64,000 bases of DNA from Phaeobacter porticola (GTDB lineage: Bacteria > Pseudomonadota > Alphaproteobacteria > Rhodobacterales > Rhodobacteraceae): assembly GCF_001888185.1 (NCBI RefSeq), contig NZ_CP016364.1, forward strand, positions 3,472,001-3,536,000, read 5' to 3'. Below, piece after piece: positions 1 to 64,000 of the stretch (within the stretch, counting starts at the first letter, position 1; each line of letters starts with the position of its first letter). Under the pieces are notes generated by a model. It saw only the letters and a list, made by a program, of their open reading frames with translations. It searched no databases and had not been told where the DNA came from. The position numbers were made by a program, and so were the translations under genes.

Positions 1-488
1 ACCCGGCCCTGGCCGGCTGCAATATTGATCCGCCGCAGCATCTGTGCGCGCAGTTTTGGCAGTGCCATTGGATCTGTCAGATCCTCCAGCTCCAGTGCCC
101 TGAGATAACTGTTGAGAACATCGACAACCCGCGGGAGGATTTTTTCGACCTCGGCCCGATGGGCAAGATCAACCTCCAGCTGAGATCGGAAACGAAGGTG
201 CTTCAATCCACTTGCTTTGCGCAAAGTGATTACAATCGGTTCCATTTCGATAAAGGCAAGATTGGCGATATCTTCCGCCGTCTCACCACTGTCCACGCCT
301 TCTGGCGCCACTTCGGTCGCATCCACCCCTTCTGGGGCTGCGCTCTGACCAAAGGGAAGAAGGCCTGACTGGACAGCGAAGAATCCTCCACCGGCACCAA
401 CAAGTGCAAGGACAACCCCAATGATAAGGGGCAGCTTGCTCTTTTTGGTCGGGGCGTCTTGTTCTGTGTCTACTACAGCGTCTGTCAT
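1..488 (-). CDS. fliL: Flagellar basal body-associated protein FliL (3' end outside window)
   Basis: FliL is an inner-membrane protein next to the stator that supports motor torque. I translated the minus strand from the ATG at 488. The product starts MTDAVVDTEQDAPTKKSK, has one membrane helix at about residues 19-43, and continues with a periplasmic domain containing FIEMEPIVITL and LEVDLAHRAEVEKILPRV, which is typical of FliL. About 162 codons are present and the last few residues run off the left edge. It is divergent from fliF, and the roughly 120-bp gap holds a CtrA-like box. In relatives motA usually lies further downstream, but that is not visible here. Confidence 0.88.
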   Translation of the reverse strand, partial: MTDAVVDTEQDAPTKKSKLPLIIGVVLALVGAGGGFFAVQSGLLPFGQSAAPEGVDATEVAPEGVDSGETAEDIANLAFIEMEPIVITLRKASGLKHLRFRSQLEVDLAHRAEVEKILPRVVDVLNSYLRALELEDLTDPMALPKLRAQMLRRINIAAGQGR

Positions 489-533
489 GACTATCCCTAA
501 TACGTCGTGCCTCATCTTATTAGCCTGCGGACA

Positions 534-548
534 CTAACCGAATGTTAA
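534..548. promoter_or_regulatory. CtrA-like box between fliL and fliF
   Basis: The sequence CTAACCGAATGTTAA fits the CtrA recognition pattern TTAA-N7-TTAA with one mismatch (CTAA for TTAA). It lies 46 bp upstream of the fliL start and 58 bp upstream of the fliF start, so it could serve either or both divergent promoters. Support comes from similar boxes before flgE and motB in this window. CtrA control of flagellar genes is established in Caulobacter and in Rhodobacteraceae. Its activity here is inferred. Confidence 0.5.
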
Positions 549-606
549 GGGCAATCCGGCAAAAGGGTTGCACATCGGACAGAACGCCGGTGCTACGGAG
601 GTTAAT

Positions 607-2292
607 GTGCAGCAGATCAAGAATGTCTGGGCAGGTTTGGACACGCGAAAACGCCTGATTGCCGTGGGGGCCACGGTAATTGTGATTCTCAGCGTCCTGG
701 CGATGTCCCGTGTGGCGAATACGCCCACGATGCAACTATTGTATGCCGGGCTGGAAAGCGGCTCGGCTGGAGATGTGGTGCGTGCGCTCGAACAGCGCGG
801 TACCGAATATGAAGTGCGCGGCGGATCAATTTATGTTCCTGCCACTGCACGAGATGAACTTCGCATGACATTGGCAAGCGAAGGTCTGCCAGCCAATGGC
901 GGACGTGGCTATGAACTGCTAGATTCTCTCAGCGGGTTTGGTACGACGTCGCAGATGTTTGACGCTGCTTATTGGCGCGCAAAAGAAGGGGAGCTGGCAA
1001 GAACCATTGTTGCCAGCCCTCATGTCACCCAAGCGCGGGTACATATCGCAAATACGGGATCGAACCCCTTCCAACGTACGGCAGAACCGACTGCCTCTGT
1101 GTCGGTTGTCCCAATGGGTTCCCCCATCACTCCCGCCCAAGCCAATGCGATTCGCTTCCTGATTTCTTCGGCAGTAACAGGGCTGGCTGTGGAAAACGTG
1201 GCTGTCATTGACGCCAATGGTGCCTTGATCGGATCGCCCGAAGCAGCCGCTGCTGTTGGTGCGGGTTCAGATGATCGTTCGCAGTCGATTCGCGAACGGG
1301 TCATGCGCCTGGTAGAGGCGCGTGTGGGTCACGGGAATGCAGTGGTCGAGGTCAGCGTCGAAACTGTAACGGATACCGAATCCATTCGTGAAAAACGCAT
1401 CGATCCCGAAAGTCGCGTCGCCATCAGTACCGATGTCGAAGAACGCGCTGATTCCTCACAAAATCAATCCGGGGAGGTAACCGTTGCATCCAATATCCCA
1501 GATGGAGATGCAGCGTCCGGCGATGGATCAAAGGCCAGCACCAGCGCAACGCGAGAGCGGGTGAACTACGAAATCTCCGAAACTCAAAAAGAGATCCTGC
1601 GCGGTCCGGGCGCCATCAAACGCCTGACAGTTGCGGTTCTTCTCAATGGTGTTTCAACAACAACCGCGACTGGCGAAACCACTATGGAACCGCGCTCCGA
1701 AGAGGAGCTGGGGGCGCTACGCGAGCTGATCTCCGCAGCAGTCGGATTTAGCGAGGACCGCGGCGATGTCATCACCCTCAAGTCCATGGAAATGCCCATG
1801 ATAGAGCCACAGGGAACCGTTGTCAGCGCATCGATTTTTGACAACATTTATCTGGATGCAATGTCGCTGATCCAAATGGCGGCCCTGGCAATCGTCACGC
1901 TGATTCTTGGTCTTTTTGTTATCCGCCCGATTTTGTCAAATCAGGCCAGCGTGCCTGCGCTCGGCGCCCCTCAGGGCGACGCTATGGATGAATTGCCAGC
2001 CCTCGGCGGCGGTGGGTTCATGGCTAACCCCGATCTCGGCGCCAATCTTGCACTAGATGGCGAGATTGAGAACAACGACACCGGTCAGTTTGAACCCATG
2101 GGTGGCATGGGCATGGGCACCGGAATGGGCATGGGCGACATGGGTGGAATGGGCGACATGGGCGGCTTGCCTGCCCTTGATGGCGGCGGAGATAACCCGG
2201 TTGATCGCCTGCGCTCAATGATTGGTGAACGCCAAGAGGAAACAGTCCAGATCCTGCGTGGCTGGCTGGAAGAAAACGAGGAGAGAGCCTGA
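607..2292 (+). CDS. fliF: Flagellar MS-ring protein FliF
   Basis: FliF forms the inner-membrane MS ring, the base of the flagellum and of its export gate. I choose the GTG at 607 because GGAGG at 597-601 sits 5 nt before it and it gives the usual start MQQIKNVWAGLDTRKR. A longer reading from TTG 568 lacks a good ribosome-binding site. The 561-residue product has a first membrane helix at about 16-34, the YscJ/FliF ring domains, a second helix at about 420-441, and a C-terminal FliG-binding tail ending RGWLEENEERA. At about residues 498-520 there is an unusual Met/Gly-rich repeat before the tail. It heads fliF-fliH-like-fliN-fliP. Confidence 0.95.
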   Translation: MQQIKNVWAGLDTRKRLIAVGATVIVILSVLAMSRVANTPTMQLLYAGLESGSAGDVVRALEQRGTEYEVRGGSIYVPATARDELRMTLASEGLPANGGRGYELLDSLSGFGTTSQMFDAAYWRAKEGELARTIVASPHVTQARVHIANTGSNPFQRTAEPTASVSVVPMGSPITPAQANAIRFLISSAVTGLAVENVAVIDANGALIGSPEAAAAVGAGSDDRSQSIRERVMRLVEARVGHGNAVVEVSVETVTDTESIREKRIDPESRVAISTDVEERADSSQNQSGEVTVASNIPDGDAASGDGSKASTSATRERVNYEISETQKEILRGPGAIKRLTVAVLLNGVSTTTATGETTMEPRSEEELGALRELISAAVGFSEDRGDVITLKSMEMPMIEPQGTVVSASIFDNIYLDAMSLIQMAALAIVTLILGLFVIRPILSNQASVPALGAPQGDAMDELPALGGGGFMANPDLGANLALDGEIENNDTGQFEPMGGMGMGTGMGMGDMGGMGDMGGLPALDGGGDNPVDRLRSMIGERQEETVQILRGWLEENEERA

Positions 2293-2888
2293 TGACCATT
2301 GCCCATCTTCTAGAAGATTTTGCTATGGACACGCCGGCCGTGCCGATTGCCGAGGTGAATGAAACGGTCCTGGAAGAGCAGCGCCTGGAATCCTATGAAA
2401 AAGGATACAGCGAGGGCTGGGATGATGCTGTAACAGCCAAGGACAAGGAGAGCGCACATGTGTCTTCCGAATTGGCCAGCTCGCTCGAAGACCTCAGTTT
2501 TACCTTCCACGAAGCCCAGACCCAGCTGCTCGAATCGCTAGACCCTATGTTCAAGGTTCTCACCAGCGCAGTACTGCCCGACGTGATGGCCGCGAGCTTT
2601 GGCCATCACATTGTCGATCAGCTGACAGATATGGCCAAAAGCCATGCCGATCAGGCCATCAATATCGTCGTCTCTCCAGGGGAAGGCGCAACAGTGCGCG
2701 CTCTTCTGACCAAGAACTTTGCTGTGCCGGTACAAGTGCGCGAAGACGCTGTTTTATCCGAAGGTCAAGCCTATCTGAAAATCGGCGGTGTCGAACGTGA
2801 AATCAACAGTGGGGCGCTAATCGAGTCGATCCAAGATTCAATCGAAGCCTTCTCCTTCTACATCACAGAGGACAGCAAATATGGATAA
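2292..2888 (+). CDS. FliH-like flagellar export protein
   Basis: This 198-residue protein starts on the A of the fliF stop (TGATG) and overlaps the start of fliN, so it is translationally coupled inside the fliF-fliP operon. FliH is the expected protein at this place: it holds the export ATPase FliI near the C-ring. The features seen agree: an acidic, charged N-terminal half (LEEQRLESYEKGYSEGWDD resembles the YxxGxxxGxxxA pattern of FliH) and a predicted alpha/beta C-terminal half (VVSPGEGATVRALL, then YLKIGGVEREINSG). Direct similarity to enterobacterial FliH is weak, so the name rests partly on position. Confidence 0.7.
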   Translation: MTIAHLLEDFAMDTPAVPIAEVNETVLEEQRLESYEKGYSEGWDDAVTAKDKESAHVSSELASSLEDLSFTFHEAQTQLLESLDPMFKVLTSAVLPDVMAASFGHHIVDQLTDMAKSHADQAINIVVSPGEGATVRALLTKNFAVPVQVREDAVLSEGQAYLKIGGVEREINSGALIESIQDSIEAFSFYITEDSKYG

Positions 2889-3177
2889 GTCTGCAGAAAT
2901 GAACAAGAAGTCAGGCGACGCAGGTAATCCGTTTACGTCAGTACCGGTCGAGGTAGTGGTGTCTGTGGGCAAGGCAAGACCGCTCATTCGCGATCTGGTG
3001 AATCTCGGAGAGAATGCAATTCTGACTCTTGATAAACGGGTGGAAGATCCGGTGGATCTCTATGTCGGCGATCGTCTTGTCGCACGAGGCCAGTTGGAAG
3101 AAATGGAAGGCGAGCAAGCCGGTCAGCTGGCCGTGCGACTGACTGAAATCGCGGATCTGCAAAGCGGTCTGGGATGA
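2881..3177 (+). CDS. fliN: Flagellar motor switch protein FliN
   Basis: FliN is a C-ring protein that takes part in switching and in docking the export apparatus. The 98-residue product is essentially one SpoA domain: VPVEVVVSVGKARPLIRDL, then ILTLDKRVEDPVDLYVGDRLVARGQL, both classic FliN signatures. It is short for the family because the N-terminal extension is minimal. The start overlaps the preceding gene by 8 bp and the stop overlaps the fliP start by 4 bp, which indicates one transcript. No fliM is visible in the window. Confidence 0.93.
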   Translation: MDKSAEMNKKSGDAGNPFTSVPVEVVVSVGKARPLIRDLVNLGENAILTLDKRVEDPVDLYVGDRLVARGQLEEMEGEQAGQLAVRLTEIADLQSGLG

Positions 3178-3917
3178 CACGCGCTGCCCTTTTTGCCATA
3201 GCGTTGATCGCCGCGCTGGTCTTTGGCCTGCCTGACGCAGCAACGGCACAAGATCTCAGCCTTTCACTGGGTGAAGGCCAATCTATTTCGGCGCGATCCA
3301 TTCAGTTGATCATGCTGATAACCGTGCTCAGCCTCGCGCCAGGGCTGTTGATCATGGTGACCTGTTTTCCCTTCCTCGTAACTGTGCTGTCCATCCTCCG
3401 ACAGGCCATGGGGTTGCAACAAGCGCCGCCAAACATGTTGATGATCAGCCTTGCGTTGTTTCTCACCTATTTTGTAATGGAGCCTGTCTTTACCGAAGCC
3501 TGGGCACAAGGAATAAGCCCGTTGATAGAAGAACAGCTGGATGTGGAAACCGCAATAGAGCGTGCCTTGCAACCCTTTCGTGTCTTCATGGCAAACCGCC
3601 TTGATCCGGATACGTTCTACGCGATTGCAGATCTTCGTCCCGCAACTGCAGGCATTGATCCTACTGCGGATGCGCCGCTATCGACCTTGGTCTCAAGCTT
3701 CATGCTGTCAGAAATCGCACGCGCGTTTCAGGTCGGTTTTTTGGTATTCCTACCTTTCCTTGTCATTGACCTGGTTGTGGCCGCGGTATTGATGTCGATG
3801 GGCATGATGATGGTCCCACCGGCAGTGGTATCTATGCCGTTCAAATTGGCCTTCTTTGTCGTGGCAGACGGCTGGAGCCTGATCGCCAGTGCATTGGTGC
3901 GCAGCTACTTCCCCTAG
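3174..3917 (+). CDS. fliP: Flagellar type III export gate protein FliP
   Basis: FliP forms, with FliQ and FliR, the export gate inside the MS ring. The 247-residue product has a cleavable signal peptide (residues 1 to about 25, ending ATAQ), as is known for FliP. It then has four membrane helices, including the signatures LMLITVLSLAPGL-like ITVLSLAPGLLIM and FLPFLVIDLVVAAVLMSMGMMM. It is the last gene of the fliF run, and a terminator hairpin follows 24 bp after its stop. fliQ and fliR are not adjacent here. Confidence 0.95.
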   Translation: MTRAALFAIALIAALVFGLPDAATAQDLSLSLGEGQSISARSIQLIMLITVLSLAPGLLIMVTCFPFLVTVLSILRQAMGLQQAPPNMLMISLALFLTYFVMEPVFTEAWAQGISPLIEEQLDVETAIERALQPFRVFMANRLDPDTFYAIADLRPATAGIDPTADAPLSTLVSSFMLSEIARAFQVGFLVFLPFLVIDLVVAAVLMSMGMMMVPPAVVSMPFKLAFFVVADGWSLIASALVRSYFP

Positions 3918-3941
3918 ATCGACATTCAGTGCAGAAGCCAT

Positions 3942-3976
3942 AAAGCCCCCGATCGCACAAGCGTCCGGGGGCTTTT
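3942..3976 (+). terminator. Intrinsic terminator after fliP
   Basis: A 10-bp perfect stem, AAAGCCCCCG (3942-3951) with CGGGGGCTTT (3966-3975), encloses a 14-nt loop and is followed by T. The A-rich left arm could make it work on the other strand too. Confidence 0.8.
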
Positions 3977-4299
3977 GAATTGGGAAATCGGGTATACCCT
4001 CAGGCGCCCGGACAGCTTGATCTGCGGCAGGCGGGCTCCTGCCAATGTCCAAACCGAAAGACATGTAGATTGTCATAGGTCGTTACTGAAGTCTGCCTCC
4101 CACAGGCAGGCCTGACGATCAGGAAGCAGCCCCGTGTTTGTCTAGTCCATCAAACCGCGGCTTCCCGGAGGCGACTAGGCACAAGAGCGTCCAGAAACAA
4201 AGGCCAATGCAATAGCCAAAGCACGTCAGAAGCTGTAAATCGGAGGCGATGTTAGCTGTTCAATCAGTTGTTCTCTGGCGGCTGATAACGTTCACAGAA
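3977..4299. other. Intergenic space between convergent fliP and flgI
   Basis: About 320 bases lie between two convergent flagellar operons. I see no credible gene in any frame. Short open frames here lack ribosome-binding sites and family resemblance. Apart from the terminators at either end, I recognise no structure in it. Confidence 0.6.
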
Positions 4300-4329
4300 A
4301 GCCCCCAGGATCAAGTGATCCCAAGGGCT
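4300..4329 (-). terminator. Probable terminator of the flgE-flgK-flgL-flgI operon
   Basis: A two-part hairpin: AGCCC/GGGCT outside and GGATC/GATCC inside, with a small asymmetric internal loop and an AAGT loop. It lies 33 bp past the flgI stop. Read on the minus strand it ends GGGGGCTTTC, so the T run is short. Confidence 0.5.
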
Positions 4330-4361
4330 ACGATAGTTTATTTAGCTCGTCTACCTACCTG

Positions 4362-5465
4362 TTATCGAACCACAAATTCGGCATGTAGTGCGCCCGCCGC
4401 CTTCAGGCTTTTCAGGATATCGATCATATCACGGGGCGACACGCCCAGCGCATTGAGCCCTGCAACCACTTCGGACAGAGAGGTCGTTTCCGGGACTTCT
4501 GCCAGTTGGATACCCTCTTCCTCTTCAATTGCGGCTCCGGTCCTCGGAACAACCACTGTTTCGCCATCGGCAAATGGATTTGGCTGCACAACAAGGGGCG
4601 TTTCTTCAATCCGTAGGGTGAGATTACCCTGCGCCACCGCAACACGTGAAATGCGAACATCGCTGCCCATTACAATGGTACCGGATCGCTGATCCACTAC
4701 CACGCGTGCCTTACGCTGTGGTTCAACGAGAATATTCTCGATCCGGCCAACAGCATGGGCAGTTGAACGCGTATTGGTACGCTGAACGTCGATCTCGACC
4801 GTGCCGGAATCACGCATCAGCGCAACATTGCGCCCGAATTCAGCATTGATGGCGCGTTCAATACGTCCGGCAGTCGTAAAATCAGGCTCCCGCAGGGCAA
4901 GACGCATCGACGATAGCGAGGACAGATCAAAGTCAATCTCCCGCTCAACCCTTGCGCCCGAAGGGATGACCCCAGCCGTGGGCACGCCTTGGGTAACCGA
5001 GGCGCCTTCGCCCTCTGCCACCGCACCACCAGCCAGTATAGTGCCCTGAGCCACAGCATAAATCTGACCATCTGCCGCATTCAGAGGAGTCATGACCAGC
5101 GTTCCGCCAAGCAGGCTCTTAGAATCGCCAATTGCCGAAACCGTCACATCAACCGTTCCGCCAACGCGCGCAAATGGCGGTAAGGTCGCGGTGACAAAAA
5201 CAGCCGCGACATTCTTAGGTCGAAACTGTTCTCCCGTTACGTTGACGCCCAAACGTTCCAGAATATTCGTCATGATTTCTTCGGTGAACGGTGAATTTCG
5301 CAAACCATCTCCGGTGCCGTTCAATCCAACCACCAGGCCGTAGCCGACCAGATCATTGCCACGCACACCATCGAATTCTACCAGATCTTTCAACCTGATA
5401 GCGCTGGCTTGCGCGATCGCTGGCAGCAACAAAACTGTCAGAAAGATCCGAATGAATTTCATCAT
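4362..5465 (-). CDS. flgI: Flagellar P-ring protein FlgI
   Basis: FlgI builds the periplasmic P ring around the distal rod. The 367-residue protein begins with a Sec signal peptide (about residues 1-20, LTVLLLPAIAQAS). It continues with family hallmarks such as IRLKDLVEFDGVRGNDLVGYGLVVGLNGTGD-type sequence, here split as LKDLVEFDGVRGNDLVGYG and LVVGLNGTGDGL, and it ends SLKAAGALHAEFVVR. Its start overlaps the flgL stop (ATGA), so the two are coupled. It is the last gene of flgE-flgK-flgL-flgI. The L-ring gene flgH is not in the window. Confidence 0.96.
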   Translation of the reverse strand: MMKFIRIFLTVLLLPAIAQASAIRLKDLVEFDGVRGNDLVGYGLVVGLNGTGDGLRNSPFTEEIMTNILERLGVNVTGEQFRPKNVAAVFVTATLPPFARVGGTVDVTVSAIGDSKSLLGGTLVMTPLNAADGQIYAVAQGTILAGGAVAEGEGASVTQGVPTAGVIPSGARVEREIDFDLSSLSSMRLALREPDFTTAGRIERAINAEFGRNVALMRDSGTVEIDVQRTNTRSTAHAVGRIENILVEPQRKARVVVDQRSGTIVMGSDVRISRVAVAQGNLTLRIEETPLVVQPNPFADGETVVVPRTGAAIEEEEGIQLAEVPETTSLSEVVAGLNALGVSPRDMIDILKSLKAAGALHAEFVVR

Positions 5466-6469
5466 GACAGGAACCTCATCAGTGACAGCTGTGACGTGCG
5501 GGCCGTGACAGTGAACAGGCTTTCCAGCTGGAACTGCGCCTCTTCAAGACGTGTGGCGGTCTCATAAGGGTCTGCCTGCACCAGTTCATTGAATACAATG
5601 CTCAGGCTGGTCTGAGCTGCCGCGTTGCGTGTAGCCGTCTGTTCGATCCGACCTTCAACAAACCCGAGGTCTGATTGCATCTGGGTCAACTGCACCTGGC
5701 TCTCACGCAGTTCAACACCGGTGCTGCGTAGCATCTCAAACTTCACACCGGAGCTAAGGGTCAGAGTGGGTTCATTGACCAATGCTGCAATCGCAAGACT
5801 CTGCAGGGTCTGTTTGAACACATCATCATTGGCTTTGAGGGAAACCGTCACTTCCTCGGTCGGGCCGATTTTGACAGGGTCCATCAAATCGGCTGACCCT
5901 TGGTACATAACCGCATCAAACCCGAGCGGATCTGCAAACCAGTCTTTTACTGCCTGAACGATATCAGGAGCCGTGGTTAATCCTGCGGCCTCAGTTGCCA
6001 GCGAGGACATCAAAGTCGTCAAGTCAGCCAAAGGCTGGGCTTCTGTATCATTGCCCGAAAACAGACTCCGCCCGGCGGCTTCACCATTCAGCGAACGAAT
6101 GGCCTCTGTCAGGTACATTTCAGCCTGATTGGAGATTTGTTGCGATGTGTCATCATTCGGCGAGGTGGTTACTGCAAAGATATCACTGGTCAACTCCAGG
6201 ACATTATCAGCAATCAACGCAATGTTGTTCTGTGCCGAAGACGCAAACAAGGCCGCCTCGGTATTGGCAACCTTATAGGATTTAAGCCGGTCAAGGCTAC
6301 GCTCGACGTCAGACAAATAGGTGAGATCCCCCCCTAACTTCTGCGTCAGCTGAGAGGTTTTCCCACTGCTCAGCTCCTGCGTCAGGGTCGAGATGTCGTT
6401 CTTCAGACCGACCGACCGATTACGCAGAAAAAGGTGCTGAGCCATGTCGCCATATGAATTCATAATCAT
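5462..6469 (-). CDS. flgL: Flagellar hook-filament junction protein FlgL
   Basis: FlgL (HAP3) joins the hook-side FlgK ring to the filament. The 335-residue product has the flagellin-like N terminus (SYGDMAQHLFLRNRSVGLKNDI, with coiled-coil heptads) and a C terminus with EEAQFQLESLFTVTARTSQ, the two ends that pair in flagellin-type proteins. I take ATG 6469; an in-frame ATG at 6463 is nearly equivalent. The gene starts 3 bp after the flgK stop and ends overlapping flgI. Confidence 0.9.
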   Translation of the reverse strand: MIMNSYGDMAQHLFLRNRSVGLKNDISTLTQELSSGKTSQLTQKLGGDLTYLSDVERSLDRLKSYKVANTEAALFASSAQNNIALIADNVLELTSDIFAVTTSPNDDTSQQISNQAEMYLTEAIRSLNGEAAGRSLFSGNDTEAQPLADLTTLMSSLATEAAGLTTAPDIVQAVKDWFADPLGFDAVMYQGSADLMDPVKIGPTEEVTVSLKANDDVFKQTLQSLAIAALVNEPTLTLSSGVKFEMLRSTGVELRESQVQLTQMQSDLGFVEGRIEQTATRNAAAQTSLSIVFNELVQADPYETATRLEEAQFQLESLFTVTARTSQLSLMRFLS

Positions 6470-6472
6470 TCG

Positions 6473-7921
6473 TCAAATCCTCAGAAGCGTTTCCATCAGC
6501 CCATCAACGACAGAGATCATCCTGGCATTGGCTGCATAGACTTTTTCAATCACGATAAGGTTTTGCAGTTCTGCATCGCTATCGACGCCCTGCGCCAGCT
6601 CGCGCTGATACATTTCGGTGTAGGTTGCTGCGGCAAAGGCGACGTCCTGCTCTGCGGCATTGTCGCTCTGTGCGAAACGCGACAGGAGGTTCGCACTGAG
6701 TGTGCTGGCATCCAAATTGGCAGTTCCAAGGCCGACCGAAGAAACCGTGCGTTTGGTATCCAACGCATCTGCGTAGCCGCGCAACAAAGTCGCATCACCG
6801 GCATTGCCGGGAGAGGCGGCATTTAAGCCATCTCGCAATCGCCAAGTTTCAGCCTGGCCCTGCATCGCAATCTTGTCATTCAATTCAATACGATTGGCTA
6901 TACCAACGGTGTTTACAGGATCAAAAAATGCACCCTGATCGGTAAAAATGCCAGCGTCAGTTGCACCCAGCGTGGTATCAAGCGACGGGTCCTGAAAACG
7001 CTCAATAAGATCCTTGGCCATTGCGTCCAGGTCTTCTTGCACCTCAACCGTCAGCACGTCGCGCACCTCGAATTGCGCTGCAAGAGTACCGCCGCGAATG
7101 GGACCGCCCGATCCGGTGGCCACATCAATACCATTTATCTTCAGGCCCGAAAGTAACCCGTTGCCGAGTGTCATATACGGGAGCGTATCCGCCTTACCGT
7201 CAAAGGTTAGCTCTGCCGGTTGACCATCCAGCAGCACAGCCCCGCCTTCAGAAAAAAGAGCAACCTGCCCGCGATCCCGGTTCACCACCTTAACCGGAAT
7301 GATCTGATTGACTTCATCAATCAGAAGATCCCGCTGGTCCAGCAGGGACGCTGAATCATTGCCGGTCGCCTGACTGATAGCGATTTTGGCATTCAGTTTC
7401 TGGATTTTTTCCAGTGACTGATTGACGGTATCAACCTGAACGTCAATGGCGCGATCCGCCGCTGTACGTTGATTGCGCAACCCTTCCGCAGCGTCAGAGA
7501 TGGAGCTAACCAGTTCTTCGGCCTGGATAGCCAGATCGTTCAGGCGCGGGCCAGAGTCCGGTCGCGAGATCACTTCGATCAGGCCAGAGTCGAAATCAGT
7601 CAGTCGCTGCGTGATCGAATATGGATCATCGCCGCTGCCGACGAGTTCGGTCATACGATTGTAAAACGTAGACTTTACTTCCGCGACACCGACCTCAGAG
7701 TTGGCCGACCGCACGCTGGATCGCAGGGCCGGGTCGTTGAAGCGCTGGACCCCACCGACCTTCACCCCGCTAAAGCCATCCCCGGCGCTGGTTAGCGCCA
7801 GGGTTCTGCGTGAATATCCTGGTGTCAGGACATTCGACAGGTTTTCGGAAACAACCGACGTCGAGCGGCCAGCCGCCGTCAGTCCGGTCATTGCGGAATT
7901 GAGTGCACTTGAAATGGACAT
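6473..7921 (-). CDS. flgK: Flagellar hook-associated protein FlgK
   Basis: FlgK (HAP1) is the first junction protein on the hook. The 482-residue product starts MSISSALNSAMTGLTAAGRS and contains NLSNVLTPGYSRR, the rod/hook 'N-x-x-TPGY' signature, then long coiled-coil segments. It ends LQNLIVIEKVYAANARMISVVDGLMETLL, the C-terminal helix that pairs with the N terminus. It lies 48 bp after flgE in the same operon. The ribosome-binding site is poor (AAAGG about 11 nt upstream). Confidence 0.95.
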   Translation of the reverse strand: MSISSALNSAMTGLTAAGRSTSVVSENLSNVLTPGYSRRTLALTSAGDGFSGVKVGGVQRFNDPALRSSVRSANSEVGVAEVKSTFYNRMTELVGSGDDPYSITQRLTDFDSGLIEVISRPDSGPRLNDLAIQAEELVSSISDAAEGLRNQRTAADRAIDVQVDTVNQSLEKIQKLNAKIAISQATGNDSASLLDQRDLLIDEVNQIIPVKVVNRDRGQVALFSEGGAVLLDGQPAELTFDGKADTLPYMTLGNGLLSGLKINGIDVATGSGGPIRGGTLAAQFEVRDVLTVEVQEDLDAMAKDLIERFQDPSLDTTLGATDAGIFTDQGAFFDPVNTVGIANRIELNDKIAMQGQAETWRLRDGLNAASPGNAGDATLLRGYADALDTKRTVSSVGLGTANLDASTLSANLLSRFAQSDNAAEQDVAFAAATYTEMYQRELAQGVDSDAELQNLIVIEKVYAANARMISVVDGLMETLLRI

Positions 7922-7969
7922 AGGTCAGCCAGCCTTTGCGAAGGTAAATGTCAAAGGAAAGAGCGCTTA

Positions 7970-9271
7970 TCAGCGCTTGATGTTGGTGGTTTCCTGCAAC
8001 ATCTCATCCACAGTCTGGATGACTTTCGCATTTGACGAATAGGCACGCTGGGTCTGAATCATATTTGTCAGCTCACCCGCCACATCGGTTGCGGATTCCT
8101 CACGAGCGTACCCCAAGATGTCCCCGGTCGGTCCTTCACCCGCATTCCATAGGAAATATGAACCGCTTTCGCTTGATGGCATATAGGTCTGACGATCCAT
8201 GGCAATCATGCCGTTTGGATTGGGAAGATCAACCAGCGGCACCTGATAGACGACGCGGCTGACGCCCGTGTCGTAGTTAGCATGGACAAAGCCAGCCTCA
8301 TCAATTTCCACACCGGTAAAGTTGCCAACCGGCGCGCCGTCTTTGGAGATGGACGCAGGCGCAAAAGTGTCGGAGAGCTGGGTCAAACCATTGTCATCAC
8401 CCAGCGTACCGATATTAATCTCCATCGGGCCACCTGCGACAGATACAATGATCGAACCGGTTGCCGCGTCATAGGCACCACCGGTGGTCGCCGTTACCGC
8501 ATTCAGCGCACCGCCAGAGGTTCGATTGTCATCAAAGGTCAGCGTGTATTCCCCAATCGGTGTCCCGCCGGTTGCTGTATCCGTGATAATCATGGTCCAT
8601 TCATTCGACTCGCCGGTCCCAGGAACAGTTGGTACGAATTCAATCTGCAGGCTCTCGGATTTCCCAAGGTTGTCATAGTATTCGATCGACAGGTTCTCAC
8701 TGGTGCCAGCCGATGTTGATTCGGTGGCGGTCGCCGGCAGGTTCACACCCAGCGACATCTCAGTTGTCGGCTCACCGGATAGTTTGTTCACATTGAAACG
8801 CACCGGCTCCAACGCGTCAGATGTATCACGCGCATAGGGTGGAATGGTTCCATCGGATTGGGCTGGCCAACCCATTAGGACCAGGCCGGATTCGGTTGCC
8901 AACAGACCATCCGCATTGGTTCGGAAAGACGCGGTCGTCGTCAGCATCATCTGAGGGTTGGTCGCACCCGTTTCAACCTCATTTATAGACGCAACCGGCA
9001 GCATACCACGGCCGCGGACGGCCAGATCAGTAGCATTGCTTGTTGTTACCAGCGGGCCACGCTCATCAATCAAGCGCACATTCGTGGTACGCACACCACC
9101 TGCTGAGTAGGCTCCACCAGAGGAGCTCATCACCATCGAATGGAAATCCGTCTGAACCCGCTTATAGCCGGGCGTCGAGGCATTTGCGATATTGTCGGAT
9201 ATGGAGGCCAGTCGACTGGCATTCGCGCTAAGGCCGGCAACGCCAGCATTAAGTGAGGAAGAAATCGTCAT
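7970..9271 (-). CDS. flgE: Flagellar hook protein FlgE
   Basis: FlgE polymerises into the hook. I choose ATG 9271, preceded by AAAGG, which gives MTISSSLNAGVAGLSANASR. An upstream in-frame start at 9292 has no support. The 433-residue protein has the rod/hook motif NIANASTPGYKRVQ near residue 32-45 and ends with the conserved ELTNMIQTQRAYSSNAKVIQ helix. The middle is rich in Gly, Thr and Asp, as in other hook proteins. It is the first gene of flgE-flgK-flgL-flgI, and a CtrA-like box lies 59 bp upstream. Confidence 0.94.
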   Translation of the reverse strand: MTISSSLNAGVAGLSANASRLASISDNIANASTPGYKRVQTDFHSMVMSSSGGAYSAGGVRTTNVRLIDERGPLVTTSNATDLAVRGRGMLPVASINEVETGATNPQMMLTTTASFRTNADGLLATESGLVLMGWPAQSDGTIPPYARDTSDALEPVRFNVNKLSGEPTTEMSLGVNLPATATESTSAGTSENLSIEYYDNLGKSESLQIEFVPTVPGTGESNEWTMIITDTATGGTPIGEYTLTFDDNRTSGGALNAVTATTGGAYDAATGSIIVSVAGGPMEINIGTLGDDNGLTQLSDTFAPASISKDGAPVGNFTGVEIDEAGFVHANYDTGVSRVVYQVPLVDLPNPNGMIAMDRQTYMPSSESGSYFLWNAGEGPTGDILGYAREESATDVAGELTNMIQTQRAYSSNAKVIQTVDEMLQETTNIKR

Positions 9272-9329
9272 GGATACGCCTTTCTGCTGCATCGAATCTT
9301 TCTTGATGCAACAGCTAGCCGATTGCCCA

Positions 9330-9344
9330 TTAACGGGCGGCTAA
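9330..9344 (-). promoter_or_regulatory. CtrA-like box upstream of flgE
   Basis: TTAACGGGCGGCTAA matches TTAA-N7-TTAA with one mismatch. It is followed on the + strand by CAGATAAA, the same bases that flank the motB box about 950 bp away. This suggests that the two promoters share one architecture. Confidence 0.6.
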
Positions 9345-9394
9345 CAGATAAAATTGTCTGATCTGTTGGCCGCCCATTGCTGACGATTCATCGC

Positions 9395-10231
9395 TTATTT
9401 CCGCAAAAGAATGATCTCTATCCGGTTGTTTCGCGCTGACATGGGATTGGTATCAGTCAGTTTTCGATCTGCATGCCCCGTCACCCGGTGCATGCGTTTC
9501 GAGACTGTCCCACCTGTTTCCAGCATGATCCGTGTCGCATTGGCACGCGAATGAGACAGTTCCCAAACCGGATTATTGGCAACAACAACCGCGTTGGACC
9601 GCGTATGACCGCCAATCGCGATATTGTTTTCAACAACGCCAGTAACGCGTGACACCATCTGTACGATATCCCGAAACAACAAGGTTGGCTCAGCCGTGCC
9701 TTCCTTGAACAAGGGCGAGTCTTCGGTGTCGAAAAGTTCGACCACTAACCCTTCGTCGGTGACGCGGGTAATGATGTGCTGTGCCATCTCGATCGAGACC
9801 ATGCTTTCGCCGCCTCGGCCCTTTAGCTGCTCTTCCAACGCGCGGAACTGTTCATCCGCCGCTTCTCGATCCTTGTCTTGTTCGACACCAGAATCGCCCT
9901 TTGCCTGCTGCGCATCCGCAGGATTGACATCAGACGCACCGGTACCGTTCTGAGGCTTGATCTCCTCAGTGAACATACTGTCACCGCTGAAAGCCCCATT
10001 ACCACCGCCAGAAACCCGGCTCAGCGGAATGGTCGGCGAGAAGTAATCCGCCAGCCCTTTTCGTTGTTTCTCAGTCGTTGCATTGAGCAGCCACATCAAC
10101 ATGAAGAACGCCATCATAGCCGTAACGAAGTCCGCATATGCGACCTTCCAGGCACCACCGTGATGACCATCGCCACCACCTGACTTTTTCTTCTTGATGA
10201 TAATGGGCGCCACATTTCCTTGTGCGCTCAT
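9395..10231 (-). CDS. motB: Flagellar motor stator protein MotB
   Basis: MotB anchors the MotAB proton-driven stator to peptidoglycan. I choose ATG 10231, with AAGGTGGTGG just upstream. A GTG at 10240 would add three residues. The 278-residue product has the single membrane helix AYADFVTAMMAFFMLMWLL at about 31-49. The proton-carrying Asp is residue 34 (AYAD). The C-terminal OmpA-like domain has NNPVWELSHSRANATRIML and a conserved SARNNRIEIIL end. It is transcribed on its own, and a perfect CtrA box lies 46 bp upstream of the start. Confidence 0.95.
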   Translation of the reverse strand: MSAQGNVAPIIIKKKKSGGGDGHHGGAWKVAYADFVTAMMAFFMLMWLLNATTEKQRKGLADYFSPTIPLSRVSGGGNGAFSGDSMFTEEIKPQNGTGASDVNPADAQQAKGDSGVEQDKDREAADEQFRALEEQLKGRGGESMVSIEMAQHIITRVTDEGLVVELFDTEDSPLFKEGTAEPTLLFRDIVQMVSRVTGVVENNIAIGGHTRSNAVVVANNPVWELSHSRANATRIMLETGGTVSKRMHRVTGHADRKLTDTNPMSARNNRIEIILLRK

Positions 10232-10277
10232 ATCCACCACCTTTTATTCACCCAATACCGGGATATCAGGCGGTCTC

Positions 10278-10292
10278 TTAAGTGGGCCTTAA
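10278..10292 (-). promoter_or_regulatory. CtrA box upstream of motB
   Basis: TTAAGTGGGCCTTAA is a perfect TTAA-N7-TTAA match to the CtrA site. It is followed by CAGATAAA on the + strand, exactly as before flgE. The placement, 46 bp from the motB start, suits activator binding over a -35 region. Confidence 0.7.
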
Positions 10293-10419
10293 CAGATAAA
10301 TTTGCCGGCAGTTATGTCGCCATTCCGGGCGGTTCAGGGTCACGAACAGGGGTTTTCGGCTACAATTCAAGGTGTTTGGCGACGTCGCTTGCCACGTATA
10401 TCAGCGACATCGCCTGATT

Positions 10420-12039
10420 TCAGTCCTCTAGCAGAACCTCGTCATATGATTCTCGCAGCTTGTTCTTTAGCACCTTGCCAGTACCACCCAACGGCAGCGT
10501 ATCGACAAAAACCACCCGATCCGGGATCTGCCAGCTGGCCACTTTACCCTTGTAATGAGCCAGCAACGCTGCCTCTGTCACGCTTGGGTTGCGTTTGACG
10601 GCGATCACGACGGGGCGCTCATCCCATTTTGGATGCTTAGCCGCAATCGCGGCAGCCTGCGCAATATCCGAGTGAGACATGGCGATATCCTCCAGCTCGA
10701 CGGTCGAAATCCACTCGCCCCCTGACTTGATGATGTCTTTGGACCGATCGCGGATGATCATATAGCCATCGGCATCAATCGTAGCGACGTCGCCAGTGTT
10801 GAACCAGCCATCTGCGGTCAGCGCGGAATCATCCGCGCGGAAATAGCTGTCGATGACCCAATGACCACAAATCTGTAGATTGCCCTCGGTCTTGCCGTCA
10901 TTGGGCAATATCGTGCCTGCATCATCAACAAGGCGTAGATTGATGCCATAAGGAGCACGTCCCTGTCCCTCCCGCAGTTTTTCTTGGGCATCCGAATCTA
11001 ATGTACTGTGTTTCTGCAACAGCTGGTTCAACGTCCCAATCGGGCTGGTTTCGGTCATGCCCCAGGCATGCACCAGTTCGACACCATATTTATCACGGAA
11101 GGTTGGAATCATCACAGTTGGCAACGCTGAGCCGCCAACGATGGTCCGCTCAAGACTTGCGGCAGTACAACCGGTTTCCTCCAACCCTTGCAGAAGCCCC
11201 ATCCAGATCGTAGGCACACCCAGTGCCACAGTGATCTTCTCTGCATCAATTAGCTTCGCCAGACTGACACCATCCAGATTCGGACCTGGCAGAACCAGCT
11301 TGGCTCCCACTGCAGCAGCGATATAGGGCGTACCCCAGGCGTTCACGTGGAACATCGGCACCACCGCCAGAACCGTGTCGCGCGCGCGCAGGCCAATACC
11401 GTCAGGCTGGTTCCCCCCCAGCGTATGCAGCACGCTGGTGCGATGCGTGTACTCTACGCCTTTTGGGTTGCCGGTGGTGCCCGAAGTGTAACACAGGCTT
11501 GATGGCAGATTTTCATCTAGATCTGGCCAGTCGAAATCACCGGTCTCTGCCGCCAGCAATTCATCATAGAACAGAACTCCATCTATCTGCGCCGCGATAT
11601 CTGCATCACGCGGCCCCATCACGACAATATGCTTTACCTCTGTAAACTGGGCGCGCAGCTGCGCCACTGCGGGTACAAACGTGGTATCGATGAACAACAC
11701 CTGATCTTCGGCATGGTTTATTATATAGATCAGTTGTTCGGCCTTTAGGCGCGGATTGATCGTGTGACATACAAAGCCCCCGCCAGAGACGCCGAAATAA
11801 ATTTCCAAATGCCTGCGGTTGTTCCATGCGATAGTGCCGCAACGGGCCCCTTGCTCCAACCCCAAACGGTTCAATGCAGCGGCCAGCCGTCGAGCGTTGG
11901 TATCTATGTCCCCCCAGGTCATGTGCACCGTCTCGCCCGAAGTCTCGACAGATGTGACTGTGGTTCCGGCGTGAAAACGACCCGCATGTTCGATCAGCGA
12001 GCCAATTGTCAACTGTTTGTGCATCATCTTGCCAAGCAT
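10420..12039 (-). CDS. Acyl-CoA ligase of the DmdB-like family
   Basis: This is an AMP-forming enzyme that activates a carboxylic acid to its CoA thioester in two steps through an acyl-adenylate. ATG 12039 is preceded by GGAG. The 539-residue product has the AMP-binding signature CYTSGTTGNPKGVEYTHR at about 180-197, GWFNTGDVATIDADGYM, and the C-terminal catalytic-lysine segment PLGGTGKVLKNKLRE. Its length and the sequence GTIAWNNRRHLEIYFGVSG resemble the medium-chain and methylmercaptopropionate-CoA ligases (DmdB) of roseobacters as I remember them. The substrate cannot be read from the sequence. It is 25 bp downstream of a GMC oxidoreductase gene, so an alcohol-to-acyl-CoA route is conceivable. 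Confidence 0.85.
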   Translation of the reverse strand: MLGKMMHKQLTIGSLIEHAGRFHAGTTVTSVETSGETVHMTWGDIDTNARRLAAALNRLGLEQGARCGTIAWNNRRHLEIYFGVSGGGFVCHTINPRLKAEQLIYIINHAEDQVLFIDTTFVPAVAQLRAQFTEVKHIVVMGPRDADIAAQIDGVLFYDELLAAETGDFDWPDLDENLPSSLCYTSGTTGNPKGVEYTHRTSVLHTLGGNQPDGIGLRARDTVLAVVPMFHVNAWGTPYIAAAVGAKLVLPGPNLDGVSLAKLIDAEKITVALGVPTIWMGLLQGLEETGCTAASLERTIVGGSALPTVMIPTFRDKYGVELVHAWGMTETSPIGTLNQLLQKHSTLDSDAQEKLREGQGRAPYGINLRLVDDAGTILPNDGKTEGNLQICGHWVIDSYFRADDSALTADGWFNTGDVATIDADGYMIIRDRSKDIIKSGGEWISTVELEDIAMSHSDIAQAAAIAAKHPKWDERPVVIAVKRNPSVTEAALLAHYKGKVASWQIPDRVVFVDTLPLGGTGKVLKNKLRESYDEVLLED

Positions 12040-12064
12040 CTTGTCTTTCTCCGAATAAAATAAG

Positions 12065-13681
12065 TCAGGCGTGGGCCGTGGCGCCACGAATAATATCTGC
12101 GGCTTTTTCAGCGATCATGATTGTCGGCGCATTGGTATTGCCACCAATCAGACGCGGCATGACCGAAGCATCGACCACCCGCAGACCGTCCAAGCCATGA
12201 ACACGCAGCGACGGGTCAACCACCGCAAGCGGATCAGTCCCCATTTTGCAGGTGCCAACCGGGTGATAGATCGTATCAGCCCGCGCGCGGATATGTTGTT
12301 CCAATGCGACGTCGTCGACATCGCCCTGCATGAACAGTTCTTTGTGGATATAGCCTGCCAAGGGCTCCGCGGTCATGATCTGTTGTGCCTTACGCACCCC
12401 CTTGATCAGAATGTCCAGATCACGTGAATCCGCCAAAAATTGCGGGTCTATAAGAGGTGCCGCCATAGCGTCAGCGCTGGTCAATCCAACCGAGCCGCGT
12501 GAGTTCGGTCGCAGAACGCAGATATGGCAGCTGAATCCGTGTCCCATGTGCAACTTGCGTGCATGATCATCAACGATAGAGATCACAAAATGCAGCTGCA
12601 CGTCGGCGCGGTCTTCGGTTGGGTCAGTTTTCAAGAATGCGGCGCCCTCGGCGAAGGGAGTGGCAATCATACCTTCGCCAGATTTGCGCCAATTCAGTAC
12701 ATGGCGCAGCAACGAAACACCGCCTGGCACGGAAATGCCAAAGTTATCACGGTCCTTCGACTTGTAGGCCAGCGTGAAATCAAGGTGGTCCTGCAGGTTC
12801 TGACCCACGCCGGGCAGCTCATGCACCATATCAATCCCGTGCGGATTAATGTCCTCGCGGCGCCCCACGCCCGACAGTTGCAACAGCTGTGGCGAATTGA
12901 ACGCTCCGCCGCATAGGATCACTTCTTGCCTCGCCCGAACTTCGTGATCGGAGCGGCGCCGACGATAGCACACTCCAATGGCCCGCTTGCCATCAAACAG
13001 AATACGGCTGGCATGAGCGCGAGTGATCACCGTCAGGTTCGGTCGATCCATCACCGGATGTAGGTAGGCCGCAGCCGCCGAGCATCGCTCACCATTGCGC
13101 GCCTCACCGTGGAATTGCGTCACCTGATAGAGGCCGATCCCTTCGTTGTCGCCAGTGTTGAAATCTTCGCGATGTCGTATCTGGAGGGATCGTCCAGCCC
13201 TGATAAAGGCCTCTGTGATAGGACGCGGTGATTTCTGGTCGCTTACTTGCAGCGGTCCGCTACCTCCATGGAGGTCATCCCCACCGCGTTCGTTATTCTC
13301 TGATTTCTGGAAATAGGGCAGCACCGATTGCCAGTCCCAGCCATCACAGCCAAGTTCCGCCCATTCATCGTAGTCTTTCGCGTGGCCACGCACGTAAAGC
13401 ATGGCGTTGATTGCACTGGATCCGCCGAGTGCTTTGCCTCGGGGCTGATATCCACGGCGCCCATTCAGGCCAGGTTGGGGCGCTGTTTCATAGGCCCAAT
13501 TGTTGATCTTTGGCCGCCCCGGCAGCATAGCGACAACGGCGGCTGGGGTTCGGACCAACAGCCCGTCACCGCGTCCACCGGCCTCCAGCAAGCAAACCGT
13601 GACATTCGGATCCTCGCTCAATCGCGCGGCCAATGTAGACCCCGCCGATCCGCCACCGACGATCACATAATCCGCTTCCAT
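12065..13681 (-). CDS. GMC-family FAD oxidoreductase (choline/alcohol dehydrogenase type)
   Basis: Flavoenzymes of the GMC family oxidise primary alcohols such as choline, aliphatic alcohols or polyethylene glycol. ATG 13681 follows GGGAGG. The 538-residue protein begins with the FAD-binding fold (DYVIVGGGSAGSTLA, residues 4-18). It contains the GMC signature RGKALGGSSAINAMLYVRG and the active-site segment YHPVGTCKMG at about residue 473, and it ends NTNAPTIMIAEKAADIIRG. It resembles BetA and AlkJ. The absence of betB, betI or a choline transporter argues against a dedicated glycine-betaine locus. It is the first gene of a two-gene operon with the acyl-CoA ligase. Confidence 0.85.
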   Translation of the reverse strand: MEADYVIVGGGSAGSTLAARLSEDPNVTVCLLEAGGRGDGLLVRTPAAVVAMLPGRPKINNWAYETAPQPGLNGRRGYQPRGKALGGSSAINAMLYVRGHAKDYDEWAELGCDGWDWQSVLPYFQKSENNERGGDDLHGGSGPLQVSDQKSPRPITEAFIRAGRSLQIRHREDFNTGDNEGIGLYQVTQFHGEARNGERCSAAAAYLHPVMDRPNLTVITRAHASRILFDGKRAIGVCYRRRRSDHEVRARQEVILCGGAFNSPQLLQLSGVGRREDINPHGIDMVHELPGVGQNLQDHLDFTLAYKSKDRDNFGISVPGGVSLLRHVLNWRKSGEGMIATPFAEGAAFLKTDPTEDRADVQLHFVISIVDDHARKLHMGHGFSCHICVLRPNSRGSVGLTSADAMAAPLIDPQFLADSRDLDILIKGVRKAQQIMTAEPLAGYIHKELFMQGDVDDVALEQHIRARADTIYHPVGTCKMGTDPLAVVDPSLRVHGLDGLRVVDASVMPRLIGGNTNAPTIMIAEKAADIIRGATAHA

Positions 13682-13920
13682 CGTAGCCTCCCTCGTCCGC
13701 AACTCTCCCACGTCGCTGGCAGATGAGCGCCGCTTTTGAATAGCCTGTCCATACTGACGGAACGTCATTCCATCGCAAGACGGACCATACGAAGGTCGGG
13801 CTTGAAAGAGGATATCGGTACCGCAGATGGCGCGCGATGCCCGGCCACATCATCACAAATGACGTTCTCAACCAGCTGAGCAACGGCGGCATCCCGTGCG
13901 AGCGATGGTTCGCCGGTGTC

Positions 13921-13954
13921 TGTGCGGCGTGCATCCGCATCGGCACGCCGCACA
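13921..13954. repeat. 11-bp perfect inverted repeat after the hemY stop
   Basis: TGTGCGGCGTG (13921-13931) and CACGCCGCACA (13944-13954) enclose a 12-nt loop, starting 8 bp past the hemY stop codon. No T run follows on the minus strand, so it may be an mRNA 3'-end structure rather than a classic terminator. A 62-codon open frame overlapping it is not credible as a gene. The remaining bases, 13682-13920, show nothing recognisable beyond the ligase-oxidoreductase promoter space. Confidence 0.45.
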
Positions 13955-13961
13955 AAACGGT

Positions 13962-15488
13962 CTATTTTGTGTCTTTGATATCCGGTGTCTCCACGCCGGA
14001 AACCGCCTCGTCAGCGGTGTGTATTTCAGTCGCCACGACCCCTGTTTCTGCCTCGCTTTCCAGCAGTTCAGTCTCTGGAATATCAGACGCATCCGGCCCG
14101 GCAGCACCCACTGGCGCGCCTGTGATAAGCGGCAGCACCTGGGCACCCGTCACCCCCGACACCTCAGGGGTCTCAGGGCGTCGCCAGCTAAGCGTGTCAA
14201 AACTGGCGCAATTTTCGCAGACCGGTGCCCACTCGGCGTGGATGTGATTGCAGTTTTCACAAACCCACAGCGGTCCGCGCGGCGCGTTCAATGCTCGCGC
14301 CAACCAGCCCTGGATGATCGCGTCAGAGGCGCCTTCGCCCTTTTCAATAGCGGCCATCAAAGTCAACGCCCGTGCATCTGGTGCACGTTCAACAAGATCG
14401 CCCAGCGCCCGGCGCGCTTCAGGAAAATCTTCGGCAACAATGTGCAGCTCAGCCATCACCAGACGGGTTTCATCATGCTGCGGAGCCAAGCGAGATAATT
14501 GAGCAAAGCGCTTAACCCGTTCAGCCGCGCTCTCATGCGGCTCTACCTCGGCAAACGCATGCGCAAGATCAGGGTGCGGCTGTGCCTCCCAAGCCTTTTT
14601 CAAGACGCGGATCGCATTTCGTTTCTTGTCACGCGCCAGATAGGCACGTGCCGCCATCGCGGCAGCCGGCACCAAATCGGGCGAAAGCCGGTTTGCCTCA
14701 ATCGCCTGTTCCTGCTGCTCCACGGTTGCCCCGTCTTCGACAATCGCCTTAGAGGCCGACAACGCCAACACGGCATCGCGACGTTTGTAGACGTCACGTG
14801 GCAGGGTACCCGTCTTCAACTTGGTGGTCAGCGTCTTGCGCGCCCCCCCCCAATCCTGCGCACGTGCCTGTAATGTCAGCAACGTATCCTGCACCTCTTC
14901 GTGTTTGGGACGCAGCGCCAGTGCCTTTTCTGCCAGTTGCCGCGCGGTGTCGGTATCCCCTTCAGACAGCTTTTGCTTCATGATCCCACGCACCCCAACA
15001 AAACGGGTGGAGTGATTGCTGACCAACCGTTTGTAGGCCTCGGCCGCCTTCTTGGTGTCGCCTGCCAGCTCTGCCGCTTGCGCGGTCAAAAGGTCGGTAA
15101 GCTCAGGCCTAGCAAGGTATTTTTCCGCCCGCGCGGCCTTGGCCATAGCCAGACGCCCCTCTCCCGAGGCCAGCGCCATCAACCCGTCTGACAGGGCCTG
15201 ATATCCTTTACGCTCACGTCCCTTGTCAAAATAGCGCGAGATGGCGGTTTCATCTCCGTTCAGAAATCGCAACGTCGCCAACAAAAATGACAGCACTTTG
15301 AACATCAGCCAAACCGCAAACACCAGCACTGACAATGCAATCACCGACTGTAACGCGCTCAGGGTATACTCTGTCCCTGCTACAGTAATCTGAATGCCGC
15401 CCGCAGTTTCAGTCAGCAGCGCAGCGCCAAAGGCCAGCACCGCAACAATTGCGACGAATACGAGGATCTTCAACAACGACCAGAGCAT
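13962..15488 (-). CDS. hemY: HemY-like membrane tetratricopeptide protein
   Basis: Proteins called HemY in proteobacterial hemD operons are membrane-anchored helical-repeat proteins; their link to haem synthesis rests mainly on operon position. The 508-residue product has two membrane helices (about 4-26 and 45-67, a HemY_N domain) followed by TPR-like helices, for example ARQLAEKALALRPKHEEVQ. At about 406-426 it carries WVCENCNHIHAEWAPVCENC, two CxxC pairs that look like a zinc ribbon, as in the LapB/YciM protein. It is 10 bp downstream of the mitofilin-like gene. It is not the protoporphyrinogen oxidase of the same name. Confidence 0.85.
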   Translation of the reverse strand: MLWSLLKILVFVAIVAVLAFGAALLTETAGGIQITVAGTEYTLSALQSVIALSVLVFAVWLMFKVLSFLLATLRFLNGDETAISRYFDKGRERKGYQALSDGLMALASGEGRLAMAKAARAEKYLARPELTDLLTAQAAELAGDTKKAAEAYKRLVSNHSTRFVGVRGIMKQKLSEGDTDTARQLAEKALALRPKHEEVQDTLLTLQARAQDWGGARKTLTTKLKTGTLPRDVYKRRDAVLALSASKAIVEDGATVEQQEQAIEANRLSPDLVPAAAMAARAYLARDKKRNAIRVLKKAWEAQPHPDLAHAFAEVEPHESAAERVKRFAQLSRLAPQHDETRLVMAELHIVAEDFPEARRALGDLVERAPDARALTLMAAIEKGEGASDAIIQGWLARALNAPRGPLWVCENCNHIHAEWAPVCENCASFDTLSWRRPETPEVSGVTGAQVLPLITGAPVGAAGPDASDIPETELLESEAETGVVATEIHTADEAVSGVETPDIKDTK

Positions 15489-15498
15489 GGCAGCTTCC

Positions 15499-16836
15499 TT
15501 ATTTGGCGTTCAGGCTTTGGGCCAGTTCATTCACGGCAGAGACCGCAGCAAGACGGGCGCGGGCAGCCGCTTCCCAATCGGACAGCGGCATACGTGCTGT
15601 TTTGGGCAGGGCATCCAGTTCCGCCATTGCGGCCTGCAAGTCGCCACTATCAACCGCTGCTTCGGCGCGTGACAGCACCGCATCCGGATCGTCTCCGTCA
15701 CGGATTTCAACTGACCGCGCGCCAAGCTGACGTTGGATATAGGCCGCAATACCTCCGCTCCCCTTGGTCTCCTGCCGTGCAGCAGCAAGTGCCTCTCGCG
15801 CCGCCGGGGCGAACCCATCGCGCAGGCTGGACAGAGTTCGGACACCTGCCTCAGCTGAGCCGGTAAGCGCACTAGGAGCAGCGACTTCCATCGCCGCCAA
15901 TTCCTCAATCATGCCGCCAAAGCTGCTGCCTGCATCAATCGCTGAGCGCATCCGTGCAACAATGCTCTGAGCCCCGGCGATCCGCGCGGCTTCGGCACTT
16001 GCAGCTTCCATATCACGAGCTTCGGCGACCATCTTTTCAACTTCGACCCGTTGCGCCGCGAGGCTATCCTGCAACTTGGTCAACTCCGCTTCAAACGCGG
16101 CAGTAGCGGCAGGGCTTGCGCCATCGGTGATCGGGCGGTTTTCCAGCGCCTCCATACGGGCCGTCAGCCCATCAAGCATATCTACCAGTCCGGCATCCGC
16201 AGTGCTGGGTTCTGCAGATTGCAGGTCAACGATGTCCTGTGCCAGCGTTTCCATACGCGTCTCAACCGTCTCAAGCGAAGTTGCTCTAGCTTCTGTAGTA
16301 CGGCTTTCCAGCTCGGTAATGCGCCCATATAACCTCTGCTGCACCGCCTCCAACGCTGCGCTATCAACGGCTGGGGCCGCGCGCCACGACGGCGGCAAAA
16401 CATCATCTAGCAGGTTTGACTGACCAGCCACAAAACCAAGACCAGCCGCTACAAAACCGCCCAAGAGCGCAGCCCCAAAGCCACCGCGTTTTTCAATGAC
16501 GCGCTCAACCTCAGGCGTCGGCGCCAGCACAGGGCCGTCCGGTGTTTGTACCGTATCTTGCAAATGACTGCTGTGAGTATCTGAGAGATCATCCATTACG
16601 TCATCTGACGCATTCAGCTCTGTACCGACAGGTTCTGCGGACGGCGCTGCGTTCAGGTCCGCACCTTCGATGTTACCTGCATCGACTACATTGGCATCAG
16701 GTATCTGGTTATCTTCGGTCCCCTCGGGTGCAGAATGTCCTTCCTCAAGGATGGCATCCGCGTCAATGTCCTGATCGGAGACAGACATCTGGTTATTATC
16801 CGCCAGTATTTCATCGGATTTTTTCTTGTCAGCCAC
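15499..16836 (-). CDS. Mitofilin-like inner-membrane protein (COG4223 type)
   Basis: This family sits between hemD and hemY in alphaproteobacteria and is related to mitochondrial Mic60, which shapes inner-membrane folds. I choose GTG 16836 with GAGGGGG upstream. A TTG at 16860 would add 8 residues and overlap that site. The 445-residue protein has a long acidic N-terminal tail (Glu/Asp/Asn-rich, about 1-100) and one membrane helix at about 117-139 (Gly/Ala-rich). A long coiled-coil region follows (LYGRITELESRTTEARATSL and further), then a C-terminal mitofilin-like segment with LDALPKTARMPLSDWEAAAR. Confidence 0.75.
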   Translation of the reverse strand: MADKKKSDEILADNNQMSVSDQDIDADAILEEGHSAPEGTEDNQIPDANVVDAGNIEGADLNAAPSAEPVGTELNASDDVMDDLSDTHSSHLQDTVQTPDGPVLAPTPEVERVIEKRGGFGAALLGGFVAAGLGFVAGQSNLLDDVLPPSWRAAPAVDSAALEAVQQRLYGRITELESRTTEARATSLETVETRMETLAQDIVDLQSAEPSTADAGLVDMLDGLTARMEALENRPITDGASPAATAAFEAELTKLQDSLAAQRVEVEKMVAEARDMEAASAEAARIAGAQSIVARMRSAIDAGSSFGGMIEELAAMEVAAPSALTGSAEAGVRTLSSLRDGFAPAAREALAAARQETKGSGGIAAYIQRQLGARSVEIRDGDDPDAVLSRAEAAVDSGDLQAAMAELDALPKTARMPLSDWEAAARARLAAVSAVNELAQSLNAK

Positions 16837-16889
16837 GCCGACGTCCCCCTCGATTCTCAAAATCTCATAACATCAACTCAGCAATAAAC

Positions 16890-17612
16890 TTACTGTGCCG
16901 ATGATCCGCCCTCAACCCGCGCCAGCGCAACTGCGGCATCACGGACAAGGTCCTGCATATTGTCGCCGGTTGGAGCCTTACATATCCGCAAGTCTTTGCA
17001 ATTCAAGCCTTTCAGCGGGCCAGCCACAGCAGAACTCAAGGCGATCAAGTAAAGATCCGCCAGATATGGCGCCAATTTGACAAATTGCGCAGCCGTACGC
17101 GGTGAAAAAAGCGGCACGATCAGCGACACTTGCGCATCAATCAATAGACGCGCGTCTTTATTATAGGATAGTGTCGGCTGGTCATAAATCACCTGTTCGT
17201 CGCAATCCATGCCAGCGGCACGTAGCCGTGCAGCGATGTTCCCACGTGTATGCGTGCCATGCATATGAACCAAAGGCCGCATCGGCGGCGCGTCAGTCAG
17301 CGTCGCAATCAGGCCATCTGCGTCCTGACCACAGTAGTCGGCCTGCCACCCAAAAGCACGCGCCGCCTCTACGGTCCGCTGACCCACGCAATATGCCTGC
17401 TGATCCGACAACGGTGCCGCCGCATATCTCACGGCATTGGCAGAAGAAAAAATCACATCCCGACCGCACGAACCAGTCCCAACCGGCCCAGTCCGACAGG
17501 TTTCAATGAGTGGCGCGACGATAACAATCAGCCCTGCACGCGTCTGCGCATCCAGATCAGCGGCAAATTGCTCTGCCGCTGCGCGGGGTCGTGTCAACAA
17601 CAGGCCAGCCAT
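16890..17612 (-). CDS. hemD: Uroporphyrinogen-III synthase
   Basis: HemD closes and inverts ring D of hydroxymethylbilane to make uroporphyrinogen III. ATG 17612 is preceded by GAGGGG and gives MAGLLLTRPRAAAEQFAADL. The 240-residue length is normal. The sequence contains VIFSSANAVRYAA (the 'tSxnav' signature) and VPLFSPRTAAQFVKLA, both typical of this poorly conserved family. It is the first gene of hemD - mitofilin-like - hemY and is divergent from tsaD, with 73 bp between the starts, where both promoters must lie. Confidence 0.88.
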   Translation of the reverse strand: MAGLLLTRPRAAAEQFAADLDAQTRAGLIVIVAPLIETCRTGPVGTGSCGRDVIFSSANAVRYAAAPLSDQQAYCVGQRTVEAARAFGWQADYCGQDADGLIATLTDAPPMRPLVHMHGTHTRGNIAARLRAAGMDCDEQVIYDQPTLSYNKDARLLIDAQVSLIVPLFSPRTAAQFVKLAPYLADLYLIALSSAVAGPLKGLNCKDLRICKAPTGDNMQDLVRDAAVALARVEGGSSAQ

Positions 17613-17685
17613 CGCCCCCCCTCGGGATTGTTCGCCAATGCCATAGGTGGTAGCCCCGACAGGGATATGATGCAACGGTAACGCT

Positions 17686-18783
17686 ATGACACAGAGCCTC
17701 ACCCTATTAGGATTAGAAAGCAGCTGCGATGATACCGCCGCGGCCGTTGTGCGCCACTGCGGCGATGGTCCGGCAGAGGTGCTGTCCTCTGTTATCTTTG
17801 GTCAAGCAGAGTTGCACAGCGCCTACGGTGGCGTTGTGCCCGAGATTGCGGCAAGGGCCCATGCCGAGAAACTGGATCACTGTGTACGAGATGCACTGAC
17901 TGCTGCCGGTCTACACCTGCGGGACATGGATGCGATCGCGGTCACCGCTGGGCCGGGGCTGATCGGCGGCGTGATTTCAGGTGTCATGTGCGCCAAGGGG
18001 CTGGCGGCTGCAACCGGGTTGCCCTTAATCGGCGTGAACCATCTGGCCGGTCATGCCTTGACCCCTAGGCTGACGGATGCGGTTCCCTATCCTTATTTGA
18101 TGCTGTTGGTGTCTGGCGGACATTGTCAGTATCTCATTGTGCGCGGCCCAGAGGATTTCACCCGGCTTGGCGGTACTATTGATGACGCCCCCGGCGAAGC
18201 CTTCGACAAAACTGCGCGCCTGCTGGGACTACCACAACCCGGTGGACCATCCGTTCAGGATGATGCTGAAAACGGCGACCCCCAACGCTTCCGCTTTCCT
18301 CGCCCGCTGCTGGACAGACCTGATTGCAATCTATCGTTTTCCGGTTTGAAAACCGCATTGATGCGGATGCGCGATCAGGTAATGGCAGAAAAAGGCGGCC
18401 TTACAAGACAGGACCGAGCTGACCTTTGCGCCGGATTTCAAGCCGCAATTGCGGATGTATTGGCAGAAAAAACCCGCCGTGCCATTCGGATCTATCTTGA
18501 GGAAAACCCCGGAACACCGACGGTTGCCGTTGCCGGCGGAGTGGCCGCAAACACCGCTATTCGCGCCGCGTTAGAGACTGTTTGTTCCGAGACTGGCACC
18601 GCATTCACCGCGCCGCCATTGGCGCTTTGCACAGATAACGCCGCCATGATCGCCTATGCCGGGCTGGAACGCTTCCGCATCGGTGGTCGTGATGATATGA
18701 CCCTATCTGCACGCCCCCGCTGGCCACTGGACCAAAGCAGCCCCGCAATGCTGGGCAGCGGCAAGAAAGGTGCAAAAGCATGA
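17686..18783 (+). CDS. tsaD: tRNA N6-adenosine threonylcarbamoyltransferase TsaD
   Basis: TsaD transfers threonylcarbamoyl to A37 of tRNAs that read ANN codons, together with TsaB and TsaE. The 365-residue product shows [14 protein letters not shown] at the N terminus, the metal-binding HLAGH (His119 and His123), [13 protein letters not shown], and the late [12 protein letters not shown] segment, all family hallmarks. It begins a run of five + strand genes, and gpsA overlaps its stop by 4 bp. A second gene of the same pathway, tsaE, lies near 30.3 kb. Confidence 0.96.
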
Positions 18784-19742
18784 CGATCGCAGTCCTTGGA
18801 TCCGGCGCCTTCGGCACTGCGCTTGCGATCTCATTGGCTGATCAGGGGCCGGTCACACTCTGGGCGCGAGACACAGATCAAGCTCAGCACATGCAGGGCA
18901 CGCGTAAAAACAGCCGTCGGTTACCCGATGCAACTTTTCCGGATGGTTTGCGCGTAACCGCTGATCTTGCGGACGCGTCACAGGCGGACACCATCTTACT
19001 CGCTGTGCCGATGCAAACCCTCCGTCAGGTGGTGTCGGTCAACGCCGATCTGCTGCGCAACCGCAGCTTGGTGGCCTGCTGTAAAGGGATCGAACTAAAG
19101 ACCGGGCTTGGGCCGATCACAGTGATCAACGAATGTTTGCCAGGCACCACCCCTGCACTGCTGACTGGACCTAGTTTTGCCGCCGATATCGCGCGCGGTC
19201 TGCCAACCGCTCTGACCCTCGCCTGCGCTGACCCTGCTATGGGCAAGACCCTGCAACAACAGCTGACCACTGCCAATTTACGTCTTTACCGTACAACAGA
19301 TACCACCGGTGCCGAACTAGGGGGCGCTTTAAAAAATGTTATGGCGATTGCCTGCGGTGCTGTGATCGGCGCCGGTCTCGGCGACAGTGCCCGCGCGGCG
19401 CTTATGACCCGTGGCTATGCTGAAATACAGCGGATGGCGCTGGCATCAGGTGCACGAGCTGAGACGCTGGCCGGTCTCTCTTGCTTTGGTGACCTGACGC
19501 TAACCTGTAGCTCGGACCTATCACGCAACTATCGCCTGGGGCTGTCTATCGGACGGGGCGATGCATTCGACCCCAGTATCACGGTTGAGGGTGCCGCCAC
19601 CGCCCGCGCTGTTCATGTCGAAGCCGCGGCTCGCAATCTGGATATGCCGATCACCGCAATTGTGGTCGCCCTGCTCGATCAACGCTTGACCATCGCAGAG
19701 GCCACGGCTCAACTGCTTGCAAGACCATTGAAAGAGGAATGA
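18780..19742 (+). CDS. gpsA: Glycerol-3-phosphate dehydrogenase [NAD(P)+]
   Basis: GpsA reduces dihydroxyacetone phosphate to sn-glycerol 3-phosphate for phospholipid synthesis. The 320-residue protein has the dinucleotide-binding [13 protein letters not shown] at residues 4-16, [18 protein letters not shown], the catalytic-lysine segment [12 protein letters not shown], and [10 protein letters not shown] near the C terminus. The length is typical. The start overlaps the tsaD stop (ATGA), so expression is coupled. Confidence 0.95.
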
Positions 19743-19743
19743 C

Positions 19744-20016
19744 ATGCTGATTGCCCTGATCGCGCGGGATAAACCCGACCACCTTGAAACCCGAATGGCC
19801 AACCGCACAGCACATCTGGCCTATATCGAATCGACTGGGGTTGTTGCACAGGCTGGACCTCTTCTGGACCAAGAGGGCAGCATGGTCGGCTCCCTTATTG
19901 TCCTAGATGTCGAAGACATGGCGGCCGGGCAGGCATGGGCAGACAATGACCCCTATGCCAAAGCGGGCCTCTTCGAAGCGGTAGAACTGATCACGTGGAA
20001 GAAGGTCATCGGCTGA
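19744..20016 (+). CDS. YciI-like protein
   Basis: A 90-residue protein of the YciI/YCII family, a dimeric ferredoxin-like fold whose function is mostly unknown. The signature is clear: RTAHLAYIESTGVVAQAGPL followed by GSLIVLDVEDMAAGQAWADN and DPYAKAGLFEAVELITWKK. The conserved His (RTAHLAY) and Asp (DNDPY) are present. It starts 1 bp after gpsA and its stop overlaps the next start by one base, so it is in the tsaD operon. Confidence 0.88.
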   Translation: MLIALIARDKPDHLETRMANRTAHLAYIESTGVVAQAGPLLDQEGSMVGSLIVLDVEDMAAGQAWADNDPYAKAGLFEAVELITWKKVIG

Positions 20017-20438
20017 TGGCATATTGGCTGTTCAAGTCCGAACCTACCACCTGGGGCTGGGAGAACCAGCAAGCCAAAGGCAATACAGGTGAGGAATGGG
20101 ACGGCGTCCGCAACTATCAGGCCCGCAATTTCATGCGGGAAATGAAATTGGGTGATCGTGGGTTTTTCTATCACTCGATGAAAGAGAAATCCGTTGTCGG
20201 CATCGTGGAAGTCTGTGCTGAGGTGCACCCAGACAGCACCACTGATGACCCCCGCTGGGAATGCGTCGATATCAAAGCCGTGCGCAGCTTCACAACACCT
20301 GTAAGCCTTGATCAGATAAAGTCGGATCCCCGTCTTGAGCATATGATATTGGTCAAAAATTCACGCCTGTCCGTGCAACCTGTCACGGCCGAGGAATGGG
20401 CTATTGTCTGCGGGATGGGGAAGACAGACCCCGATTAA
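20016..20438 (+). CDS. EVE-domain protein
   Basis: EVE domains belong to the PUA-like superfamily and bind modified bases in RNA or DNA. ATG 20016 overlaps the previous stop (TGATG), and the 140-residue product starts MAYWLFKSEPTTWGWE. The motifs YWLFKSEP, WDGVRNYQARNFMREMKLGD and FFYHSMKEKSVVGIVEV are those of the standard bacterial EVE family. It is in the tsaD-gpsA operon, where a nucleic-acid modification context is plausible but not proven. Confidence 0.9.
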   Translation: MAYWLFKSEPTTWGWENQQAKGNTGEEWDGVRNYQARNFMREMKLGDRGFFYHSMKEKSVVGIVEVCAEVHPDSTTDDPRWECVDIKAVRSFTTPVSLDQIKSDPRLEHMILVKNSRLSVQPVTAEEWAIVCGMGKTDPD

Positions 20439-20482
20439 TCTGACAAGATTTCCGTATTGATGCTGGACCTTGGGAGAGATCG

Positions 20483-20878
20483 ATGGAAATTCTGAATGTT
20501 CTTGTCGCCGCCGCTGTCGGCTTTGCCCTTGGGGCGGTGTGGTACGGGGTTCTGGCGGGACCCTGGATGCAGGCCGCCAAGATTCCCCGCGACGAAAACG
20601 GCAAACCAGCAGGGGGGCAAACACCCGCAGTGTTTGCGGCGACATTTGCACTGCAACTGGTTGTGGCGGGGATGATGCGGCACGTGTTTGCCCTGTCGGG
20701 AATTGATACCATCACAGGTGGGTTGGTTGGCGGGCTGGGCGTTGGTCTGTTTTTCATCACGCCCTGGATCATGATCAACAACCTCTATGGCGTTCGACCA
20801 CTAAGGCTTTCGATGATTGACGGCGGCTATGCAACACTCGCTTGCGGCGCTATCGGCGTTGTCCTGACGCTGTTCTAA
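20483..20878 (+). CDS. DUF1761 membrane protein
   Basis: A 131-residue integral membrane protein of a family of unknown function (DUF1761). It has four likely membrane helices: about 5-22, 50-70, 77-98 and 110-131. The start VLVAAAVGFALGAVWYGVL with a conserved WYG motif and the FFITPWIMINNLYGVRPLRL segment match that family. It follows the EVE gene by 44 bp and has its own Shine-Dalgarno sequence (GGGAGAG), so it is probably the last gene of the run. Confidence 0.75.
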   Translation: MEILNVLVAAAVGFALGAVWYGVLAGPWMQAAKIPRDENGKPAGGQTPAVFAATFALQLVVAGMMRHVFALSGIDTITGGLVGGLGVGLFFITPWIMINNLYGVRPLRLSMIDGGYATLACGAIGVVLTLF

Positions 20879-20916
20879 GGCAGCCCTCGGGACAAAAACA
20901 GATAAAACCCGCGGCA

Positions 20917-21060
20917 AACAAAAAAGGGAAGATCCAACCATATGGCAGGATCTTCCCTTTCACCCCACGTGCTCCAATTCCACCACACGTGTTCGTAAAT
21001 CTTTGACCCTGGCCATCCTGACCGTTGTCTTAACACTAGGCTTTTGCTGGTGATTCCGCA
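20917..21060 (-). ncRNA. Candidate small RNA ended by the orphan terminator
   Basis: The strong minus-strand terminator at 20923-20960 has no protein gene upstream: DUF2853 ends at 21223 and has its own terminator at 21165-21197. Between the two terminators a weak promoter-like pair can be read on the minus strand: TTGTAT (21089-21094) and TGTATT (21066-21071), 17 bp apart. That would give an RNA of about 140 nt. No known RNA family is recognised. This is inference from signals only. Confidence 0.25.
20923..20960 (-). terminator. Strong terminator, best read on the minus strand
   Basis: A 13-bp perfect stem: AAAGGGAAGATCC (20923-20935) with GGATCTTCCCTTT (20948-20960). On the minus strand it runs into TTTTTTGTTTG; on the + strand only TTT follows. 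It may end DUF1761 weakly, but its better orientation has no annotated gene in front of it. Confidence 0.8.
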
Positions 21061-21164
21061 AAGGCAATACAGGTAAAATGAGACACAAATACAACCTGGG
21101 GCCGTTTCACGAACCCTGAGACCGACTTGCACCAGCCGCTGATGCGCACAGTCGTTGAAATCTC

Positions 21165-21197
21165 AAACGCCCGACAGGGTGATCCTGACGGGCGTTT
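21165..21197 (-). terminator. Terminator of the DUF2853 gene
   Basis: AAACGCCCG (21165-21173) pairs with CGGGCGTTT (21189-21197), and an inner CAGG/CCTG pair extends the stem. It lies 26 bp past the gene's stop. A T run follows in both directions, so it may act on both strands. Confidence 0.75.
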
Positions 21198-21222
21198 TCT
21201 AGTCTGATAAATCCAGAGTCTA

Positions 21223-21564
21223 TCAGCTATAGACGGATTCTTTGCCAAAATGCTTGGTCAGCATGTAGTAGACTACTGCGCGGTACTTGTTGCGCTCGGA
21301 TTTGCCGTAGGTCTCAATCACGCTGTCGATTGCGGACGACAACTCGGGCCCGTCAGGGAGGCCCAGCTTTTTAACTAGGAAGTTGTTTTTGACGGTCTCC
21401 AGCTCCGCCGGCTGGCTTGACGCCACAGTTGAAGCATCCGCATCGTAAATCGCAGGACCACACCCAATGGTGACCTTGGTCAGAAGAGCCATGTCAGGCT
21501 CCATGCCACATTTTGTTTTCAGATCATTTGCATATTGCTCAATCAGATCGTCGCGTTTTCCCAA
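21223..21564 (-). CDS. DUF2853 family protein
   Basis: A 113-residue soluble protein of a conserved family without known function. I choose TTG 21564 because the family usually starts M-G-K-R-D-D-L-I-E and a strong GGGAGAGAGAG lies just before it. An ATG at 21579 would add five residues but overlaps that site. The motifs CGMEPDMALLTKVTIGCGP and AVVYYMLTKHFGKE are characteristic. It is monocistronic with its own terminator. Confidence 0.8.
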   Translation of the reverse strand: MGKRDDLIEQYANDLKTKCGMEPDMALLTKVTIGCGPAIYDADASTVASSQPAELETVKNNFLVKKLGLPDGPELSSAIDSVIETYGKSERNKYRAVVYYMLTKHFGKESVYS

Positions 21565-21739
21565 AACTCTCTCTCCCATGTTGCCAAGCGGAACTCTTAT
21601 TTTTGTAAGGCCTTACGCCTAATGAGCCCTTATAAGGTCAGCTTAGCCGTAGAACGGTGCAGGGCAACTGGGAATTTCTGTGAAATACGCTCATTTCCGC
21701 AAGCTTACAGCGCACAGACCGCCCCCTGGTCACCAAGAT

Positions 21740-21761
21740 GGCGCCCCCTTAAGGGAGCGCC
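21740..21761. repeat. Inverted repeat downstream of the PRC-barrel gene
   Basis: GGCGC-C-CCCTT (21740-21750) faces AAGGG-A-GCGCC (21751-21761), a 22-bp palindrome with one C/A mismatch pair, 52 bp after the PRC-barrel stop. There is no T run on the minus strand. It could be an mRNA end structure. The surrounding 21565-21813 holds no gene that I can support; a 12-bp palindrome GTAAGGCCTTAC lies at 21606-21617. Confidence 0.4.
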
Positions 21762-21813
21762 GAAACCTATGGGCAACACCTCGGTGTAACTCCCGAAGTG
21801 AGATAAGGCCCCT

Positions 21814-22473
21814 TTATACGCGACCGCCGATCAGACGGTCATCTTGCAGCGGCTTAATCATGTCTTCGTTGATCTCAGGCATGGACCGCAGGCTGGCTTC
21901 GGTTTCGGAGTTCAGTTTCAGTTGCCCATTGCGGGTGAAGTCCATGTCGGAAAATGGCACCGCCACCGTGTATTCATTCAGCCCGAGAAAACCACCAACA
22001 CCGATCACGCCCGCGACTTTACCGTCCTGTTCGATCACATAGTCGATTTCGCCAACGTCTTTGCCGGTCACGCTGAACACATTTTTGCCAATCAGGTCAG
22101 CTACAGTCATTTCATCCAATGGCGGCAAAGGCTCGCCGGCAGCATCAGAGGCATCATACTCACCGCGAGGGATGGTGGTGGAAGCGTCAGAGCTTACATT
22201 GACGGTTTCATTACCATCCGCAGGGGTTTCGTCGCCTACGGTTTCAACAGTACCATCGACCTTGTACTCACCACGTGGGATGGTGGTGCCCTCGGTGGAA
22301 TTGATAGACGCGCTGCCGGTGACGTCTTGAGCACCGACCGTTTCGATCGCTGCGTCAGTCTTGGATTCGCCGCGCGGTACGGAGGTGCCCGCCTGTGCAA
22401 TACCGGCACCAGTCATCAGCGCTGCAGCAGTTACACCAGCAAGAATACGGGTCTTGGTTTTCTGTTCGGTCAT
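21814..22473 (-). CDS. Secreted PRC-barrel protein with PRGE repeats
   Basis: PRC-barrel domains occur in photosynthetic reaction-centre subunit H, RimM and many alphaproteobacterial stress proteins. ATG 22473, preceded by GGAGA, gives 219 residues: a Sec signal peptide (1-28, ending GIAQA), then a low-complexity acidic region with PRGE at 33-36, 66-69 and 102-105, each preceded by T-S-V or T-T-I, with VETVG-like spacers. A C-terminal PRC-barrel domain spans about 121-219 (LIGKNVFSVTGKDVGEIDYV; GGFLGLNEYTVAVPFSDMDF). The location is likely periplasmic. The role is unknown. An EcfG-like promoter lies directly upstream. Confidence 0.8.
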   Translation of the reverse strand: MTEQKTKTRILAGVTAAALMTGAGIAQAGTSVPRGESKTDAAIETVGAQDVTGSASINSTEGTTIPRGEYKVDGTVETVGDETPADGNETVNVSSDASTTIPRGEYDASDAAGEPLPPLDEMTVADLIGKNVFSVTGKDVGEIDYVIEQDGKVAGVIGVGGFLGLNEYTVAVPFSDMDFTRNGQLKLNSETEASLRSMPEINEDMIKPLQDDRLIGGRV

Positions 22474-22507
22474 GTTGTTCTCTCCGTCAGTTGAAGTACG
22501 GAAATCA

Positions 22508-22533
22508 AACGCTGCCACGGTCGCAAACGTTCC
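22508..22533 (-). promoter_or_regulatory. EcfG-like (GGAAC-N17-CGTT) promoter of the PRC-barrel gene
   Basis: On the minus strand GGAAC (22529-22533) and CGTT (22508-22511) are exactly 17 bp apart and end 35 bp before the start codon. This matches the consensus of the alphaproteobacterial general-stress sigma factor EcfG. Many Rhodobacterales are thought to lack that factor, so another ECF or heat-shock-type sigma factor is a real alternative. Confidence 0.4.
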
Positions 22534-22537
22534 GACA

Positions 22538-22559
22538 AATATCCTGGATATTGACGTCA
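22538..22559. promoter_or_regulatory. Two adjoining palindromes upstream of the PRC-barrel promoter
   Basis: AATATCCTGGATATT (22538-22552) is a 15-bp palindrome around a central T. It shares its last base with TGACGTCA (22552-22559), a perfect 8-bp palindrome. Both lie just upstream of the proposed -35 element and could bind dimeric regulators. I do not recognise the owner of either site. Confidence 0.35.
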
Positions 22560-22660
22560 AATTCTTGGAACCTTTCGACACGATATTGCGTTTGTGCGCA
22601 TGTCTCGCGCCGAGGTATTTCGTTCAGATGGTAACGTGAAAACAAGTGTTTGAACGAAAA

Positions 22661-22681
22661 CACCCCGCCAATGGCGGGGTG
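22661..22681 (-). terminator. Intrinsic terminator of ahcY
   Basis: CACCCCGCC (22661-22669) and GGCGGGGTG (22673-22681) form a 9-bp stem with a 3-nt loop. Read on the minus strand it is followed by TTTTCG. It lies 46 bp past the ahcY stop. Confidence 0.8.
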
Positions 22682-22726
22682 CAGTGCATGATGATTACAG
22701 CCCAGCAGGCGCAGGCAAGAAACCTA

Positions 22727-24118
22727 TCAGTAGCGGTAGTGTTCCGGCTTGAACGGACCCTCGGGCGTGACGCCGATATAGGCGGCCTGCTCTGGCGCCA
22801 GTTTCGACAGTTTCACGCCAATCCGGTCAAGATGCAGGCGGGCGACTTTCTCGTCCAGATGCTTGGGCAGGATGTAGACATCGTTCTTGTAGTTTTCACC
22901 ACGCGTCCACAGCTCAATCTGAGCCAGAACCTGGTTGGTGAAGGAGGCCGACATCACAAAAGACGGGTGCCCGGTTGCGTTGCCAAGGTTCAACAGGCGA
23001 CCTTCGGAGAGCAGGATGAGACGATTGCCCGAAGGCATTTCGATCATGTCGACCTGCTCCTTGATGTTGGTCCACTTGTGGTTTTTGAGATTGGCCACCT
23101 GGATTTCGTTGTCGAAGTGGCCAATGTTGCCAACAATCGCCATGTCCTTCATCTCACGCATATGCTCGATACGGATCACGTCTTTGTTGCCGGTGGTAGT
23201 GATGAAGATATCGGCGCTATCAACGACGTCCTCCAGCACAACAACCTCAAAACCATCCATAGCTGCCTGCAAGGCGCAAATCGGATCTACTTCAGTCACC
23301 TTAACGCGCGCGCCAGCGCCGCGCAGCGAGGCGGCAGACCCCTTGCCAACGTCACCATAACCGCAAACCACTGCGACCTTGCCGGCCATCATGGTGTCGG
23401 TCGCGCGGCGGATACCGTCTACCAGCGATTCCTTACAGCCGTATTTGTTGTCGAACTTCGACTTGGTCACCGAATCGTTCACATTAATCGCTGGGAAGGG
23501 CAGCTGACCCTCTTTCACCAACTCATACAGACGGTGGACACCGGTGGTGGTTTCTTCGGAGACACCTTTGATGGCCTCGCGGGTTTTGGTGAACCAGCCC
23601 GGGCTTTCCGCCATACGCTTCTTGATCTGGCTAAAGATCGCCTCTTCCTCTTCCGAGGTGGGGATTTCGATCAGATCTGTCTCGCCCGCCTCTACGCGCG
23701 CGCCCAGCAGCACGTAAAGTGTCGCGTCACCTCCATCGTCCAAGATCAGGTTTGCACCTTCGGGGAACTGGAAAGAACGATCCAGATAATCCCAATGCTC
23801 TACAAGGGTCTGGCCCTTGATTGCAAAGACCGGCGTGCCACCAGCAGCAATTGCGGCCGCTGCGTGATCCTGTGTCGAGAAGATGTTGCAGGATGCCCAG
23901 CGCACATCAGCGCCCAGTGCCACCAGCGTTTCGATCAGCACCGCAGTTTGGATGGTCATGTGCAGCGAGCCGACGATCCGTGACCCTTTCAGTGGCTTAC
24001 TGTCACCGTATTCGTCGCGCAAGGCCATCAGCCCCGGCATTTCGGTCTCAGCGATGTCCAGTTCCTTGCGGCCAAACTCGGCCAGCGCGATGTCCTTGAC
24101 GATATAATCCACGGGCAT
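22727..24118 (-). CDS. ahcY: Adenosylhomocysteinase
   Basis: AhcY hydrolyses S-adenosylhomocysteine to adenosine and homocysteine, removing the inhibitor left by methyltransferases. I choose ATG 24118 ([20 protein letters not shown]), with GGAG 6 nt upstream; the ATG at 24130 overlaps that site. The 463-residue protein contains the NAD-binding [20 protein letters not shown] and [16 protein letters not shown], and the C-terminal [15 protein letters not shown]...PEHYRY. The insertion-containing length is the usual one for alphaproteobacteria. It stands alone with its own terminator. No SAH riboswitch is seen upstream. Confidence 0.97.
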
Positions 24119-24200
24119 TGCGTGCTCCATTCCGGTTACGTTTTTCTATCGCAGCAGGTAACACCGCAATAGTTTATAAGCAACGAAGATGCCCAAAGGC

Positions 24201-24236
24201 GCCGGGGCGCGACAGTCAGCGGCTGCGCGCCCCGGC
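24201..24236. repeat. GC-rich hairpin upstream of ahcY
   Basis: GCCGGGGCGCG (24201-24211) and CGCGCCCCGGC (24226-24236) form a perfect 11-bp stem with a 14-nt loop. It lies between the stop of the small secreted protein (24262) and the ahcY start. It may be that gene's terminator, although only a weak T run (GCCTTTGGG) follows on the minus strand, or a structure in the ahcY leader. Confidence 0.5.
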
Positions 24237-24261
24237 CCTCCCAACGGTCCGGGGGGACAGG

Positions 24262-24576
24262 TCAGCTTGGGCTTTCAGTCACCCTTGGCTGTTCCATTAA
24301 TTGGAAAAACCCGGTGCCTGACGCAACCACACAGCTGAGCCCGTTGGGATGGGAAACCAGCACTGTAAAGGTGCCGGTTGTCTCTGAGGCCCAGAATTCA
24401 ATCAAAGTGGACGTCGGTTGACTGGTCTGTAAGCCACCCGCCCTCAAATGCTCCGCGTACGAGGATTGCAGGCGGTCCACCAGATGATCACGAGGGCTAC
24501 AACCTGCGGCCAGCACAGGCGGTGCGGTCGCAAGCATTCCAAAGATGAGCGATGTGCAGACAAGACGTTTAAACAT
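24262..24576 (-). CDS. Small secreted protein of unknown function
   Basis: ATG 24576 is preceded by AAGGAG, a strong ribosome-binding site. The 104-residue product begins with a clear signal peptide (MFKRLVCTSLIFGMLATAPPVLAA, about 1-23). The mature part of about 80 residues has two cysteines: one two residues into the mature chain (AGCSPRDHLVDRLQ) and one in LSCVVASGTGFFQL, which could form a disulfide. I do not recognise the family. It is most likely periplasmic and monocistronic. Confidence 0.65.
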   Translation of the reverse strand: MFKRLVCTSLIFGMLATAPPVLAAGCSPRDHLVDRLQSSYAEHLRAGGLQTSQPTSTLIEFWASETTGTFTVLVSHPNGLSCVVASGTGFFQLMEQPRVTESPS

Positions 24577-24635
24577 AGCGATCTCCTTCCGTTTACGCAG
24601 GGTGTCACGAAAGAGGCTCGCCAAAGGGGGCAAGA

Positions 24636-24674
24636 GCCCCAGTCGTCTCTATTAATATTGGGGCCGACTGGGGC
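24636..24674. repeat. Orphan terminator-like hairpin
   Basis: GCCCCAGTCG (24636-24645) pairs with CGACTGGGGC (24665-24674), flanked by AAGA on the left and TTATT on the right. It sits upstream of both neighbouring genes, which diverge, so no known transcript ends here. It may mark a small RNA or a leader structure. Confidence 0.45.
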
Positions 24675-24825
24675 TTATTCAAATGCCAGTTGGTCAACTG
24701 TTTGTGGTAATGCCGTGTGAATGGCTGGCCGACAGCCCGGTTCATCGCCGTCATTTCCAACAGAGAATTGCGCCGAGGCAAACCGCCGGCTAGTCAGGGC
24801 ATACTGTCAATAGAAGGGACAGATC

Positions 24826-25422
24826 ATGCCCCCAAAGCCCCCTCGCGCCTGGCAACGGATGCTGTCTGGCCGCCGGTTGGATTTACTGGATCCCACACCG
24901 GTGGATGTCGAGATCGAAGACATTGCCCACGGTCTGGCCTTTGTGGCACGCTGGAATGGGCAGACTATTGGGGACTTTGCCTATTCAGTGGCTGAACATT
25001 CACTGTTGGTGGAAAGGATTTATTGCCGTCTCAACCCGAAAACCCCGGTACGCTGGCAGTTGGCAGCTCTCCTGCATGATGCACCGGAATATGTAATTGG
25101 GGATATGATTTCGCCGGTGAAAAACGCCGTTGGCCCTAGCTACGGCGAATTGGATCAGCGTTTGACCGCAGCGATCCATATCCGTTTTGGCCTACCCGCC
25201 ACGTTGCCCAAGACAGAAAAAGCCCAAATCAAGAAAGCGGATCGGATCAGCGCCTGGATGGAGGCAATAGAGATCGCTGGATTTTCGCGCAGCGAGGCAG
25301 ACCGCCTGTTTGGCAAACCGGATCAGACAATATTAACCGGGCTATCGATCCGTCTGCGCCCCCCGGTAGAGGTACGTAAGGATTATGTCGCTCGCCATGC
25401 TCATCTCTTAGCGCAGCTGTAG
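24826..25422 (+). CDS. HD-domain nucleotidase (YfbR-like)
   Basis: HD-domain hydrolases of this type (YfbR and relatives) remove phosphate from deoxynucleoside 5'-monophosphates. The 198-residue product starts MPPKPPRAWQRMLSGRRLDL. It contains the first metal His at residue 58 (SVAEHSLLV), the HD pair His84-Asp85 (ALLHDAPEYVIGD) and a later KADRISAWMEAIEI helix. The substrate is inferred from the family only. It stands alone and is convergent with regA, with a weak GACAGCC/GGCTGTC inverted repeat between them (25441-25479). Confidence 0.82.
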   Translation: MPPKPPRAWQRMLSGRRLDLLDPTPVDVEIEDIAHGLAFVARWNGQTIGDFAYSVAEHSLLVERIYCRLNPKTPVRWQLAALLHDAPEYVIGDMISPVKNAVGPSYGELDQRLTAAIHIRFGLPATLPKTEKAQIKKADRISAWMEAIEIAGFSRSEADRLFGKPDQTILTGLSIRLRPPVEVRKDYVARHAHLLAQL

Positions 25423-25485
25423 GGGCCAACCGAAATCACCGACAGCCGCATCCACCCCCTTTCGGGTAGAGAGGCTGTCTGTAGA

Positions 25486-26040
25486 TTACTTAGGACTGCG
25501 TTTGGCGAGAATGCGTTGCAAGGTGCGACGGTGCATATTGAGACGCCGCGCTGTCTCCGACACATTGCGATCACATAGTTCGTAGACCCGCTGAATATGC
25601 TCCCAGCGCACACGGTCGGCGCTCATCGGGTTTTCTGGAGGCGGCGGCAGCTCTTCCTCGTTGGCGATCAGCGCGTTCATGATATCCGTGGCATCTGCGG
25701 GCTTAGATAGATAGTCTGTCGCACCAATTTTCACTGCTGCTACGGCAGTCGCGATGGCGCCATAGCCTGTCAGAACAACGACCCGGCTGTCAGGCCGACG
25801 TTCACGCAAAATCTCCACCACATCTAGCCCGTTGCCGTCCTCAAGCCGCAGATCCACAACCGCAAAAGCAGGTGGGCGGGCGGTCACAATGGCACTACCA
25901 GCAGCCACTGAGCCGGCAGTTTCAACCTCAAAGCCGCGTTTTTCCATGGCTTTTGCCAAGCGTCGCAGAAAGGGTTCATCGTCATCAACCAGCAAGAGTG
26001 TCTTGTCCGGTCCTATCTCCTGCATAGCAGCTTCGCCCAT
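25486..26040 (-). CDS. regA: Redox response regulator RegA/PrrA/ActR
   Basis: RegA is the DNA-binding partner of the RegB kinase and controls photosynthesis, carbon and nitrogen fixation and respiratory genes according to redox state. The 184-residue product has a receiver domain with the acidic pair in LLLVDDDEPFLRR, the phosphorylation site Asp63 (VVDLRLEDGNGLD) and Lys in YLSKPADATD. A proline stretch (EELPPPPEN) links it to a Fis-like helix-turn-helix (NVSETARRLNMHRRTLQRIL). The DNA-binding part is almost invariant in the family. It lies 82 bp downstream of senC and is read in the same direction. Confidence 0.96.
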   Translation of the reverse strand: MGEAAMQEIGPDKTLLLVDDDEPFLRRLAKAMEKRGFEVETAGSVAAGSAIVTARPPAFAVVDLRLEDGNGLDVVEILRERRPDSRVVVLTGYGAIATAVAAVKIGATDYLSKPADATDIMNALIANEEELPPPPENPMSADRVRWEHIQRVYELCDRNVSETARRLNMHRRTLQRILAKRSPK

Positions 26041-26122
26041 ACTGTCGGTCTCCCCGAATTGTCGTCAGGTCGTGAAGATTGATATTACGTCGTGCCCCGG
26101 AAACGTCAAATCCTCATCCAGT

Positions 26123-26743
26123 TTACAGGTTTTCCACGAAACAGCCGACCTTGTCTGCGATTTGCTCCGGAGTTTCATCTCTGCGGAAGAATTCAACGAA
26201 TCCCACGTCTGGCAGCACCAGATAGGAAAAGGTCGAGTGATCAACAAGATAATAGTCTTCGTCACCGTCTTGCTTCTTGTAATAGGTCTTGTAAGCACGG
26301 CTGGCGGCCTTGACCTGCTCTAGCGACCCGGTCAGCCCGATCATACGTTCATGCAGATTTGCAGCAAAATCGCCCACCACCTCGGGTGTATCGCGTTCCG
26401 GATCGACGGAGATGAACACCGGTGTCACGTCCAGGCCCCGGTCGTCCAGCAGGTCGATTGTCTCAGCATTGCGCGCCACATCAAGGGGGCAGACATCCGG
26501 GCAGAACGTGTAGCCAAAATACACCAGCGACGGTTTGGTAATTACATCCTTGTCGGTGACCGTTTCGCCGTTGGCATTCAGTAATTCAAACGGGCCCCCA
26601 ATGGTGTCAGAACCACCCGCGATCTTGCTACTGCGGCACTGCGAGAACTGATCGTCTCGATCACCGCCGCGCGATGCAAACCAGGCGCCACCCACGAGGG
26701 CAGCAACAAAAACGGCAGCGAGAATGGCATAGAGACGGGTCAT
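26123..26743 (-). CDS. senC: SCO1/SenC-type copper chaperone
   Basis: SenC (PrrC) delivers copper to the CuA or CuB centre of cytochrome oxidase and in some species transmits redox signals to RegB. The 206-residue protein has an N-terminal membrane anchor (about 5-23) and a thioredoxin fold with the copper-binding Cys81 and Cys85 (YTFCPDVCPLDVA) and His169 (VDHSTFSYLVLP), all three ligands intact. It lies between regA and the divergent regB, the classic arrangement in Rhodobacteraceae. Confidence 0.94.
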   Translation of the reverse strand: MTRLYAILAAVFVAALVGGAWFASRGGDRDDQFSQCRSSKIAGGSDTIGGPFELLNANGETVTDKDVITKPSLVYFGYTFCPDVCPLDVARNAETIDLLDDRGLDVTPVFISVDPERDTPEVVGDFAANLHERMIGLTGSLEQVKAASRAYKTYYKKQDGDEDYYLVDHSTFSYLVLPDVGFVEFFRRDETPEQIADKVGCFVENL

Positions 26744-27122
26744 GAGATCACACTTTGCGCTAGAAAGGGTTGGTCAGCAGTTTGCGCCAGACCTACCAAG
26801 AATTTCAGCTGATGCAACGGGCGGCACGGGCTGCCTGCCACACGTCATCCCGGAATAATCCTAGTGATCCTGCGCGGTGTTTGACCTATCCCAGCACATA
26901 GCCCAATGACCAGACGGACAAATCAGCGCAGCAGCAGTTGATACAATGACGCCATGACGCAACCCTACGCGGGGCCTTCGGCGCTGATCAATTGTCTGTG
27001 TTCGCCATCAGTGCAAGGATAGCGCACCCTTTGGGTTTTGGCTTGTTTGGGACCTGGCCCTGTGTCAGCCATCCTGCAATCGGCCCAACGGCGGCCCCAG
27101 CCCCTTCGCTACGGAGAGCGAT
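26744..27122. other. Divergent control region senC-regA / regB
   Basis: About 380 bases separate the start codons of senC and regB. I find no credible gene in it. Both promoters must lie here, but I cannot assign clear -35/-10 pairs or RegA sites by eye. regB has a good ribosome-binding site (GGAGAG) just before 27123. Confidence 0.5.
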
Positions 27123-28520
27123 ATGAGCGCAACAAACATAGATCTGCTCAGCGGTCAGGAGCGCAGCCACTGGATCCGGCTGCGCACGCTGATCCTTCTG
27201 CGTTGGGTTGCTATTGTCGGCCAGATTTCGGCCATCACCGTGGCGCAGCAGCTCTATAACCTGCAGCTAGAACTGGTACTGTGCTATATTGCGATTGGCG
27301 TTTCGGTGCTGGGTAACCTGATTGCCATTATCCTGTTTCCCCAGAATAAGCGTCTGTCAGAATTCGAGAATTTTTTGATGGTTCTCTTCGATCTCTTGCA
27401 GCTGAACTTTCTGCTCTACCTGACTGGCGGATTGAACAACCCCTTTGCATTGCTGGTGCTAGGGCCGGTGACCATCTCCGCCTCAATGATGCGACTGCGA
27501 TCCACGCTGATCATTGGCGCAACGGCGATTATCCTTGTGACATTGCTTGCCGAGTTTCACCTACCCCTGCGCACACCGCAAGGTTTTGTGCTGCGGGTGC
27601 CGGACATCTTTGTGTTCGGCAATTGGACCGCTATCGTGATTGCGGTGTTGTTCATCGGCGCCTACTCCTATCGCATCAGCGCCGAGATCCGGTCGATGTC
27701 TGATGCGCTGGCCGCAACCCAGATGGCCCTGTCGCGCGAACAAAAGTTGACCGATCTTGGCGGTGTGGTGGCTGCCGCGGCGCATGAGCTGGGCACACCA
27801 TTGGCCACAATCAAACTGGCCAGTGCAGAGCTGATAGATGAACTGGATGACAGAGCCGATCTGCGAGAAGACGCCGTTCTGATCCGTGAACAGGCCGACC
27901 GATGCCGTGATATCCTGCGCAGCATGGGGCGCGCCGGAAAGGACGATCTACATCTGCGGCAAGCCCCTCTATCCACCGTGATAAACGAAGCAGCCGAGCC
28001 GCATATGTACCGCGGCAAGACCGTCATCTTTGAAGAAGCCCCGGAAAGCGATGGCAACCCGCAGCACCCCACCATCCTGCGTCAGCCAGAAATCATCCAC
28101 GGTCTGCGCAACTTGGTCCAGAATGCGGTGGACTTTGCCCGTACAACCGTCTGGATCGACGCCAGTTGGAGTGACGAAACCATCACCTTACGCATCAGTG
28201 ACAATGGGCGGGGTTATCCCTCACATTTGCTCGGCCGGATCGGAGACCCCTTTATGCGTCGTCGGCGCAGCGACAGCGATCGGCGTCAGCGGCCCGAATA
28301 CGAAGGCATGGGGCTAGGCCTATTCATAGCAAAGACATTGCTGGAACGCAGCGGTGCACAGCTGACATTCGCCAATGGCTCCGATCCCAACCAAACGCTG
28401 TCTCGTGATCCTGCGCGTCGAGGTGCCTTGGTGCAAGTCACCTGGCCGCGTAGCAAGATTGACGCTCTTACGGGGGAAAATGCCGTTCCAATCGGAGAAA
28501 ATAAACGTATAGAAATTTAA
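27123..28520 (+). CDS. regB: Redox sensor histidine kinase RegB/PrrB/ActS
   Basis: RegB senses the quinone pool and the redox state and phosphorylates RegA. The 465-residue protein has six membrane helices in its first 185 residues or so. The quinone-binding motif GGLNNPF is at 102-108. The phosphorylated His221 lies in AAAHELGTPLATIK, and the redox-active Cys261 in QADRCRDILRSMGRAGKDDL. N, G1 and G2 boxes (LVQNAVDFA, ISDNGRGYP, GMGLGLFIAKTLLE) follow. All known sensing residues are kept, so it should be a working sensor. It is divergent from senC-regA. Confidence 0.96.
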   Translation: MSATNIDLLSGQERSHWIRLRTLILLRWVAIVGQISAITVAQQLYNLQLELVLCYIAIGVSVLGNLIAIILFPQNKRLSEFENFLMVLFDLLQLNFLLYLTGGLNNPFALLVLGPVTISASMMRLRSTLIIGATAIILVTLLAEFHLPLRTPQGFVLRVPDIFVFGNWTAIVIAVLFIGAYSYRISAEIRSMSDALAATQMALSREQKLTDLGGVVAAAAHELGTPLATIKLASAELIDELDDRADLREDAVLIREQADRCRDILRSMGRAGKDDLHLRQAPLSTVINEAAEPHMYRGKTVIFEEAPESDGNPQHPTILRQPEIIHGLRNLVQNAVDFARTTVWIDASWSDETITLRISDNGRGYPSHLLGRIGDPFMRRRRSDSDRRQRPEYEGMGLGLFIAKTLLERSGAQLTFANGSDPNQTLSRDPARRGALVQVTWPRSKIDALTGENAVPIGENKRIEI

Positions 28521-28542
28521 CTATTCACTTTTAGGCAACCAA

Positions 28543-28557
28543 TTAAACTTCATTTAA
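28543..28557 (+). promoter_or_regulatory. CtrA box upstream of divL
   Basis: TTAAACTTCATTTAA is a perfect TTAA-N7-TTAA match. It lies in the short gap after regB, 46 bp before the ATG chosen for divL. Because DivL acts in the CtrA phosphorelay, this suggests feedback. Confidence 0.65.
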
Positions 28558-28603
28558 CCATTATCGGGAAACATCAGTCGGGAGAGTGAAACACTTGTGG
28601 GTA

Positions 28604-30163
28604 ATGAACATCATGCAGCAGATCCTATCTACTGATTGGCTTGTATTGGCGACGCTTTGTGTGGCGACAGCAGCGGCCGCTGTTTGGTGGCTTTCTCCCA
28701 ACCCCAAACCCAAAGGGTTCGAGCAGGACCTACTTCAAGGCGACGGGCGCTCGGACGCGGTGTTTCTGTTTGACGACACCACACTGATCGGCTGGTCGTC
28801 AGGCGCGCGTCGCTTCATTGGTGAACAGGCTGAGAATTTCAGCTGGGCGAACCTACGTGAACAATTGGCCCGCAGCTATCCGGGTCTGCCACAATCCCCA
28901 GGCTTCCTGAAAGACGTGGGTCCACTGGTCCTGTCCGGCACCGCAAATGCCGAAAGCCGCGAGGCGCTTTGCGAGTGGATCGACGGTGTGACCCGCGTGC
29001 AGTTGCGCAGCACCACATCCGAGGAACAGAACCACAGCATCGATCAGGAGCTGACCACATTGCGTTCCGCCGTGCATCAGGCGCCATACCCGGTCTGGCT
29101 GCAGTCGGATGGTGGTGCCGTGACATGGTCCAATCTGGCCTATGATGACCTTAGCCAGAAGATCCGCGGTCGAAATGTGGATTTTGCCGAACCTCTGTTC
29201 ACTGATCTGGACGACCCAATGGCCAGCGGCAAGCCGGAGCGAATTGCGATTCCTCTACCCGAGAGCAAAAAGAAGCTGTGGTACAATATCTCCACCACCG
29301 AGACTGAGGCCGGATGGCTGTGTCACGCCGTGGATGTAAATGCGGTCGTTGACGCCGAAATCGCCCAGCGCAATTTCGTACAGACCCTGGCCAAAACCTT
29401 TGCTCAGCTATCCATTGGGCTGGCCATTTTCGATCGCAACCGTCAGCTGGTGCTGTTTAACCCAGTGCTCATCGACCTAACTGCCCTGCCCGCGAATTTT
29501 CTTAGTTCGCGCCCCAATCTCCTTACGTTTTTTGACCGGCTGCGTGACCAACGGATGATGCCGGAACCCAAGAATTATTCAAGCTGGCGCCACCAGATGG
29601 CCGATCTGCTAGAGGCGGCTGCCGAAGGCCGCTATCAGGAAACATGGTCGCTGCCGTCGGGTTCAGTCTACTCGGTGTCTGGCCGACCGCACCCAGATGG
29701 CGCAATTGCCTTCTTATTCGAGGACATCACCGCCGAAATCACGCTGACCCGCCAATTCCGCTCTGAACTGGAAATGGGCCAGTCGATCATGGACCAAATG
29801 GACGAGGCAATTGCGGTCTTTGCCAATGATGGCACGATGACATTTTCCAACGCGGCCTATCACGATCTCTGGCAGATGGATCCCGACGGCAGCTTTGCCA
29901 AAATCACCATCATGGACTCCAGCCGTATCTGGCAAGACCTGTGCGCTGCGACCCCTGCCTGGGGCGAGATCCGCGATTTTGTGGCAGGCAGCGACAGCCG
30001 AGCCCCCTGGTGGGCCAATGTTCAGCTGCGCAACGGCACGCCATTGGTCTGCAAGGTCAGCGCCATCCAGAACGGAGCCACCATGGTGAGCTTCCGGGCG
30101 CCGGATCCTGATCCTGCGCCCGTCGAACAGCAGCGCTTTGCCATCAAAAATCAGGAAAAATAA
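28604..30163 (+). CDS. divL: DivL-like PAS-domain protein without a kinase domain
   Basis: The 519-residue product has one membrane helix at about 11-30 and then several PAS-type segments (for example LAIFDRNRQLVLFNPVLIDL and AIAVFANDGTMTFSNAAYHD). It ends after the last PAS domain, with no HisKA or HATPase part. This fits the short DivL described in Rhodobacter, which affects CtrA phosphorylation. The following tsaE-amgK-murU-addBA order supports the assignment. The start is uncertain: TTG 28595 has a better-spaced GGAGAG, and GTG 28586 is open too. A perfect CtrA box lies upstream and a strong terminator follows. Confidence 0.72.
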   Translation: MNIMQQILSTDWLVLATLCVATAAAAVWWLSPNPKPKGFEQDLLQGDGRSDAVFLFDDTTLIGWSSGARRFIGEQAENFSWANLREQLARSYPGLPQSPGFLKDVGPLVLSGTANAESREALCEWIDGVTRVQLRSTTSEEQNHSIDQELTTLRSAVHQAPYPVWLQSDGGAVTWSNLAYDDLSQKIRGRNVDFAEPLFTDLDDPMASGKPERIAIPLPESKKKLWYNISTTETEAGWLCHAVDVNAVVDAEIAQRNFVQTLAKTFAQLSIGLAIFDRNRQLVLFNPVLIDLTALPANFLSSRPNLLTFFDRLRDQRMMPEPKNYSSWRHQMADLLEAAAEGRYQETWSLPSGSVYSVSGRPHPDGAIAFLFEDITAEITLTRQFRSELEMGQSIMDQMDEAIAVFANDGTMTFSNAAYHDLWQMDPDGSFAKITIMDSSRIWQDLCAATPAWGEIRDFVAGSDSRAPWWANVQLRNGTPLVCKVSAIQNGATMVSFRAPDPDPAPVEQQRFAIKNQEK

Positions 30164-30199
30164 CCTCACCCAAACCTCCCCAAGCAGTTTGGTTTCGCA

Positions 30200-30230
30200 G
30201 AGAAAGCCCGGTTAACAGCCGGGCTTTCTC
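30200..30230 (+). terminator. Strong hairpin terminator after divL
   Basis: GAGAAAGCCCGG (30200-30211) and CCGGGCTTTCTC (30219-30230) form a perfect 12-bp stem with loop TTAACAG, 37 bp after the divL stop. The trailing T run is within the stem. It separates divL from the tsaE operon. Confidence 0.75.
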
Positions 30231-30273
30231 GATCCGACTTGCAGCGCCGCGCACAGGGCGGCATTGTCGCCAC

Positions 30274-30750
30274 ATGACAGCCCAGACGATCCAAATCGAC
30301 CTCCCCTCGCCCGACGCCACCGCAAAGCTGGCAAACCGAATTGGCATGTTCCTCACGCCCGGTGACTGTCTACTGCTCGACGGTATCATCGGCGCAGGTA
30401 AAACCCATTTTGCCCGCAGCCTGATACAATCGCAGATGGCCATCCACGAAGATGTCCCCTCCCCCACGTTCACGCTTGTCCAGACCTATGATCTACCCAG
30501 GTCCGAGCTTTGGCACGCCGATCTTTATCGCCTGTCCTCGCTAGACGAGATCGAGGAGCTGGGACTGGTTTCTGCCTTTGAGACGGCCGTTTGCCTGATC
30601 GAATGGCCCGACAGGCTGGCCGAACTGACACCCGCGTCAGCGCTGCGCATCTCGCTTGCACTGGATCACGTGAACCACGATGGGCGTATTGCAACACTGC
30701 GCTGGACCGATCCGCGCTGGGACCCTCTGATGAAGCAGATTTTAACATGA
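30274..30750 (+). CDS. tsaE: tRNA threonylcarbamoyladenosine biosynthesis ATPase TsaE
   Basis: TsaE is the small ATPase that works with TsaB and TsaD to make the t6A modification of tRNA. The 158-residue protein has the P-loop GIIGAGKT at residues 37-44, the VPSPTFTLVQTYDL segment and the HADLYRL motif with the downstream LIEWPDRL, all typical. It starts 44 bp after the terminator of divL and overlaps the next gene by 4 bp. It is the first of five overlapping genes to addA. Confidence 0.94.
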   Translation: MTAQTIQIDLPSPDATAKLANRIGMFLTPGDCLLLDGIIGAGKTHFARSLIQSQMAIHEDVPSPTFTLVQTYDLPRSELWHADLYRLSSLDEIEELGLVSAFETAVCLIEWPDRLAELTPASALRISLALDHVNHDGRIATLRWTDPRWDPLMKQILT

Positions 30751-31745
30751 CCGACCGAGAACAGCTGATCACTTCTTTTCTGACCAATACGCCATGGCGT
30801 GACTGGTCGCGAACACCGCTTGCTGGCGATGCCTCGAACCGCCGGTATGAAAGGTTACACAGCGACGACGGTAGGGCGGTGGTCTTGATGGACGCCCCAC
30901 CAGACCAGGGTGAAGATGTCGCGCCATTTGTACAGATCGCCGCCTACCTGCGGAAACAAGGCTTGAGCGCCCCTGAAGTCCTGGCCGAGGACCACGACCA
31001 TGGGTTCCTGATGATCGAAGATCTTGGAGATGCACTTTTTACACGTGTTATGGCCAAAAACCCAAAGCAGGAGCAGTCGCTATATGAGGCGGCAACCGAT
31101 GTACTGATCACCTTGCACAATGCGCCGATGCCTGAGCTTGAACCCCTTGGCCCACGCCTGATGGCCGAACTGTCTGGGTTGGTGTTTGAAAAATACCGGG
31201 ATGTCATCCAAAATGACCAATCACCAGACCATTTAGCCCGCTTTACCGACCAGTTTGAGGACATCCTGCGGGGCACAACCAAGGGCGATGTCGTACTGGT
31301 GCAGCGAGATTATCACGCTGAAAACCTGATATGGTTGCCAGAACGTGAAGGCATTGCGCGCGTTGGCCTACTGGACTTTCAGGCGGCCCGCGCCGGTCAC
31401 CGCGCCTATGATCTGGTTTCAATGCTACAAGATGCCCGCCGCGATGTGCCCGCGGCCATCGAAATGCAGATGATCGACCGCTATATCGCGGCGACCGGTG
31501 TGAATGACAGCAGTTTCCGCGCTGCCTATGCCGTGCTGGGGGTACAACGAAACCTCCGTATATTGGGCGTATTTGCCCGGCTTAGTTGTGACTATGGCAA
31601 GCCACAGTACGTCGATTTGATTCCCCGTGTCTGGGATCACTTCCGGCGCGGGTTGGATCATCCTGCGATGGCACCACTGGCCGAATTCCTGCATCAGGAA
31701 ATCCAAGCACCAACACCCGATGTTCTGGACAGGTTGCGCGGCTAA
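30747..31745 (+). CDS. amgK: N-acetylmuramate/N-acetylglucosamine kinase AmgK
   Basis: AmgK phosphorylates the anomeric OH of MurNAc or GlcNAc in a cell-wall recycling route that bypasses de novo UDP-MurNAc synthesis. ATG 30747 overlaps the tsaE stop (ATGA). A longer in-frame reading from 30591 would run deep inside tsaE. The 332-residue protein has the phosphotransferase fold with LVQRDYHAENLIWL (catalytic Asp and Asn) and LLDFQAARAGHRAYDLVS (metal Asp). The name is supported by the adjoining murU, with which it overlaps by one base. Confidence 0.85.
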   Translation: MTDREQLITSFLTNTPWRDWSRTPLAGDASNRRYERLHSDDGRAVVLMDAPPDQGEDVAPFVQIAAYLRKQGLSAPEVLAEDHDHGFLMIEDLGDALFTRVMAKNPKQEQSLYEAATDVLITLHNAPMPELEPLGPRLMAELSGLVFEKYRDVIQNDQSPDHLARFTDQFEDILRGTTKGDVVLVQRDYHAENLIWLPEREGIARVGLLDFQAARAGHRAYDLVSMLQDARRDVPAAIEMQMIDRYIAATGVNDSSFRAAYAVLGVQRNLRILGVFARLSCDYGKPQYVDLIPRVWDHFRRGLDHPAMAPLAEFLHQEIQAPTPDVLDRLRG

Positions 31746-32443
31746 TGGCGAGTGATGGCTTTCCCGTCATGATCTTTGCTGCCGGGTTCGGCACCAGGAT
31801 GCGGCATCTAACCCAGACACAGCCCAAGCCAATGATCCCGGTATCTGGCCGCCCCTTGATCGACCGCGCGCTAGATATGGCACGTGCGGTCGATCCAAGC
31901 CGCATTGTGATCAACACCCACTACAAGGCGGAGGTTTTGGCGCAATACCTTGCAGATACCAATGTTCAACTCAGTCATGAGGCGCCCGACATCCTCGACA
32001 CCGGTGGTGGTTTGCGACAAGCACTGCCGTTGCTTGGCACTGATGCAGGCCCGGTGTTTACCATGAATCCCGATGTCGTCTGGGCCGGGCCCAATCCGCT
32101 GTCGCTGCTGATGCGCGCGTGGGATCCGGACCGCATGGATGCGCTCTTGGCTTGCATACCGATAGGACGCACCATCGGGCGTAGCGGTGGCGGTGATTTT
32201 CATACCGATGCCTTTGGGCGAATTGGGCGCGGTGGGGATCTGGTCTATGGCGGTGTGCAGCTCTTGCGTACCGATAGGCTTGCCACCGTTGCCGAGCCGG
32301 TGTTCTCTCTCAATCTGCTTTGGGATCAAATGGCACAGAACCAACGCCTCTTTGCACTGGAGTATCACGGCCATTGGTGCGATGTCGGCACCCCCGAAGG
32401 GATCCCCCTAGCCGAGGAACTGATAGCACGACATGAGATTTGA
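31745..32443 (+). CDS. murU: N-acetylmuramate-1-phosphate uridylyltransferase MurU
   Basis: MurU joins MurNAc-1-phosphate to UMP to give UDP-MurNAc, the step after AmgK. The 232-residue product shows the nucleotidyltransferase signature AAGFGTRMRHLTQTQPKPMI (residues 12-31), a product-site sequence HEAPDILDTGGGLRQAL and VFTMNPDVVW. Its start shares a base with the amgK stop (TAATG), and its end overlaps addB by 11 bp. A generic sugar nucleotidyltransferase is the alternative, but the pairing makes MurU the better call. Confidence 0.86.
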   Translation: MASDGFPVMIFAAGFGTRMRHLTQTQPKPMIPVSGRPLIDRALDMARAVDPSRIVINTHYKAEVLAQYLADTNVQLSHEAPDILDTGGGLRQALPLLGTDAGPVFTMNPDVVWAGPNPLSLLMRAWDPDRMDALLACIPIGRTIGRSGGGDFHTDAFGRIGRGGDLVYGGVQLLRTDRLATVAEPVFSLNLLWDQMAQNQRLFALEYHGHWCDVGTPEGIPLAEELIARHEI

Positions 32444-35366
32444 GCCCCAAGACATCCCGCGCCTGTTTGCCGTCCCCTGCGGCGTCGATTTTCCGCGCGC
32501 GCTGGTGGACGGGCTGGTCGCGCGCAGTGATGGCACCGCACCCGAGGCACTGGCGCGAGTGGAATTGATCATCAATACAGCACGAATGGCTCGGAGGGTC
32601 AGGAAACTTTTTGACCACGGTCCAGCATTGCTGCTGCCTCGCATTTCGCTGCTGACCGATCTGGACCGCCGTGCCACGTTGCGGGGTTTGCCACCCTCGC
32701 TGCCGCCTTTGCGACGCCGGCTGGAACTGTCACAGCTGATCGCCAAACTATTGGATGCACAACCTGATCTGGCTGCGCGCTCCTCGCTCTATGACCTGTC
32801 CGATAGCCTTGCAGCACTATTTGACGAAATGCAGGGGGAAGGGGTCACTCCCGAGACGATCAGATCACTGGATGTCTCGGATATGTCTGGCCATTGGGCG
32901 CGGGCGCAGGCCTTTATTGGGATCGCCGATGAATTTGCCGAAACCCATGGTGGCGCGATGGACCCACAAGCCCGACAGCGGCAGGTGGTGCTGGATTTGA
33001 TTGAAGATTGGCAGGACAACCCTCCTCAACACCCAGTTATACTTGCAGGGTCGACCGGATCGCGGGGTACCACACTAATGCTGATGGAGGCGATCGCCAA
33101 GCTGCCGCAGGGTGCCGTGATCCTGCCCGGCTACGACGGTGAGCAACCGGATCATGCCTGGGAAACGCTCGCTGACGCGCTCAGTTCTGAGGACCATCCT
33201 CAATATCGTTTCTTTAAGCTGATGCACGACCTGAGTATGAGGCCGCAGGATATCCAACCGTGGATCGACACTGCACCTGCTTCGCGTCCGCGCAATCGGC
33301 TCATGTCTTTGGCCCTGCGCCCAGCGCCTGTAACCGATGCCTGGATGCGCGAAGGCCCTGATTTGTGCGACATTGATCAAGCGACGGCCAATGTCACACT
33401 GGTCGAGGCCCCGAGCCCTCGCTCCGAAGCGCTGGCCATCGCGTTACGGCTGCGGCAAGCGGCAGAGGACGGGCAGACCGCCGCGTTGATCACACCCGAT
33501 CGCATGTTGACACGACAAGTTGCCTCGGCATTGGACCGTTGGGATATCCTGCCCGATGACTCTGCCGGACAACCGCTCCAACTATCGCCGCCCGGTCGCT
33601 TTCTGCGCCATATCGCAGAACTGTTTTGCAAACCGCTGCAGTGCGACAGCCTGCTGACACTGTTGAAACATCCGCTGTGTCATGATGGTGCAGGGCGCGG
33701 TGATCACCTGCGCCATACCCGCGAATTGGAGCTGCGCCTGCGCCGATACGGTCCGCCATTTCCCGACGCCGACAGTTTCGCCGCGTTTGAGATCGGGCGA
33801 GAGTTGATGCCTGGCTGGACCCATTGGCTGGCCCGGTGCTTTGCCGACCAGCCCGTGACCGGCACCCGCCCGCTTTGCCAATGGGTCCACGACCTGCGTC
33901 AACAGGCTGAAGAAATCAGCCGTGGCAGTCAGAATCCAAAAAATGGCGGCGTCTGGGATAAAAAGGCGGGGCAGGCGGCGCTGAAAATCATCGCCAATCT
34001 AGAGGCCGAAGCCCCCTATGGCGGTGACATGACCGCCCGTGACTTTGCCGATCTGCTGCACGCACTGTTGTCCCAAGGCGAGGTTCGTGACCGAGATGCG
34101 CCCTATGGGTCGATCCTGATATGGGGCACGCTGGAGGCGCGTGTTCATGGCGCAGATCTGGTCATTCTTGGCGCGCTGAATGAAGGCAGCTGGCCCGAGG
34201 CTGCGGCTCCTGATCCGTGGCTCAATCGCCAACTGCGCCATCAGGCAGGGCTTTTACTGCCGGAGCGGCGCATTGGCCTATCCGCGCATGATTTCCAGCA
34301 GGCTGTCGCCGCACCCGAGGTCTGGCTAACCCGTTCCAAACGCTCGGATGAAGCCGACACCGTGCCATCACGCTGGCTGAACCGTATGACCAATCTCTTG
34401 TCCGGCTTGCCAGAACAAGGTGGGCCTGAGGCATTATCCGATATGCAGCTACGTGGCCGCAAATGGCTTGATTGGGCCGAAGCGCTGGAAGTACCTACAC
34501 CCGCTGCGGCCGCCAAACGCCCAGCGCCACGCCCCCCCGTAACGGCGCGGCCCCGCAGACTGACCATCACTGAAATTCCGCGACTGATCCGTGATCCTTA
34601 TGCGATCTACGCAAAACATGTTTTGAAACTGCGCCCGCTTGACCCGCTAGTGCAGGAACCCGACGCACTGCTGCGTGGGATTGTGCTGCATAAAATCCTT
34701 GAGGATTTCATCAAATCCACCGTTGCCGATCCAAGCAGGCTAACGGAACATTGTTTTTTGGAAACTGCGGCGGCGCATCTAGAGGCGAAAGTTCCATGGC
34801 CCGTAGCGCGTAGTTTGTGGTTCGCACGACTGGAACGCATTGCAGAAGATTTCATTGTCGGCGAGCATGTGCGACGGGCCAATGCCCACCCCTCTGGGTT
34901 TGAGGTATCAGGCGCTGTACGCGTAACCCCACATGATTTTGAAATCGCAGGCACCGCTGACCGGATTGACGTAGATGACCGCGGCGGACTGCATCTCTTT
35001 GATTATAAAACCGGCGATCCACCGTCCGAAAACCAACAGAAGGCGTTCGAAAAACAGCTACTGATTGAGGCCGCGATGGCTGAACGTGGCGCCTTTGAAC
35101 GCTATGGAACCGGTCGGGTTGAGCGGGCGCTGTTCCTTGGTCTCAAAAGCCCATTGAAAGAGGTCCAAGCCCCGCTTTTGGATGAACCGCCAGCTAAGGT
35201 CTGGGAGGAGCTGACCAAATTGATCGGCGCCTATTTTGAGCCGGACTTGGGGTATAGCAGCCGCCGTATGGTGTTTCAGGACACCCAGACCGGTGACTAT
35301 GACCATCTGGCACGCTATGGCGAATGGGATCGAAGCGATATCCCGGAACCGGAGACTCTGACATGA
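32433..35366 (+). CDS. addB: Double-strand break repair protein AddB
   Basis: AddB is the second nuclease subunit of AddAB, the RecBCD counterpart of alphaproteobacteria. The 977-residue protein has an inactive helicase-like body (AGSTGSRGTTLMLMEAIAKL has a P-loop-like bend but no intact Walker A) and a C-terminal RecB-type nuclease with GTADRIDVDDRGGLHLFDYK and TGDPPS at about 840-865, in which Asp and Lys of the DYK motif are present. It overlaps murU at the start and addA at the end (ATGA). Confidence 0.94.
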   Translation: MRFEPQDIPRLFAVPCGVDFPRALVDGLVARSDGTAPEALARVELIINTARMARRVRKLFDHGPALLLPRISLLTDLDRRATLRGLPPSLPPLRRRLELSQLIAKLLDAQPDLAARSSLYDLSDSLAALFDEMQGEGVTPETIRSLDVSDMSGHWARAQAFIGIADEFAETHGGAMDPQARQRQVVLDLIEDWQDNPPQHPVILAGSTGSRGTTLMLMEAIAKLPQGAVILPGYDGEQPDHAWETLADALSSEDHPQYRFFKLMHDLSMRPQDIQPWIDTAPASRPRNRLMSLALRPAPVTDAWMREGPDLCDIDQATANVTLVEAPSPRSEALAIALRLRQAAEDGQTAALITPDRMLTRQVASALDRWDILPDDSAGQPLQLSPPGRFLRHIAELFCKPLQCDSLLTLLKHPLCHDGAGRGDHLRHTRELELRLRRYGPPFPDADSFAAFEIGRELMPGWTHWLARCFADQPVTGTRPLCQWVHDLRQQAEEISRGSQNPKNGGVWDKKAGQAALKIIANLEAEAPYGGDMTARDFADLLHALLSQGEVRDRDAPYGSILIWGTLEARVHGADLVILGALNEGSWPEAAAPDPWLNRQLRHQAGLLLPERRIGLSAHDFQQAVAAPEVWLTRSKRSDEADTVPSRWLNRMTNLLSGLPEQGGPEALSDMQLRGRKWLDWAEALEVPTPAAAAKRPAPRPPVTARPRRLTITEIPRLIRDPYAIYAKHVLKLRPLDPLVQEPDALLRGIVLHKILEDFIKSTVADPSRLTEHCFLETAAAHLEAKVPWPVARSLWFARLERIAEDFIVGEHVRRANAHPSGFEVSGAVRVTPHDFEIAGTADRIDVDDRGGLHLFDYKTGDPPSENQQKAFEKQLLIEAAMAERGAFERYGTGRVERALFLGLKSPLKEVQAPLLDEPPAKVWEELTKLIGAYFEPDLGYSSRRMVFQDTQTGDYDHLARYGEWDRSDIPEPETLT

Positions 35367-38300
35367 CTGCCCGCGACGCTGCCTCAGAAGCACAGTTTCG
35401 CGCTGCGCGCCCCGATGCCTCCACCTGGCTTGCGGCCAATGCGGGATCTGGCAAGACCAAGGTGCTGACCGATCGCGTGGCCCGCCTGCTGCTACGAGGC
35501 GTGCAGCCGCAGCACATCCTTTGTCTGACCTATACAAAAGCTGCTGCCAGTGAGATGCAGAACCGCCTGTTCAAACGGTTGGGTGAATGGGCAATGCTGG
35601 CGGATGCGGATTTGACCAAAGCGCTGACTGATCTGGGCGCGACAGATGCGATTTCCCATGACGGGATGGCGCAGGCCCGCACACTCTTTGCCCGAGCAAT
35701 TGAAACCCCCGGCGGGCTGAAAATCCAGACGATCCACTCTTTCTGTGCATCATTGTTGCGACGTTTCCCGCTAGAGGCTGGAGTGAGCCCGCAATTCTCA
35801 GAAATGGAAGATCGCGCCGCGATCCTTTTGCGCGCCGAAATCGTCGAGGATTTTGCACGGGGACAAGGCGATTTTGCCACTCATGTCAAATTGATCCAGC
35901 GACTGGCCCATCTGGTGACGGACAGTGATTTTGATACGTTGACGGCTGCTATTTGCCAAAGACGCGCGGATTTCGACACGCCACTGGATCGCGAGGGCCT
36001 GCTGACCCTGTTTGGTCTACCACTTGGTTTCAACGCGACTGCGTTAGAAAGCTGCGTCTTTCTGGGAGGCGAGCAGGATCTACTGGCGCGAACCTGCGCC
36101 ATGCTGGAACAAGGCGGCGCAAATGATGCCAAAGCGGCTGCTAAGCTGCGCTCAATCAGCACCCTTTCTCTGGCTGACCTTCCAATATTAGAGTCTGTTT
36201 TTCTGACCGGAGCTGCCGCCAAAGCTCCCTTTAGTGCCAAGATCAACAGTTTCCCTACAAAGAAACTGCGCGAAGAAAACATTTCGCTGATGGACCAACT
36301 GGAACCACTGATGCGACGGGTGGAGGATGCCCGCGCCCAGCGCCTCGCCCTTGCTGCAGTTGATAAATCCGAGGTCTTGCACCATTTCGCAGCCGCATTT
36401 CTGCCGGAATATGAACGACGCAAACAGCTGCGTGGTTGGCTTGATTTCGACGATTTGATCCTGAAAGCCCGGCAATTGCTAAATGATCCGACCGTGGCGG
36501 CTTGGGTACTGTACCGGCTGGATGGCGGGATCGATCATATCCTTGTGGATGAAGCACAGGACACAAGCCCCGTTCAGTGGGACGTCGTGGAAAAACTGGC
36601 ACAGGAATTCACGTCAGGTGAGGGCGCGCGATCAGATGTTGAGCGCACAATTTTTGTGGTCGGCGACAAGAAGCAGTCGATATATTCCTTTCAGGGCGCT
36701 GATCCGGATGCCTTTGACAGGATGCAAGCCGAATTTGCCGACAGATTGGCCGAAACCGGCAGCGCACTGCAAAATGCTGCACTGGAGTTTTCCTTTCGCT
36801 CCTCTGCTGCAATTCTGGGCTTGGTCGACCTGGTATTCAAGGATCGCCCCAGCGCCGGGTTTCACAAGGATGTGCTGCATCGGGCGTTCAAATCTGAATT
36901 GCCAGGACGTGTCGACTTATGGCCAGTCGTGGACAAGATAGATGCCGAAGAAGACAGGGACTGGACAGATCCCGTGGATCGGCCCGGTGCGCGACATCAC
37001 ACAGTTATTCTGGCAGAACGCATCGCCACCTCGATCAAGGAGATGATCGACAGTGGCATCACGCTGCCAGAAGATGGTGACACACCTGGCAGCTTTCGTC
37101 GCCGCCCCGTTCAGCCCGGCGATTTCCTGATCCTGGTGCAACGCCGCTCAGAACTGTTTTCCGAAATCATTCGCGCCTGTAAATCTGCTCGCCTGCCCAT
37201 CGCCGGCGCCGACAGACTTAAGGTGGGGGCAGAACTTGCGGTAAAGGATCTTGCAGCACTTTTGTCCTTCCTCGCCACGCCAGAGGATTCCCTGTCACTG
37301 GCGTCTGCGTTGAAATCCCCCTTGTTCGGCTGGGGCGAGCAAGACCTGTTCAACCTTGCGCATAGGCGGGACGGCGGCAGCTATCTGTGGACCGCGTTGC
37401 GGGGCCGGGCGGAAGAATTCCCAGAAACAATGGCCATTCTGGATGATCTGCGTGGGCAAACCGATTTTGTGCGGCCGTACGACCTGATCGAACGTGTTCT
37501 GACGCGCCACAACGGTCGCCAGAGGCTGCTGGGTCGGCTTGGCCCAGAGGCCGAAGACGGTATTAACGCCCTGCTCAGTCAGGCACTCGCCTATGAGCGC
37601 ACGGATATTCCTAGCCTGACCGGATTTTTGGTCTGGATGCAAACAGACGATCTGGAAATCAAACGCCAGATGGGTGCGGCAGGAAACATGATCCGAGTGA
37701 TGTCGGTGCATGGCTCCAAAGGGCTGGAGGCACCAATTGTCATTCTACCAGACACCGCCAAACGCACCCCCCCACGCGATGATGAGATCATGCGGGCCGA
37801 AGGCGGACCCATGTGGAAATTACCTAGCGCCCACATGCCAACGGTTATGCAATCTGCCCGCGAACTGGCACAGGAAAAGCAGAAAAATGAACGGTTACGA
37901 CTGCTCTATGTGGCTCTAACACGTGCAGAGAAATGGCTGATCGTCGCTGCTGCCGGGGAACTATCGAAAGACGGGGATAGCTGGTATCAGATGGTGGAAC
38001 ATGCCCTGCAATCAGCCGGCGCGGTCGAATACGACACTGGAAACGGCCCTGGCTTGCGGCTTGAACATGGCGATTGGGATGGGTTGCCCTATCATACGGT
38101 CCCTCCAACCATGATCACCCCGCGACAATTGCCAGAGGTCTTTTTGACCCCACCACCGGCCTACATGGCGCCCCCCGCCACGCTCAGCCCATCGGATCTA
38201 GGCGGGGCCAAAGCTTTAGCTGGTGAGATGGGGAAAGACGAAGACGCCGCAAAGGCGCGGGGCAGTCGGCTCCACCTGTTGCTGGAGCACCTCCCCAATG

Positions 38301-38737
38301 CACCTGCCGAGGACTGGATCCGTATTGCGAATGCCTTGCTAGCCGATCACAAAGAAACAAACGAGCTGCTGGCGGAAGCCACGGCAGTGCTAACTGCACC
38401 GGATTTACAGCAGATCTTTGCCCTCGAAACATTAGCCGAAACTGCGATTTCCGCCGATCTGGATGGCGTGCGGTTGCATGGCGTTATTGACCGACTGATC
38501 GTTACGCCCAACGAGGTGATTGCGGTTGATTTCAAATCCAATGCAAGCATTCCCGCAAGCCCAGAGACATGTCCTGAAGGCTTGCTGCGCCAGATGGGGG
38601 CCTATGCCCACGCGCTGGCCAAGCTGTACCCGGACCGAAAAATCAACACCGCTCTCTTGTGGACACGTACGGCGTCCTTGATGTGGCTTCCACACGATCT
38701 TGTGTCATCGGCCCTTCAACGCCGCCAGATACCTTGA
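35363..38737 (+). CDS. addA: Double-strand break repair helicase-nuclease AddA
   Basis: AddA unwinds and cuts DNA ends to load RecA at double-strand breaks. ATG 35363 overlaps the addB stop, and the 1124-residue protein starts MTARDAASEAQFRAARP. Seen are the Walker A ANAGSGKT (25-32), the DExx box DEAQDTSPVQW (about 395-405), the late helicase motifs IRVMSVHGSKGLEAPIVIL and LLYVALTRAEKWL, and the nuclease motif AVDFKSNA (about 1053-1060). It is the last gene of the tsaE-amgK-murU-addB-addA chain. Confidence 0.96.
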   Translation: MTARDAASEAQFRAARPDASTWLAANAGSGKTKVLTDRVARLLLRGVQPQHILCLTYTKAAASEMQNRLFKRLGEWAMLADADLTKALTDLGATDAISHDGMAQARTLFARAIETPGGLKIQTIHSFCASLLRRFPLEAGVSPQFSEMEDRAAILLRAEIVEDFARGQGDFATHVKLIQRLAHLVTDSDFDTLTAAICQRRADFDTPLDREGLLTLFGLPLGFNATALESCVFLGGEQDLLARTCAMLEQGGANDAKAAAKLRSISTLSLADLPILESVFLTGAAAKAPFSAKINSFPTKKLREENISLMDQLEPLMRRVEDARAQRLALAAVDKSEVLHHFAAAFLPEYERRKQLRGWLDFDDLILKARQLLNDPTVAAWVLYRLDGGIDHILVDEAQDTSPVQWDVVEKLAQEFTSGEGARSDVERTIFVVGDKKQSIYSFQGADPDAFDRMQAEFADRLAETGSALQNAALEFSFRSSAAILGLVDLVFKDRPSAGFHKDVLHRAFKSELPGRVDLWPVVDKIDAEEDRDWTDPVDRPGARHHTVILAERIATSIKEMIDSGITLPEDGDTPGSFRRRPVQPGDFLILVQRRSELFSEIIRACKSARLPIAGADRLKVGAELAVKDLAALLSFLATPEDSLSLASALKSPLFGWGEQDLFNLAHRRDGGSYLWTALRGRAEEFPETMAILDDLRGQTDFVRPYDLIERVLTRHNGRQRLLGRLGPEAEDGINALLSQALAYERTDIPSLTGFLVWMQTDDLEIKRQMGAAGNMIRVMSVHGSKGLEAPIVILPDTAKRTPPRDDEIMRAEGGPMWKLPSAHMPTVMQSARELAQEKQKNERLRLLYVALTRAEKWLIVAAAGELSKDGDSWYQMVEHALQSAGAVEYDTGNGPGLRLEHGDWDGLPYHTVPPTMITPRQLPEVFLTPPPAYMAPPATLSPSDLGGAKALAGEMGKDEDAAKARGSRLHLLLEHLPNAPAEDWIRIANALLADHKETNELLAEATAVLTAPDLQQIFALETLAETAISADLDGVRLHGVIDRLIVTPNEVIAVDFKSNASIPASPETCPEGLLRQMGAYAHALAKLYPDRKINTALLWTRTASLMWLPHDLVSSALQRRQIP

Positions 38738-38799
38738 CGATCAGTTAAGGCATTCATAGGTTCACAACCGAACTGCCACACTCTTAGGGAGACATTCCA

Positions 38800-39120
38800 A
38801 TGTCCACCGTCGCCGTAACCGATGCCACCTTTGATGCCGAAGTAAAGAACTCCGAAGTCCCCGTTGTCGTGGATTTCTGGGCCGAATGGTGCGGTCCCTG
38901 CAAACAGATTGGCCCCGCTCTGGAAGAGCTGGCCGCTGAATACGGCGATAAGGTCAAAATCGCCAAAGTCGATGTCGACAACAACCCAAATGCCGCTGCG
39001 GCCATGGGTGTGCGCGGCATTCCAGCGCTGTTCATCTTCAAAGATGGCCAGGTTGTCTCAAATCGTTCTGGTGCCGCACCCAAAGCTGCGCTGCAAAGCT
39101 GGATTGACGATTCAATCTGA
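38800..39120 (+). CDS. trxA: Thioredoxin
   Basis: Small disulfide reductase that serves ribonucleotide reductase, peroxiredoxins and others. The 106-residue product has the active site WCGPC with Cys31 and Cys34, preceded by VVVDFWAEW, and cis-proline segment [14 protein letters not shown]. It lies 62 bp after addA with its own ribosome-binding site (AGGGAG), and a terminator follows. Proximity to addBA is conserved in many alphaproteobacteria as I recall, without a known functional reason. Confidence 0.97.
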
Positions 39121-39148
39121 TCCGCATGGAGCAGGTACTAGACATTAC

Positions 39149-39173
39149 AGGCGTCCCAATGGGGCGCCTTTTT
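39149..39173 (+). terminator. Terminator after trxA
   Basis: AGGCGTCCC (39149-39157) pairs with GGGGCGCCT (39161-39169) around AAT, with one G-T wobble, and TTTT follows. It lies 28 bp past the trxA stop. Confidence 0.8.
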
Positions 39174-39216
39174 CATGGCGAGTCATCATAGACAACGCGA
39201 TATCAAAGGAGCAGAC

Positions 39217-39564
39217 ATGGCAGAGACACGGGTACTGGTCGAATTCGGTATGGGGACGTCGCTGCGGCGGCAGGACTACACCGAAGCCGCAAAGCGTGCG
39301 ATCAGGGACGCGCTTTGGCATAACTCTGTGAACGTGGCAGAACTGTTTGATTTCCCAAAATCCGCCATGCGCATCCGTGCTGAAATCGGCGTGCAAAACC
39401 CTGACGCCATCGACTGCGACGCGCTCAGCGCAGTCTTTCCCTATGGAACAGCGGAGATTCATGTGACCAAGGGCGGCCTCGATATCGACAAACCCGGCAG
39501 TGGCCACACTGTGATCGCCAATGCAGCCATCACCGTCTCATTTGATATGGAGCCGGCAGAATGA
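39217..39564 (+). CDS. Lin0512-family protein, first of a pair
   Basis: A 115-residue member of the Lin0512 family of unknown function. ATG 39217 follows AAAGGAG. The sequence has LVEFGMGTSLRRQDYTEAAK, MRIRAEIGVQNPDAIDCDAL and a Gly-rich end HVTKGGLDIDKPGSGHTVIA. It overlaps the next gene by 4 bp, and the two are clearly paralogous: the order GxGxxLxxQDYTxAAxRAxxDAL and then IGVQxPDxxDCD is shared. They may form a heterodimer. Confidence 0.78.
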   Translation: MAETRVLVEFGMGTSLRRQDYTEAAKRAIRDALWHNSVNVAELFDFPKSAMRIRAEIGVQNPDAIDCDALSAVFPYGTAEIHVTKGGLDIDKPGSGHTVIANAAITVSFDMEPAE

Positions 39565-39926
39565 CCGAAAAACGCATTATTCTGGAAACGGGCTCCGGCA
39601 ATGATCTCTACGGGCAGGACTACACCAAGGCGGCCCGTCGCGCCGTGCAGGACGCGCTGCACCACTCGTCGATCACGCTCTTTGCCAAACTGGGTATTGA
39701 TCATACAGAAATGCGGGTGGAGGTCACAATCGGCGTTCAGGAACCTGACAGGGTAGATTGCGATCTGGTGGCCGCCGATCTGCCGCGTGGCCGCGCCACT
39801 GTGCGGGCGGTTTTCGGCGGGTTGGATGTAGACGACCATGCGGATGGCAGCAAACACATAGTTGCCACTGCTGCAGTTGAGGCCTGGTTGCCGGATCAGG
39901 CAGGACGTTACCGGTTGCGATCCTGA
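39561..39926 (+). CDS. Lin0512-family protein, second of a pair
   Basis: The 121-residue paralogue of the preceding gene, translationally coupled through ATGA. It keeps the same frame of conserved positions: ETGSGNDLYGQDYTKAARRA, MRVEVTIGVQEPDRVDCDLV and FGGLDVDDHADGSKHIVATA. Divergence between the two is considerable, so the duplication is old. Function is unknown; the two conserved Asp-rich segments suggest a ligand or metal site. No terminator is seen for the pair on the + strand other than the hairpin that serves the next gene. Confidence 0.76.
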   Translation: MTEKRIILETGSGNDLYGQDYTKAARRAVQDALHHSSITLFAKLGIDHTEMRVEVTIGVQEPDRVDCDLVAADLPRGRATVRAVFGGLDVDDHADGSKHIVATAAVEAWLPDQAGRYRLRS

Positions 39927-39950
39927 TCACAAAACCGGCTCTAACAAAAG

Positions 39951-39976
39951 AAAAAGCCGCTCTGAAAGGAGCGGCC
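39951..39976 (-). terminator. Terminator of the DUF1127 gene
   Basis: GCCGCTC (39956-39962) pairs with GAGCGGC (39969-39975). Read on the minus strand it is followed by TTTTTCTTTTG. It lies 30 bp past the DUF1127 stop and may also stop the Lin0512 pair from the other side. Confidence 0.75.
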
Positions 39977-40005
39977 AAATCATCTCTGGTGCTGAGGATC
40001 CGTCC

Positions 40006-40200
40006 TCAAATCTTTGCGATATCCGCGCGTGTCAGACCGATGTCATCCAATTGCGTGTCGGACAGCAGCGACAGAGCTTTGCGGGTATCGCGGGCTTCTT
40101 TCCAGCTCAGGATCGAAGATTTGGCGTTGTAGACTGCGTCCACCAGGCGGAGTACGGTAACTGCTCCGAGCGGCGCATGGATGTTTGCTGTGGTTGCCAT
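40006..40200 (-). CDS. DUF1127 small protein
   Basis: A 64-residue basic protein of the DUF1127 (YjiS-like) family. The C-terminal motif is plain: ARDTRKALSLLSDTQLDDIG followed by LTRADIAKI. In other alphaproteobacteria small DUF1127 proteins bind RNA and influence phosphate and carbon metabolism; that role is not shown here. The N-terminal half (MATTANIHAPLGAVTVLRLV) is a probable amphipathic helix. It is monocistronic with its own terminator. Confidence 0.85.
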   Translation of the reverse strand: MATTANIHAPLGAVTVLRLVDAVYNAKSSILSWKEARDTRKALSLLSDTQLDDIGLTRADIAKI

Positions 40201-40678
40201 TTGCGCATTCCTTATGAGAACCAGCCGACCCCGTGTCGGTTGTAAGCCTCATGTAGGATGGTCGGCTGAGTCTCACAATTGCCGGTTCGACAGTCCCGGA
40301 TTGCAGTTTCTGCATAGCACATTATTTCAGCTATCCGCCCGTTGCGGTGCAGTTCTCCATAAACGTAACACACATACAGACGTCTCTCATTTGGCACAGC
40401 CTATGACCCGATGGATAGCCAATCGAAGCGTTTCACACGCCCCATGCACTGCAAGAACGTGTGAGCAAGGAGCGAGTTGTTCGGCACGGGACCTGTCCAT
40501 GCCAACATGGTGCATCGCCAACATAACCAAGTTTTTCATCAAAATCGGACAAACATCGCAGACCATGGCGGTCACCCTTGACGCCTATTCCCTTGATCCC
40601 CGACACCTGCACCGGATAGCAGCCGGTTGAGGTATAATGGTCCAGTGCCCATATTGGCCTGGAAACGAGGAGAATACG
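40201..40678. other. Intergenic space between DUF1127 and hslV
   Basis: About 480 bases separate two divergent genes. Several open frames exist on both strands but none has a ribosome-binding site with family resemblance. I looked for heat-shock promoters before hslV and found no convincing match. A T-loop-like GGTTCGAC near 40281 is not part of a tRNA fold that I can complete. Confidence 0.5.
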
Positions 40679-41242
40679 ATGGCAGACGATCAATTCCCAG
40701 GCTGGCATGGCACCACCATCATCGGCGTGAAAAAGAACGACGAAGTCGTCATTGCCGGTGATGGGCAGGTTTCACTGGGTCAAACCGTGATCAAGGGCAG
40801 TGCCCGCAAGGTGAGACGCCTGTCACCCGGTGGGTTTGATGTGGTGGCTGGTTTTGCTGGCTCGACCGCAGACGCCTTTACTCTGTTGGAGCGACTGGAA
40901 ACCAAGCTGGAGGCGACACCAGGCCAACTTGCCCGCGCCAGCGTGGAGCTGGCCAAGGACTGGCGTACCGACAAATACCTGCAAAAACTGGAAGCTATGT
41001 TGATCGTGACGGATGGCACCGACATGTTCGTCATCACAGGTGCAGGGGACGTTCTAGAACCGGAACATGATGTTGCCGCCATCGGATCTGGCGGCAACTT
41101 CGCCCTCGCCGCAGCTCGCGGGATGATGGACAGTGATCGTTCAGCAGAAACCGTCGCCCGTGACGCAATGGCGATTGCTGCTGATATCTGCGTCTATACC
41201 AATGGCCGACTAACCGTAGAAAGCATCAGCCAGAAAGCGTGA
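40679..41242 (+). CDS. hslV: ATP-dependent protease subunit HslV
   Basis: HslV is the double-ring threonine protease that degrades unfolded proteins delivered by HslU. ATG 40679 follows GAGGAG and gives 187 residues starting [20 protein letters not shown]. The catalytic threonine must be Thr12 of GTTII, so an 11-residue propeptide has to be removed; in E. coli only Met precedes it. [20 protein letters not shown] and [15 protein letters not shown] are typical. The gene is separated from hslU by a membrane-protein gene. Confidence 0.96.
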
Positions 41243-41244
41243 TC

Positions 41245-42315
41245 ATGAGCCATATCGACCAGAATGACATTCGCGCTGCTGTTGGCTCCGGATTGCTAAG
41301 CGAAGCACAGGCCGCGTCTCTTATGGCGCTGGCGCATAGCCGTCGAGGTGCACGTGAAAACCTTGCGCCCGGTGACGAACCTTTTGAGCTGTTCAAGGGA
41401 TTCAACGAGATTTTTATTGTCATTGGGCTGGTTATTCTGGCGACAGGCTGGGCGGCTGTGACGGGTTTATCAATGGCGAATGGGCTGGGTGGTCTGATGG
41501 AAAAAACCACCATGTGGTCCGTCATCGGCGCCTTTCTTCTATGGGGGCTGGCCGAATACTTTATCCGCCGTCGCCGCATGGTGGCGCCGGCCATTGCGCT
41601 GTCCATTTTATGGGGAATGAACGCAAGTGTTGGCTTCACGGCAGAGTTTTCGCAAGTCTTCATGCTAATGCAGAATGATTACTCCAGCCTACCACTGCCG
41701 CTGGCGCTGACTACGCTGGCAATTGCTGTATTCTGGTTACGCTTTCGCGTCCCATTCGCCATGGCTTTGATTGCCCTGGGTGTCTTTGCCGTGGTCTTGA
41801 TGGTGGCAGCACAGAATGCCGGCAGTCCCTCAGGCATCGCCGATTTGTTTCTTCTCTCGGCCTCCGGTCCCTTTGCGTGGGTCACCTTGCTGGTGGGAGT
41901 CGGGGTTTTTACAGTGGCCATGATATTTGACCTAAGCGATCCTCATCGTGTCACACGCCGGTCGGCACAGGGGTTTTGGCTGCATGTTGTCGCCGCACCA
42001 GCGCTGGTGAATACCATTGCTCTTAGCCTGCTCGACAGTGGCACGCAGCAGGCCAATATGGTGCTGATGGCCGTACTGCTTAGCTTTGCGCTGGTTGCCA
42101 TCATCATCGACCGTCGGTCGTTCCTGATTGCCGCAATCGGCTATAGCGTCACTCTGGCCGCAACTGTTTTCGATGGCGAAGGCGCTGCAATGACCATTCT
42201 GATCCTGGGCCTGTTCCTTGTGATCCTCGGCGCCTTCTGGGCACGTATCCGTGCCGCTCTTATCTCTCCCCTTTCCCGGGTGTTGCCGCTTGATCGGTTG
42301 CCCCCTGCACATTGA
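41245..42315 (+). CDS. Multi-pass membrane protein between hslV and hslU
   Basis: A 356-residue protein of unknown family (DUF2157-like at best). After a soluble N-terminal segment of about 55 residues ([20 protein letters not shown]), it has roughly ten hydrophobic segments, for example [51 protein letters not shown] and [23 protein letters not shown] 41245 is 3 bp after the hslV stop (GTG 41239 is possible), and hslU begins 13 bp after its end, so the three genes look like one transcript. Nothing in the sequence ties it to proteolysis. Confidence 0.75.
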
Positions 42316-42328
42316 AACGGAAACTCCT

Positions 42329-43639
42329 ATGACTGACTTGACCCCCCGTGAAATTGTCTCGGAATTAGACCGATTCATCATCGGCCAAAAGGACGCAAAA
42401 CGTGCGGTTGCGGTAGCCTTGCGCAACCGCTGGCGACGCAAACAGCTGGGCGATGATCTGCGCGACGAGGTCTATCCCAAGAACATCCTGATGATCGGCC
42501 CCACCGGCGTCGGCAAGACTGAGATCTCTCGCCGGCTCGCAAAACTGGCACGTGCCCCATTTATCAAGGTTGAGGCCACCAAATTCACAGAGGTTGGCTA
42601 TGTCGGCCGCGATGTGGAACAAATCATTCGCGATCTGGTGGATGTGGCCATTGTTCAAACCCGCGAACACATGCGTGACGACGTGAAGGCCAAGGCCCGT
42701 GCGGCGGCAGAAGATCGCGTTCTGGCCACCATCGCCGGCGAGGATGCCCGCGAGGCCACGCGCGAAATGTTCCGCAAAAAACTGAAATCCGGCGAACTGG
42801 ACGACACCGTGATCGAATTGGATATCGCCGATACCTCCAACCCAATGGGCGGCATGTTTGAGATTCCTGGTCAGCCTGGCGGCAATATGGGTGCCTTCAA
42901 TCTTGGTGATATCTTTGGCAAGGCCATGGGTGGACGGACAGTAAAGAAAAAGCTGACGGTTGCCGATAGCTACGATGTGCTGATCAGTGACGAGGCAGAC
43001 AAGCTGCTGGACGATGAAACCGTAACAAAAGCAGCATTGGAATCAGTGGAACAGAACGGAATTGTATTCCTCGATGAAATCGACAAGGTCTGTGCCCGAC
43101 AGGATGCGCGCGGTGGTGACGTCAGTCGCGAAGGCGTGCAACGCGACCTGCTGCCGTTGATCGAAGGCACCACAGTATCGACAAAGCATGGACCGATTAA
43201 AACCGACCACATCCTGTTCATCGCCTCCGGTGCCTTCCATATTGCCAAGCCATCGGACCTGTTGCCTGAACTACAGGGCCGCCTGCCAATTCGTGTAAAC
43301 CTGCGTGCGCTCAGCGAGGAAGATTTTGTCCGGATCCTGACCGAAACCGACAATGCGCTGACCCTGCAGTACACCGCCCTTTTGGGGACGGAGAGCGTCA
43401 AGGTTACCTTTAGTGAGGACGGTATTGCGTCATTGGCAAAGATCGCGGCCGAGGTGAATCAGACTGTTGAAAACATCGGGGCAAGGCGGCTTTATACCGT
43501 GATCGAACGGGTGTTTGAGGAACTGTCCTTCACCGCACCTGACCGCGCCGGTGACGAGGTGATAGTGAACGCCGAGTTTGTGCGCAAAAACCTTGGCGAA
43601 TTGACAAAATCCGCAGACGTCAGCCGCTACGTGCTCTGA
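42329..43639 (+). CDS. hslU: ATP-dependent protease ATPase subunit HslU
   Basis: HslU is the AAA+ unfoldase that feeds HslV. ATG 42329 gives 436 residues starting [20 protein letters not shown]. The Walker A GPTGVGKT is at 57-64. The pore loop [10 protein letters not shown] and Walker [10 protein letters not shown] follow, as do the intermediate I-domain with [19 protein letters not shown] and the C-terminal ending SADVSRYVL, which inserts into HslV. It is the third gene of the hslV operon. Confidence 0.97.
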
Positions 43640-43670
43640 CACATAACAGATTAACTGACGATCAGTAGAC

Positions 43671-43702
43671 ATGGCGGTGGGCGCCGAGTAGCCTGCCGCC
43701 AT
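43671..43702. repeat. Hairpin between hslU and the DUF900 gene
   Basis: ATGGCGG (43671-43677) pairs with CCGCCAT (43696-43702), 32 bp after the hslU stop. There is no proper T run (ATTCAT follows), so it is at best a weak terminator. Confidence 0.4.
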
Positions 43703-43721
43703 ATTCATATGGTGGTGTTCC

Positions 43722-44867
43722 ATGCAACGATCCCGTCTTCTTTGCAGCCTTATCTTTGTCCTTACAGTAGCCGTCAGCTGCACCGACCGGTCGTTCACCC
43801 CAACCCTGCCAAAGGCGTTGGAAGTTGGAACTGCAAAGACAATCTTTGGCGCAACCACCCGCGAACCGCTGCCCAATGGCACATTTGGACCTGGCCGTTC
43901 AGCAACGCTAAGTTTGTTGGAATTGACTGTATCAATCCCACCCAACCACAAGCCTGGGCAGTTGGATTTCGGCTATTCAGAGCCTGATCCGACGACACAA
44001 TTCACCATGGCGGGCCGACGACAGCTTGATGACATGGCCGAGCTAAACCAGCGCGTCGGGAATGAACTACAGAAATTTCCGGCAGGTCAGCGCGATATCA
44101 CAGTGTTCGTCCATGGTTTTAACTCAACCCAAGCTGAGACTGCCTTCCGTGCCGCTCAACTGAGCAATGATATCAACATCCCCGGCGCCACCATTATTTA
44201 CTCGTGGCCTAGTCAGGGTAAACCGCTTGGATATGCCTATGATGGCGATAGCGTTCTTTTTGCCCGGGATGGGTTGGAACAGCTGCTGCGCAATCTCAAG
44301 CCGGGAGACTCCAACCGCGTGGTTCTGGTCGCCCATTCAATGGGATCGCAACTTGTGATGGAAACAATGCGCCAAATCGAAATCAAAAACCCTGGCTGGA
44401 GCAATGACAATCTTGGCGCTGTGATCCTGATGTCCCCGGATCTGGATGTTGAGGTTTTTCGCAGTCAAATGCGCCGAATTGACCCCGTGCCACAGCCGTT
44501 TGTAGTGATGGTGTCGCGTAAGGACAACGTCTTGAACCTGTCGCAACGACTGCGCGGCACGCACAACCGGGGCCGGCTTGGCAACCTGAAATCCTTAGAT
44601 GATGTCGCCGAATTGCCAATCGAAGTGGTTGATACAACCGCCTATGCAGATACGGCCGAGTCCGGGCATTTTGTGGCCGCGACATCCCCCGCCGTGCTGT
44701 CCATCCTGAATGCAGCCCGGCAGACGGCACAGACCTTTGATCGCGACGCACTGTCAATACAGCGCCTGTTTCCGGGGCGTATCGTGGTAGATCAGGACGA
44801 CAAAGCCGTCGAAATATCGCTAAGCGAAAACTATCAGGCAAATATCTACCGCGGTGAGGATCGTTGA
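43722..44867 (+). CDS. DUF900 alpha/beta-hydrolase, secreted or lipid-anchored
   Basis: The 381-residue protein starts with a hydrophobic signal (LLCSLIFVLTVAVSC, with a possible lipobox Cys at residue 20). It carries the alpha/beta-hydrolase core of the DUF900 family: the oxyanion-side ITVFVHGFNSTQAETAFRAA, and the nucleophile elbow VVLVAHSMGSQLVMETM with Ser in HSMGS. The late histidine is probably in ESGHFVAATSPAVL. It is predicted to act as an esterase or lipase in the cell envelope. The substrate is unknown. Confidence 0.78.
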   Translation: MQRSRLLCSLIFVLTVAVSCTDRSFTPTLPKALEVGTAKTIFGATTREPLPNGTFGPGRSATLSLLELTVSIPPNHKPGQLDFGYSEPDPTTQFTMAGRRQLDDMAELNQRVGNELQKFPAGQRDITVFVHGFNSTQAETAFRAAQLSNDINIPGATIIYSWPSQGKPLGYAYDGDSVLFARDGLEQLLRNLKPGDSNRVVLVAHSMGSQLVMETMRQIEIKNPGWSNDNLGAVILMSPDLDVEVFRSQMRRIDPVPQPFVVMVSRKDNVLNLSQRLRGTHNRGRLGNLKSLDDVAELPIEVVDTTAYADTAESGHFVAATSPAVLSILNAARQTAQTFDRDALSIQRLFPGRIVVDQDDKAVEISLSENYQANIYRGEDR

Positions 44868-44900
44868 TCGTCGACGACAGAAAGCAGGCTGTGCCGTAAC

Positions 44901-45503
44901 CTATCGATGACGGCGCAGGTACACGTAATATGCGCCACCACCACCATGGCTAACATGGGCAGGGGTCACCTGAAGAACCGCCTGCGATAGCGGTGGCAGT
45001 GACAGCCATTGTGGCACTTGATGCCGCAGAACTCCACGTGGCACAGGCATTGGTCCCGGTTCATCACGGTCCTTACCCTTTCCAGTGATCACCAGCACCA
45101 GCCGCTTACCCGAACCATGCGCCGACAGAATAAACCGCACCAAGGCTGGGTGAGCCGCATCGACGCGCATCCCGTGCAGATCCAGCTTGCCCTCTGGTTT
45201 TAGCTTTCCACGTGTCATCTTGCGATACGCTTTGCCATCCATCTGTAACGGTGCCGACCGCAAGCTGCCGGCGACGCTGGGCTTTAAGTCATGACGAGCG
45301 GGCTTCGAGCCGGCCTTTGCGCCCAATTCAAATATCTCTGGCGAGAATCGTTCCTGTGGTGGCAATGCGGATTTCGTCGGCTTTGGTTTTGGCAACGGCA
45401 GCGTAGCTGGTGCCATAGCGGTTTTTGGATGCAACCGCTCTGCCTGTCTGGCGACACGGTGCCACAGGTCAATTTCCTCAGATGTCAGCTTGCGCCGGGT
45501 CAT
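44901..45503 (-). CDS. Smr-domain protein
   Basis: A 200-residue protein with a C-terminal Smr domain, a nicking endonuclease-like fold first seen in MutS2. The domain signature LDLHGMRVDAAHPALVRFIL contains the LDxHG motif, and VLVITGKGKDR contains the GxG loop. A conserved HGGGGAYYVYLRR ends it. The first 100 residues or so are Pro/Lys/Ala-rich and probably disordered. Its start overlaps the mltA stop, so it is coupled to mltA and the Tim44-domain gene, an arrangement known in alphaproteobacteria near the origin. Confidence 0.9.
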   Translation of the reverse strand: MTRRKLTSEEIDLWHRVARQAERLHPKTAMAPATLPLPKPKPTKSALPPQERFSPEIFELGAKAGSKPARHDLKPSVAGSLRSAPLQMDGKAYRKMTRGKLKPEGKLDLHGMRVDAAHPALVRFILSAHGSGKRLVLVITGKGKDRDEPGPMPVPRGVLRHQVPQWLSLPPLSQAVLQVTPAHVSHGGGGAYYVYLRRHR

Positions 45504-46558
45504 CAGTAATCCCCCGGCAACAGCGCATAGGCACGCTGGATGGGCAATAGCACAACCATACGTCCAGGATCCCGCAGCTTACCCGCCTCGATCCCGGCCT
45601 CATCGCCGCTGCCAAAGAACACATCAGCGCGTTGTGCACCCTTGATTGCAGAGCCAGTGTCCTGAGCGATCATCAGTCGGCGCATTGGATTATGTCCATC
45701 TTTTTCCAACCAGACCGGCGCGCCCAGCGGTGTATAACGCGGATCTACTGCCAGACTACGCAACATCGTGACCGAGCGGTTCATCGCCCCCAGTGGTCCG
45801 GCAGAGGCTGGCACGCGGCTCACCTCGCGAAAAAATACGTAGGATGGATTGTGCATCAATAATTCCTCGCCGGCGAGAGGGTTGCGCCGCACCCAACGCT
45901 TGATCACCGCTGCGCTGACCTGGTGAATATTAAAGACGCCACGACGCACCAGTTCCTTGCCAACAGAGCGATACGTATGTCCGTTGGCACCGCCATATCC
46001 AACGCGGATCGAGGATCCATCAGGCAGCTTGATGCGACCAGATCCTTGAATTTGCAAAAAGAACAGTTCTACTGGATCGTCAACCCAGGCAATTTCCAGA
46101 CCTCTGCGTTCCATGACGCCACTGGTCAGTAGATCGCGGCGGGTCAGCCATTGGCCTGCGGCACGTGCTTCGGGTGGCTGACGATAGACAGGATATCGAT
46201 AACGCGAAGACGGACGGCGCGCGCCAGATAGCTCCGGCTCGAAGTAACCCGTGAACAGAGCCGGGGCACCATCCTCGACAAGGATCGGACGAAAAAATAG
46301 TTGGAAAAAACCGCGCGCGGCCTTTGGATCCTGCGCGCTGGCAAGCCCACATAAGGCACGCCAATCAGGATCATCAAGATCACGGCAGGTTTGCAGAAAA
46401 GCCGTGAGCGCGGCCTCGTGATTGTCTTCCTCCCAGCCCTCCAGCTGCGAAAAAGATAACATTGTATAGCTGGTTTCGGCGGCCCCGCCTTGTGGAAACA
46501 AATATGCGCCAGCCCCAAGGGCCAGCGCACAAAGTGCCCGCCGGAGCCACTGCATCAT
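45503..46558 (-). CDS. mltA: Membrane-bound lytic murein transglycosylase A
   Basis: MltA cleaves peptidoglycan to 1,6-anhydro-MurNAc products, which feed the AmgK/MurU recycling route encoded 14 kb away. ATG 46558 overlaps the stop of the Tim44-domain gene. The 351-residue protein has a signal peptide (about 1-25, ALGAGAYLFPQGGAAE), then the MltA barrel with LFTGYFEPELSGARRPS and FFLQIQGSGRIKLPDG, and the 3D domain with the catalytic Asp in AQDTGSAIKGAQRADVFFG. No lipobox is evident, so it may be soluble in the periplasm. Confidence 0.93.
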   Translation of the reverse strand: MMQWLRRALCALALGAGAYLFPQGGAAETSYTMLSFSQLEGWEEDNHEAALTAFLQTCRDLDDPDWRALCGLASAQDPKAARGFFQLFFRPILVEDGAPALFTGYFEPELSGARRPSSRYRYPVYRQPPEARAAGQWLTRRDLLTSGVMERRGLEIAWVDDPVELFFLQIQGSGRIKLPDGSSIRVGYGGANGHTYRSVGKELVRRGVFNIHQVSAAVIKRWVRRNPLAGEELLMHNPSYVFFREVSRVPASAGPLGAMNRSVTMLRSLAVDPRYTPLGAPVWLEKDGHNPMRRLMIAQDTGSAIKGAQRADVFFGSGDEAGIEAGKLRDPGRMVVLLPIQRAYALLPGDY

Positions 46559-47211
46559 GCGTCCGTAGCGACCAGGTGCCAGTTCGGATCGGTGCTTCCC
46601 ATGATCCGACCAAAGACCCAAGTGTCCTTTTGTCGCTTGACCGCATTGGGGTCGCCTTCAACAACATCACCACCACGATCGCGCACCACAGAGGTCAATT
46701 CGGCGACAAATCGCATGGTGATCTGGGCCTCACGCGTGGTTGGATCAAAGCTGGTGTCCGCAAGGGTCGTCTCACGCACGCCGATAAACTCAGCCTCAAT
46801 GGTCAGGCCCTGATCTTCGCGATGGGAAACCGCGGTTACAAAGCTCTCGAAAACATCGGGCGCGAGAAATGGCTCAATCTCATCAAGATCTCCCTTTTCA
46901 AACGCCATCAGGATCATCTCATAGGCACCACGGGCACCTTGGACAAATTCACGAACCTCAAAGGAGGGTTCGGCCTTTTTCATCGCGGCCAGATCGTTGG
47001 CCTGAGGACTACCCTCCGGCACATAGTCGATGATGTCGTGGTCTGGGCCACCTTCGATAACCTCAAGCTCGGGACGTTTGACTGGTCTCTCTGACTGGGG
47101 CAGCGTCGGTTTTTCAAATCCTTCACGCGTACCCAATACGCTTTTCAGGCGCAGGATCAAAAACACGGCAATACCGGCCAAAACCAACAGCTGAATCACG
47201 GGCGACTCCAT
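46555..47211 (-). CDS. Tim44-domain inner-membrane protein (TimA type)
   Basis: The 218-residue product has an N-terminal membrane helix (LLVLAGIAVFLILRL, about 7-22), a charged linker and a C-terminal Tim44-like domain (LDEIEPFLAPDVFESFVTAV; REAQITMRFVAELTSVVRDR; DTWVFGRIMGSTDPNWHLVA). The related Caulobacter protein TimA is membrane-bound, and Tim44 anchors Hsp70 in mitochondria. The bacterial role is unsettled. It heads timA-mltA-smr and is divergent from fxsA. Confidence 0.85.
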   Translation of the reverse strand: MESPVIQLLVLAGIAVFLILRLKSVLGTREGFEKPTLPQSERPVKRPELEVIEGGPDHDIIDYVPEGSPQANDLAAMKKAEPSFEVREFVQGARGAYEMILMAFEKGDLDEIEPFLAPDVFESFVTAVSHREDQGLTIEAEFIGVRETTLADTSFDPTTREAQITMRFVAELTSVVRDRGGDVVEGDPNAVKRQKDTWVFGRIMGSTDPNWHLVATDA

Positions 47212-47326
47212 AAAGACCTCTACGGTAGATGTTCATGCTTCGTTTGAAACTAAAGCGTTCCAACCTTATGTAGGTGACGTGCAGGGGCAAGTCCACCGTC
47301 CCGCGTAAGTTCTGAGGAAACCTCTT

Positions 47327-47833
47327 ATGTATCTCTTTCTGGCCTTTCTGATGGTCCCGATCATCGAAATCGCACTTTTTATTCAGGTCGGTGGCGCAAT
47401 CGGCCTTTGGCTTACGCTTGCTATAGTGGTGCTAACCGCTGTGCTGGGCACTTGGCTGGTGCGAACACAGGGACGATTGGCGCTGGGGCAGCTTCGCTCA
47501 TCCTTTGAACAGTTGAATGACCCTACGGAGCCGTTAGCGCATGGGGCAATGATACTGGTCTCAGGCGCATTGTTGCTGACGCCAGGTTTTTTCACGGATG
47601 CTGTCGGCTTCGCGCTGCTTGTCCCACAGGTACGTATGGCCGTCTATCGCTACCTGCGTTCCAAGATGACCATCGCGAGGTTCCAGATGGGTCCGGGCAG
47701 CATGCATACACGTAGTTATCCTGGCGACAACTCTTCAAAAGGGCAGGGCGATGTCATTGACGGTGAATACCAAGACGTCAGTCAGGAGCGTTCTCGCAAA
47801 GGTCCCTCCGGTTGGGTCGATGGACCACAGTAA
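47327..47833 (+). CDS. fxsA: FxsA family membrane protein
   Basis: FxsA is a cytoplasmic-membrane protein whose overproduction in E. coli relieves phage T7 exclusion by the F plasmid. The 168-residue protein has the typical start MYLFLAFLMVPIIEIALFIQ, a second hydrophobic stretch (about 24-44) and LLLTPGFFTDAVGFALLVPQ, followed by a hydrophilic tail. The biological role in this organism is unknown. It precedes secB by 79 bp and may share its transcript. Confidence 0.9.
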   Translation: MYLFLAFLMVPIIEIALFIQVGGAIGLWLTLAIVVLTAVLGTWLVRTQGRLALGQLRSSFEQLNDPTEPLAHGAMILVSGALLLTPGFFTDAVGFALLVPQVRMAVYRYLRSKMTIARFQMGPGSMHTRSYPGDNSSKGQGDVIDGEYQDVSQERSRKGPSGWVDGPQ

Positions 47834-47912
47834 TCGGTAAGGATGACACCCCGTTGAGATACCCTCGCCAAGCTGCTAAGCACGGGCGAAACACAGCATT
47901 AGGAGTAGCTTC

Positions 47913-48407
47913 ATGGCCGAAAACGGCGCAACAGAAGGCGTGCAGCAGCCGCAAGTCCAGATGAATATCCTGGGTCAGTTCATCCGCGATATGTCGTTTG
48001 AGAATGTTATGGCACAAAAGGGCGTCGGCGCCGACGTTCAGCCCGATGTCAGTGTGCAGGTTGCCCTGGATGCAAAAAAACGCTCGGTCGAAAACCAGTA
48101 TGAGGTGATGACGAAGCTGAACATCGAATCCAAGGACAAAGAGGGCAAAACCGTCCTGTTCGTTCTGGAGCTGGAATATGTAGGTATCTTCAATATCGCC
48201 GGCGTGCCCGAAGATCAGCTGCATCCGTTCCTGTTGATCGAATGCCCCCGTATGTTGTTCCCGTTCTTGCGTCGTATCGTTTCCGATGTGACCCGTGATG
48301 GTGGCTTCCCACCGCTGAATCTGGACAATATCGATTTTGTCGCCATCTACCGCAACGAACTGGCCCGCCGCCAGTCCGACGCAACTGGCACCGACCTGCC
48401 GCAGTAA
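47913..48407 (+). CDS. secB: Protein-export chaperone SecB
   Basis: SecB keeps precursors unfolded and hands them to SecA for export. The 164-residue length is standard. The signature QFIRDMSFENVMAQKG is at the start, FVLELEYVGIFNIAGVPEDQ in the middle, and FPFLRRIVSDVTRDGGFPPL near the C terminus. AGGAG precedes the ATG at 47913. A strong terminator follows, and dnaQ is convergent. Confidence 0.97.
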   Translation: MAENGATEGVQQPQVQMNILGQFIRDMSFENVMAQKGVGADVQPDVSVQVALDAKKRSVENQYEVMTKLNIESKDKEGKTVLFVLELEYVGIFNIAGVPEDQLHPFLLIECPRMLFPFLRRIVSDVTRDGGFPPLNLDNIDFVAIYRNELARRQSDATGTDLPQ

Positions 48408-48441
48408 CAAACTCATTTTGGCGGACAAGCCGTGAGAACAA

Positions 48442-48472
48442 AAAGACGCCGCTGATGATCAGTGGCGTCTTT
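48442..48472. terminator. Bidirectional terminator between secB and dnaQ
   Basis: AAAGACGCC (48442-48450) pairs with GGCGTCTTT (48464-48472), with an inner CTGA/TCAG pair, and TTCTTTT follows on the + strand. A run of five A on the left lets it stop dnaQ from the other side. Confidence 0.85.
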
Positions 48473-48495
48473 CTTTTCGCTAGCGCCGACAACTG

Positions 48496-49230
48496 TCAGG
48501 TCTTGCTACTGTTCCACAAAGCTCCGTCACCCATTTTGGCGACAAAGCCCGCATGTGCCTCTTGCTCCTGAGGAGTAAGACGCGTGGGCAATGGGGTAGG
48601 GCGTGTGCTGGGACGCCAATCATCTTCAACCACGTTGCCACGGCTAGCTGTATTGGCGGTTGACAGGCCAAAGTCCGGCTGCCGCCCACCAATCAGCTCC
48701 AGATAGACGTCGGCCAGAATTTCGGAATCGAGCAACGCGCCGTGCAATGTTCGGTTGCTGTTGTCGATATTGAAGCGGCGACAGAGCGCATCCAGCGTCG
48801 CCGGCGAGCCAGGAAAGCGTTTGCGGGCAATCGCCAGCGTATCAACCGCCTGATCCATCGGTAGTTTCGGCAACCCCATCCAGTCCAGCTCGGCGTTCAG
48901 GAACTTCATATCAAAGGCGGCGTTATGGATGACCATTTTGGAATCCCGGACGAAATCCAGAAATTGTTGCCCAACATTAGCGAATAGCGGCTTGTCGCGC
49001 AGGGTTACTGCGCCGGGGCCTGGCTGCTGTGGCGGTTCCAGCAGGTCCGGTCCGATACCATGCACCTTAAACGCGTCCTGTGGCATGGAACGTTGCGGAT
49101 TGATGTAGACATGAAATGTCTCTCCTGTCGGCATGTGGTTGAGCAGTTCCACCGCACCAATTTCCACAATGCGATCACCAGAAAATGGATCAAATCCGGT
49201 AGTCTCAGTATCAAGAACGATTTCACGCAT
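48496..49230 (-). CDS. dnaQ: DNA polymerase III epsilon subunit (proofreading exonuclease)
   Basis: DnaQ is the 3'-5' exonuclease of the replicative polymerase. ATG 49230 gives 244 residues starting MREIVLDTETTGFDPFSGDR, where Asp7 and Glu9 are the metal ligands of Exo I. VIHNAAFDMKFLNAEL is Exo II, and the later HGALLDSEILADVY is Exo III. It overlaps the coaE end by 8 bp. It is the last of maf-aroE-coaE-dnaQ, an order kept next to the replication origin in alphaproteobacteria. Confidence 0.95.
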   Translation of the reverse strand: MREIVLDTETTGFDPFSGDRIVEIGAVELLNHMPTGETFHVYINPQRSMPQDAFKVHGIGPDLLEPPQQPGPGAVTLRDKPLFANVGQQFLDFVRDSKMVIHNAAFDMKFLNAELDWMGLPKLPMDQAVDTLAIARKRFPGSPATLDALCRRFNIDNSNRTLHGALLDSEILADVYLELIGGRQPDFGLSTANTASRGNVVEDDWRPSTRPTPLPTRLTPQEQEAHAGFVAKMGDGALWNSSKT

Positions 49231-49816
49231 TTTGAATCTGCTTTCTGATTTGGTCGAGGATGGCACGCACCTGCACCGCTGCGTGCTGACGGGTATCGGT
49301 TTGGATCAGATAGTCTGCCCGTGCCATTTTTTCCTCTATCGGCATCTGTTTTTGCAAGATCTGGGTGAATTGCTCAACCGTCATTGTGCCCCGCTCCAAG
49401 ACCCGACGATGCTGTGTTTCTGCGTCAATCCAAACACAGGCAACCGCATCCATCCCGGTGTCGCCACCGGTTTCAAACAACAGCGGAATGTCAAAGACCA
49501 CTATGTCGCTTTGCGCGGCGGCCCTAAAGATCTCTCTATCAGCTGTAACAAGCGGATGAACGATAGCCTCTATGCGCGGCAGTGCACGTTCATCGCCGGC
49601 GATGATGTCACGCAACTGTCCCCGATCAACGCGACCATTGACCACCGCTTGCGGAAACATGGACGCCACCAGATCCACCGCCGCACCGTTTTTCTCATAT
49701 AGACGATGGACTGCTGCATCAGCGTCCCAAATTGCACAGCCCTCCTCGGCAAAGATCAGCGCGGTCGTGCTCTTTCCCATGCCGATGGATCCGGTCAGCC
49801 CCAGCGCAAAGCTCAT
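49223..49816 (-). CDS. coaE: Dephospho-CoA kinase
   Basis: CoaE adds the 3'-phosphate to dephospho-CoA, the last step of CoA synthesis. The 197-residue product starts [20 protein letters not shown], with the P-loop at 9-17. WDADAAVHRLYEKNGAAVDL holds the conserved DAD motif, and VVFDIPLLFETGGDTGMDAV the conserved PLLFE. Its start overlaps the aroE stop by 4 bp and its end overlaps dnaQ by 8 bp, so it is tightly coupled. Confidence 0.95.
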   Translation of the reverse strand: MSFALGLTGSIGMGKSTTALIFAEEGCAIWDADAAVHRLYEKNGAAVDLVASMFPQAVVNGRVDRGQLRDIIAGDERALPRIEAIVHPLVTADREIFRAAAQSDIVVFDIPLLFETGGDTGMDAVACVWIDAETQHRRVLERGTMTVEQFTQILQKQMPIEEKMARADYLIQTDTRQHAAVQVRAILDQIRKQIQNA

Positions 49817-50646
49817 GCCAATGCAGCCTCCCGCGTGGCGGCATCAACTTCAGGTCGGGTTCCAAACCAACGCTCAAATCCCGGTACCGCCTGATGCAAC
49901 AGCATCCCCAAACCATCAACGGTGGTGCAACCAATATCCCCCGCCCATTGCAGCATTTCTGTTTTTAATGGTGTGTAGACAAGATCAGTCACAACTGTAT
50001 CTGAACGCAGGCCATCCAGCGGCACCCGCAAACGAGGTTTTCCAACCATCCCCAGAGAGGTCGTGTTGATCAACAGCGCCGCCTGTTCGATAAAATTGCC
50101 AACCTGTACCCAGTCCACCACCTGAATACGGGAGCCAAACTCACTGCGGAACTGGTCCGCCCGCTCTCGTGTCCGGTTGCTCAGAAAAATCTCAGGTACG
50201 CCTGCCTCAAGCAGTGAGGCGATCACCGCGCGACTGGCACCGCCAGCACCAAATACAACAGCCGGACCTGTCGCAGGATCCCAGTCCGGCGCGGATTGGT
50301 GCAAGTTGGTGATAAAACCGTAGCCGTCTGTGTTATCAGCAAGAATCGAGCCGTCAGGTCGGAAGATCAGCGTGTTGGCAGCGCCAATCAATGTCGCGCG
50401 ATCCGTCACCTGATCGGCGATCTCCATGATCTGTTCCTTGTGCGGAATGGTGATGTTGGCACCGACAAACCCCAACTTCGGTAGGCTACGTACCACTGTT
50501 TCCAAGTGCGATGGCTCCACGTGCAGCGGCACATAATGGCCACTTATGCCATAGGTCTTAAGCCAGTGCCCATGCACCAAAGGTGACCGGGAATGGGCCA
50601 CCGGGCTGCCGATCACGCCAGCCAGCGGAATTCGTGCCTCGCTCAT
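49813..50646 (-). CDS. aroE: Shikimate dehydrogenase
   Basis: AroE reduces 3-dehydroshikimate to shikimate with NADPH in aromatic amino-acid synthesis. The 277-residue protein has [20 protein letters not shown] (substrate site), [13 protein letters not shown] with the catalytic Lys, [20 protein letters not shown] (NADP fold) and [19 protein letters not shown] near the end. It overlaps both maf and coaE by 4 bp. Confidence 0.95.
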
Positions 50647-51242
50647 TGTTCAATCACTCCCTGCAGCGCCAAATAGTTGATCAGCTCCAACAAAGGTAAT
50701 CCAAGCACATTGAAGTAGTCTCCCTCGATGGTGCTGAACAAACGAACCCCTTCTTCTTCCAACTTATATCCGCCAACGGCATGCTGAATGCTGTCCCAGT
50801 TTCGCGTCACGTAACCGCGTAGATAAGCCTCAGAACTAGACCGCATCCGAAGGCGGACCTGTCCTATATGCCGCCATAGCGGTTTGTTATCGCGATAGAT
50901 CACCGCTGCGGACAGTAACATGTGCCGTTTGCCTCGCATCGCGATGAGCTGAGCCAGCGCTTCATCCGAATCTTTTGCTTTTGATAACAATTGTCCCTCA
51001 AACTCGAGCACCTGATCACATCCTAACACGAGCGCGCCGGGATGTTTGGCACTGACCTTCCGCGCCTTCGCCTCGGCTAGAGTATCAGCAATATCACGCG
51101 GGCTTGCGGCCTCTGCCAGGAGAGCCGCCTTGATAGCCTCCTCGTCGATGCGAGCTGGCGAAATCTCGAAGGGGACCTGAGCCTGCTGCAACAGCGCGGC
51201 CCGGATCTGCGAGCCGGACGCCAAAAGGATGTGGGTAGACAT
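50643..51242 (-). CDS. maf: Maf-family nucleotide pyrophosphatase
   Basis: Maf proteins hydrolyse modified or canonical nucleoside triphosphates and are linked to septum inhibition. ATG 51242 gives 199 residues starting [20 protein letters not shown] (family motif S-x-S-x-x-R). [20 protein letters not shown] holds the conserved catalytic Asp, and [20 protein letters not shown] is the late motif. It is the gene nearest the candidate replication origin on the left and is transcribed away from it, with three overlapping partners behind it. Confidence 0.92.
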
Positions 51243-51647
51243 GTGGAAAACCCCGTGGGCAAGAGTGTGATGAACTTTGGATGGTTTGTATGAAATTTCG
51301 ACCATTTCGCAAGCCGTGGAGGACTCAAAACTCCCCGTTTTCTTGCCGGCAGATTCGCCCTGAGAGGATAGGGATAACTTTGCAATCGTGGATATCCGAG
51401 TTACCCTGACTTTGCCCCAGGATTATCCCCATAGCCGTATTCATGAATTATTCCTTAAAATCTCTTATTTTTATAGCCCCTCGACAAGAGACATCATGCC
51501 GCTGTGGGTAATACTGGTAAGTTATCCTAGGTCGGGATAAGTCAGGGGATGAGTCACTTATCCACCAAAAACCGGGTACACTACTAAAACATCATCCTTA
51601 TAAAATACTTATATTTTAAGGGGAGAGAGGGAACCGAAAGGCTGACC
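51243..51647. other. Candidate chromosomal replication origin (oriC)
   Basis: This 405-bp segment has no gene and lies between maf and hemJ, diverging transcription units in the position where oriC is found in several alphaproteobacteria. DnaA-box-like sites (TTATCCACA type): TTATCCACC at 51558-51566, TTATCCCCA at 51423-51431, TTACCCACA at 51503-51511 (minus), TTTTCCACA at 51242-51250 (minus), and weaker TTATCCCTA (51369-51377) and TTATCCCGA (51532-51540) on the minus strand. Two AT-rich stretches, 51445-51476 and 51586-51620, could be unwinding elements. Two parS sites and parAB follow within 7 kb. Function is inferred. Confidence 0.72.
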
Positions 51648-52103
51648 ATGGATCTAAGCGATCTGCTCTTTGCGATTTACCCTTACGCCAAATCTCTGCA
51701 CATCATGGCAGTGATCAGCTGGATGGCAGGTCTCTTCTATTTACCACGTCTGTTTGTTTATCACGTTGAACAGGCTGAGAACGTACCTGAGAGCCTTCCG
51801 ATCTTTGTCATGATGGAGGACAAGTTGCTTCGGATCATCATGCGCCCCGCAATGTACGTCAGCTGGGCTGCAGGAGGACTAATGGTCCTGACACCGGGGT
51901 TGGTCGATTGGAGCAGCCTTTGGCCGTGGAGCAAGGGCCTGAGCGTTCTGGCAATGACTTGGTTCCATCACTGGCTGTTGATCCGGCATCGTGAGTTCGC
52001 AAGCGGCGTGAATAGCCGAACTGGCCGCAGCTATAGAATGATGAACGAAGTTCCGACATTGCTGATGGTGATCATAGTGGTATCGGTCATTTTTAAGTTT
52101 TGA
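51648..52103 (+). CDS. hemJ: Protoporphyrinogen IX oxidase HemJ
   Basis: HemJ oxidises protoporphyrinogen IX to protoporphyrin IX in bacteria that lack HemG and HemY oxidases. The 151-residue membrane protein has four helices. SLHIMAVISWMAGLFYLPRL contains the conserved His that is essential in the family, and the later RMMNEVPTLLMVIIV is also typical. It is the first gene to the right of the candidate oriC. Haem-synthesis genes at the origin are common in alphaproteobacteria (hemE in Caulobacter). Confidence 0.93.
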   Translation: MDLSDLLFAIYPYAKSLHIMAVISWMAGLFYLPRLFVYHVEQAENVPESLPIFVMMEDKLLRIIMRPAMYVSWAAGGLMVLTPGLVDWSSLWPWSKGLSVLAMTWFHHWLLIRHREFASGVNSRTGRSYRMMNEVPTLLMVIIVVSVIFKF

Positions 52104-52234
52104 ACCGGGATTTGACTCGGGCAGAGTCACACCTTATGTATGCGGCCTAACGAGCCCGTCCGGGCATTCGTGTCTTCCTCATACCTGTGACAGCGCTCCC
52201 CAACCAATCGGGTGAGAATAAAGGCCGTATATAT

Positions 52235-53506
52235 ATGACCGTTCAATCCCTGAACCTTTCCGATCTTAAGGCAAACAGCCCCAAGGACCTGTTGTCCATG
52301 GCTGAGGAACTGGAAATCGAAAACGCCTCTACCATGCGAAAAGGGGAGATGATGTTCCAGATTCTCCGCGAGCGCGCGGATGAAGGCTGGGAGATTGCCG
52401 GCGATGGTGTGCTAGAGGTGCTTCAAGACGGATTCGGTTTTCTGCGCTCACCCGAGGCTAACTATCTGCCGGGTCCTGACGATATCTACGTGTCCCCGGA
52501 CATGATCCGACAGTATTCGTTGCGTACCGGGGATACTGTTGAAGGGCAGATTAAATCTCCGCTGGAGAATGAACGCTACTTCGCTCTGACAAGTGTCACC
52601 AAGATCAACTTTGAAGAGCCAGAAAAAGCACGCCACAAGATTGCCTTTGACAACCTGACGCCGCTCTACCCTGATGAACGGCTGAAGATGGAGATCGAAG
52701 ATCCCACTATCAAGGATCGCTCGGCACGGGTGATTGATCTGGTATCGCCAATTGGTAAGGGACAACGTTCTTTGATCGTGGCGCCGCCACGGACTGGTAA
52801 AACCGTTATCCTGCAAAACATCGCTCACTCGATCGCGAAAAATCACCCTGAATGCTATCTGATTGTTCTGCTGATCGACGAACGCCCTGAAGAGGTCACC
52901 GACATGCAGCGCTCAGTCAAGGGTGAGGTTGTATCTTCTACCTTTGATGAGCCGGCGACACGTCACGTTGCTGTATCCGAAATGGTTATCGAAAAAGCCA
53001 AACGTCTGGTCGAACATAAACGAGATGTTGTTATTCTTCTGGATTCCATCACAAGACTTGGTAGGGCCTTCAACACTGTCGTGCCTTCGTCTGGTAAGGT
53101 TCTGACCGGTGGTGTGGACGCAAATGCTTTGCAACGCCCTAAGCGTTTCTTTGGTGCTGCCCGGAACATCGAAGAAGGTGGTTCATTGACGATCATCGCG
53201 ACGGCCCTGATCGACACCGGCAGCCGTATGGACGAAGTGATTTTTGAGGAATTCAAGGGCACTGGTAACTCCGAAATTGTTTTGGATCGGAAAATTGCAG
53301 ACAAACGGGTCTTCCCAGCCATCGACATTCTCAAATCAGGTACGCGAAAAGAGGATCTTTTGGTCGACAAAGGTGATCTGGCGAAAACCTTTGTCCTGCG
53401 TCGGATCCTAAATCCAATGGGAACCACTGACGCGATTGAGTTTTTGTTGTCTAAGTTGAAGCAAACAAAGACAAATTCAGAGTTCTTCGACTCTATGAAT
53501 ACCTAA
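52235..53506 (+). CDS. rho: Transcription termination factor Rho
   Basis: Rho is the hexameric RNA helicase that ends many transcripts. ATG 52235, with AAAGG upstream, gives 423 residues starting [20 protein letters not shown]. The N-terminal RNA-binding domain has [20 protein letters not shown]. The ATPase has Walker [10 protein letters not shown] (about 182-190) and [15 protein letters not shown] for Walker B. The end [20 protein letters not shown] is usual. It stands 131 bp after hemJ and 30 bp before mnmE. Confidence 0.97.
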
Positions 53507-53536
53507 AAACGGGCCGGCTCAGAGGGAAGGTCATCT

Positions 53537-54829
53537 ATGGACACGATTTTTGCGCTGGCCTCCGCTCAGGGGAAGGCCGGCGTTTCGGTTATTCGCTTGT
53601 CAGGCCCGCTGGCCATGGACACCGCTTCTGTTATCAGTGGCGGTGCTTTGCCGTGCCCTGGTAGAGCATTGCGTATTCTAAAAAATAAATGTGGCACACC
53701 TATTGATGAGGCGTTAGTTCTCACCTTCGTCGGCCCCAATAGTTTCACTGGCGAGGACACGGTCGAATTCCAAGTTCATGGCAGCACATCGGTTGTCAGT
53801 GCAATGCTGGATCTTCTAGGCAACTTTTCGGATGTCCGTCTCGCAGAGCCGGGAGAATTTACACGTCGGGCGTTAGAAAACGGAAAACTTGATCTTTCGC
53901 AGGTCGAGGCACTTGCTGACCTAATTGACGCTGAAACCGAAGCGCAGCGCATCCAGGCCCAAACTGTTCTGGCCGGCGGTCTGTCTGTTCTGGCAGAAAG
54001 ATGGCGAAAAGACTTGATCCGAGCGGCATCCCTTATTGAGGTGACTATCGATTTTGCTGACGAAGATGTACCCGTGGATGTCACACCTGAGGTAACTGAA
54101 CTATTGGCGGGTGTAGCCGCAGATTTGGAACCGCAGATTAAAGGCGTGCAAATTGCCGAACGCATCAGACATGGCTTTGAGGTGGCAATTGTCGGGGCCC
54201 CTAATGTGGGGAAATCTACCTTGCTTAACTCCCTGGCTGGTCGTGAGGCTGCAATCACGTCCGAATTTGCGGGTACCACGCGGGATGTAATTGAGGTTCG
54301 AATGGATCTTGCTGGTATACCTGTTACACTACTTGATACAGCCGGCTTGCGCGACACAGACGATCATGTTGAGGAAATCGGTATCCAGCTTGCAAAGAAA
54401 CGTGCGCAGCAAGCAGATATTCGCGTTTTTTTGGTTGAGGACCAGGATGTCATAGATATTCCAGTCATGGCAGAGGATATAGTTCTCAAACCGAAGTCTG
54501 ACCTGAATACTGAAATTATTGATAAACATTCAATTTCAGGAAAAACAGGGGAGGGTGTAGACCTCCTTATTGAAAATATTGCCTCGGTCTTGCAAAAAAG
54601 AGCAAGCAAAACAGGTATAGCGACGCGCGTACGACATCGAGATGCAATGTATACAGCAACTGATAGATTAAGATCCTCTCTGGAAACTTTAAGTCGTGGA
54701 CCTGAGTATTATGATATCGCTGCAGAAGACATACGGTCTGCTATACGATCTCTGGAAATGCTTGTTGGTCGTGTTGGAGTTGAAAATCTTTTGGATGAGA
54801 TCTTTTCTAGCTTCTGCTTGGGGAAATAA
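53537..54829 (+). CDS. mnmE: tRNA modification GTPase MnmE
   Basis: MnmE works with MnmG to put the cmnm5 group on U34 of tRNAs that read two-fold codon boxes. The 430-residue product begins MDTIFALASAQGKAGVSVIR. It has LAEPGEFTRRALENGKLDLS (tetrahydrofolate site region), the GTPase P-loop GAPNVGKSTLL at about 220-230, DTAGLRDTDD (G3), and the C-terminal FSSFCLGK with the conserved Cys. From about 54.3 kb its codons become distinctly AT-richer. Confidence 0.95.
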   Translation: MDTIFALASAQGKAGVSVIRLSGPLAMDTASVISGGALPCPGRALRILKNKCGTPIDEALVLTFVGPNSFTGEDTVEFQVHGSTSVVSAMLDLLGNFSDVRLAEPGEFTRRALENGKLDLSQVEALADLIDAETEAQRIQAQTVLAGGLSVLAERWRKDLIRAASLIEVTIDFADEDVPVDVTPEVTELLAGVAADLEPQIKGVQIAERIRHGFEVAIVGAPNVGKSTLLNSLAGREAAITSEFAGTTRDVIEVRMDLAGIPVTLLDTAGLRDTDDHVEEIGIQLAKKRAQQADIRVFLVEDQDVIDIPVMAEDIVLKPKSDLNTEIIDKHSISGKTGEGVDLLIENIASVLQKRASKTGIATRVRHRDAMYTATDRLRSSLETLSRGPEYYDIAAEDIRSAIRSLEMLVGRVGVENLLDEIFSSFCLGK

Positions 54830-54833
54830 GGAG

Positions 54834-54849
54834 TGTTTCACGTGAAACA
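54834..54849. other. parS centromere site 1
   Basis: TGTTTCACGTGAAACA is a perfect 16-bp match to the conserved ParB-binding parS sequence. It lies between the Shine-Dalgarno AAGGAG (54828-54833) and the GTG start (54842) of mnmG and overlaps that start codon. Three kb from the candidate oriC and 2.5 kb before parA, it fits chromosomal parS placement. Confidence 0.95.
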
Positions 54850-56716
54850 TCCGCACTACGAAGTCATAGTTGTTGGTGGCGGCCATGCCGGTACGGAAGC
54901 GGCGCATGTTGCCGCACGTATGGGTGTGAAAACTGCGCTCATAACGCTCAGTAAAAGCGGTATAGGTGTGATGTCCTGTAACCCAGCAATCGGCGGCTTG
55001 GGGAAAGGGCATCTTGTGCGCGAAATTGACGCGTTAGATGGTGTGATGGGCCGTGTTGCCGACAAAGCAGGCATTCAGTTTCGACTGCTAAATCGCCGGA
55101 AAGGCCCTGCGGTTCAGGGGCCACGCGCGCAATCTGATCGGAAAATTTACCAACGTGAGATGCTAAGAGAGATAGAAAATCAGGAAAATCTCGATATAAT
55201 CTCCGGTGAAGTGGTTGATTTTATACTTGATGGAACTTGTATTCGAGGCGTCCGACTTGCAGACGACAGTGAAATCTCCAGTAAGGCTGTCATTCTTACA
55301 TCTGGTACATTTTTGCGTGGTGTTATCCATATAGGAGATGTTTCTAAGCCTGGTGGTCGTATGGGGGATAAACCATCAATCCGACTTGCTGAAAGGTTGG
55401 ATAGCTTTGAGCTTCCGCTAGGCAGGCTTAAGACTGGAACGCCGCCGCGACTGGACGGTCGGACAATTGATTGGCAACAGCTCGATTCGCAGCCTGGAGA
55501 TGAAGACCCAACTCTCTTTAGCTTTATGAGTACAGCTGTATCTGCGCCACAAGTAAGCTGTGGTATCACTCACACAAATGAACGCACGCATGATATTATC
55601 CGCGATAACCTTGAACGGTCGGCAATGTATGGCGGTCATATTGAAGGCGTCGGGCCGCGTTACTGCCCATCAATCGAAGACAAAGTCGTACGTTTCTCAG
55701 ATAAGAGCAGTCATCAGGTCTTTTTAGAACCTGAAGGCGCTGATGATTATACGGTGTACCCTAATGGTATATCGACGAGCTTGCCTATCAACATTCAAGA
55801 ATCCTATGTTCGATCCATCGTTGGGCTGAAGGATGCCGTAATACTGCAACCTGGATACGCCATCGAATATGACTATGTTGATCCTCGGGCTCTCGGATTG
55901 GATCTATCGCTGAAAAGCCACAGTGGTCTATATCTCGCGGGACAAATTAATGGCACAACAGGCTATGAAGAGGCAGCTGCCCAAGGGTTGGTTGCAGGGC
56001 TTAATGCCGCGCGATACGCGACAGATCAAGATATAGTGACGTTTAGCCGATCGAACAGCTACATCGGAGTGATGATTGATGACCTTACTACCAATGGGGT
56101 ATCTGAGCCGTACCGAATGTTTACATCTAGGGCAGAGTTCCGCCTTTCTCTCCGCGCTGATAATGCTGATCAGAGATTGACCCCCCTTGGCGCTGAGCTT
56201 GGGTGTGTTGGCGCTAGACGACTTATTGTCTTTGATAAGAAAATGAATAGGTTAAACGACGCTCGCACAACTATGAATAGACGGAGGTTTACGCCCAAAG
56301 AGATAAATGAGGCAGGAATTTCTGTGAACCAAGATGGTAATAGGCGTACGGCAATTGATGTGTTGGCTTTTCCTGATGTCGGATTTGAAGACATATTACC
56401 TTTGATCCCGGAGCTAGAGGGTTACGAGGAACCAATCCGTCGTCAAATCGAACGTGACGCTCTTTATGCGAATTATATCCTCCGCCAGAAGCGAGAGATT
56501 GAGGCGATGAAGCGTGACGAAGGTTATCGTATACCAAGTGATTTTTCTTATTCGTTTGAAGGGTTGTCTAATGAACTTCGCGGGAAACTTGAGTTGGCGC
56601 GACCTGAAACTCTGGCTCAAGCGGGTAGAGTTGATAGTATGACTCCCGCTGCTCTCGCCCTGATACTGGCAAGGGTGAAGAAGTTGGGATTAAGAGCAAA
56701 TGAAGAATCTGCCTAA
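54842..56716 (+). CDS. mnmG: tRNA uridine-5-carboxymethylaminomethyl modification enzyme MnmG (GidA)
   Basis: MnmG is the FAD and NADH-dependent partner of MnmE in wobble uridine modification. I choose GTG 54842, 8 nt after AAGGAG; an in-frame GTG at 54833 overlaps that site. The 624-residue protein starts [20 protein letters not shown] (FAD fold, Gly12-Gly17). Also seen are [33 protein letters not shown] and [20 protein letters not shown]. It is unusually AT-rich against the window. It follows mnmE by 12 bp and overlaps rsmG. Confidence 0.96.
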
Positions 56717-56717
56717 T

Positions 56718-57332
56718 ATGACTGACGTGGAAATTGGGAACACGGTTGTTTCACGTGAAACATATGATCGGTTAAAGCACTATGAAAGCCTAGTCCAAAA
56801 ATGGTCACCTAAGATCAATTTAGTATCCAAAAATACGTTAGGTGACGTTTGGGAACGACATATCATTGACTCAGTACAGGTGTGCCAATTTATCGAGCAC
56901 CCTGATATCTGGCTGGATATCGGTAGTGGTGGCGGATTTCCAGGCGTGGTTGCAGCAATCGTTGCAGCTGAGTGTTCGCCAGATTGCAGGGTTACTCTTG
57001 TTGAAAGTGATAAGAGAAAGTGTGCCTTTCTTCGAAACGCGATTCGTGAATGCTCCATCACAGCAGAGGTCATTTCGGAGCGTATAGAAACAGTCAAACC
57101 TATGAACGCCAGTGTACTTTCCGCGCGTGCCTTGGCCGACCTAAATGGCTTGCTTGAATATGCCGAAAGACATCTCGCAATAGACGGAGTTGCATTGTTC
57201 CCAAAGGGGATTCAGTGGAAAAAAGAAGTGGATAACGCTAGGAGCCAATGGCGTTTCGATCTGGAATCCACTAAGAGTTGGACTGAACCCGAAGCTGTTA
57301 TTCTAAAGATCAAGGGAGTGGCGCGTGTCTGA
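56718..57332 (+). CDS. rsmG: 16S rRNA (guanine527-N7)-methyltransferase RsmG (GidB)
   Basis: RsmG methylates G527 of 16S rRNA; loss gives mild streptomycin resistance. I choose ATG 56718 (MTDVEIGNTVVSRETYDRL), where the VSRET motif lies nearer the N terminus as in related proteins. ATG 56700 would add six residues and overlap mnmG; neither has a strong ribosome-binding site. The 204 residues show KINLVSKNTLGDVWERHIID, the SAM site WLDIGSGGGFPGVVAAIV and VLSARALADLNGLL. VSRET is encoded by the parS sequence. AT-rich like mnmG. Confidence 0.93.
   Translation: MTDVEIGNTVVSRETYDRLKHYESLVQKWSPKINLVSKNTLGDVWERHIIDSVQVCQFIEHPDIWLDIGSGGGFPGVVAAIVAAECSPDCRVTLVESDKRKCAFLRNAIRECSITAEVISERIETVKPMNASVLSARALADLNGLLEYAERHLAIDGVALFPKGIQWKKEVDNARSQWRFDLESTKSWTEPEAVILKIKGVARV
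56747..56762. other. parS centromere site 2 inside rsmG
   Basis: A second perfect TGTTTCACGTGAAACA, 1.9 kb after the first and inside rsmG, where it encodes V-S-R-E-T (reading GTTTCACGTGAAACA). It lies 563 bp before parA. Confidence 0.95.
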
Positions 57333-58134
57333 TTTGTCTCGGCCTGCTGGGCCTCGTATCATGGCAGTAGCGAACCAAAAGGGCGGAGTAGGTAAAACCA
57401 CAACCGCAATCAACTTAGCAGCGGCTTTGGTCGAAATTGGTTACCGAGTCTTGGTTGTAGACCTTGACCCTCAAGGTAACGCGTCGACTGGCCTGGGCAT
57501 CGAGGCGACAGATCGAAATTTGACGACCTACGATCTTCTTGTTGATGATACACCTTTGAAAGAGGTTATTCGAGAAACCGATATCGATGATCTTTGCATT
57601 ATCCCCGCAACTGTAGACTTAAGTTCAGCGGATATTGAATTGTTTGCGAATGAGAAGCGCAGCTTTTTGTTGCATGATGCTCTTCGACAGCCCGCAATGG
57701 ATGAATATGACTGGGACTATATCTTGATCGACTGCCCGCCATCACTGAATCTTTTGACGGTAAATGCGATGGTTGCGGCCCATTCGGTACTAGTTCCACT
57801 TCAAAGTGAGTTTTTTGCACTTGAGGGGGTGTCCCAGTTGATGTTGAGCATCCGTGAGGTCCGACAAACAGCGAATGCTGAATTGAGGATCGAGGGGATT
57901 GTTTTGACGATGTTCGACCGCCGGAATAATCTTTCGCAGCAAGTGGAACAGGATGCGCGGACTCACTTGGGGGAGCTGGTGTTTGAAACTAAGATACCTC
58001 GAAATGTGCGAGTCAGCGAAGCACCGTCTTTTGCACTGCCGGTGTTGAATTATGACACGAACTCGCTCGGGGCAAACGCATATCGTGCCCTTGCGAAAGA
58101 ACTGATTGCGAGACACCAGAAACTCGCAGCCTAA
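57325..58134 (+). CDS. parA: Chromosome partitioning ATPase ParA
   Basis: ParA is the Walker-type ATPase that moves the ParB-parS complex and so segregates the origin. The GTG start at 57325 follows AAGGGAG and overlaps the rsmG end by 8 bp. The 269 residues contain the deviant Walker A KGGVGKTT at 19-26 (with the signature Lys19), VLVVDLDPQGNASTGLGI, and YILIDCPPSLNLLTVNAMVA. Its codon use returns to moderately GC-rich toward the end. It is followed after 20 bp by parB. Confidence 0.97.
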   Translation: MSDLSRPAGPRIMAVANQKGGVGKTTTAINLAAALVEIGYRVLVVDLDPQGNASTGLGIEATDRNLTTYDLLVDDTPLKEVIRETDIDDLCIIPATVDLSSADIELFANEKRSFLLHDALRQPAMDEYDWDYILIDCPPSLNLLTVNAMVAAHSVLVPLQSEFFALEGVSQLMLSIREVRQTANAELRIEGIVLTMFDRRNNLSQQVEQDARTHLGELVFETKIPRNVRVSEAPSFALPVLNYDTNSLGANAYRALAKELIARHQKLAA

Positions 58135-58154
58135 CATCATCTGGAGGCGCAGTA

Positions 58155-59048
58155 ATGTCAGAAAAAAGAAACAAACCCAGAGGATTGGGGAGAGGCTTGT
58201 CAGCTCTAATGGCCGATGTGAACCCGGAACCTGTTAGTACAGAAAAGCAGGCCGTCAGAAGCACCGAAGTGATGGTGCCAATCGAAATGGTAATCGCGAA
58301 CCCGGATCAGCCGCGTCGTCAGTTCTTACAGGAAGATCTGGATGACCTGACGGCGTCGATTCGCGAGAAGGGGGTTCTGCAACCCTTGATCGTGCGGCCC
58401 CGGGATAGTGGTCAGTATGAGATTGTTGCGGGGGAACGTCGCTGGCGTGCAGCCCAGGCTGCACAGCTCCACGAAGTTCCGGTACTAATCCGTAACTATT
58501 CAGATGTAGAGATGATGGAAGTTGCTATCATCGAAAACATCCAGCGTTCTGATCTGAACGCGATGGAAGAGGCGCAGAGCTACAAACAGTTGATGGATAA
58601 GTTCGGCCATACTCAAGAAAGAATGGCAGAGGCGCTTGGAAAAAGCCGTAGTCATATTGCGAACTTGGTGCGCCTACTACATCTTCCAGAAGATGTACAA
58701 TCTCTGGTACATGAGAGAAGGCTCTCGGCAGGTCATGCAAGGGCGCTGATCACTTCTGACAACGCGTCTGATTTGGCAAAAAAGATTGTCAAAGGTGGTC
58801 TATCAGTTCGCGCGACTGAGGCTCTGGTCAAGAAAGATGCCGCTGGTTTGCAGATTGCAACCGCTCGGTCGGCGAAGAAGGCCGGGGAAAAGGATGCAGA
58901 TACTCGTGCTCTGGAAGCGGATCTGTCAGCAGCGCTGCGTATGAAGGTGTCTATTGATCATAAGGCGGGCGGTGAAGCCGGGGTTGTAACCATTGGCTAT
59001 GGTTCGCTGGATGAGTTGGATGACCTATGCGGGCGACTTAGCCGTTAG
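58155..59048 (+). CDS. parB: Chromosome partitioning protein ParB
   Basis: ParB binds parS, spreads as a CTP-dependent clamp and recruits ParA and condensin. The 297-residue protein starts MSEKRNKPRGLGRGLSALMA (the ParA-stimulating motif GLGRGLSAL). It contains the CTPase motif GERRWRAAQ and the helix-turn-helix around QERMAEALGKSRSHIANLVR, and it ends in a dimerisation helix. The 3' end overlaps the convergent DUF454 gene by 11 bp, and the likely terminator lies inside that gene. Confidence 0.97.
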   Translation: MSEKRNKPRGLGRGLSALMADVNPEPVSTEKQAVRSTEVMVPIEMVIANPDQPRRQFLQEDLDDLTASIREKGVLQPLIVRPRDSGQYEIVAGERRWRAAQAAQLHEVPVLIRNYSDVEMMEVAIIENIQRSDLNAMEEAQSYKQLMDKFGHTQERMAEALGKSRSHIANLVRLLHLPEDVQSLVHERRLSAGHARALITSDNASDLAKKIVKGGLSVRATEALVKKDAAGLQIATARSAKKAGEKDADTRALEADLSAALRMKVSIDHKAGGEAGVVTIGYGSLDELDDLCGRLSR

Positions 59049-59391
59049 GTCGGGTCCAGATAAAGATCATAACCCCACTCAGAACAATAGCCTGAATAAT
59101 CAGGACATGTGAGGGTGCAGAGAATGTGACCGACAATAAAAAAACGGCGGCAACGGACCCAGTTGCCGCCGTTTTTGCGGCTGGACGAATAGCACCGTGT
59201 TCATGCCAATCGTTGATCATTGGGCCGAAGACTCTGTGGCGTGTGATCCAGTCATGAAGGCGCTCTGAAGAGTTGGCGAAAAAGAAGCTGGCGAGTAGCA
59301 AAAAAGGAACTGTGGGGAGTAGGGGCAGCACTACGCCGAACAGTGCCAGCCCAACACAAAGTAGTCCTAGGCTAGCGTATAGGATACGCAT
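59038..59391 (-). CDS. DUF454 (YbaN-like) membrane protein
   Basis: A 117-residue inner-membrane protein of the DUF454/YbaN family, function unknown. ATG 59391 gives MRILYASLGLLCVGLALFGV. The characteristic segments are GVVLPLLPTVPFLLLASFFF and RLHDWITRHRVFGPMINDWH, followed by two more helices. It overlaps hemW upstream (start within the hemW stop region) and parB at its end. A perfect intrinsic-terminator hairpin sits inside its coding sequence, in the part that encodes the third helix. Confidence 0.82.
   Translation of the reverse strand: MRILYASLGLLCVGLALFGVVLPLLPTVPFLLLASFFFANSSERLHDWITRHRVFGPMINDWHEHGAIRPAAKTAATGSVAAVFLLSVTFSAPSHVLIIQAIVLSGVMIFIWTRPNG
59140..59176. terminator. Perfect terminator hairpin inside the DUF454 gene
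   Basis: AAAAACGGCGGCAAC (59140-59154) and GTTGCCGCCGTTTTT (59162-59176) form a perfect 15-bp stem with loop GGACCCA. On the + strand it ends in five T and lies 92 bp after the parB stop, so it is probably parB's terminator. On the minus strand seven T follow, which should also hamper the DUF454 mRNA. Confidence 0.88.
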
Positions 59392-59395
59392 TCCG

Positions 59396-60550
59396 TCATG
59401 CCACCAATAGTTCACGGAGCACTGCATTGAGTACTGCTCGACCTGCGTCAGTCGCCCGAATTCGGTTCTTTGATACGGTAATCATACCCATCTCACTTAG
59501 GTTATTAATCCTATCCGGTGAGAGATTGTGGCCGGATATCTCACGGTATCGGTCCATATTCAGACCCTCAGTTAGACGCATACCCATCATCAGGTGTTCA
59601 GCACTAGCCTCATCTTGTGTTAATGGGTTCCTTTGACGTTCTCCCGATGAGCTTTCTGCGGCCGCCAACCAGGCGCCTGGTTGCAGATAAGTCTCGGTTG
59701 CAAACCGCATACCATTGATCGTTAGCCGCCCGTGCGCACCGGGGCCGATACCCAGGTAGTCACCATAGCGCCAGTAGATTTGATTATGCCGGGATTCGGC
59801 TCCTGGGCGGGCATGATTCGACACCTCATACGCGGGAAATCCATATTTCTCGCAGATTTCTTGCGTGGCCAGATACATATCTGCGGCGTTATCATCACTG
59901 GGAAGATCCCGCAGCTTGCCACGAGCATAGCGATCGCCAAATGCGGTGCCTTCTTCAATTGTCAGCTGATAGAGCGAGAGGTGATCAATTGCCATTGATA
60001 GGGCATCGTTTAGCTCTGTTTGCCAGTCAGTGAGGGTTTGGCCCTGTCGCGCATAGATCAGATCAAAACTGACTCTGTCAAAGCAGTTTCGAGCCACATC
60101 GAAGGCAGCTCGGGCTTCTGATACGCTGTGCATCCGGCCAAGCCTCCGTAGATCTTCGTCATTCAGAGCCTGTACACCCATAGAGATGCGATTGACACCT
60201 GCATCCCGGTAGCCGGCAAACCGTCCAGCCTCCACCGAGGTTGGATTTGCTTCAAGAGATATTTCGATGTCATTGGAAAATGGCCATATTTCCCGTGCGG
60301 TTTCAATGACTGAGGCGACGGTATCGGGGTGCATGAGCGAAGGCGTGCCACCACCGAAAAATATTGTATTCAAGACGCGACCACTAAGCTCCGGGGCGGC
60401 ACGTATCATCTCAGCACGATAGGCGGCGGCCCACCTAGCCTGATCAACCTGCGCCGTCACATGGCTGTTGAAGTCACAGTAGGGGCATTTGGCTTGGCAG
60501 AATGGCCAATGCACGTAGAGCCCAAATCCCCCATTGCGCCAATCATCCAC
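59396..60550 (-). CDS. hemW: Radical SAM haem chaperone HemW
   Basis: HemW binds haem and a 4Fe-4S cluster and was long misnamed oxygen-independent coproporphyrinogen oxidase. I choose GTG 60550, with GAGG upstream and 8 bp overlap with rdgB; the open frame further upstream would run inside rdgB. The 384-residue protein has the cluster Cys18, Cys22 and Cys25 (WPFCQAKCPYCDFNSH), IFFGGGTPSLM and SMGVQALNDEDLRRLGR. It is the third gene of rph-rdgB-hemW, an order common in alphaproteobacteria. Confidence 0.93.
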   Translation of the reverse strand: MDDWRNGGFGLYVHWPFCQAKCPYCDFNSHVTAQVDQARWAAAYRAEMIRAAPELSGRVLNTIFFGGGTPSLMHPDTVASVIETAREIWPFSNDIEISLEANPTSVEAGRFAGYRDAGVNRISMGVQALNDEDLRRLGRMHSVSEARAAFDVARNCFDRVSFDLIYARQGQTLTDWQTELNDALSMAIDHLSLYQLTIEEGTAFGDRYARGKLRDLPSDDNAADMYLATQEICEKYGFPAYEVSNHARPGAESRHNQIYWRYGDYLGIGPGAHGRLTINGMRFATETYLQPGAWLAAAESSSGERQRNPLTQDEASAEHLMMGMRLTEGLNMDRYREISGHNLSPDRINNLSEMGMITVSKNRIRATDAGRAVLNAVLRELLVA

Positions 60551-61157
60551 CGAAACAAACCTCGACAAATTTCGCGACAGCCTGGCCCCGGTGGCTGATC
60601 TTGTTTTTTGCCCAACGATCCATTTCGCCGCAGGTTTGATCATGTCCGGCTGGCTGGAACATGGGATCATAGCCAAAGCCGTCTTTCCCACGAATAGGCC
60701 AGACCAACTGGCCGGGCATCACGCCTTCAAATACCTCGTCATGACCATCGGGCCACGCCAGAACTAAGGTGCAGCGAAATTGGGCCAGACGCGGGTGCGC
60801 CGCATTCATTGCCTCCAGTTCGTCATGGGCGCGAGTCATTGCCATCATGAAGTCACGCCCGTTGCCGGTTTCGGCCCAATCGGCGGTATAAACTCCGGGC
60901 GCGCCGTCGAGGGCGTCAATGGTAATGCCGGAATCATCTGATAACGCGGGTAGGCCGGTTGCTTTTGCGGCAGCATGTGCCTTGATCCGGGCGTTGCCAA
61001 CAAAGGTGTCTTCAGTTTCGGCTGGTTCCGGTAGGTCCATCTCGTCGGCGCTGACGACAGTCACACCAAAGGGCTGGAGAAGATGTTTCATCTCCTCCAG
61101 CTTGCCTTTGTTGTGGGTTGCGACCAGCAACCGATTTCCATCAAACTTGCGGGTCAT
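60543..61157 (-). CDS. rdgB: XTP/dITP pyrophosphatase RdgB
   Basis: RdgB (HAM1) removes inosine, xanthosine and similar non-canonical triphosphates before they enter DNA. The 204-residue product starts [20 protein letters not shown] and has [10 protein letters not shown] (substrate site), [20 protein letters not shown] with the metal Asp, and [15 protein letters not shown]. Its start overlaps the rph end by 4 bp and its end overlaps hemW by 8 bp. Confidence 0.96.
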
Positions 61158-61867
61158 ACGCAGGCGGCCTTTTGGATTTCCACCAGTTCAGCAGTCCCCT
61201 CGGTGGCCAGATCCATCAGGGTGTTCATCTGATCACGGCTGAACATTGATCCTTCGGCGGACATCTGGACTTCGATCAGTTGACCCGAACCGGTCATGAT
61301 AAAATTCCCGTCCACGCCGGCTTCGGAGTCTTCGGGATAGTCCAGGTCAAGAACAGGCTGACCTGCATAGATACCACAAGAAACGGCGGCGACCGGATCA
61401 ACCAAAGGGTCAATTTTGACCTCACCGGTTTTCATCAGCTTGTTCACTGCCAGGCGCAACGCAACCCAGCCCCCGGTGATGGATGCGCAGCGCGTTCCGC
61501 CATCGGCCTGCAACACATCACAATCGATACTGATCTGACGCTCACCCAGGGCGACGCGGTCCACGCCAGCGCGAAGAGCGCGACCGATCAGGCGTTGGAT
61601 TTCCACGGTGCGGCCACCCTGTTTACCCATCGCGGCTTCGCGGCGCATCCGGGTGTTGGTGGCGCGGGGCAACATGCCGTATTCCGCTGTGACCCATCCA
61701 AGTCCCGAACCTTTGATAAACGGTGGTACGCGTTCCTCAATGGTGGCGGTACACAGGACATGGGTGTCACCCATCTTGATCAGGCAGGATCCCTCGGCAT
61801 GTTTGGTAAAGCCCGTTTCGATCGAAACGGCGCGCATTTGGTTCAGTTCTCGTCCAGAGGGTCGCAT
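61154..61867 (-). CDS. rph: Ribonuclease PH
   Basis: RNase PH trims tRNA 3' ends by phosphorolysis. The 237-residue protein begins [20 protein letters not shown]. It has RKxxG-type ARIP-like [40 protein letters not shown] and the late [20 protein letters not shown], with the phosphate-site Arg in [17 protein letters not shown]. It is the first gene of rph-rdgB-hemW-DUF454 and is divergent from hrcA. Confidence 0.96.
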
Positions 61868-61930
61868 TGGTCATCCTTTGTTTGCTTACCAATCGGGATA
61901 GCGTCCGCAGGGTTGGCGATGCAAGCATGA

Positions 61931-61958
61931 TTGACCTTTTGTCGCTGAGCTCTTTAAT
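61931..61958 (+). promoter_or_regulatory. Sigma-70-type promoter candidate for hrcA-grpE
   Basis: TTGACC (61931-61936) and TTTAAT (61953-61958) are 16 bp apart, 64 bp before the hrcA start. It is the best -35/-10 pair in the rph-hrcA gap. No CIRCE repeat is present, so hrcA does not appear autoregulated here. Confidence 0.45.
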
Positions 61959-62021
61959 GACAAACGCGGGAATATGGCCCAAGCCTTGCGGAACCGGATT
62001 TGTGACCACAGATATAGCACG

Positions 62022-63086
62022 ATGAACAGCAGCACTGACATTTTGAAGGATATGAACGAACGGTCGCGGGATGTGTTCCGTGCCGTGGTTGAATCATATC
62101 TGGAAAACGGCGATCCAGTGGGCAGCCGTACTCTGACGCGTACGCTGAATGAGAAAGTCAGTGCCGCCACAGTGCGGAACGTGATGCAGGATTTGGAGCA
62201 TCTGGGATTGCTGAACAGCCCTCATACTAGCGCCGGACGTGTACCAACCCAGGTTGGCTTGCGGATGTTTGTCGATGGTTTGCTGGAAGTTGGCGATCTG
62301 AGCAATCAGGACCGTCAGAAGATTGATGAGACCATGGGCGGAAACTCCTCGGGTATGGCGGGTATGCTGGATCGGGTTGGATCGGCGCTATCGGGGGTAA
62401 CCCAGGGCGCCTCTCTTGTTTTGACGCCGAAACATGAGGCTGAGATCCGTCATATCGAATTTGTGACCCTTGGCCATGATCGGGCTTTGGTCGTCTTGGT
62501 GTTTTCTGATGGTCACGTCGAAAACCGCCTGTTCACACCGCCACCCGGACAAACACCCAGTTCCATGCGAGAGGCGGCGAATTTTCTGAATGCGCTGATC
62601 GAGGGTCGGACACTGGGCGATATGCGCGGTGCCATTCAGGACGAGATCGAGGCACGGCAGCAGCAGATTGATGTGTTGGCGCGTGAAATGATTGAAAGCG
62701 GGCTTGCCGCTTGGGAGAATGATGACAGCGATTCGGCGCGTCTGATTGTCCGCGGTCGTGCGAATCTTTTGTCTGAATCTGGTCCTGCCGAAGAGCTGGA
62801 CCTGATAAAAAACCTGTTTGATGACCTGGAACGTAAGCGGGATATCGAAGAGTTTCTTCAGCTGACCGAAGATGGCGAAGGTGTGCGCATTTTTATTGGT
62901 TCGGAGAACAAACTTTTTTCACTTTCGGGTTCCTCTTTGGTGGTGTCTCCCTATATGAACGCGGATCGAAAGATCATAGGCGCGGTGGGTGTGATTGGCC
63001 CGACGCGCCTGAATTACGGCCGGATCGTGCCTATTGTGGACTATACGGCGCAACTGGTTGGAAAGCTGCTTTCCGACCGGAGTTAG
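62022..63086 (+). CDS. hrcA: Heat-inducible transcription repressor HrcA
   Basis: HrcA represses groESL or dnaKJ operons through the CIRCE operator and is kept folded by GroEL. ATG 62022 gives 354 residues. A second ATG at 62052 is close to AAGGA but would shorten the N terminus. The winged helix has VGSRTLTRTLNEKVSAATVR, with the conserved NVMQDLEHLGLL. The effector domain ends VGVIGPTRLNYGRIVPIVDY, a family hallmark. It is 9 bp ahead of grpE, the usual pairing. Confidence 0.95.
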   Translation: MNSSTDILKDMNERSRDVFRAVVESYLENGDPVGSRTLTRTLNEKVSAATVRNVMQDLEHLGLLNSPHTSAGRVPTQVGLRMFVDGLLEVGDLSNQDRQKIDETMGGNSSGMAGMLDRVGSALSGVTQGASLVLTPKHEAEIRHIEFVTLGHDRALVVLVFSDGHVENRLFTPPPGQTPSSMREAANFLNALIEGRTLGDMRGAIQDEIEARQQQIDVLAREMIESGLAAWENDDSDSARLIVRGRANLLSESGPAEELDLIKNLFDDLERKRDIEEFLQLTEDGEGVRIFIGSENKLFSLSGSSLVVSPYMNADRKIIGAVGVIGPTRLNYGRIVPIVDYTAQLVGKLLSDRS

Positions 63087-63095
63087 AGGTGAAAC

Positions 63096-63659
63096 ATGGC
63101 AGAGCCCAAGAACGACGATTTTTTGGACGACATCACAGAAGCCGAGGCGGAAGAGCTGTCCACTCAGACCGAAGAATATGATGACGCGGCGCTAGAGCTG
63201 GATAGCCTGCGGGCCGAGCGTGACGAGCTGAAGGACCGCTTTATGCGTGCCTTGGCTGACGCAGAGAATTCGCGCAAACGTGGCGACAAGGCGCGCCGCG
63301 AAGCAGAGCAATACGGCGGGTCCAAACTGGCGCGGGATATGTTGCCTGTTTACGACAACATGAAACGGGCCATTGAGGCGGCGTCTGAGGAGCAGCGCGA
63401 AGTTTCAGCAGCTCTTATCGAGGGGGTGGAACTGACCATGCGGGCTCTACGCGGCGTATTTGAAAAACACGGAATGAAGGTGATCACCCCCGAGGTTGGC
63501 GACCGCTTTGACCCTCAGGTACATGAGGCGATGTTTGAAGCGCCCGTACCGGGCACCAAAGCAGGCGATATTATTCAGGTCTCGGCAGAAGGTTTCATGC
63601 TGCACGACCGTCTGCTGCGCCCGGCGCAGGTTGGGGTGTCTTCGACGCCGGCAAGCTGA
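63096..63659 (+). CDS. grpE: Nucleotide exchange factor GrpE
   Basis: GrpE releases ADP from DnaK. The 187-residue protein has an acidic N-terminal tail (about 1-30), a long helix pair (LRAERDELKDRFMRALADAE NSRKR) and the beta-domain with FDPQVHEAMFEAPVPGTKAG and LLRPAQVGVSSTPAS. The order hrcA-grpE is common; dnaKJ is not adjacent. It ends in front of two hairpins, and mutS is convergent. Confidence 0.96.
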   Translation: MAEPKNDDFLDDITEAEAEELSTQTEEYDDAALELDSLRAERDELKDRFMRALADAENSRKRGDKARREAEQYGGSKLARDMLPVYDNMKRAIEAASEEQREVSAALIEGVELTMRALRGVFEKHGMKVITPEVGDRFDPQVHEAMFEAPVPGTKAGDIIQVSAEGFMLHDRLLRPAQVGVSSTPAS

Positions 63660-63674
63660 TCCGCTGCATTTGAA

Positions 63675-63693
63675 ACGGTCCCGTTGGGACCGT
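63675..63693. repeat. Short hairpin after grpE
   Basis: ACGGTCCC (63675-63682) and GGGACCGT (63686-63693) form an 8-bp stem with a GTT loop, 15 bp past the grpE stop. No T run follows. The stronger terminator lies downstream, so it may protect the mRNA 3' end. Confidence 0.55.
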
Positions 63694-63728
63694 GCCTGCG
63701 GTGCAAGTGTTTGTGGAAAGATGACAAG

Positions 63729-63757
63729 GCGGCCCCGCTGAGGGCCGCTTTTCTTTT
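63729..63757 (+). terminator. Terminator of hrcA-grpE
   Basis: GCGGCCC (63729-63735) and GGGCCGC (63742-63748) with a 6-nt loop, followed by TTTTCTTTT. It lies between grpE and the convergent mutS end. Confidence 0.8.
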
Positions 63758-63758
63758 G

Positions 63759-64000
63759 TCAGCCGACCGCGCCTTTTAGGCGATAAAGCGCATCCAGCGC
63801 TTCACGTGGCGAAAGGTCATCTGGGTGGATGCTATTCAATAACTCTTCGACCGGAGATGGACCTGACGCTGGTTTGGGCTGTACGGGCGGTGCGGCCGCA
63901 AAAAGAGGTAGATCGTCGATCTGGATCTTATTGCCGCCGCTGCGACTGCTTTCCTCCAGCATATCAAGAACATCGCGCGCGCGCGCAACAACTGATCCGG
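63759..64000 (-). CDS. mutS: DNA mismatch repair protein MutS (C-terminal end only)
   Basis: MutS recognises mismatches after replication. Only the last 80 or so codons are in the window; the gene continues past the right edge. The translated part ...SVVARARDVLDMLEES leads into a variable linker (PPVQPKPASGPSPVEE) and then the conserved tail LLNSIHPDDLSPREALDALY RLKG, the region that dimerises and meets MutL. The convergent hrcA-grpE terminator separates it from grpE. Confidence 0.93.
   Translation of the reverse strand, partial: GSVVARARDVLDMLEESSRSGGNKIQIDDLPLFAAAPPVQPKPASGPSPVEELLNSIHPDDLSPREALDALYRLKGAVG

Follow-up and report, generated by a model that had tools for sequence, protein, structure and literature searches.

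Organization of the Locus

The window, that is, the whole 64-kb stretch of Phaeobacter porticola DNA analysed here, corresponds to positions 3472001–3536000 of C1, the chromosomal contig of 3,653,592 bases in an assembly of 4.21 Mb and 6 contigs. The region under study is the short gap between the divergently oriented genes maf and hemJ (Table 1). To the left maf is followed by aroE, coaE, dnaQ, and secB, and to the right hemJ is followed by rho, mnmE, mnmG, rsmG, parA, and parB, where rsmG was named from gene order and similarity and is without a family match at E 1e-40. Diverging flanks and this order of neighbours had been proposed in a preliminary description of the DNA and are borne out by reading frames and profile matches. 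Among the matches returned for HemJ the nearest named one belongs to Phaeobacter italicus (87%), followed by Leisingera (75–80%), and the HemJ proteins of four further genomes of the same genus reach 89–91%.

The gap was previously regarded as gene-free, which holds for the interval between maf and hemJ, but its leftmost DnaA box reaches into the start codon of maf (51240–51242). For maf the longest possible frame would begin at 51305; position 51242 is taken as the presumed start because the match to the Maf model begins at residue 1 of that start. The G+C content of the gap is 44.9% versus 56.2% on the left and 51.8% on the right. Two AT-rich blocks, also reported earlier, are real and hold the highest-AT 20-mers of the window; an AT-rich candidate unwinding element adjoins the DnaA boxes. 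At a length of 60 bases the highest AT content of the window falls outside the gap, at 28498, within a stretch (28495–28604) where a one-mismatch DnaA box (28596–28604) lies just past the AT-rich 60-mer.

Table 1: Features of the maf–hemJ gap and its surroundings (window coordinates).
Feature	Position	Strand	Remarks
Predicted oriC	51243–51647		405 bp gap, divergent maf/hemJ; skew minimum 51143, densest DnaA-box cluster in 657,592 sampled bases, kept length
maf, left flank	50643–51242	−	TIGR00172, 118.2 bits, cut-off 117.15
hemJ, right flank	51648–52103	+	TIGR00701, E 7.2e-35, 120.2 bits, under curated cut-off 138.05
parA and parB	57325–59048	+	ParB domain TIGR00180, 1.9e-59; ParA-type ATPase matches
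DnaA box TTTTCCACA	51242–51250	−	overlaps maf start codon; ≤2 mismatches in 98/103 relatives
Weak DnaA box TTATCCCTA	51369–51377	−	≤2 mismatches in 45/103 relatives
Weak DnaA box ATATCCACG	51387–51395	−	≤2 mismatches in 55/103 relatives
DnaA box TTATCCCCA	51423–51431	+	≤2 mismatches in 92/103 relatives
Second AT-rich block	51455–51475		20-mers 90% AT
Box-like TTACCCACA, doubtful	51503–51511	−	not conserved: ≤2 mismatches in 20/103 relatives
Weak DnaA box TTATCCCGA	51532–51540	−	≤2 mismatches in 89/103 relatives
DnaA box TTATCCACC, presumed unwinding-module anchor	51558–51566	+	≤2 mismatches in 95/103 relatives
Tract CTA CTA AAA CAT CAT CCT, candidate single-strand DnaA-binding element (putatively trio-like)	51581–51598	+	5 of 6 triplets begin with C
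AT-rich block, presumed DNA unwinding element	51597–51620		20-mers 90–95% AT, highest in window
parS	54834–54849		exact TGTTTCACGTGAAACA, C1:3526834, inside mnmG start
parS	56747–56762		exact TGTTTCACGTGAAACA, C1:3528747, inside rsmG

DnaA Boxes and Their Conservation

Each of the four boxes with at most one mismatch listed in the preliminary description was found at its position with exactly one mismatch to TTATCCACA, and a perfect box is absent from the gap. Over the whole window one-mismatch boxes are not enriched (12 versus 9.83 expected from shuffles), and it is their clustering that is unusual. Among 645,068 sliding 405-base windows drawn from 657,592 sampled bases, or 18% of the chromosome, the gap is the sole place with four such sites, and when two mismatches are allowed it contains 7 boxes (8 if the frame is shifted), a number that no other sampled stretch approaches by more than 5. 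The second-best cluster, three one-mismatch boxes within 323 bases at C1:12142–12464, is located some 11 kb beyond dnaA, where no reading frame reaches 120 aa and the skew does not switch.

Conservation was estimated from 109 relative loci, 103 of which were used after removal of four without a maf match and two with a gap exceeding 1.2 kb; the two collections overlap (L037 and L071 look alike), and the rows are thus not independent. The genes maf and hemJ diverge around a short gap in 103 of the 109 loci, and the gap measures 397–423 bp in 96 of 104 loci with the window included (range 351–474). Locus L169 (genome G029) is without a maf match at the origin place and has the order aroE, 510 bp, hemJ.

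A box was counted as kept when a relative had a site with at most two mismatches at an offset of no more than 3 positions. By this measure the boxes at 51242, 51423, and 51558 are retained, while the fourth of the originally named sites, 51503–51511, is not; the weaker boxes mentioned earlier are kept in part, the one at 51532 in most relatives. Mean identity is 0.700 in box columns versus 0.454 in the remainder of the gap, and the six internal boxes average 0.679, a value reached in 97 of 20,000 random draws of six 9-mers from the gap.

When the gap is divided into 45 nine-base blocks, 8 have a mean identity of at least 0.70. Two of these (51252 and 51279) are neither box nor tract, and the latter is perhaps part of the maf promoter. 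Such blocks could be expected if conservation were due to a noncoding RNA or leader, which we consider extremely improbable, given that four of the eight (51243, 51369, 51423, and 51558) are DnaA boxes on both strands, two more fall in the tract (51585 and 51594, with mean identities of 0.79 and 0.74), and Rfam gave no match at gathering score in the 64-kb window.

Position on the Chromosome

Within the window the cumulative GC skew has its minimum 100 bp from the gap. On the chromosome scale the skew was determined in 40 stretches (817,187 bases, 22% of the chromosome, with the window counted as two). It is positive in all 18 stretches from 3523648 via the contig end to 1600001, mixed in three stretches near the opposite pole (1620001 to 1660001), and negative in 18 of 19 stretches from 1680001 to 3472001, the exception being 2600001 with +0.0002. 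The skew sum over 1.60–1.82 Mb peaks at 1,673,719, which is 23 kb from the antipode of the gap at 1,696,649. A chromosome-wide skew minimum had been suggested as a check of the origin assignment, and at 22% sampling the stretches are consistent with a replicon-wide minimum at the gap. With the one consensus used, a dif-like site was found neither genome-wide at 3 mismatches nor in the sampled stretches when as many as 7 mismatches to an extended version were allowed, and therefore the placement of the terminus rests on skew.

The two exact parS sites lie 3.2 and 5.1 kb to the right of the gap, and no further site with at most one mismatch exists anywhere in the genome. Both are situated inside the mnmG and rsmG frames, so the corresponding proteins carry parS-encoded residues. 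In this way a box cluster, a skew minimum with an opposite maximum, and a nearby parABS system are all found at the locus.

In many bacteria dnaA adjoins oriC. The record of this chromosome begins at dnaA (C1:16–1419), and three one-mismatch boxes cluster at C1:12142–12464, so an origin at or near dnaA has to be weighed, with the maf–hemJ gap being a divergent promoter with chance boxes. Yet the last 1500 and first 1800 bases of C1 contain no box with one mismatch or fewer, the skew is positive on either side (+0.0402 at C1:3640001 and +0.0932 at C1:1), and there is no parS near dnaA, which makes this assignment highly improbable. The dnaA gene itself, about 130 kb from the gap, was rejected as the origin because it has neither an adjoining box nor a skew switch.

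Descent from the Ancestral Alphaproteobacterial Origin

In Caulobacter crescentus the experimentally identified origin Cori, 404 bp in length, lies between hemE and a COG1806 gene, according to PMC1914354. For comparison, gene order was analysed in 15 stretches belonging to further families of this class (L151–L165). Six of them (L152, L153, L158, L161, L162, and L164) have the order maf, PF03618 gene, gap, hemE, hemJ, rho; four (L154, L160, L163, and L165) have the gap followed by hemE, hemJ, and rho without a frame of PF03618 size; and five (L151, L155, L156, L157, and L159) are incomplete or differently ordered. The PF03618 domain was confirmed in 10 of 10 proteins tested. Inside the window's own family one stretch (L168) retains both PF03618 and hemE at the origin place, and two others (L166 and L167) retain PF03618 with no hemE seen in the stretch. 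Neither flanking marker of the Caulobacter type stands at the gap itself: hemE of the window's genome is located at C1:502219, some 632 kb from the gap; PF03618 (COG1806) has no match in this genome, the family being represented in 5 of 61 genomes of the bacterial family, with the window's own counted among the 61.

From the gene orders in the intermediate genomes it follows that the gap corresponds to the hemE–COG1806 place of the Caulobacter origin. As judged from these gene orders, the gap is best described as the ancestral alphaproteobacterial origin minus its PF03618 and hemE flanks. Of 14 gaps examined, 7 have a minus-strand box with at most one mismatch no farther than 50 nt from where the left gene approximately starts, suggesting that this box may have remained with the origin upon the loss of PF03618.

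The conserved box over the maf start codon, kept in 98 of 103 relatives, together with the expectation that both promoters must fit in the gap, might indicate a DnaA-binding regulatory or titration site controlling maf and hemJ instead of an origin. Such an explanation leaves aside the skew switch, the parS sites, and the place common with the Caulobacter origin, and it is regarded as very unlikely. DnaA binding at 51242–51250 could influence maf expression, and regulation of this kind could exist alongside origin function.

Thus, the gap is predicted, with a probability of about 95%, to be the single bidirectional oriC of the 3.65-Mb chromosome. The computed basis of this assignment consists of the position at the skew switch, the clustering of boxes, the kept boxes and length, and the place common with the ancestral PF03618–hemE origin; the oriC reading of the preliminary description is supported by the skew, by the clustered and conserved boxes, by gene order, and additionally by parS and parAB. 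Weighing against the assignment are that no box in the gap is perfect, that a smaller box cluster occurs past dnaA, though with no skew switch, that no dif-like match was obtained with the consensus used, and that the skew was sampled over 22% of the chromosome. DnaA would bind the boxes spread across the gap and, by analogy with known bacterial origins, would extend from box 51558 over the tract, the AT-rich block beside hemJ would melt, helicases would load, and forks would depart in both directions. ParB at the two parS sites 3–5 kb away probably helps to move the duplicated origin.

This prediction pins the origin of the replicon to about 400 bp, at a distance of 130 kb from where the record begins, and it describes an origin that stayed put while its classical flank markers hemE and COG1806 left. 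Because the place was kept without these genes, the interval from maf to hemJ is where origins of this family should be sought.

The Putative Unwinding Tract

At the right end of the gap box 51558, the tract, and the AT-rich block follow each other in this order. The basal unwinding system (BUS) of Bacillus subtilis consists, according to PMC8287927 and PMC10721633, of a DnaA box, a spacer, and DnaA-trios with the sequence 3′-GAT-5′. When a canonical BUS is defined as a DnaA box, a spacer of at most 16 nt, and at least three 3′-NAN-5′ trios, the window offers either a pair of GAT trios at a spacing of 14 nt or a series of four NAN triplets at 24 nt.

The periodicity of such tracts was evaluated in 120 regions upstream of hemE from the class (29 of 30 loci, 80 additional stretches, and 11 loci from the earlier set); as in the window's genome, hemE need not adjoin an origin in every one of them. 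Runs of triplets beginning with C before AT-rich DNA, counted without a box condition, reach at least 5 triplets in 53 of 120 regions versus 13.2 in shuffles and at least 6 triplets in 36 of 120 versus 4.2. A box-bound count of 27 versus 0.3 is overstated, since the shuffles scrambled the boxes too; with a fairer control, where the box is retained and only the DNA after it is shuffled, C runs of at least 5 triplets start within 16 nt in 31 regions versus 4.8. Canonical NAN repeats of at least 3 with a spacer of at most 16 nt do not rise above chance in this set (45/120 versus 55.6 in shuffles), nor do those of at least 5 (11 versus 10.9), and a spacer of up to 26 nt gives 18/120 versus 15.8 for the latter length. 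For runs of at least 6 triplets at a spacer of up to 26 nt the counts are 18 versus 1.8 for C (shuffle maximum 4), 15 versus 8.3 for A (maximum 15), 10 versus 6.2 for T (maximum 11), and 3 versus 1.4 for G (maximum 5), so that among the four letters the C-periodicity stands out most. The 27 box-bound tracts comprise 158 triplets, namely, CAA (52), CTA (34), CCA (21), CCT (20), CAT (15), and others (16); their middle base is A in 71, C in 47, T in 39, and G in 1, and consequently only 39 of the 158 triplets give the middle adenine of a canonical trio on the opposite strand.

The window's family is mixed. An 18-mer with C at no fewer than 5 of 6 first positions precedes AT-rich DNA in 98 of 104 loci, with 19.1 in shuffles, a few of these loci having the 18-mer at a different place; the same count, taken for other letters as raw numbers without shuffles, is 81 for T and 89 for A on the other strand. 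Uninterrupted C runs of at least 5 triplets after a box occur in only 6 of 104 loci, while T-periodic (NAN) runs of this length with a spacer of up to 26 nt occur in 60 versus 26.1 in shuffles, and runs of at least 6 are found in 48 versus 11.1 for T and in 4 versus 0.3 for C. With at least three NAN triplets and a spacer of at most 16 nt the count is 59/104 versus 82.2 in shuffles. Both a C-periodic reading and canonical trios with a longer spacer are therefore possible for the window.

The initiator protein offers a second line of comparison. According to PMC10721633, the DnaA of B. subtilis touches the middle adenine of the trio through Asn187 and the guanine through Arg202 and Glu228; cytosine was accepted in place of the middle adenine, whereas guanine or thymine worked worse. 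The weakening of the B. subtilis origin by G or T at the middle position makes a tolerant pocket less likely, provided that the protein is not different. In an alignment to chain 8btg, with residues paired by eye, DnaA of the window's genome carries Tyr, Lys, and Glu at the positions of Asn187, Arg202, and Glu228, respectively. The Asn187 position is aromatic in 30 of 31 DnaA proteins of the class (Tyr 26, Phe 4, Arg 1), which come mostly from genomes chosen for having the tract, and among 27 proteins from other classes of the phylum, which were drawn from the top scorers in a set of 120 genomes, it is occupied by A in 11, Q in 9, T in 4, S in 2, and N in 1; since most DnaA proteins outside the class are without Asn too, the residue comparison is not clean. 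Lys at the Arg202 position is not special to the class (31/31 versus 25/27 in other classes), and Glu228 is kept in 58 of 58 proteins. Apart from the initiator, fifteen equal-scoring matches of a DnaA-like ATPase (247-aa frame) were detected on the chromosome and two other contigs (C1, C2, and C3), and they are probably copies of the helper ATPase of one multi-copy insertion sequence.

From these observations the tentative, rather doubtful idea arises that alphaproteobacterial origins use a deviant DnaA-trio which has co-diverged with DnaA. Such a trio would have C at every third base on the box strand (5′-CNN-3′, often CAA, CTA, or CCA), and the strand held by DnaA would read 3′-GNN-5′, with the canonical middle adenine not kept; CTACTAAAACATCATCCT of the window would then represent such a tract with an interruption. 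That some trios lack the middle adenine has already been suspected in PMC8287927, and a C-periodic tract together with a changed DnaA residue would make this suspicion directly testable. An alphaproteobacterial C-periodic tract was not described in the search listings and paper passages covered, and it may already be in print.

Comparison with Known Origins

The right end of the gap resembles the BUS of B. subtilis in having a box, a spacer, a short-period tract, and AT-rich DNA in the same order. It differs in that the window has only two adjacent 3′-GAT-5′ trios (51581–51586), followed by a break, and that across the class-wide set it is the first G, not the middle A, which recurs periodically.

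With Cori of C. crescentus (PMC1914354) the gap has the length, the DnaA boxes, and the AT-rich block in common, and with the class relatives of Cori it shares the flanking cluster of maf-aroE-coaE-dnaQ and hemJ-rho. Unlike Cori, the gap has a distant hemE, PF03618 was not found in its genome, and the matches to CtrA and IHF sites are weak: one near-match to TTAA-N7-TTAA lies at 51444 (at least one in 58/103 relatives versus 23.1 in shuffles) and one IHF near-match at 51599 (at least one in 63/103 versus 35.4).

The origins assigned by Ori-Finder in 101 Rhodobacteraceae are characterized in PMC6699656 by a skew minimum, a local GC minimum, DnaA boxes, and nearby parAB, all of which are present here; the comparison covers these criteria.
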